IMG/VR virus record: IMGVR_UViG_3300027721_000085
Location: 1-22,229 of that record
DNA: 22,229 nucleotides
From: a virus
Strand: one strand, 5' to 3'
In this document: piece by piece, positions 1-22,229 of the stretch
Position numbering within the stretch: the first letter of the stretch is position 1
Layout of the letters: each line of letters starts with the position of its first letter
Notes under the pieces: model-generated
What the model was told of the DNA's origin: nothing
Databases searched by the model: none
What the model saw: the letters and a program-made list of their open reading frames with translations, nothing else
Translations under genes and position numbers: made by a program

Positions 1-57
1 CACAAAATGTGTTACACAAAATGTATAATATATTGGCTAAAATGTACATAATTTGTG
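1..57. repeat. Operator-like direct and inverted repeats at left edge
   Basis: The decamer CACAAAATGT occurs at 1-10 and again at 15-24. A nearly inverted copy, ACATAATTTGTG, lies at 46-57; its reverse complement is CACAAA-TT-ATGT. Two direct copies and one inverted copy in under 60 bp upstream of a run of small genes, one of them an HTH protein at 488-709, look like a regulator-binding cluster. The DNA is very AT-rich, so chance similarity is possible. The window edge cuts the region on the left. Confidence 0.35.
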
Positions 58-85
58 ACAAAAGTATAATATACTAGCTAGATGT
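23..85. repeat. Imperfect 22-23 bp direct repeat, offset 41 bp
   Basis: Positions 23-45 and 64-85 share the core GTATAATATA, then a T/C, T, G/A, GCTA, and end in ATGT; they differ by a few substitutions and one indel. The second copy includes the palindrome CTAGCTAG (74-81). Further right lie TTAAC-A-GTTAA (91-101) and TTAATTAA (98-105). Together with the decamers to the left this fills the whole non-coding leader before the gene at 122. It may be a promoter/operator or iteron-like region; nothing here fixes which. Confidence 0.35.
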
Positions 86-107
86 TATTTTTAACAGTTA
101 ATTAATT

Positions 108-121
108 TAAATCAGAATAAG
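108..121 (+). promoter_or_regulatory. Start-proximal leader motif TAAATCAGAATAA, copy 1
   Basis: The 13-mer TAAATCAGAATAA (108-120) stands one base before the ATG at 122. An identical 13-mer stands one base before the ATG at 282 (268-280), where it also encodes the end of the gene at 122-280. The same placement relative to two start codons suggests a translation-initiation element or a shared junction sequence. It has no Shine-Dalgarno character, as is usual in Bacteroidetes. Confidence 0.4.
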
Positions 122-280
122 ATGGAAGAGCATAAAACAATAAATGAACAAGTAGCAATACTTCAAGACACATTAAATGAAATGATGACTGGATTTGACT
201 CAGAAGAAGATAAAATAGACTTCATTCTTGATATTTGCAATGGTTATAGAAAAAGAATTAGTGAACCTAAATCAGAATAA
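122..280 (+). CDS. Small acidic protein of unknown function (52 aa)
   Basis: This short frame begins MEEHKTINEQVAILQDTLNE and ends at TAA 278-280, one base before the next ATG at 282. It is acidic, predicted mostly helical, with no Cys cluster (one Cys only), signal peptide or membrane segment. The frame fills the only coding-sized gap before the TAVEWL gene and its leader carries the same 13-mer that precedes the next gene, which supports it being real. I do not recognise a family. By position it belongs to the early or accessory block. Confidence 0.6.
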   Translation: MEEHKTINEQVAILQDTLNEMMTGFDSEEDKIDFILDICNGYRKRISEPKSE

Positions 281-281
281 C

Positions 282-491
282 ATGAACAACAATAAACAGA
301 TTACAGCAGTAGAATGGTTAGCAGAAGAAATAATGGCTAATCCATTTAGAATAGAAAATGATAGACTATGGGACAAAGCCAAAGAAATGGAAAAGGAAAT
401 AATTTGTACAGCATATCTTGAAGGTATAGATGATGAATATACTACGTCAGAACAATACTACAATAAAACCTTTAAAAACACGAAAGAATGA
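282..491 (+). CDS. TAVEWL-family small phage protein (69 aa)
   Basis: The protein begins MNNNKQITAVEWLAEEI and ends with a YYNKTFKNTKE tail. The pattern of an N-terminal TAVEWL, a central helix of the AKEMEKE type and a C-terminal EQYYN-T-F is one I know from many small proteins of Bacteroidetes phages and prophages, where function is unknown. I chose ATG 282 rather than the in-frame ATG at 228, because 228 lies inside the gene at 122-280 and 282 directly follows its stop. Its stop overlaps the next start as ATGA. A deleted copy of this gene lies at 1483-1548. Confidence 0.75.
   Translation: MNNNKQITAVEWLAEEIMANPFRIENDRLWDKAKEMEKEIICTAYLEGIDDEYTTSEQYYNKTFKNTKE
303..326 (+). repeat. 24-bp exact repeat, copy 1 (TAVEWLAE coding)
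   Basis: The 24 bases at 303-326 are identical to 1486-1509. Both encode TAVEWLAE in frame near the start of an ORF, so this is the intact parent (or sister) of the remnant at 1483-1548. Exact identity at all 24 bases, synonymous sites included, suggests a recent duplication or gene conversion rather than conserved protein function alone. Confidence 0.8.
467..491 (+). repeat. Gene-junction motif TTTAAAAACACGAAA, copy A
   Basis: The sequence around 471-485 reads TTTAAAAACACGAAA and runs into the ATGA overlap of two genes. It encodes the last residues (TFKNTKE) of the upstream gene and is also the leader of the HTH gene at 488. Near-identical sequences end at the starts of the genes at 1538 and 1794, with partial forms at 1009-1020 and 2248-2265. 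It may help initiation in the absence of Shine-Dalgarno pairing, or be a recombination boundary. Confidence 0.55.
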
Positions 492-709
492 CACTCAAAG
501 AACTATCAAATATCAATAAAATTACACGCAAATTAATAACTGATTATATTACTAAAAATAATATTTCAGAAAACAAGTTTGCAAAGGAATCAGGAATAAG
601 CCAAAATCAACTTTGGATCTATCTTCATTCAGGAAACGAGAAAAAAGGAATCCATACAACTACATTGGAGAAAATAGGTAAATATCTAAATGACCAAAAT
701 AAATTGTAA
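488..709 (+). CDS. Small XRE-like helix-turn-helix DNA-binding protein (73 aa)
   Basis: A compact five-helix protein. Residues about 17-46 form a typical Cro/CI-type HTH: ITKNNISENKFAKESGISQN followed by a recognition helix around QLWIYLHSG. A last helix (TTLEKIGKYL) follows a short basic loop (GNEKKGIH). This is the size and shape of a phage Cro-like or small repressor protein, so it probably binds operators as a dimer; the repeats at 1-85 are candidate sites. The start ATG overlaps the upstream stop as ATGA and sits on the TTTAAAAACACGAAA junction motif. Whether it represses lysogeny or early genes cannot be read from the sequence. Confidence 0.7.
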   Translation: MTLKELSNINKITRKLITDYITKNNISENKFAKESGISQNQLWIYLHSGNEKKGIHTTTLEKIGKYLNDQNKL

Positions 710-715
710 CTTTCG
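707..715 (+). promoter_or_regulatory. Possible -7 promoter element (TAACTTTCG)
   Basis: TAACTTTC at 707-714 differs from TAnnTTTG only at the final base and overlaps the stop codon of the HTH gene. The GTG of the next gene is at 727. No TTG lies at the expected distance upstream, so support is weak. Confidence 0.3.
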
Positions 716-726
716 CAAAAAAACTA

Positions 727-993
727 GTGAATCAATGCGCTAAATATCGAAATGGAATTCCAACTGAGGAATGGATTGCAACAATTATTGTTCAAACTCA
801 AAAAGACGAAACAATAATCGGTTATTCAATAGAGTTTAGTTACGATTTACTCCCAGCTGTATGTGTTTATACGGATATTGATTTGCATAGGCTAATAATA
901 GCATTTAGGCGCAATGGAATAGGAATACTTAAGACCGTAACAATCGGACACCTCCATTACATCTATTTTTTACGAAATTCAACAGAAAATTAA
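727..993 (+). CDS. Hypothetical protein, GTG start (88 aa)
   Basis: A protein of mixed helix and strand, beginning MNQCAKYRNGIPTEEW, with a hydrophobic middle (IEFSYDLLPAVCVYTDIDLH) and a strand-like C-terminus. It has no convincing membrane segment or known motif. GTG 727 is the first usable start after an in-frame TAA at 700-702, and there is no ATG in this frame, so the start is not certain. The only upstream signal is a weak TAACTTTCG element. I do not recognise a family. It is the one gene of the left block not overlapping its neighbours, which fits an independent promoter. Confidence 0.6.
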   Translation: MNQCAKYRNGIPTEEWIATIIVQTQKDETIIGYSIEFSYDLLPAVCVYTDIDLHRLIIAFRRNGIGILKTVTIGHLHYIYFLRNSTEN

Positions 994-1001
994 TACATTT
1001 G
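994..1001 (+). promoter_or_regulatory. Bacteroidetes -7 promoter box TACATTTG
   Basis: TACATTTG is a full match to TAnnTTTG. It lies directly after the stop of the previous gene and only 4 bases before ATG 1006. In Bacteroidetes transcription starts a few bases past this box, so the mRNA may begin at or next to the ATG. No TTG was found at the usual -33 spacing, which lowers confidence. Confidence 0.45.
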
Positions 1002-1005
1002 TAAT

Positions 1006-1239
1006 ATGAAAAACACGAATAAACAGAAAATGCGTAAAATTCTAGGGTTAATATTAATCCCATTTTTTACAGCAATATTTGTATTTGACCGATTCCTATT
1101 AGTCTTTTTGATATGGTTAGAACAACCTAAAATCAAAGCATGGTTTACCGGTCAAAAGGAAATGACATCTTCATTCGTCAGGGTTATATCATTCAGCTTG
1201 ATTTACGCTATTTATTCACTTTTTAAACTGTTATTTTGA
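1006..1239 (+). CDS. Small inner-membrane protein, two membrane segments (77 aa)
   Basis: A basic N-terminus (KNTNKQKMRK) is followed by a hydrophobic segment at residues about 11-38 (ILGLILIPFFTAIFVFDRFL, then LVFLIWL). A polar loop (QPKIKAWFTGQKEMTSS) leads into a second hydrophobic segment at about 58-77 that ends the protein. Hairpin topology with both ends in the cytoplasm is likely. Size and topology would fit a holin, a superinfection-exclusion protein or other phage membrane protein, but its position among early accessory genes gives no firm hint. ATG 1006 is preferred because it follows the -7 box by 4 bases; ATG 1030 is an alternative. The codons after ATG contain AAAAACACGAAT, a partial junction motif. 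Confidence 0.65.
   Translation: MKNTNKQKMRKILGLILIPFFTAIFVFDRFLLVFLIWLEQPKIKAWFTGQKEMTSSFVRVISFSLIYAIYSLFKLLF
1009..1020 (+). repeat. Gene-junction motif, partial copy AAAAACACGAAT
   Basis: These 12 bases match the core of the motif at 467-491. Here they lie just inside the annotated gene and 9 bases before a second in-frame ATG at 1030. That is close to the spacing seen elsewhere if translation really starts at 1030. The same 12-mer also occurs inside the terminase gene (3719-3730), so single copies can arise by chance. Confidence 0.3.
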
Positions 1240-1478
1240 GAGATTATTACGAAATCAGCGGAAGTGCGGAACGAAAAATGCCTGAAGAATACGATAATTG
1301 TATTCTAGGTTATGACCTTTCAAGTGATTTACCGATATATTCAGTAAAAAAGATTGTTAAGTTGATACAGAGAGAGGGAATTGATTACTTTGAAGCAATA
1401 GATTTATTCAATCAAACATACGGATGTGGTAATTTAGGAGTGAATGAGCCTATTTACTGCATGGATTTAGAGGACTGA
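1236..1478 (+). CDS. Conserved small phage protein of unknown function (80 aa)
   Basis: The protein reads through EEYDNCILGY, a stretch typical of a beta strand, then IYSVKKIVKLIQREGIDYFE, a helix, and FNQTYGCGNLG near the end. The general plan (D-CILG, then Y-KIV, then an amphipathic helix with EA--LF) resembles a widespread small protein of mobile elements and phages with no assigned role; this is recollection, not a search. The start is uncertain. TTG 1236 overlaps the upstream stop as TTGA and keeps the segment GSAERKMPEEY; ATG 1278 would give 66 aa with A-rich DNA before it. Coupling to the membrane-protein gene makes 1236 slightly better. Confidence 0.65.
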   Translation: MRDYYEISGSAERKMPEEYDNCILGYDLSSDLPIYSVKKIVKLIQREGIDYFEAIDLFNQTYGCGNLGVNEPIYCMDLED

Positions 1479-1485
1479 AATTATG

Positions 1486-1509
1486 ACAGCAGTAGAATGG
1501 TTAGCAGAA
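1486..1509 (+). repeat. 24-bp exact repeat, copy 2
   Basis: Identical to 303-326; see the remnant gene at 1483-1548. The offset between copies is 1183 bp. Confidence 0.8.
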
Positions 1510-1521
1510 CAATATAGTTTG

Positions 1522-1541
1522 TTAAAAACACGAAAAAATGA
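1522..1541 (+). repeat. Gene-junction motif TTAAAAACACGAAA, copy B
   Basis: TTAAAAACACGAAAAAATGA ends at the start codon of the gene at 1538. Compared with copy A, G is replaced by A near the end and one position of spacing differs. The motif keeps its place relative to the ATG although the upstream reading frame is different, which argues that the DNA or RNA sequence matters rather than the peptide. Confidence 0.55.
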
Positions 1542-1804
1542 CTATTGAATCGAGAATATTATTATTAGAACAGTATATTGATTATATGGTTGAAAGACTG
1601 TTTTTTCAATACGAGCCAACATTCTATACACCTACCGAAGATTGGAATATTGGAACAAAGAATCCACACGCCAAAAATGGTTGGCATGGGGTATCAAAAC
1701 CACATGGGAAATTTTTAACTGTAAAGTATTTAATGATTAATTATAAACCTTTATCATTTGATTCGTGGATATTAACCTTTAAAAACACGAAAAATGAAAA
1801 ATAG
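1538..1804 (+). CDS. Hypothetical aromatic-rich protein (88 aa)
   Basis: A helix (MTIESRILLLEQYIDYMVER) is followed by a region rich in Phe, Tyr and Trp (FFQYEPTFYTPTEDW, GTKNPHAKNGWHGVSKPHGK) and a strand-rich end. There is no membrane segment and no motif I can name. The last residues TFKNTKNEK come from a third copy of the junction motif. The start ATG is placed on the motif like those at 488 and 1794. The next gene starts at 1794, inside its last codons. It may be an early accessory protein; I do not recognise it. Confidence 0.65.
   Translation: MTIESRILLLEQYIDYMVERLFFQYEPTFYTPTEDWNIGTKNPHAKNGWHGVSKPHGKFLTVKYLMINYKPLSFDSWILTFKNTKNEK
1774..1797 (+). repeat. Gene-junction motif TTTAAAAACACGAAA, copy C
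   Basis: AACC followed by TTTAAAAACACGAAA and ATGA matches copy A at all bases except two missing near the ATG (GA before ATGA). As in copy A it encodes a C-terminal TFKNTK and supplies the leader and ATG of the next gene, here at 1794. Confidence 0.55.
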
Positions 1805-1937
1805 TAAGCAATTAACCAAATGGTTTGTTAGAAGATGTTGGGGGACATTTATGCAAATGACACCAAAGATGAGAAAATACGTCTATAATAATAGTTTTGA
1901 ATCATTTTGTAAACAATTTAACAATGAAAATATTTAA
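1794..1937 (+). CDS. Small basic protein (47 aa)
   Basis: The frame begins MKNSKQLTKWFVRRCWGTFM and ends FCKQFNNENI at TAA 1935-1937. It is basic (K and R near the N-terminus) and rich in aromatic residues. Evidence for being real: it starts exactly on the junction motif, begins inside the last codons of the previous gene and ends inside the first codons of the next, so it fills the only gap in an otherwise continuous operon. I do not recognise a family. It could bind nucleic acid or membrane through its basic-aromatic face, but that is a guess. Confidence 0.55.
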   Translation: MKNSKQLTKWFVRRCWGTFMQMTPKMRKYVYNNSFESFCKQFNNENI

Positions 1938-2109
1938 GAAAATACGCTCAAAATTATGCGTTAAGCTAATGAGTAAAGCACAGAAAGAAATGATAAGCCT
2001 TTCAGCACAGTTAACAGTCGATTACACGCAAAATAGAAAGTTTAGGAGGGAAATGGATACACTAGGTTTCGGAAAGCACATAAGAGACGCAATAAAAGCA
2101 TGGGATTAA
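1924..2109 (+). CDS. Small basic helical protein (61 aa)
   Basis: From ATG 1924 the protein starts MKIFKKIRSKLCVKLMSKAQ and continues as a single long helical stretch ending GKHIRDAIKAWD. It is strongly basic in its first 20 residues and again around RKFRREM. A longer frame opens at ATG 1897, but 1924 is preferred because it follows A/T-rich DNA and overlaps the upstream stop by only 14 bases. It overlaps the next gene at 2100 by 10 bases. Function unknown; charge and size would fit a small nucleic-acid-binding or anti-host factor. Confidence 0.55.
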   Translation: MKIFKKIRSKLCVKLMSKAQKEMISLSAQLTVDYTQNRKFRREMDTLGFGKHIRDAIKAWD

Positions 2110-2264
2110 AGGAAAAACCTAAAGGACTAGGGGACACAGTAGAGAACATACTTGAAGCAACTGGAATAGCCAAAGTAGTTAAGAGCGTTATAAAGACGTG
2201 CAACTGCGGAAAACGAAAGGATTTATTGAATAAAATAGTACCGTACCGAAACACGAAAAAATAG
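2100..2264 (+). CDS. GLGDT-type small phage protein (54 aa)
   Basis: The protein reads MGLKEKPKGLGDTVENILEA, then TGIAKVVKSVIK, a CNCGKR motif and LNKIVPYRN. The order GLGDT, ATGI-K-V, C-CG-R and LN--PY is one I know from small proteins just upstream of the terminase genes in Flavobacteriia phages; no role is established that I can recall. C34 and C36 might bind a metal or form a redox or disulphide pair. It overlaps the previous gene, and its last codons carry a variant of the junction motif (GAAACACGAAAAAATAG). It is the last gene before the packaging module. Confidence 0.7.
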   Translation: MGLKEKPKGLGDTVENILEATGIAKVVKSVIKTCNCGKRKDLLNKIVPYRNTKK

Positions 2265-2291
2265 ATTAAAATATACCGAAAAAATACCGAA
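2239..2291 (+). repeat. Four TACCG(AA) repeats ahead of the terminase genes
   Basis: TACCG occurs at 2239-2243 and TACCGAA at 2244-2250, 2274-2280 and 2285-2291, the last ending two bases before ATG 2294. The spacing is irregular (5, 30, 11). Clustered short repeats next to the small terminase gene are where pac or cos recognition sites often lie, so a packaging-site role is possible; they could also be operator half-sites. The end of the gene at 2100-2264 overlaps the first two. Confidence 0.35.
2248..2265 (+). repeat. Gene-junction motif, variant copy D
   Basis: GAAACACGAAAAAATAGA resembles the motif of copies A-C, but ends with a stop codon (TAG) and not an ATG. It again encodes a C-terminal NTKK, and the next start is about 30 bases away. 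This looks like a decayed or re-used copy. Confidence 0.35.
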
Positions 2292-2293
2292 TT

Positions 2294-2605
2294 ATGGCAA
2301 ACGAGGAAAATTTAAGACCAGCATGGAAAAAAGGTGAAGCCCCAAATCCTAATGGAAGACCCAAGGGAGCGCGAAATCGAAGCACCATTTTAAAAGAATT
2401 ATTGTCACTAAACGACAACGAGTTAAAGATGCACTTAGCCCAAATCAATAAGGCAATCGAAAAAGAAGATACAAACGCTTACAAGGCAGTACTTGATTCA
2501 GCTTATGGCGCACCCGTTCAACAAATCGAGCAAACGAACACCGAAATAGACCTATCAGGCCTTACCACAGACGAATTAAAGGACTTATTAAACGAAGATG
2601 AATGA
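2294..2605 (+). CDS. Putative terminase small subunit (103 aa)
   Basis: The N-terminal part has the WKKGEAPNPNGRPKGARNRS signature (residues about 11-30) of the DUF5681-type family found in place of, or as part of, small terminase proteins. It is followed by a helical segment (TILKELLSL, ELKMHLAQINKAIEKED) and an acidic end (LSGLTTDELKDLLNEDE). In packaging, the small subunit binds the phage DNA start site and loads the large subunit. The gene lies directly upstream of the large terminase gene and overlaps it by 8 bases, as expected for terS-terL pairs. The basic GRPKGARNR stretch would contact DNA. Other readings (a general phage DNA-binding protein) remain open. Confidence 0.7.
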   Translation: MANEENLRPAWKKGEAPNPNGRPKGARNRSTILKELLSLNDNELKMHLAQINKAIEKEDTNAYKAVLDSAYGAPVQQIEQTNTEIDLSGLTTDELKDLLNEDE

Positions 2606-3956
2606 GAGGAAAGCACACGCAAAAGAATTGCTTAGACGAGAGTTGTCAAGACGTTCACTATGGGAGTTTTGCCGTTATTATGATCCTATTTTCTTTCATA
2701 ACAGACCTTTTCTCAAGGAAATAGCGGACGCATTCCAAGAAATAGAGCAAAAAACAATCAAAAGTTTATCCGTTTCAATGCCACCAAGAGCGGGAAAATC
2801 TTATATTACGTCATTATTTTGCGCCTGGACCATTGGGCGTAACCCTGACAAGTCAGTAATGCGGAATACGTGTACAGCTACGCTATTTCTTAAGTTCAGT
2901 TATGATGTTCGGGCAATCGTTAAATCGGACAAATACCGTAAAGTTTTCAACAATGTAACCTTGTCAGATGACAAATCTAATCTTCAAGGATGGAATACCA
3001 ATACTAGCAAACAAGTAGGTTATTTTGGTGCTGGTGTTGGAGGTACAATTATCGGGTTTGGAGCGTCAAACGTTGCAATAACAGATGACCTTTATAGAGG
3101 TATTGAAGACGCATTGTCCGACACCGTTAACGACCGAATCAATCAATGGAAGGAATCAACACATGATTCACGATTTGAGAGCGGTTGCGCAAGGATTGAC
3201 ATAGGAACACGTTGGAGTTTAAACGACGTTATAGGGCGTAATATTGAGTCAAAGATATACGATAAATCCATTATTGTAAGCGCCATGAATGAACAAGGGG
3301 AGTCATTTTGTGAGGACGTATTGACAACAGCTGAATATATCGAAAAAAAGAAACGTACAGCACCCGAAATATGGGAGGCTGAATATCAACAACAACCCGT
3401 TGACATGAAAGGTAGGCTATTTAATAACCTTAATTTCCTATCAAAAGACGAATTCGCAGAAATCACGAAATCAAACCCAATTGAAGGTTGTATTGGCTAC
3501 GTGGACGTTTCTGACCAAGGCACTGATTACACGTCTGTTGCGATTTGCGCTGTAATCAAGAAACAGCTGTTTATAGTTGACTATTTAATGACGCGTGATA
3601 ACACCGATATTACGATCCCTCAAACCGCTGCGTTATTGGACAAATGGAAGGTTACATATTGTCGGGTTGAATCAAATTCGATGGGTGCAATGTTTAGCCG
3701 TCAATTACAAACACAGACAAAAACACGAATACTTCAGGTCCATAACACGCAAAACAAGATAACCAGGATTATAATGAGTTCAGCACACGTCATGAATTCA
3801 ATGATTTTTGTGCGTAATGGGGACAATCAAAGCGAGTTATTTATACAAAATGTACTAAGTTTTAGCAAGGAGGGAAAAAATAAAAACGATGACGCTCCAG
3901 ATTGTTTGGCTGGATTAAGTATTTTTGTACAATCAATGTTTAAAAATTTATCGTAA
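2598..3956 (+). CDS. terL: Terminase large subunit
   Basis: The motor that cuts concatemeric DNA and pumps it into the prohead. The ATPase domain shows Walker A MPPRAGKS (residues 61-68), a Walker B ending in ITDD (161-164) and an IGTRW coupling motif (202-206). The C-terminal RNase H-like nuclease domain shows YVDVSDQGTD with D303, then E358 in YCRVESNS, and DDAPD (431-435), which together form the expected metal-binding acidic set. At 452 aa it is full length for a terminase of this type. The second half resembles the phage terminase C-terminal family seen in phages of many hosts. It overlaps the small subunit gene by 8 bases and ends in the promoter box before the portal gene. Confidence 0.93.
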   Translation: MNERKAHAKELLRRELSRRSLWEFCRYYDPIFFHNRPFLKEIADAFQEIEQKTIKSLSVSMPPRAGKSYITSLFCAWTIGRNPDKSVMRNTCTATLFLKFSYDVRAIVKSDKYRKVFNNVTLSDDKSNLQGWNTNTSKQVGYFGAGVGGTIIGFGASNVAITDDLYRGIEDALSDTVNDRINQWKESTHDSRFESGCARIDIGTRWSLNDVIGRNIESKIYDKSIIVSAMNEQGESFCEDVLTTAEYIEKKKRTAPEIWEAEYQQQPVDMKGRLFNNLNFLSKDEFAEITKSNPIEGCIGYVDVSDQGTDYTSVAICAVIKKQLFIVDYLMTRDNTDITIPQTAALLDKWKVTYCRVESNSMGAMFSRQLQTQTKTRILQVHNTQNKITRIIMSSAHVMNSMIFVRNGDNQSELFIQNVLSFSKEGKNKNDDAPDCLAGLSIFVQSMFKNLS

Positions 3957-3961
3957 CTTTG
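3954..3961 (+). promoter_or_regulatory. Bacteroidetes -7 promoter box TAACTTTG (portal)
   Basis: TAACTTTG (followed by C) matches TAnnTTTG and overlaps the terL stop codon. ATG 3984 is 22 bases downstream, leaving a short leader ending in AAAACAGA. The nearest TTG (3925-3927) is 26 bases upstream, longer than the usual 19-23, so the -33 element is doubtful. This could start the head gene transcript. Confidence 0.45.
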
Positions 3962-3983
3962 CTTAAATTCTAATCAAAACAGA

Positions 3984-5426
3984 ATGGAGATTAACTTTTG
4001 GGATTCTTTTTTTGGAGTCAATTCAGGACAACAAAATAGATTTATAAATCAATTTAACCGCCTTAGACCTATACAAAATCAGGTTTGGGGGGTTAAAAAC
4101 GCAATATGGATTGACACAAATAACGCATGGGAATGGTTTTTAACTATTCCAGAGTTCAGAGCTGTAATCGACAAGAGAGCGTCAATGATGAGCAGTAACA
4201 TTCCGAAATTATATGACAAGGATAACGTTGAAATAACAGATCATTGGTTTTTAGATATGGTAAAGCGACCAAATCCCGTTCAAAGTTGGTCAGATATTGT
4301 TTATTCTTTGTCGGTTAATGACGCTTTATATTCAAATGCGTTCGGTTATTGCCCATTAAGAGCGTTTAACCAACGTAATTTATTCGTCCCGCTACCAAGT
4401 AATAAGATTCAAATCATGACAAGCGGTAAAACGTTAAAGCAAATGGATGTAAACGGGTTGATTGATGGGTACAAATTCGAATACGATGACAATAAGATTG
4501 AGACATTACCTATTGAGGACGTTATTTATTTAACAACAACGGATGGAATGAGCATTGTTAAGCCTACAAGCCGAATTGATGCGCTCAAATATCCACTATC
4601 AAACATCAAAGCAAGTTATCACAAACGAAATGTACTACTAGAGAATATCGGAGCAATAGGTATTTTATCGGCTCAAAACTCGGATATCGGTGGTGCTATT
4701 CCTATGACTCCCGAAGAGAAACGAGAAATACAAAAGGATTGGTTTAACCGTTCAAAAGACGAGATAATAATCACTGAAAGTCAGGTTAACTGGCAATCCA
4801 TGAGTTATCCGACAAGAGATTTGATGTTGTTTGAAGAGCTTACAGCTGACAAAATGGCTATCATTGACGCATACGGAATGAACGCAAACTTATTTTCAAG
4901 TGATAAAGGTAGTACATTCAGCAACGTTAAGGATTCGATTCGTATGGTTTATACTGATACAATTATTCCTGAAACGCAACAAATGTATGATTCAATTTGC
5001 CACCAATTGGGGATGGATAAGGAAGGTATCCGTATTGAAGCGTGTTTTGATCATTTACCAGTACTACAAGCGGATGAGTTAGCAGAATATCAGGCGTTAA
5101 CTGAGAAAGTAACAGCGTATAACCTATTATTAACTGATGGAGTTATTACAAAGGAACAATACGCAGCGGAATTTGGCTATGAATTAGAGCCTATTGACAA
5201 GGCTCAAGCACAACAAAACGGACTTATCCAAGCGCAAACAGAACTTAGAGGAACAGTAGGTGGTTTAAACGGTATAATTTCACTTAATACAGCTGTTGCA
5301 ACGGGACAAATGACTAACGAAATAGCGGTTAATACCTTAGTTAACTATTACGGATATGACCGTATTGTCGCTGAATCAATGATAACGGCAACACCTGAAA
5401 TACCTCAAACACCTCAAACGTTTTAA
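3984..5426 (+). CDS. Portal protein (HK97-like)
   Basis: The portal forms the dodecameric ring at the capsid vertex through which DNA passes. The 480-aa protein has the usual features: an N-terminal region leading into IPEFRAVIDKRASMMSSN (about 56-73), the RPNPVQSWSDIVYSLSVNDAL segment (about 95-115) that is typical of phage portals, and a central block with MAIIDAYGMNANLF then SNVKDSIRMVYTDTIIPETQ (about 291-330). The C-terminus is helical and Gln-rich. Location between terminase and prohead protease fits. Only two bases separate it from the protease gene, so the two are co-transcribed. Confidence 0.9.
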   Translation: MEINFWDSFFGVNSGQQNRFINQFNRLRPIQNQVWGVKNAIWIDTNNAWEWFLTIPEFRAVIDKRASMMSSNIPKLYDKDNVEITDHWFLDMVKRPNPVQSWSDIVYSLSVNDALYSNAFGYCPLRAFNQRNLFVPLPSNKIQIMTSGKTLKQMDVNGLIDGYKFEYDDNKIETLPIEDVIYLTTTDGMSIVKPTSRIDALKYPLSNIKASYHKRNVLLENIGAIGILSAQNSDIGGAIPMTPEEKREIQKDWFNRSKDEIIITESQVNWQSMSYPTRDLMLFEELTADKMAIIDAYGMNANLFSSDKGSTFSNVKDSIRMVYTDTIIPETQQMYDSICHQLGMDKEGIRIEACFDHLPVLQADELAEYQALTEKVTAYNLLLTDGVITKEQYAAEFGYELEPIDKAQAQQNGLIQAQTELRGTVGGLNGIISLNTAVATGQMTNEIAVNTLVNYYGYDRIVAESMITATPEIPQTPQTF

Positions 5427-5428
5427 CT

Positions 5429-6178
5429 ATGAAATCAACTAACTACCAAACCAAAGGAGCAGCTGAAATAAAGGACATAAGCTCCGACAAACGTCAAGTG
5501 GCTATCTACCTAGCGAAGTTCGATAATATCGATTCGGATAACGACATGATTAAAAAAGGGGCGTTTACCAAGTCAATACAAGAACGTGGTCCCGAAAGTT
5601 CATCTAACCGTAAAATCGCATTTTTAAGATGGCACGACTGGGAAAAACAAATAGGTAAATTCAATCAAATAGGAGAGGATGAAATCGGTCTTTATGCTGT
5701 TGGTCAATTAGGTAATTCAACAATCGGTGAAGATGCTTGGAACGATTACAACGATGGAATAATTCGAGAACATTCAATCGGTTTTCAATACATACAAGAC
5801 AAAATGCGATGGATTGATGACAGCACTTTGCCGTCTCAAGGTTATTATCAAATCAGTGAGTTGAAACTATACGAAGGTTCGGCAGTTACATTTGGAGCAA
5901 ATAGCGAAACAAACGTTGTTGATGTAATGAAGTCAGAAGACAAGGTCGAAAAGGCGGTCAAAATCTCGAATGAAATAGACTTATTAATCAAAGGACTTGC
6001 AAATGGTAAGGGCTCAGATGAGCGTCTATTTGAAATGGAAATGAAATTAAAATATTTGAACAGTCAGATGTTAATACTCGCAAAAAGTGAGCCGTTCGTA
6101 AAAGAACATTCACCTATTATCGAGCCACTAATAACAGTCGAAGCGTTCAATTGGAGTGCAGTAATAAGTAAATTTTAA
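5429..6178 (+). CDS. Prohead maturation protease (HK97 type)
   Basis: A serine protease of the herpesvirus assemblin-like fold that cleaves the capsid scaffold region during head maturation. The N-terminal strand pattern KRQVAIYLAKFDNIDSDNDM (21-40) and KKGAFTKSI are typical. The catalytic histidine is probably H69 in RWHDW, the serine S116 in REHSIGFQ, and an acidic residue in ELKLYEGSAVTFGAN (144-158) completes the site. The tail (about 165-249) is helical and hydrophilic and could act as scaffold, as in fused protease-scaffold proteins. It is encoded between portal and capsid genes. Confidence 0.88.
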   Translation: MKSTNYQTKGAAEIKDISSDKRQVAIYLAKFDNIDSDNDMIKKGAFTKSIQERGPESSSNRKIAFLRWHDWEKQIGKFNQIGEDEIGLYAVGQLGNSTIGEDAWNDYNDGIIREHSIGFQYIQDKMRWIDDSTLPSQGYYQISELKLYEGSAVTFGANSETNVVDVMKSEDKVEKAVKISNEIDLLIKGLANGKGSDERLFEMEMKLKYLNSQMLILAKSEPFVKEHSPIIEPLITVEAFNWSAVISKF

Positions 6179-6205
6179 ACAAAAAGTAAAAACAAAAAAA
6201 AAAGA
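6177..6205 (+). promoter_or_regulatory. A-rich translation leader of the capsid gene
   Basis: The 28 bases before ATG 6206 are nearly all A, with no Shine-Dalgarno element. In Bacteroidetes, A residues upstream of the start favour initiation, and this is the richest such tract in the window. It precedes the gene expected to need the highest output. Confidence 0.55.
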
Positions 6206-7405
6206 ATGGAAAATTTAACACCAGAACAAGTAGTTGAAAAAATCAACACTAAGTTCAATGAAACGTTGGCAACAATGCCAACAAAAGCAGACCTAGACGG
6301 TCTTAAAAGTGATGTTGATGCCCTTAAAGGATTAGAGGCTAAATCTCAAGAAATCGAAAAAGCAATAGCTAGATTTGAGGGTAAAATGGAAGCAATGGCT
6401 GAAAAAGGATTCAAGTCTGAGCGTAAGCCACGTTCACTTGGTGAGGCAATCTCTCAAGCGTATGTTGCTAACATCGACAAAATCAAGCAAACAGCTGAAA
6501 AGGGCGGAATGATGACATTAGAGACTAAAGCTCTTTATGACACAACAATCGATGGTGACTATACGGGTAACATCGCACTTTCTACATTAGAGGCTGGAGT
6601 TTCTACAATTGCTCGTCCAATCATTAAGATTCGTGACATTGTGAACATGGGTACAACAGCGTCTAAATTCGTTACTTACATCTCTCAAAGCGTTCAAACA
6701 GCGTCTAGTTGGATTGATGAAGCTGGAGTGAAGATTTCAGGTCAACCGTCTTATGAAGAAATTTCTGAAGAAGTTAAGAAAATTGCTGGAACTGTTAAGA
6801 TTTCTAAGGAAATGTTGGCTGACCTTGCATTCGTTCAGTCTGAAATCAATAGAGACTTAATGGCATCTGTTGACCAAGCAATCGAAGACGCTTTATTGAA
6901 TGGAGCAGTTGGTGGAATCAATGGTATTTTAACTAACTCGGTTACTTTCTCAGCTGGTACATTTGCTGGAACTGTTGTAACTCCAAACATCTCAGATGTT
7001 ATTAGAGTGGCAATTGCACAAATACAAAACGCTAACTTTGAGCCTACACACGTTGTATTGAATCCTGAGGACGTTGCTGCAATGCAATTGACTAAGTCGT
7101 CAACAGGAGAATACACTTACCCTATGTTCTTAATGGATGTAAATAGAGTGGCTAATCTTGTTGTTGTTTCTACAACTAATATGGTTGCAGGTACTTTTTT
7201 AGTAGGTGATTTCACGAAGTCAAATGTTAGAATGAGAGAGTCAATGAATGTACAAGTAGGTTATGTAAACGATGATTTCCAAAGAAACATGGTTACTATC
7301 CTTGCTGAAGCTAGATTGGTTCAATACGTTAAAGCAAACGATTATCCAGCATTCGTTGACGGAACAATCGCAACTGCAATTGCTGCATTGGCTGTTGCAC
7401 CATAA
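6206..7405 (+). CDS. Major capsid protein (HK97 fold)
   Basis: The building block of the icosahedral head. Residues 1-75 are charged and helical (coiled-coil-like, KINTKFNETLATMPTKADL) and correspond to the delta/scaffold domain removed by the protease, so cleavage probably falls near residues 95-115. The rest is the HK97 fold, with the E-loop and spine region around IVNMGTTASKFVTYISQS and the P-domain segment DLAFVQSEINRDLMASVDQA. The A-domain pattern FLMDVNRVANLVVVSTTNM and a terminal FQRNMVTILAEARLVQYVKA are hallmark C-terminal features. At 399 aa it is standard length. A strong terminator follows the stop. Confidence 0.93.
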   Translation: MENLTPEQVVEKINTKFNETLATMPTKADLDGLKSDVDALKGLEAKSQEIEKAIARFEGKMEAMAEKGFKSERKPRSLGEAISQAYVANIDKIKQTAEKGGMMTLETKALYDTTIDGDYTGNIALSTLEAGVSTIARPIIKIRDIVNMGTTASKFVTYISQSVQTASSWIDEAGVKISGQPSYEEISEEVKKIAGTVKISKEMLADLAFVQSEINRDLMASVDQAIEDALLNGAVGGINGILTNSVTFSAGTFAGTVVTPNISDVIRVAIAQIQNANFEPTHVVLNPEDVAAMQLTKSSTGEYTYPMFLMDVNRVANLVVVSTTNMVAGTFLVGDFTKSNVRMRESMNVQVGYVNDDFQRNMVTILAEARLVQYVKANDYPAFVDGTIATAIAALAVAP

Positions 7406-7417
7406 TTAAAAAATAAC

Positions 7418-7445
7418 GGGGGTTGATATTCTTAACCCCCCTTTT
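7418..7445 (+). terminator. Intrinsic terminator after the capsid gene
   Basis: GGGGGTT (7418-7424) pairs with AACCCCC (7434-7440), and the inner G-T and A-T pairs extend the stem around a small loop. A C and then TTTT follow. The stem is very GC-rich against AT-rich surroundings. It would end the head transcript, or reduce read-through so that capsid mRNA outnumbers the genes downstream. The -33 TTG of the next promoter lies in this hairpin. Confidence 0.85.
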
Positions 7446-7452
7446 AAATTTG
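7423..7452 (+). promoter_or_regulatory. Promoter TTG-N19-TAAATTTG overlapping the terminator
   Basis: TTG at 7423-7425, a 19-base spacer, then TAAATTTG at 7445-7452 is a complete match to the Bacteroidetes promoter model. ATG 7457 follows after four bases (CACA), so transcription probably starts at or within a few bases of the start codon. The -33 element lies in the terminator stem and loop, so the two signals share DNA. Confidence 0.65.
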
Positions 7453-7456
7453 CACA

Positions 7457-7759
7457 ATGGAAAAAAGAACTCGTAAAAAAAAGGATATTGACGTAAATAT
7501 AAACGTGAATAATGCTGAATTGAAAGTTAAAAGAGATATTAAAGGAACACAAATAGACCTAGATACTCGAATAATTGACGTTCATATTGACAAAGATTCT
7601 AGTGGCGTTCACGCAACGATTGAAATTGATGACAAGGTTATTTATGAATTTGTTGGAAATGGAGAATCAAAGCATTTACCAAAAGGAGTGATGTTTAAAA
7701 TTAGTGGTGAAATGCTAAAATATTTCATTAAAAAAGGTTTCGGAAAACTAAAAAAGTAA
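7457..7759 (+). CDS. Small basic beta-rich protein after the capsid gene (100 aa)
   Basis: A lysine/arginine start (MEKRTRKKKD) is followed by alternating charged and hydrophobic strands (IDVNINVNNAELKVKRD, IDLDTRIIDVHID, HATIEIDDKVIYEFVG) and a basic C-terminal helix (MLKYFIKKGFGKLKK). Such alternation predicts a beta sheet. It lies between the capsid gene and the head-tail adaptor gene with its own promoter, so it is probably made late and may be part of the virion, a decoration or inner-head protein, or a DNA-binding protein. I do not recognise a named family. The next gene starts 4 bases later. Confidence 0.7.
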   Translation: MEKRTRKKKDIDVNINVNNAELKVKRDIKGTQIDLDTRIIDVHIDKDSSGVHATIEIDDKVIYEFVGNGESKHLPKGVMFKISGEMLKYFIKKGFGKLKK

Positions 7760-7763
7760 GTAG

Positions 7764-8522
7764 ATGTTTTTAACAGTTCAAGATTTTACGGGAAAATATC
7801 AATTAAGTACGGGAATGTATGATGTAACTAAATTACAAGATTACATAACTAAGTACGAAAAGCGTTATTTAATAGAGTTATTTGGAGCTAAGCTATACGA
7901 TGAGTTCATGAGTGATTTAAGTGTCTTAAATGTACCAAAATCCCCTAACTTTCTAAAGGTTTTCAATCCATTTTATGAAAATGTAACGTTAAGACAATTG
8001 ATTATTTCTGAGGGAATCAAAGAGATGTTAAAGGGATTTGTTTATTTCGAGTATTCAAAGGATCTAATTAATCAAATGACACCGTACGGAAATGTTCGTC
8101 CGATTAGTGAAAATTCGGAGCCAGTCAGCACGTTGTATTCAATGATTTATACAAGGTACAATGAAGCAATAAAGAGTTATAAGGCAATCCAAACGTACAT
8201 TCAAATCAATATGAACGCCCCAACGGGACAAGTTGTAACGGTTACACTAGCAAATGGAGGGACAAATTACAATTCTCAGATTAATAACGGAACACAAACG
8301 CTGATTTATGGCGATGGGAATTTGACTTTAAATATTGTGGCGGATAACTTTTTTGTTGTAACAAGTGGTACGGTTAATATTGCTGGAATCAATTACGTTG
8401 CTGGAATAACTACAACGGTTGTAGGGGGTGACAATAACGCTGTTTTTAACATCACGTACGTTGGAAAAGGGGATTTTAGTACGTTCAATGGTCAACAGAA
8501 ACAAACAGCATATTGGGTATGA
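7764..8522 (+). CDS. Head-tail adaptor-like protein with inserted beta domain
   Basis: The helical N-terminal part (residues 1-150: DYITKYEKRYLIELFGAKLY, then EGIKEMLKGFVYFEYSKD, and RYNEAIKSYKAIQTYI) resembles the head-tail connector/adaptor proteins of Bacteroidetes phages. The usual C-terminal end, FNGQ followed by an aromatic end (FSTFNGQQKQTAYWV), is here at 238-252. Between them lies an extra beta-rich module (about 152-235), with VTVTLANGGTNYNS and GGDNNAVFNITYVG. This NGGT-Y...GG-N motif recurs in phage structural proteins. The stop overlaps the next start as ATGA. Confidence 0.7.
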   Translation: MFLTVQDFTGKYQLSTGMYDVTKLQDYITKYEKRYLIELFGAKLYDEFMSDLSVLNVPKSPNFLKVFNPFYENVTLRQLIISEGIKEMLKGFVYFEYSKDLINQMTPYGNVRPISENSEPVSTLYSMIYTRYNEAIKSYKAIQTYIQINMNAPTGQVVTVTLANGGTNYNSQINNGTQTLIYGDGNLTLNIVADNFFVVTSGTVNIAGINYVAGITTTVVGGDNNAVFNITYVGKGDFSTFNGQQKQTAYWV

Positions 8523-9199
8523 TAAACGAGCTTTCTAATATCGTCCAAAATATTGTCTACGACATGGATAACACCATTCAGGGAGTGTTTGACATAACCA
8601 ATGAAAAGACGTATTCCTGTAAAACGAAATGGACTAGAGTAGGCAAATCAGTGTTGTGCAATGGTGAGAATTTCTTAGTTACTGAATTAGAAGAGGACGA
8701 GTATTTAATTGGCGAAAGAATAAATCCGTTGGTATTATTAGACGGGACAATCTTTTTGCCAAGACCGTTCTTTATTCATGGAACAAAGAAAGCCACGAAT
8801 AGAGAATGGACTATTTTAAGCAACAATGTAAGTTCAAAAACACCGATTATTTGGCTGTTAGGCTCGTTAAATTACAAACAATTTGGACGTGAAAGCACAA
8901 TTGATATTGAAAGTTCATTGCGAATCTTCTTTTTAGATGAAACGGATATAACGAATTATTACACAGCGGACCATGTTACTCAGGTTGTTTATCCAATGGA
9001 ACAACTAGCAATGGAGTTTATCAATACTATCAACAAAAACAGAAATTTTAAAACTATTGAAGATTGGGAGATTGTCGAATTTACGAGGTTTGGCGTTGAA
9101 CAAGAAAACGGAATGTTTCAGAACATTTTGGATGCAAATTTAAGTGGGGTGGAGTTAAGAATTACGCTCACAAAGTATAAGGAAAATTGTAAATGTTAA
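8519..9199 (+). CDS. Head-tail joining / tail completion candidate (226 aa)
   Basis: ATG 8519 overlaps the upstream stop as ATGA and is preferred to TTG 8513. The protein is beta-rich in the first half (TYSCKTKWTRVGKSVLCNG, NFLVTELEEDEYLIG) and contains IIWLLGSLNYKQFG, IDIESSLRIFFLDETDIT, a helix YPMEQLAMEFINTINKNRNF and an acidic middle. Its position directly after the adaptor and before the major tail protein is where tail terminator or head-closure proteins lie, so that role is likely, but I cannot name a family motif with certainty. Confidence 0.6.
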   Translation: MINELSNIVQNIVYDMDNTIQGVFDITNEKTYSCKTKWTRVGKSVLCNGENFLVTELEEDEYLIGERINPLVLLDGTIFLPRPFFIHGTKKATNREWTILSNNVSSKTPIIWLLGSLNYKQFGRESTIDIESSLRIFFLDETDITNYYTADHVTQVVYPMEQLAMEFINTINKNRNFKTIEDWEIVEFTRFGVEQENGMFQNILDANLSGVELRITLTKYKENCKC

Positions 9200-9217
9200 A
9201 TAATAAAAATTAAAATT
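9200..9217 (+). promoter_or_regulatory. AT-rich leader of the major tail protein gene
   Basis: The 18 bases between genes consist only of A and T. As with the capsid gene this is a typical initiation region of a strongly translated Bacteroidetes gene, without a Shine-Dalgarno motif. No promoter box is seen in it. Confidence 0.4.
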
Positions 9218-10123
9218 ATGAGTATAGGATGTAATTGCGCAAGTGGATTAAGTAATACGGGGAGACCTAATTGCGTATCACTTCAGAGCGTAACAAGCAA
9301 ATTAATAATGGTCCCGTTATTTGCAACGGATGGAACAGCAAACTTTTTGGATTTGTCAGCTCCATTACCTACATGGGCAACATTGGTAAACGAAGCGGAT
9401 GCGTCAAAAAGATGGTTCCCACTTCCAAACTTTGAGAATGTAGAGTTACCGAAAGCGGATAGTCAATTTGAAGAGGCTAATTCAGGACGTATGGTATTCC
9501 TTAGACAAGGAAAACGTTCTTTTGCTGGTGAATTATGGGCTGAAGATTCAACGCCAACATTGTTGGGTAAATTACAAAACAACAGATGTGTTGATTTCGG
9601 AGTTTATATCGTTGATGTAAACGGAAATTTGGTAGGTTCAAAGCATGATGGTGGCTTATATCCTATCACAGTTGACAATCCAAGTTTTAACCCAACATTC
9701 ACTTTTGCGACTGATTCAACAACACAAAAAATCATGTTAGGATTTGACTTTGACAGATTATTTGATGAGTCTACAATGTATATGATTACACCAACTGAGG
9801 CTGGAATCAATTTTAACGATTTAAACGGTTTAGTTGACGTTAATTTGTTGAATGAAGTGATTGTTGCGACAAGTGTAACGTTTGATGCTGTATTAGACTA
9901 TGGAACGGCTTTAAATCCGATTAAATTTAGTGGTGCTATTTCTGCGGATTTCGCTTTGTACAACAACACAACAACGTCGACTGTATCGGTTACGGCTGTT
10001 GAGAATTTACCTTTAGAGGGTAATTATACACTTACTTACATTGCTCAAACGGCATTAGATTCTTTGACTTTATCAATTGTGAAGTCAGGATTTGATGGTG
10101 AGTTAACTTATGTTGCTGTATAA
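9218..10123 (+). CDS. Putative major tail (tube) protein (301 aa)
   Basis: Likely the tube subunit that stacks around the tape measure. It begins MSIGCNCASGLSNTGRPNCV with three cysteines (C5, C7, C19), followed by a beta-rich body with SKRWFPLPNFENVELPKAD and GRMVFLRQGKRSFAGEL. The C-S-GLSNTG-P-C start is one I know from proteins in this position in Bacteroidetes phages. The last 95 residues or so (from about VDVNLLNEVIV) look like a separate beta-sandwich, as in tail proteins that carry a surface Ig-like domain. It has a strong A/T leader and lies upstream of the chaperone-position and tape measure genes. Confidence 0.72.
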   Translation: MSIGCNCASGLSNTGRPNCVSLQSVTSKLIMVPLFATDGTANFLDLSAPLPTWATLVNEADASKRWFPLPNFENVELPKADSQFEEANSGRMVFLRQGKRSFAGELWAEDSTPTLLGKLQNNRCVDFGVYIVDVNGNLVGSKHDGGLYPITVDNPSFNPTFTFATDSTTQKIMLGFDFDRLFDESTMYMITPTEAGINFNDLNGLVDVNLLNEVIVATSVTFDAVLDYGTALNPIKFSGAISADFALYNNTTTSTVSVTAVENLPLEGNYTLTYIAQTALDSLTLSIVKSGFDGELTYVAV

Positions 10124-10281
10124 TGTACGTTCAGGTTGGTCATATTCAATTTGCGGTCATTCATTTGACTGACAAATCGCTAAAAGACGCACAGTTATTG
10201 TTTAAGCACGTTAACCCATTGGTGGTAAAGAAAGCGTTTGACTTAGCGAATAAAGGTCTTAAAAAGCGTTCAACAAAGTAA
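10123..10281 (+). CDS. Small basic protein after the major tail gene (52 aa)
   Basis: The ATG overlaps the upstream stop by one base (TAATG). The protein begins MYVQVGHIQFAVIHLTDKSL and ends with a basic helix (FDLANKGLKKRSTK). The one-base overlap, the good length for its small gap and the terminator that directly follows at 10299 support it. Function unknown. It would be made together with the major tail protein, so it could be a tail assembly or capping factor. Confidence 0.6.
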   Translation: MYVQVGHIQFAVIHLTDKSLKDAQLLFKHVNPLVVKKAFDLANKGLKKRSTK

Positions 10282-10298
10282 TATTAACGCAAAAATCT

Positions 10299-10330
10299 AA
10301 AAGGGAGTGATTAAGTTCATTCCCTTTTTT
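10299..10330 (+). terminator. Intrinsic terminator after the tail-tube region
   Basis: AAAAGGGAGTGA (10299-10310) pairs with TCATTCCCTTTT (10317-10328) over 12 pairs, one of them G-U, around a 6-base loop (TTAAGT). The right arm is part of a run of six T (10325-10330). It would end the transcript that includes the major tail gene. Confidence 0.85.
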
Positions 10331-10334
10331 GTTG

Positions 10335-10342
10335 TAACTTTG
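10335..10342 (+). promoter_or_regulatory. Bacteroidetes -7 promoter box TAACTTTG
   Basis: TAACTTTG lies 4 bases after the terminator T-run and 5 bases before ATG 10348, the same layout as at 7445-7457. A TTA, not the preferred TTG, is found at 10311-10313, 21 bases upstream. The start of transcription should fall at or near the ATG. Confidence 0.5.
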
Positions 10343-10347
10343 TAATC

Positions 10348-10806
10348 ATGGGACTAATGGACACAGTTTTAGGGGATTTAATGGAACGAACAATACATAT
10401 TTCACAAAAAGAGATATGGTTTTACGTCTTTTATGACACTAAATTCAAAACTGAAGTACTAGATTTCATTCGTATTGACCAATTATTCGAGCAAGGGGTA
10501 AACGAAGATGACAAGGTTATTGGTACTTATTCAATCATTACGGAAATGGAATATAATCCAACAAAAGTGGCGGGAAGTCATTACACGCTTTTTGATACGG
10601 GTGATTTTTACCGTAGTTTTATGCTTCAAGTATTGCCTGATGGCATAGTTATAAACGCAGACGGATTAAAAGATGACGGAACGGACTTATTGGAAAGATT
10701 TACGGACAAAATTTTGGGGCTTACTGATGAGAGTAAAATCAAACTTATTAAGAAAGTCAAAGACAAATATTACGAAACAACACTTCGATTATTACGAGGG
10801 GATTGA
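10348..10806 (+). CDS. Conserved tail-assembly-region protein (152 aa)
   Basis: An N-terminal helix (MGLMDTVLGDLMERTIHISQKEI) is followed by strand-rich DFIRIDQLFEQGV, then SHYTLFDTGDFYRSFMLQVL and a helical, charged end (LTDESKIKLIKKVKDKYYET). The TLFDTGDFYRSF block is the clearest feature and resembles the core of HK97 gp10-like tail completion proteins; I have no firm assignment. It starts the block leading to the tape measure gene, right behind a promoter. Its last 80 bases or more overlap the next gene in the +1 frame, so they could act as a frameshift pair in the position of the G/GT tail chaperones. Confidence 0.6.
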   Translation: MGLMDTVLGDLMERTIHISQKEIWFYVFYDTKFKTEVLDFIRIDQLFEQGVNEDDKVIGTYSIITEMEYNPTKVAGSHYTLFDTGDFYRSFMLQVLPDGIVINADGLKDDGTDLLERFTDKILGLTDESKIKLIKKVKDKYYETTLRLLRGD

Positions 10807-11224
10807 GGAGCTCCCTTTATTTAATTGGATAAAATGTACGTCTAATGATTTAACGTTCGTTAGAAAGGATAAAAAAGGCACAGAACAAGAAGATATTGAA
10901 GCATGGGAAAGAATTTATGACAGTTATATTGCAGAATATGGATTGAACGAAGTCTATAAAAAGCTGCTTAACGCTATGAAGAAAAAAGCGTTGTTGGAAG
11001 TTGATTATATTTTGACAAGGGAACGTTTTAAACTAACTGAAATAGAAATGCAAATAGCAAATTTAGACGCTATGATGGTGAATGGAGGTAACGGAATGAC
11101 AATTGAACAGTCTTTAATCCATTTAAGTAAATGGTTGGGGAGTTGGGTTAATGCAAAGGAAATTAGTACAAAGGAATATTTTAATTTAATGAACGAATAT
11201 GGCAAAGAAAATAAGCGCAAGTGA
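10727..11224 (+). CDS. Tail-assembly-position protein overlapping in +1 frame
   Basis: The reading frame is open from 10673, but the recognisable protein starts around KQHFDYYEGIEELPLFNWIK, which lies past the overlap. ATG 10727 gives 165 aa and an 80-base overlap; the 10673 start is less likely, since its added residues look like translation of the other gene out of frame. Alternatively no independent start is used, and this half is made by a +1 (or -2) frameshift from the previous gene. Later parts are helical (IEAWERIYDSYIAEYGLNEV, MKKKALLEVDYI). It ends 26 bases inside the tape measure gene. Its position corresponds to the second tail chaperone of many siphoviruses. Confidence 0.6.
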   Translation: MRVKSNLLRKSKTNITKQHFDYYEGIEELPLFNWIKCTSNDLTFVRKDKKGTEQEDIEAWERIYDSYIAEYGLNEVYKKLLNAMKKKALLEVDYILTRERFKLTEIEMQIANLDAMMVNGGNGMTIEQSLIHLSKWLGSWVNAKEISTKEYFNLMNEYGKENKRK

Positions 11225-14165
11225 TATATTTGCAGAGGAAGACATCTTTTTAGGAATAAGAAATTCAGCGGAAAAAACCATTTTAACGTTTCAAGAAATT
11301 GATGCGGAGGTTAAAAAAATGGGGGCAAATATCAAAAAGGATTTGTCAGGAGCTGATTTTGGGAATACGAAAGGAATAAACAATTTTGTTGCTGCAACTC
11401 AAAAAGCAAATGATGCTAAAAATAAGTCGATTCAAATTGATAAAGTACTAGCACAAGCGACAAAAGACGTTATTGCGGCTGATAAAGCGCTTATTGATAT
11501 TGAAATAAAGAAACAAAAGTTAGTTCAAGAAGAAATTAGAACAGCACAACAAAAGGCAAAAATTGAACAAGCTAATGCAGCCGCTTTAAAGAAAACAACG
11601 GAAGCGTCAAAAGTTCAGCTGGACACTTATAAACAACTTGCTGCAACAACTAGAGACTTAAAAAACCAATCTAAGGAATTAGGAGCGCAATTATTAGCGT
11701 CTGAAAAGGCGGGTAAAAGTGGAACGGCTGCATACGCTCAATTGGAGCAACAATTTAGAGAGGTAACTATTGCGGCTCAGGCTGGAGATGCTGAATTAAA
11801 GCAAATTGATAAAACTGTTGGAGACAATTTCCGAAATGTAGGGAATTACGAGGGTGCTACAAAAGGATTAAAACAACAATTGCGTGAAATGACTGTTGCC
11901 CTTCAAAATATGGAGTCAACCGATCCACGTTTTAAGCAAATGACAATTGACGCTGGAGAGCTAAAGGACAAAATAATGGACACAAATGCCGTTATTAAAT
12001 CAACCGCTGGTAGTGCTGTTGAGAATTTAGGAACAGGAATTGCAAAAGCTGGGAAAGTTGGTATTGATGCCTTTGCTGGAATGACTGGAGCAATGGGATT
12101 GTTTGGGATTGAATCGGAGGGTGCAATGCAAGCCATGTTGAAACTACAACAATTAGCCGCAATGAGTGAAGCCCTGACGAGTTTAGGTGCATTAGGCGAT
12201 ACAATGACAGAAATTAAAGCGTCATTTATTGCAGCAGCGTCAAAGTTAGGAATATTTACAACTGCAAAGGTTGTTGATACAACGGTTACGGAAGTTCAAA
12301 CGACTGCAACTGTTGGAGCGACTGTTGCTACAAATGGATTAGGTAAGGCAATGAAAGCCCTCCCTATTATTGCAATTATTGCGGGAATTGCTGCGTTGGC
12401 TTATGGTATTTACAGTTTAGTTAGTGGAAATGAAGAGGCTGAAAAGGCAACGAAGAAACGTGAGGAAGCGGAAAAAAGAGCAAATGAGGAAACAATAAGA
12501 GCTAGAGAAACAATAGCTCAGGAAAGCGCTGAATTTGTAGGGTTAATAATACAATTGAAAAAAACGAATGAAAATAGTAAGGAAAGAAATGGTTTAATTA
12601 AACAAATTAACGCTCAATATGGAACAACGTTACAAAATCTTAGTAGCGAAACGGCTTTTCAGGCTCAATTAAATTTGGCAATTAAAGATTATATTTCATT
12701 CCAAAGGCAAAAATATCAAATGCAAAAAAATGAAAAGTTTATTACTTTAAATTTGCAGAAACAAGATGAACTACAAGCTAAGATAAATCAAAAACAAAAA
12801 GACCAATTTAGTATTAATATGGAATATCAACGTTTATTAAAAACGGGGATTTCACAAGAACAAGCCTTTGATTCGTCAGGGTTAGAAAAGAATAAAGCAG
12901 AATTAGAGGCTTTAAATAAAGAAATGGCAAACGCTCAAAAAAGACTAGAAGGTTACGGAGCGTCTCAATTATTTTTAACTCAAGAAACAGCTGATAAATA
13001 TATTCCAGTAGTTAATGGAGCAACAAAAGCAACAACTGATAATAGTAAGGCATTAGAAACAAATATCCAATTATTAGAGCGTGAAAATGAAGCTAGAAAA
13101 TCATTATTTGACACAGCCGAATTAGAACGAATACTTTTATTAGATGAGGAAAGAGCTGTTTTATCTTCGGAAATTGCAGTTACTGAGGGAGAAATTGCAT
13201 TGGCAAAAGCTAATCAGTCGGGAAAAACAAAAGACATTATTAAAGCTGAAGAGGATTTAAGAAAATTAAAAGAGGCGCAAATTAAAGCGCAATTACAACT
13301 TGACCTTGCAAAAACTGACGATGTAAACAAGCGAACGCAATTAGAAAAACAAGCTGAATTAGATATAATTAATTTAGGAAATGGTAAAATTGAGGGAGCA
13401 GAAAAGGCAAGTTTAGAAAAACGTTTAAAAACACAAGAGGAATTTATCAAAGCCACAACAGATTTTTTCATTAAAAACTCGGAAAAGAAAATTGCTCAAA
13501 TGGATATTGAAATTGCTAAGGCACAAAGCCAATACACATTGCTACAAACATTAGCAGCCAACGGAAATATTAACGCTCAAGAATCCTTAGCAGAACAGCA
13601 ACGAATAATAAACGAGGCAAACGCCCGAAAAGATAAAGAGATGAAACGTCAACAACGGATCAAATTAGCAGAAAGCGTTTATTCAACTTACAATTCAAAG
13701 GTTGCTGGAGGTAGTGAACACCCATTAATGGATACGATTAAGGACACAATGCTTTTACAACAATTTATTGCTAGTTTACCAACGTTCTTTGACGGAACAG
13801 AAAACACGGGCAATAACGGTAACGGAATTGACGGAAAAGGCGGATTTCACGCTGTATTACATCCGAATGAGCGAGTAATTCCTAAGAGTTTAAACGAACA
13901 AATTGGGGGGTTATCAAATGAAGCCTTAGCAAAGATGGCGAGTGAATACCAAAATGGTAAAATAATACGTTCAAATAGTCAGGTTGGGAGCGCATTTGAT
14001 ACGGCAATATTGGTGGGTAAATTGGATGAGTTGACAAGCGCAATAAAACAAAAGCCTGAAACTAATATTGGAATAGGCGAAATTACTCAGTCAGTTATGG
14101 AGATTGTCAAGAGTACAAAGCAAGGAAATACAACAACTTACAACCGTTATAAAGTTAGAAGATGA
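11199..14165 (+). CDS. Tape measure protein (988 aa)
   Basis: Sets tail length and passes through the tube. Long helical, Ala/Gln/Lys-rich segments dominate: about 85-210 and again about 411-850, with many AEK and QEE stretches. A hydrophobic segment, ALPIIAIIAGIAALAYGIYS (about 387-406), looks like the membrane-active part. A GNYEGATKGLKQQLREM motif (about 215-231) and the C-terminal TFFDGTENTGNN (about 862-874), GGFHAVLHPNERVIPKSLN and GGLSNEALAKMA are shared with Bacteroidetes phage tape measures. Using about 0.15 nm per residue as a rule of thumb, the tail would be near 150 nm. The stop overlaps the next start as ATGA. Confidence 0.9.
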   Translation: MAKKISASDIFAEEDIFLGIRNSAEKTILTFQEIDAEVKKMGANIKKDLSGADFGNTKGINNFVAATQKANDAKNKSIQIDKVLAQATKDVIAADKALIDIEIKKQKLVQEEIRTAQQKAKIEQANAAALKKTTEASKVQLDTYKQLAATTRDLKNQSKELGAQLLASEKAGKSGTAAYAQLEQQFREVTIAAQAGDAELKQIDKTVGDNFRNVGNYEGATKGLKQQLREMTVALQNMESTDPRFKQMTIDAGELKDKIMDTNAVIKSTAGSAVENLGTGIAKAGKVGIDAFAGMTGAMGLFGIESEGAMQAMLKLQQLAAMSEALTSLGALGDTMTEIKASFIAAASKLGIFTTAKVVDTTVTEVQTTATVGATVATNGLGKAMKALPIIAIIAGIAALAYGIYSLVSGNEEAEKATKKREEAEKRANEETIRARETIAQESAEFVGLIIQLKKTNENSKERNGLIKQINAQYGTTLQNLSSETAFQAQLNLAIKDYISFQRQKYQMQKNEKFITLNLQKQDELQAKINQKQKDQFSINMEYQRLLKTGISQEQAFDSSGLEKNKAELEALNKEMANAQKRLEGYGASQLFLTQETADKYIPVVNGATKATTDNSKALETNIQLLERENEARKSLFDTAELERILLLDEERAVLSSEIAVTEGEIALAKANQSGKTKDIIKAEEDLRKLKEAQIKAQLQLDLAKTDDVNKRTQLEKQAELDIINLGNGKIEGAEKASLEKRLKTQEEFIKATTDFFIKNSEKKIAQMDIEIAKAQSQYTLLQTLAANGNINAQESLAEQQRIINEANARKDKEMKRQQRIKLAESVYSTYNSKVAGGSEHPLMDTIKDTMLLQQFIASLPTFFDGTENTGNNGNGIDGKGGFHAVLHPNERVIPKSLNEQIGGLSNEALAKMASEYQNGKIIRSNSQVGSAFDTAILVGKLDELTSAIKQKPETNIGIGEITQSVMEIVKSTKQGNTTTYNRYKVRR

Positions 14166-15880
14166 GACACTTTTTGAATGAGATTGAAATAACGCCTAGA
14201 AATAGGGAGGTAATCGGAGTGGTTTCAGATTTCACAGATAACCCCGAAGTTTTAAAGGTAAATGTTGACACTATAATTTTGCCACGTGAAGCATATGATA
14301 TTGTCAAAAATCACATAAACACAATTGGTTTATTTGAGGGGATTCCGTATAGAGTTCAAATGGCAAACGGAATTAGTCTTGATTATTATGTTGACCTGAC
14401 GAGTGCGCCCGTATTTCGTTCCTATGAATGTGAGTTGAAGATAAAAAGACGAAGAGCAAACGACAACTTTTTTGATAATGCAAACGGTACATCCTTTGAA
14501 TTACTACTAGCAAAGGGAGTTGTTTTTCCAACGTTCAAAGTACCTTATTTAATCGTAAAAGATAACCAAGCGGAACTAGCAATTATGTTGTCTATTGCGT
14601 TATTTAACATGACTCAAGCGTCAATACAAGCTATTAAAGACCTAGCAAATACGATTAGTGAGGGAACAGCAGCGTTCACACCTAGTATTGGAGCAACGGG
14701 GCCAGTCATAAATATAGGACCAATTCTTCAGTATTTTTTAAATATTACAATTCAAGTCATTTATGTTGCAAGTCTTTTAATTGCGATTACTGAAATGGCG
14801 GTTAAATTATTTAGTCTTATATTCCCAAAAGTTCGGAATTTATTAGGATGTAATGTAAAGGATTTGATTGAAAAAGGCTGTAATTATTTAGGCTTTACAC
14901 TCGATTCAACACTTTTAACAGCTGAAAATTGGACAGTTTTGCCCGTTCCATTGGTTAGAGGACGAAAAGGTATTTTTAAATTCATTCCTGACGATTTAAT
15001 TTCGCCTTTTAACAAGGGCGTTCCTAGTTCAAGCGACACAGTTAGCACATTAGGAAGTCTAATTAAGGCGGTTGAGGATACTTTTAACGCAAGGACAAAG
15101 GTTATCAATGGAGTTGTTCAAATTGAGCGTAGAGACTATTGGAATGATGTAGCTATTAATAATATTATTCCCGCTATGGTTATTCAGGCAGACCGTCAAG
15201 ACGAATATAGCTACAACCCTGAGGACGTTTGGAAAAGATACTATATCCATTATCAATTGGATCAAATGGATTTGAATACAATGGATGAATTATACGATAT
15301 TCATGATGCTGAATATTCAAGCGAAGCCGTAAACGTTTTAAATGCGGATTTGGTAACGATTAAAGGACTTAATGACGTTGCCCCTCCATTTGCCTTAGGT
15401 CAACGAAAAGACGGTCTTAATTGGCTTGAATTAATTGCTAAAGGATTGTTTGGAGTAATTGATGCAATTACGGGATTGTTTGGAGGCGGGACAAATCTAG
15501 TGGCTAAAATTGATGCGAGAGTTGGTGTCCTGGTGATTAGTCAAAATTTCTTTGCAGTTACAAAATTACTTTACACAATTAACGGAAAACAACCCGCAAA
15601 TTTCAAGGATATAGTGAGCGCAAAAGGACTTTGGGCAAATTATCACTACATAAATCAGATTGCTTTAAACAGTTGGAAAATTAAAAGTGATGTTCGTTTG
15701 CGAATAATGGAAGAGGATTTCGTAACTTTGCTAAATAATAATTGGATTGAGGTTGACGGGGTTAATTGTGAGATTCTGAGATTAGAGTGGATTGACGAGA
15801 AAAGTTTAGCGACTTTAACGTATAGAATTCCTGACAATTTCGCAAATGGTAAGGTTTCAACTTTAATAATAAATGAGTAA
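14162..15880 (+). CDS. Large tail tip / hub candidate with hydrophobic segments (572 aa)
   Basis: The gene directly follows the tape measure gene and overlaps it by 4 bases, a position used by distal-tail and hub proteins. The protein starts with strands typical of tail proteins (VKNHINTIGLFEGIPYRVQM) and has a basic KIKRRRAND stretch. Two hydrophobic stretches follow: about 138-152 (LAIMLSIALFNMTQA) and about 188-217 (ILQYFLNITIQVIYVASLLI continuing ITEMAVKLF). Then come CNVKDLIEKGCNYLGFTLDS and a third hydrophobic run (LIAKGLFGVIDAITGLFGGG). A hub that inserts into the host membrane would explain these, but that is inference. I know similar proteins after tape measures in Bacteroidetes phages without a confirmed role. 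Confidence 0.6.
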   Translation: MRHFLNEIEITPRNREVIGVVSDFTDNPEVLKVNVDTIILPREAYDIVKNHINTIGLFEGIPYRVQMANGISLDYYVDLTSAPVFRSYECELKIKRRRANDNFFDNANGTSFELLLAKGVVFPTFKVPYLIVKDNQAELAIMLSIALFNMTQASIQAIKDLANTISEGTAAFTPSIGATGPVINIGPILQYFLNITIQVIYVASLLIAITEMAVKLFSLIFPKVRNLLGCNVKDLIEKGCNYLGFTLDSTLLTAENWTVLPVPLVRGRKGIFKFIPDDLISPFNKGVPSSSDTVSTLGSLIKAVEDTFNARTKVINGVVQIERRDYWNDVAINNIIPAMVIQADRQDEYSYNPEDVWKRYYIHYQLDQMDLNTMDELYDIHDAEYSSEAVNVLNADLVTIKGLNDVAPPFALGQRKDGLNWLELIAKGLFGVIDAITGLFGGGTNLVAKIDARVGVLVISQNFFAVTKLLYTINGKQPANFKDIVSAKGLWANYHYINQIALNSWKIKSDVRLRIMEEDFVTLLNNNWIEVDGVNCEILRLEWIDEKSLATLTYRIPDNFANGKVSTLIINE

Positions 15881-16095
15881 TGACTGAAAATATTAAGGAA
15901 ATAACGGAAACATTGGAGCAACAATTCAATAAATTGCTGAAAATAAATTCCGATTTAATGAAGTCTTTAAATCAGGAGCAATTGAAGGAAGTTTTACCGA
16001 TGCAAACGGACATAAATAACATTCTAAACGCTGTGAAAAACGGTGATATTTTAGCAATAAACGAAATAAATAAAAAGGTATGCCAGTACAAATAA
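15880..16095 (+). CDS. Small coiled-coil protein (71 aa)
   Basis: The start shares one base with the upstream stop (TAATG). The protein is nearly all helical, beginning MTENIKEITETLEQQFNKLL and ending AINEINKKVCQYK, with a heptad-like spacing of L and I. It may be a trimerising or spacer protein at the tail tip, or an assembly chaperone for one of its large neighbours. The next gene begins 16 bases before its end. I do not recognise a family. Confidence 0.6.
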   Translation: MTENIKEITETLEQQFNKLLKINSDLMKSLNQEQLKEVLPMQTDINNILNAVKNGDILAINEINKKVCQYK

Positions 16096-18341
16096 ATAAC
16101 AAGCAATTTACTGACATATTCGGAACGTCTTTAACCTATTATAAGACGAATGTAGGAGACCCGATGAACTTGGACGTACAGTTACATTCATCTATTCGAT
16201 TTACTTCGCTTACAAATCCGATGTTTTTGGATTGGACGACCTCTCAAATTACTTCTACTTCTCAAAGTTGGATTGAAGAGGGGTTTCGTATTGGTGACAC
16301 TGTAACGGTTATTGTTTATGATGTGAACGGGATACTTTTTAACACGTTTACAGCTACTATAATGTTTGTTGATGCAACGACTTGTGAGTTAAGTTCGACT
16401 CCTTATTGGTATGATAATACAGCTCAGCAATTTGTAACTATTACTGTTTCAAGCCGAACACGCGCGACCTTAGATGTTCTATTAAATCATTGTTTAAATT
16501 CAACTGTTGGATTGCCGTTTTCATTAATTGATGGTGAAAGTACAAGAGCGAGATTTAATGAAACAGATTTGATGATTGTAGGGGACGTTGTAACGGGCGT
16601 TATTCTAGTTAATCAATCAGGGCAATTTCTTAAAGCGTGTACGCTTGAAAGATTAGCAGATTATTCAACTGGCGTTTGGGCGTTTAATCTAAACATAAAG
16701 TACATTAATAGTGGTATTTATGATCCGTCTAATTTTGTCACATCTGAATGCTTAAAAACCTATCTTAAATTTGAGTGGGCAAGTTTGGAAGGTGAGCCGT
16801 ATGCAAAGACAATAAGCATTTTAAATAATTCGGGCGATACGGGCTATTTCGACCAACCTTATAATACAGGCGTTGTTGATGCTGTATTGATTCAAGGCGT
16901 TAATGAATTAGATTACGCAACACCTAGCACATTTGATGTAATTATTGATTCGGCAAGTGTTGATTATGCAATTGGTAGTGCGTATCAATCAACTGATACA
17001 GCGTATTATAAAAATAGACCTTATTCACAGTCTAATTTAGCTATGATAATTGAGTCTACAATACCGACAATTGGCGTTCCTTATCCATCTTATATCAATG
17101 AATTTGGAGCAAAGTATAACCTAAAATTAAACTCAATTACAACGGTTGGAACGGTAAACACTTTAAATTTAACGTTTACTCCATTGAGTCTTTTCACCAC
17201 TTTTATGGACTCTTTGGAGATTGGCGACAAATTGTTTAAATTATGGGTGAAATTCGGTAATCTTAATTTATTAGTATTTGATGACCAATTAACGAAATCA
17301 CCTCCCGTTGGTGGTCCATTGATTCCAGAACAAAACATATTTATTGACCATTCAGATAATACAACTGAGTCACTTTATACGCATGATGGTTACGAGGCAA
17401 ACTCGGAGGATGACCTTGCATTTTGTGGTAAATTTCTACTCGAAAAGGGTGCGGAATACGAGTCAATAACGTACAAAATAGAAGCATTCAATACAACTAC
17501 GTTAGAAAGTTTTGATTTAAACAACGTATTTTTCAACATTTCAACTGTTCCGCAAGTGGGTGGTATTTATATTCTTAATCAAACGCAAACGGTACAGAAC
17601 ACTTTACCAACAACAAGTGAAAAAAGGGTTGCGAGTTTGATATTGGAGCCGTCAATCGACACTTTAACTGAGTACGGAATAAAGGTTTATTTCCCATTCT
17701 TGTTACGTTGGGAATATTGGCTACAACAATTGAATGCAGACGCTGATTTTTATCCAAATGAGCAGACTAAAAACTGGTTTAATTACAATGATTTAGGAGA
17801 TTGGGAAATAAGACTAAATATTGAACTTGTAAAAGACGGATTAGGCTATATTTTTACCGATGTTGTAAGGGATAAAGGCTATGATTCAAACGCTGACATT
17901 GTTCAAACAATTGAATTGTATATTGATTCAACAAACACAAATGTTGGAATAGTTACAGAGGGTCAATTAATGCGAGTAATCGGAACGCATACGCTTTTAA
18001 ATGGTTTTGTTTGGGACGATGCGACTGTTTGGGGACAAATTACTGTTGAGCCAACAGAAAGCAATCCTAGATTTTTATCTAGTACGGTTATTAACTACGA
18101 TTATAACCCCTCAAATCCATTAACTCCATTAGTTGGGGAGTTAGGTTGTAAACTTACTTTTCCGACTACGACACAAGCTAAATTGGAATGCTTTTTCAAC
18201 CCCGATTTAATTAACCTTTCAAACGGTGTGAAATTTACTACTAAAATCAAAGGTTGTCAAGTTGAAAGCCCAGTGTTCAAAGTTATGACAACGGATCAAC
18301 AAAAATTAACAACAGCAGACGAAAATAAAATTATTTCTTAA
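16080..18341 (+). CDS. Large beta-rich tail protein (753 aa)
   Basis: No hydrophobic helix; the sequence is made of short strands with many Thr, Ser, Asn and aromatic residues, as in tail-tip and fibre proteins. Visible blocks include IGDTVTVIVYDVNGILF (about 75-91), KSPPVGGPLIPEQNIFIDHS (about 412-431) and FLLRWEYWLQQLNADADFYP (about 541-560). C-terminal VWDDATVWGQITVEPTESN and KIKGCQVESPVFKV follow. It is likely a baseplate or tip protein that links the hub to the receptor-binding fibres. I recognise the general type from Flavobacteriia phages but not a named family. Confidence 0.6.
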   Translation: MPVQINNKQFTDIFGTSLTYYKTNVGDPMNLDVQLHSSIRFTSLTNPMFLDWTTSQITSTSQSWIEEGFRIGDTVTVIVYDVNGILFNTFTATIMFVDATTCELSSTPYWYDNTAQQFVTITVSSRTRATLDVLLNHCLNSTVGLPFSLIDGESTRARFNETDLMIVGDVVTGVILVNQSGQFLKACTLERLADYSTGVWAFNLNIKYINSGIYDPSNFVTSECLKTYLKFEWASLEGEPYAKTISILNNSGDTGYFDQPYNTGVVDAVLIQGVNELDYATPSTFDVIIDSASVDYAIGSAYQSTDTAYYKNRPYSQSNLAMIIESTIPTIGVPYPSYINEFGAKYNLKLNSITTVGTVNTLNLTFTPLSLFTTFMDSLEIGDKLFKLWVKFGNLNLLVFDDQLTKSPPVGGPLIPEQNIFIDHSDNTTESLYTHDGYEANSEDDLAFCGKFLLEKGAEYESITYKIEAFNTTTLESFDLNNVFFNISTVPQVGGIYILNQTQTVQNTLPTTSEKRVASLILEPSIDTLTEYGIKVYFPFLLRWEYWLQQLNADADFYPNEQTKNWFNYNDLGDWEIRLNIELVKDGLGYIFTDVVRDKGYDSNADIVQTIELYIDSTNTNVGIVTEGQLMRVIGTHTLLNGFVWDDATVWGQITVEPTESNPRFLSSTVINYDYNPSNPLTPLVGELGCKLTFPTTTQAKLECFFNPDLINLSNGVKFTTKIKGCQVESPVFKVMTTDQQKLTTADENKIIS

Positions 18342-18343
18342 CT

Positions 18344-19633
18344 ATGGCAAATCAAAAAATACACGAATATCCTTTAGAACGTTTTGTTTACGGTGATGAT
18401 GACTATTACGATATTGATTATTGGGACGGTTCCGTTTATCAAACAGCGAAGATATTAGGCTCAACAATCAAGGCTGCGATGTTGTCAGGAATTGCGATAA
18501 GTTTAACCGCTCCGAGTGCGTTTATTGTGGGCGGAAGTCCAACCGACGGAACGGGAACGCTTACTTTAACGGCTGCTGGACTTGCTAATCAATACATTCG
18601 AGGTGATGGAACACTTGCAACTTTCCCAACTTCAAGCGGTGGTGGAAATAACGTTAATTATTATCTAAACGGTGGTACGGCTGCAAGTGTAGCTACTTAT
18701 TATCAAATGAGTAAAACGGCTGTAATTGGAACGGGAGTTGATTTCTCTTTGGCGGGAAATGGTTTAATCTCGCAATGGCTTACAGATGTTGGCGACCCAA
18801 ATGTTACGGAAATTCCATCAGGAAATTGGAACTTTGAAATGTTTTTTAGTGCTAGTTCAGGCGGTGGAGTGCCTAAATTTTACGTTGAATTGCTTAAATA
18901 TAGTGGTGGTATATTCACAACGATAGCGAATAATTCTTTAGCTCCTGAACCTATAACAAGTGGAACGTCTATTGATTTATATTTGTCTAGTCTTGCAGTA
19001 CCTTTTACGCCTTTGGCTGTTGGTGACAGATTAGCAATTCGTGTTTATATTGTCGATTCTGTTTTGGGGCGAACAATAATTAACCACACGCAGAATTCGC
19101 ATCTTTGTCAAGTTATAACTACGTTTTCAAGTGGTTTATCTTCGATTAATGGACTGACTAATCAAACGCAATATTTGGCTGTTGGAACGTCAGGAACTGA
19201 TTTTGCAATTAACTCGGCAACAGATACGCATACTTTCAATTTACCAACAGCAAGTGCAACGAATAGAGGAGCTTTAAGCTCGGCAAATTGGTCAACATTT
19301 AATAGTAAAGCGGAATATGCACCTAGAGTTCAATCGGTAGTTAGTTCAGCAACTGTAACACCTACAAATTTAAATGACTTAGTTAAGATTACGGCTCAAG
19401 CTGTTGGCTTAACTTTAGCAAATCCAACGGGAACATTTGACGAGGGAAAGGATTTAATCATTCGTATTAAAGACAATGGAACGGCTCGAAGCATTGCATA
19501 CGGAACGAAGTATAGAGCAATAGGAGTTACTTTACCAACAACAACGGTTGTAAGTAAAACAACTTATCTAGGTCTTATTTATAACGCGACAGATGATTTA
19601 TTTGATGTTGTCGGAGTAACAACACAAGCGTAA
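18344..19633 (+). CDS. Tail fibre / receptor-binding protein (429 aa)
   Basis: The N-terminal part (1-60) has the virion-attachment pattern KIHEYPLERFVYGDDDYYDI then AKILGSTIKAA. A collagen-like or Gly-rich linker (SSGGGNN, about 96-102) leads to a beta domain (about 103-255). A repeat-type linker follows, GLTNQTQYLAVGTSGTDFAI and ATNRGALSSANWSTFNSKA (about 267-322), of the kind found in many phage fibres. The last 100 residues (PRVQSVVSSATVTP to the end, with KDLIIRIKDNGTARSIAYG and LPTTTVVSKTTYLGLIY) match a C-terminal module widely shared between tail fibres of different phages. It should bind the host surface. Confidence 0.75.
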   Translation: MANQKIHEYPLERFVYGDDDYYDIDYWDGSVYQTAKILGSTIKAAMLSGIAISLTAPSAFIVGGSPTDGTGTLTLTAAGLANQYIRGDGTLATFPTSSGGGNNVNYYLNGGTAASVATYYQMSKTAVIGTGVDFSLAGNGLISQWLTDVGDPNVTEIPSGNWNFEMFFSASSGGGVPKFYVELLKYSGGIFTTIANNSLAPEPITSGTSIDLYLSSLAVPFTPLAVGDRLAIRVYIVDSVLGRTIINHTQNSHLCQVITTFSSGLSSINGLTNQTQYLAVGTSGTDFAINSATDTHTFNLPTASATNRGALSSANWSTFNSKAEYAPRVQSVVSSATVTPTNLNDLVKITAQAVGLTLANPTGTFDEGKDLIIRIKDNGTARSIAYGTKYRAIGVTLPTTTVVSKTTYLGLIYNATDDLFDVVGVTTQA

Positions 19634-19634
19634 A

Positions 19635-20444
19635 ATGAGTTACTACAAAATAATTTCTTTAATGCCAAAAGCACCGGCATACGATGCCGATGCTCAAGCA
19701 TTTATAACGGCTACTGGAATAACTGATTTAACTCAAAAGAATGCTATTAATCAACTTGTAATAGATTTAAAAGGTTATTCTATTTGGACTAAAATGAAAG
19801 CCTTATATCCATTTGTTGGTGGTACGGCAACAACTCATAAATATAACTTGAAAAATCCACTAGACACAGATGCTGCATTTAGGTTGGTGTTTAACGGAGG
19901 ATGGACACATTCAAATAATGGCGCATTGCCAAATGGTACTAATGCGTGGGCAAATACATATTTTAAAAGTCAAGCTAATTTCATAAATAAAGACAACGCA
20001 CATTATTCATTTTATTCAAGAACAAATTTAGCAAGTACAAGTGTTGAGATAGGTGCTGATTGTAATACTTCACAACAAACTTTACACACAAGACACCCTG
20101 ATGGTAAAGCGTATTTGTTAGTAAATAGCGTTATTGGTCCTCCATATACAAGTGCAGTAGTAGCTAATTCTTTAGGCTTTTATCAAGCAAATAGAAACGC
20201 TTTAAATACTTCAAGTGGTTGGAAAAATGGAATAAAATTAAACGAAATAGCAACTACATCTTCTGTTAATAATTTAGCATTTCTTTCTATATCAGCTTAT
20301 AACAATGCAATCAATATACCAAGTCTATTTTCAGCAAGACAAGTAGCATTTACCTCTATTGGTGATGGTCTTTCAGATACTGAATCTTCAAATTTAAATA
20401 CGGCTGTACAAACTTTTCAAACTTCTTTATCTCGTAACGTATGA
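19635..20444 (+). CDS. Tail fibre-associated structural protein (269 aa)
   Basis: The family is familiar from Bacteroidetes phage tail regions: AFITATGITDLTQKNAINQL (about 22-41), KGYSIWTKMKALYPFVGGTA (46-65) and KYNLKNPLDTDAAFRLVFNG. A glycan-binding-type beta domain follows (SGGW-like: GGWTHSNNGALPNGTNAWAN, then HYSFYSRTNLAS and the rest). It probably contributes to host recognition or forms part of the fibre. One base separates it from the upstream gene, so they are co-translated. The exact partner in the virion is not known. Confidence 0.72.
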   Translation: MSYYKIISLMPKAPAYDADAQAFITATGITDLTQKNAINQLVIDLKGYSIWTKMKALYPFVGGTATTHKYNLKNPLDTDAAFRLVFNGGWTHSNNGALPNGTNAWANTYFKSQANFINKDNAHYSFYSRTNLASTSVEIGADCNTSQQTLHTRHPDGKAYLLVNSVIGPPYTSAVVANSLGFYQANRNALNTSSGWKNGIKLNEIATTSSVNNLAFLSISAYNNAINIPSLFSARQVAFTSIGDGLSDTESSNLNTAVQTFQTSLSRNV

Positions 20445-20698
20445 TAGTAGCACAATTAACACCCGAACAGAAATTAACCTTTGTTGGTCTTTTAACAGAT
20501 ATACAAAAAGACGAATTAATAGGACAACTATTTGATGAAGATAGCTATTTTAACCCAATTCAAGACAACTTAGACAACTGGATAATCTCAATTGAAGAGA
20601 TGGAGTTCTGTACTGTTGAGCAGTTTATGTGGGTTAAAGATTTGCCATTGATAGAATATTTACCAAAAGAAACAACTAATTTATTTGATAATGTGTGA
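20441..20698 (+). CDS. Small acidic protein after fibre genes (85 aa)
   Basis: The start overlaps the fibre gene stop as ATGA. The protein is acidic, with LTPEQKLTFVGLLTDIQKDE, then YFNPIQDNLDNWIISIEE and a C-terminal VKDLPLIEYLPKE. The NPIQD-NWIIS and W-KDLPLIEY blocks recur in small proteins next to fibre genes of Bacteroidetes phages. By position it may be a fibre chaperone or fibre cap. Nothing in the sequence proves that. Confidence 0.65.
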   Translation: MIVAQLTPEQKLTFVGLLTDIQKDELIGQLFDEDSYFNPIQDNLDNWIISIEEMEFCTVEQFMWVKDLPLIEYLPKETTNLFDNV

Positions 20699-22109
20699 TT
20701 GCGTAAAAATAACTTATTCAAACGGTGACGTTGCTTTAAATACAATTGAGGTTAACGCTTCAGGAACGTTTAACGGGGCAAATTACTACACTTGGACGGA
20801 TGCTTTTAGTACTTATTTTCTGTTTTGGAATTTAGGACAATGGGAATTTTCGTACACTTTAGGAGGTACACAATTAGCATTCATTAAAGATGGATTTATT
20901 GATTGTCCTGATTTTACAGATACTTGGCTAACAGAGGTGTTTATTACATTAGTTACATCCGCTTGTGATGATTGTTCTTGTGGAATTACTTTCACGCTTG
21001 AAGATACTACGCCATTTGTGTACGATTTGCAACCTACTGGAGAAGTAATTAACGGTGAAAACGTCTACGAGTTTACGGATGATATAGGCTTTGATTTACA
21101 GCTGTATTCTATTTATTTTGATGGTACAAAATGGATATGTGAGGGTGCATTGCAAGGTCCTATTGCGGAGCTTTTAACAACGTCCCCTTGTCCTATAGGA
21201 ACTTGGAATATTAGTTTATTTCATTGGACGATGGCTTCAGTTGGAACGATTTGTCCTGATTGTGGCATTGAAGACCGTATTTTAAGAAATTATAAATCAA
21301 TAAAATTACCTCAATCATTTGTAGAACAGTACAGAGGATTGACTGAATGTTGTTGTGTTGCCCTTGTATTGGGTAGTAATGGCAAAAGTTGGGAAAATGA
21401 CACAACGTCTTTTTGGATGAAATTATCCGATGCTTTAGATTCGGTTAGTTTTGATATTTTAGACTGTTCGGGTGCTGTTATTGATTCTTTTACTACAACT
21501 GCTTTTCCAAATGAACCAAATGCGTATTACGCAACGTGTGATTGGGGACAAATTCTAACTACATACGGACAAGGCAACTATACGTTAGCAATTTCTTATA
21601 GTATTTCGGGCGTTTCAGGACAACTTTTATGGGGTGATTATAAACTTTTACCTTACAGCATTCATAACGCTCTTAAAACGGCTCGTGTACGTGCTATTTT
21701 TAATGGTAAACAAATGATTGACGGTATAGATTTTACAAATAGTAACGTTGAAAGCACACATAGATTTTACGGTTACATTGGAAATCGCCAACCGAATATG
21801 GAAATTGATAATATTATTTACGATAATAGGGAAATGAAACGGGTTATTCGGGAAAATCTAAACGATTACGAAATTATAACCGATCCCGAAGACGAATGTA
21901 TTTTGCGCCCGTTATTAGAGTTATTTTTAATCTCAGAGAATGAGTTGTTTATTTCAGATTATAACGCTCACAATCATTCGTACAGATATTTAGATTTGCC
22001 CGTTATTGTTTCCGAAAGTCCAGCTGTTGAGTACAAAGATTTCAGTAGAAAAGCCGTTTTAAAATGCAAGGTTTCAGATAAGTTCAAGAATTCACGTACA
22101 TTTTACTAA
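20691..22109 (+). CDS. Cysteine-rich tail protein (472 aa)
   Basis: From ATG 20691 the protein begins MCDCVKITYSNGD; the TTG at 20685 in the same frame is less likely. It is beta-rich with many aromatic residues, and its cysteines are clustered: C2 and C4; C92, C95 and C97 in SACDDCSCG; C188 and C191 in CPDCG; and C220-222 (CCC). Such groups could bind a metal or iron-sulphur cluster or form disulphides in the assembled tail; the tip of phage lambda contains an Fe-S cluster, so there is precedent. The rest (IDGIDFTNSNVESTHRFYG, EDECILRPLLELFLIS) resembles a baseplate protein. It overlaps the preceding gene by 8 bases. Confidence 0.6.
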   Translation: MCDCVKITYSNGDVALNTIEVNASGTFNGANYYTWTDAFSTYFLFWNLGQWEFSYTLGGTQLAFIKDGFIDCPDFTDTWLTEVFITLVTSACDDCSCGITFTLEDTTPFVYDLQPTGEVINGENVYEFTDDIGFDLQLYSIYFDGTKWICEGALQGPIAELLTTSPCPIGTWNISLFHWTMASVGTICPDCGIEDRILRNYKSIKLPQSFVEQYRGLTECCCVALVLGSNGKSWENDTTSFWMKLSDALDSVSFDILDCSGAVIDSFTTTAFPNEPNAYYATCDWGQILTTYGQGNYTLAISYSISGVSGQLLWGDYKLLPYSIHNALKTARVRAIFNGKQMIDGIDFTNSNVESTHRFYGYIGNRQPNMEIDNIIYDNREMKRVIRENLNDYEIITDPEDECILRPLLELFLISENELFISDYNAHNHSYRYLDLPVIVSESPAVEYKDFSRKAVLKCKVSDKFKNSRTFY

Positions 22110-22114
22110 CTTTA
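22107..22114 (+). promoter_or_regulatory. Possible -7 box TAACTTTA
   Basis: TAACTTTA has seven of the eight positions compatible with TAnnTTTG and overlaps the upstream stop codon, as does the box before the portal gene. ATG 22137 is 22 bases downstream, the same distance as for the portal gene. There is no good TTG at -33. Confidence 0.3.
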
Positions 22115-22136
22115 CTAGCTGAAACCAATCTAAACA

Positions 22137-22229
22137 ATGACAGAATTAGCAGAATTAGCGAAAAAATACGGAGTGACGGGAGTGTTGTGCGCTTGGCTCT
22201 CGATTACTACTATACGAGTGAATATCTTA
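22137..22229 (+). CDS. Small membrane protein, holin candidate (3' truncated by window)
   Basis: The frame opens MTELAELAKKYGVTGVLCAW and is still open at the window edge (31 codons). The pattern of a short helix, YGV-G, a hydrophobic segment (GVLCAWLSITTI) and then a polar part is similar to small membrane proteins placed after tail genes in Bacteroidetes phages, where a holin or accessory lysis role is proposed. With only 31 residues, this is a tentative call. Confidence 0.45.
   Translation, partial: MTELAELAKKYGVTGVLCAWLSITTIRVNIL

Follow-up and report, generated by a model that had tools for sequence, protein, structure and literature searches.

A compact candidate joint of hairpin, Bacteroidota-type -7 box and start codon behind the capsid gene of a phage and its relatives

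The stretch of DNA analysed here (the window) is a virus record of 22,229 bases in which the genes for terminase, portal, S78 protease and an HK97-type capsid follow one another; the nearest named matches of its capsid protein belong to Flavobacterium phages, at 35% identity. Between the capsid stop codon and the next ATG lie 51 nt, which hold a terminator-like hairpin, a short T-run and a putative promoter box (Table 1). We refer to these elements, together with the ATG, as joint 1. Direct reading gives the arms GGGGGTTGA (7418-7426) and TTAACCCCC (7432-7440) around the loop TATTC, a single C (7441) between the stem and the T-run, and CACA (7453-7456) between the box and ATG 7457. The hairpin folds with -14.3 kcal/mol (z = -3.06). 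A TTG within the 5' arm (7423-7425) lies 19 nt upstream of the box, and from this TTG to the G of the box the distance is 30 bp. An earlier note on this DNA had described the same layout, with a box that begins at the last T of the terminator, a start codon four bases past the box and 30 bp used by both signals, and it is correct to the base.

Table 1. Positions of the joints, further boxes and neighbouring genes in the window.
Feature	Position	Strand	Evidence or remark
Hairpin-free box TACATTTG, 4 nt upstream of ATG 1006	994..1001	+	same box-to-ATG spacing
TAACTTTG, 22 nt upstream of portal ATG 3984	3954..3961	+	could drive the portal-protease-capsid unit with a leader
Gene of the major capsid protein (HK97 fold family), before joint 1	6206..7405	+	PF05065 E=8e-31; phrog_10 major head protein E=6.8e-38
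Joint 1 hairpin, terminator-like, 9 bp stem, 5-nt loop	7418..7440	+	sequence, fold, relatives
Short T-run of joint 1, overlapping the -7 box by one T	7442..7445	+	sequence
Joint 1 putative -7 promoter box, Bacteroidota type, TAAATTTG	7445..7452	+	exact TAnnTTTG match; relatives
Uncharacterised 100-aa protein gene, basic N-terminus	7457..7759	+	transcript predicted to begin at or beside the ATG
Joint 2 terminator hairpin, 12 bp, T-run to 10330	10299..10328	+	fold, tail score
Joint 2 putative -7 box TAACTTTG, 5 nt upstream of ATG 10348	10335..10342	+	exact TAnnTTTG; relatives
Gene of a phrog_6195 tail protein, putatively transcribed from joint 2	10348..10806	+	E=2.3e-17

The first gene behind joint 1 encodes a 100-aa protein whose start codon and basic N-terminus are conserved in 18 aligned sequences (the window and 17 homologues). 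An in-frame stop is present at 7445, only ATT-TGC-ACA stands before ATG 7457, and there is no upstream in-frame ATG, GTG or TTG that could serve as an alternative start. The protein has no match in Pfam, PHROG or NCBIfam, a search of the PDB with its model (poor, pLDDT 63.8) gave nothing at E below 1, and in profile searches the next three genes likewise had no family match; the "connector genes" announced for this region are thus not what the searches found. The 100-aa family that stands behind the capsid gene in these phages has predicted beta strands.

A second joint lies further downstream. The segment 10290-10345 folds with -17.1 kcal/mol (z=-4.75), and its hairpin ranks first among the window's terminators when stem length and tail are compared. 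The earlier note, which placed its joint at 7418-7459, had missed this stronger copy (10299-10350) as well as the hairpin-free box before gene 1006. With two such joints in the window, the genes from 7457 to about 10281 would be bracketed as one unit. The 55 nt before the capsid gene contain no TAnnTTTG.

TAnnTTTG alone occurs 39 times in the window against 32.5 expected, which is no enrichment, and the + strand has three matches to TTG-N17-23-TAnnTTTG. Scans of the window with sigma-70 and terminator patterns gave no excess over chance; the sigma-70 consensus, which is uninformative for Bacteroidota, was set aside. By contrast with the number of boxes, their placement goes beyond chance: TAHHTTTG stands 4-6 nt before the ATG in 3 of the 20 ATG-started window genes (1006, 7457 and 10348), while dinucleotide shuffles gave a mean of 0.027 such genes and reached 3 in none of 5000 trials.

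To follow joint 1 beyond the window, viral contigs were scanned with the capsid protein, and 80 of 115 loci were kept, with identities from 99 to 60%. The same scan of 84,980 bacterial and archaeal genomes returned one relative only (L100, 57%). This sequence, RFQY01000125.1, is filed under a Rhodobacteraceae MAG yet has a Bacteroidota-like box, and it was possibly binned wrongly. Leaving out three viral relatives that end inside the gene, and adding L100 and the window, we obtained 79 capsid-downstream loci with 50 distinct spacers. In 76 of the 79, the capsid gene is followed by a hairpin with 4 or more GC pairs (the exceptions are L080, L081 and L100), which in L043 and L044 is only a 4-bp stem without a T-run. 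Across 24 distinct stems pairing is kept, with 3 to 5 pair types per inner position; the covariation shuffle is circular for the percentage paired, the arms having been picked for pairing, and only the variety of pair types counts. The MAFFT alignment misplaced some stems.

The box is conserved alongside the hairpin. TAnnTTTG is exact in 28 of the 50 distinct spacers and present with at most one mismatch in 41; in these 41 the ATG is conserved and follows the box after 4 nt (30 spacers) or 5-7 nt (11 spacers). Nine spacers have no box at this threshold, and among them the L036-L042 group and L068 carry the variant CAAATTAG. A shifted box, TAATTTGC, is found in L043-L044 and L074, and L045-L047 have the hairpin and an A-rich leader with no box. 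The reverse also occurs: the three loci that have no hairpin keep a box, TAAATTAG in L080 and L081 and TAAATTCG in L100. Each module can therefore be lost separately, as would be expected if hairpin and box have two functions. The variant CAAATTAG/TAAATTNG replaces TAAATTTG in L036-L042, L068, L080, L081 and L100, at 4-8 nt before the ATG, and may mark another host or sigma factor. The composite element, which the earlier note had proposed to look for behind the capsid genes of relatives, is thus present in close and distant ones.

Joint 2 is even more uniform. A homologue of the product of gene 10348 was found in 17 of the 19 contigs searched, and each of these shows the hairpin, a run of T6-T9 and an exact TAnnTTTG, with the ATG 3-5 nt past it. 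All 16 distinct sequences (window included) match the box exactly, and the six fixed letters of the box are invariant in a 13-row alignment.

The two joints differ in how well they resemble terminators. Both have the stable GC-rich hairpin that serves as a criterion of intrinsic terminators. The tail score is -3.2 at joint 1, with 4 T in the first 8 nt, versus -5.6 at joint 2, with 7 T of 8; the medians among relatives are -3.2 (poor in nearly all) and -5.7 (full), respectively. The GC stem is 6-12 nt from the box at joint 2, and 3 or 4 nt from it in 33 of 47 joint 1 spacers. The poor U-tract makes read-through likely at joint 1, suggesting that the terminator there is probably leaky, and termination may be weak or absent; joint 2 is expected to stop transcription well. 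What had been called a "strong terminator" behind the capsid gene is therefore strong in its stem and not in its tail.

Nor did the upstream TTG prove to be the element that links hairpin and promoter. It had been claimed to serve both signals, as the -33 motif of the promoter and as part of the stem. A TTG is found at 17-23 nt in 24 of the 41 joint 1 spacers with a good box and in 0 of 16 at joint 2, and L026 retains stem and box without it (shorter loop side). We rejected the common -33 TTG as a working link of both signals, since relatives have lost it or carry it out of place. A Flavobacterium johnsoniae study calls the -33 motif "much less evident" than the -7 box (PMC6847099); being weak there too, TTTG/TTG at -33 is no firm defining feature of the Bacteroidota housekeeping promoter. 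What remains of this claim is a hairpin resembling a terminator that has DNA in common with a -7 box of Bacteroidota type. Common to both are the T-run with the T that opens the box, and the region upstream of the box that elsewhere serves as spacer and -33.

We then asked where else the box stands close to a gene start. Across the window and L002-L100, with 464 distinct gene starts, the box lies at 4-6 nt before the ATG in 43 cases, at 7 nt in 1, at 8-13 nt in none and at 14-40 nt in 30. In the window and pieces of ten relatives, the box is found 3-8 nt before 7 of 11 terminator-preceded genes versus 6 of 415 others, counts that include related sequences and for which the gene finder did not call the joint 2 gene in most contigs, probably owing to its overlap with the neighbouring gene. 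A first scan compared box-to-ATG distances of 3-6 and 13-16 nt in viral contigs, keeping CCCC and TTTTA fixed, and gave a weak contrast: among the matches listed, a hairpin and an ORF of at least 75 aa were present in 18 of 27 and 6 of 22, respectively. Several of the 13-16 nt cases have Shine-Dalgarno-like leaders, as judged by eye, and are probably from other phyla. An earlier scan also placed the hairpin-box-ATG joint before DNA primase genes (L107 and L109).

The viral contigs were also scanned for terminator and box without reference to an ATG (pattern CCCTTTTTTN{0,5}TAACTTTG). This gave at least 120 stretches, of which 114 were used and 86 remained distinct after removal of duplicates and sites near contig ends; the gene start was taken as the first ATG opening an ORF of at least 60 aa. 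Among the matches listed, a hairpin ending in a C-run is present at 60 of the 86 usable sites. At 35 of these 60, again among the matches listed, a gene starts 3-5 nt past the box; the start is at 8 nt in one and at 12-60 nt in nine, and 15 have no gene start within 80 nt. With a permuted box, GTTACTTA, the whole collection yielded 45 stretches, 31 usable and 16 with a hairpin, and in none of these 16 did a gene start at 3-5 nt. For the matches listed, with related sequences and gene-less sites included, 35/60 versus 0/16 gives a Fisher p = 1e-5; restricted to sites with a gene within 80 nt, the comparison is 35/45 versus 0/2 (p = 0.06), the control having few genes.

Nineteen of the 35 close starts belong to the phrog_6195 type, mostly by N-terminal sequence, with three confirmed by PHROG (L138-type, L388 and L438). 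Judged mostly in the same way and among the matches listed, about seven independent families stand behind the 35 starts: MazG-type pyrophosphohydrolases, phrog_6195, an unknown gene after the L117-type capsid gene, and four or so others. The L117 capsid protein has 25% identity to that of the window. Between the capsid gene and later genes of L117 (1373-2904) are an unknown 185-aa gene and, by eye, a glycosyltransferase-like start. A gene whose product begins MCFEKL (L367, L369, L436 and L439) resembles the MCYE gene of L416 and has the same terminator and box, with its ATG at 13 nt versus 4 nt in L416, a possible natural leadered/leaderless pair.

No joint was found in the named Bacteroidota phages snusmum9-1, phi17:1, P12024S and FCL-2; in phi17:1 a terminator-like hairpin follows the capsid gene, but the ATG after it lacks a box. 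Nine loci of cultured Bacteroidota phages around homologues of two downstream genes, two followed in sequence and seven by annotation only, likewise gave no joint; by annotation the seven have almost no room before the gene, and the gap in TCUEAP2 contains neither hairpin nor box. In the cultured Tenacibaculum phage JQ (L518, 490-528), a terminator-like hairpin with T7 and without a -7 box stops 2 nt before the ATG of a phrog_6195-like homologue, placing a terminator against a start codon.

Bacteroidota members generally lack Shine-Dalgarno sequences, and of the 26 listed gene starts in the window, 1 is preceded by an SD-like 4-mer. From this, the promoter type and the best named relatives, the host is probably a member of the Bacteroidota. 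In F. johnsoniae many transcription starts lie 4-5 nt past the -7 box (PMC6847099), and on this basis leaderless mRNAs are predicted at the joints. The suggestion of a "possibly leaderless" mRNA thereby gains ground as a prediction, the ATG of gene 7457 standing 4 nt past the box. By analogy, the 5' end would be the A of ATG at joint 1 (4 nt spacing) and the A of ATG or the base before it at joint 2 (5 nt spacing), while relatives with 6-8 nt spacing are expected to have leaders of 1-4 nt. The same source gives 87% of F. johnsoniae leaders as longer than 10 nt, and two other studies report 5.5% leaderless mRNAs in F. psychrophilum (PMC9723704) and about 3.7% of 5' UTRs under 10 nt in B. thetaiotaomicron (PMC7366714). 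By the F. johnsoniae and F. psychrophilum figures, leaderless starts appear exceptional in such hosts.

Taken together, we consider it likely that the element is a compact joint of two transcription units, in which a leaky stop, a -7 box and a leaderless start serve a Bacteroidota-type host RNA polymerase. What we observe is the sequence with its spacing, its conservation and the compensatory changes of base pairs, and from these we infer termination, initiation and leaderless translation. A polymerase finishing the portal-protease-capsid unit, which TAACTTTG before the portal gene would start, would meet the GC hairpin and short U-tract of joint 1, and part of the transcripts would be released; the leak would arise because the box occupies half of the usual U-tract. 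The housekeeping sigma factor would read TAAATTTG with little help from a -33 motif, and transcription would start 4-5 nt past the box, on or next to the A of ATG, as the published starts suggest. The resulting leaderless mRNA would cover the gene of the 100-aa protein and the genes behind it, until joint 2 with its full U-tract closes this unit and opens the tail unit. The net effect would be a transcript level that drops past the capsid gene and an independent start for the next unit, and the leak at joint 1 would fit a step down from capsid to genes needed in fewer copies.

The alternative that survives best, though we judge it unlikely, is that joint 1 is an intercistronic hairpin within a long mRNA, which blocks 3' exonucleases and stabilises the capsid mRNA or weakly attenuates transcription, with TAAATTTG merely an A/T-rich translation start region. 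The poor joint 1 U-tract of nearly all relatives would fit this, as would the hairpin with an A-rich leader and no box in L045-L047. Moreover, start codons of F. johnsoniae show a Kozak-like preference (PMC6847099), which the A at -3 (ACAATG) suits, so that a read-through mRNA would be translatable. Against it, the six fixed letters of the box are kept in all 16 joints 2, and the box within one mismatch in 41 of 50 joints 1, while neighbouring bases drift; the spacing of box and ATG also agrees with the published distance from -7 box to transcription start. The permuted box beside the same terminator, with no gene start at 3-5 nt, and the full U-tract of joint 2 also argue against it.

Termination and initiation could also be physically coupled, by hand-off or roadblock, with the output of the downstream unit following that of the capsid unit; we regard this as doubtful. 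In a hand-off, the active site would halt short of the next start, by about 10 bp at joint 1 to 16 bp at joint 2, and the polymerase, already over the next -7 box, would rebind sigma and restart instead of leaving the DNA. In a roadblock, a polymerase waiting on the box would make the weak U-tract of joint 1 terminate. It is less probable that a phage-encoded or alternative sigma factor reads the box and that the joints act as late-gene switches: the CAAATTAG/TAAATTNG variant is common to several divergent loci, as if it reflected another specificity, yet most boxes are the plain housekeeping consensus. A chance meeting of hairpin and box with no joint role, in AT-rich phage DNA whose T-runs favour TAnnTTTG, would agree with the unremarkable number of boxes and the flat pattern scans of the window, but is extremely improbable and already contradicted by the comparative data, given conservation among relatives whose capsid identities range between 99% and 57%, the second site, present in 17 of 17 contigs, occurrence before unrelated genes and the shuffle test.

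Returning to a compact joint of transcription units as the preferred reading, a search of the open-licence full-text literature on Bacteroidota and their phages found no leaderless promoter joined to a terminator in this way; as far as that literature shows, the parts are known and the arrangement is new. If start and stop sites are as predicted, the joint would be a short natural part that connects two phage operons in about 50 bp, and its predicted leaderless mRNAs would form a class of their own in a phylum that has few of them. The rule of hairpin, T-run, TAnnTTTG, 3-7 nt and ATG could also be used in annotation, splitting uncultured Bacteroidota phage genomes into transcription units.

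Compared with the Bacteroidota housekeeping promoter (sigma-ABfr; -7 TAnnTTTG, -33 TTTG), the joints have the same box and the same distance from box to predicted start; they differ in that the -33 motif is not conserved, a terminator hairpin fills that region, and most are leaderless by prediction. With intrinsic (Rho-independent) terminators they share the GC hairpin and T-run, joint 2 being canonical, whereas joint 1 has a shortened T-run and a promoter box starting 4 nt past the stem. In T7-like phages the terminator T-phi stands after gene 10. Joint 1 resembles it as a putative stop directly behind the capsid gene that would lower downstream expression, but T7 has its own polymerase and the joints fuse the promoter to the stop. 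Distances from terminator to closest start in T7, T3 and SP6 range from 14 to 1742 bp in PMC11347151, whose authors also argue that a bacterial polymerase, once it has released its RNA, can be recycled to whichever promoter is nearest; for the joints we estimate about 9-16 bp from RNA 3' end to next start, taking the 3' end as 7-8 nt past the stem, which makes their layout a natural extreme of the measured distances. Post-termination recycling (PMC6978380, PMC6978322) has been shown in vitro for the E. coli polymerase; there, as in the joints, a terminator lies very near a sense promoter, a layout that favours reinitiation, and, if our reading is true, the joints would offer a natural template, its terminator and sense promoter almost touching, on which polymerase recycling could be tested.
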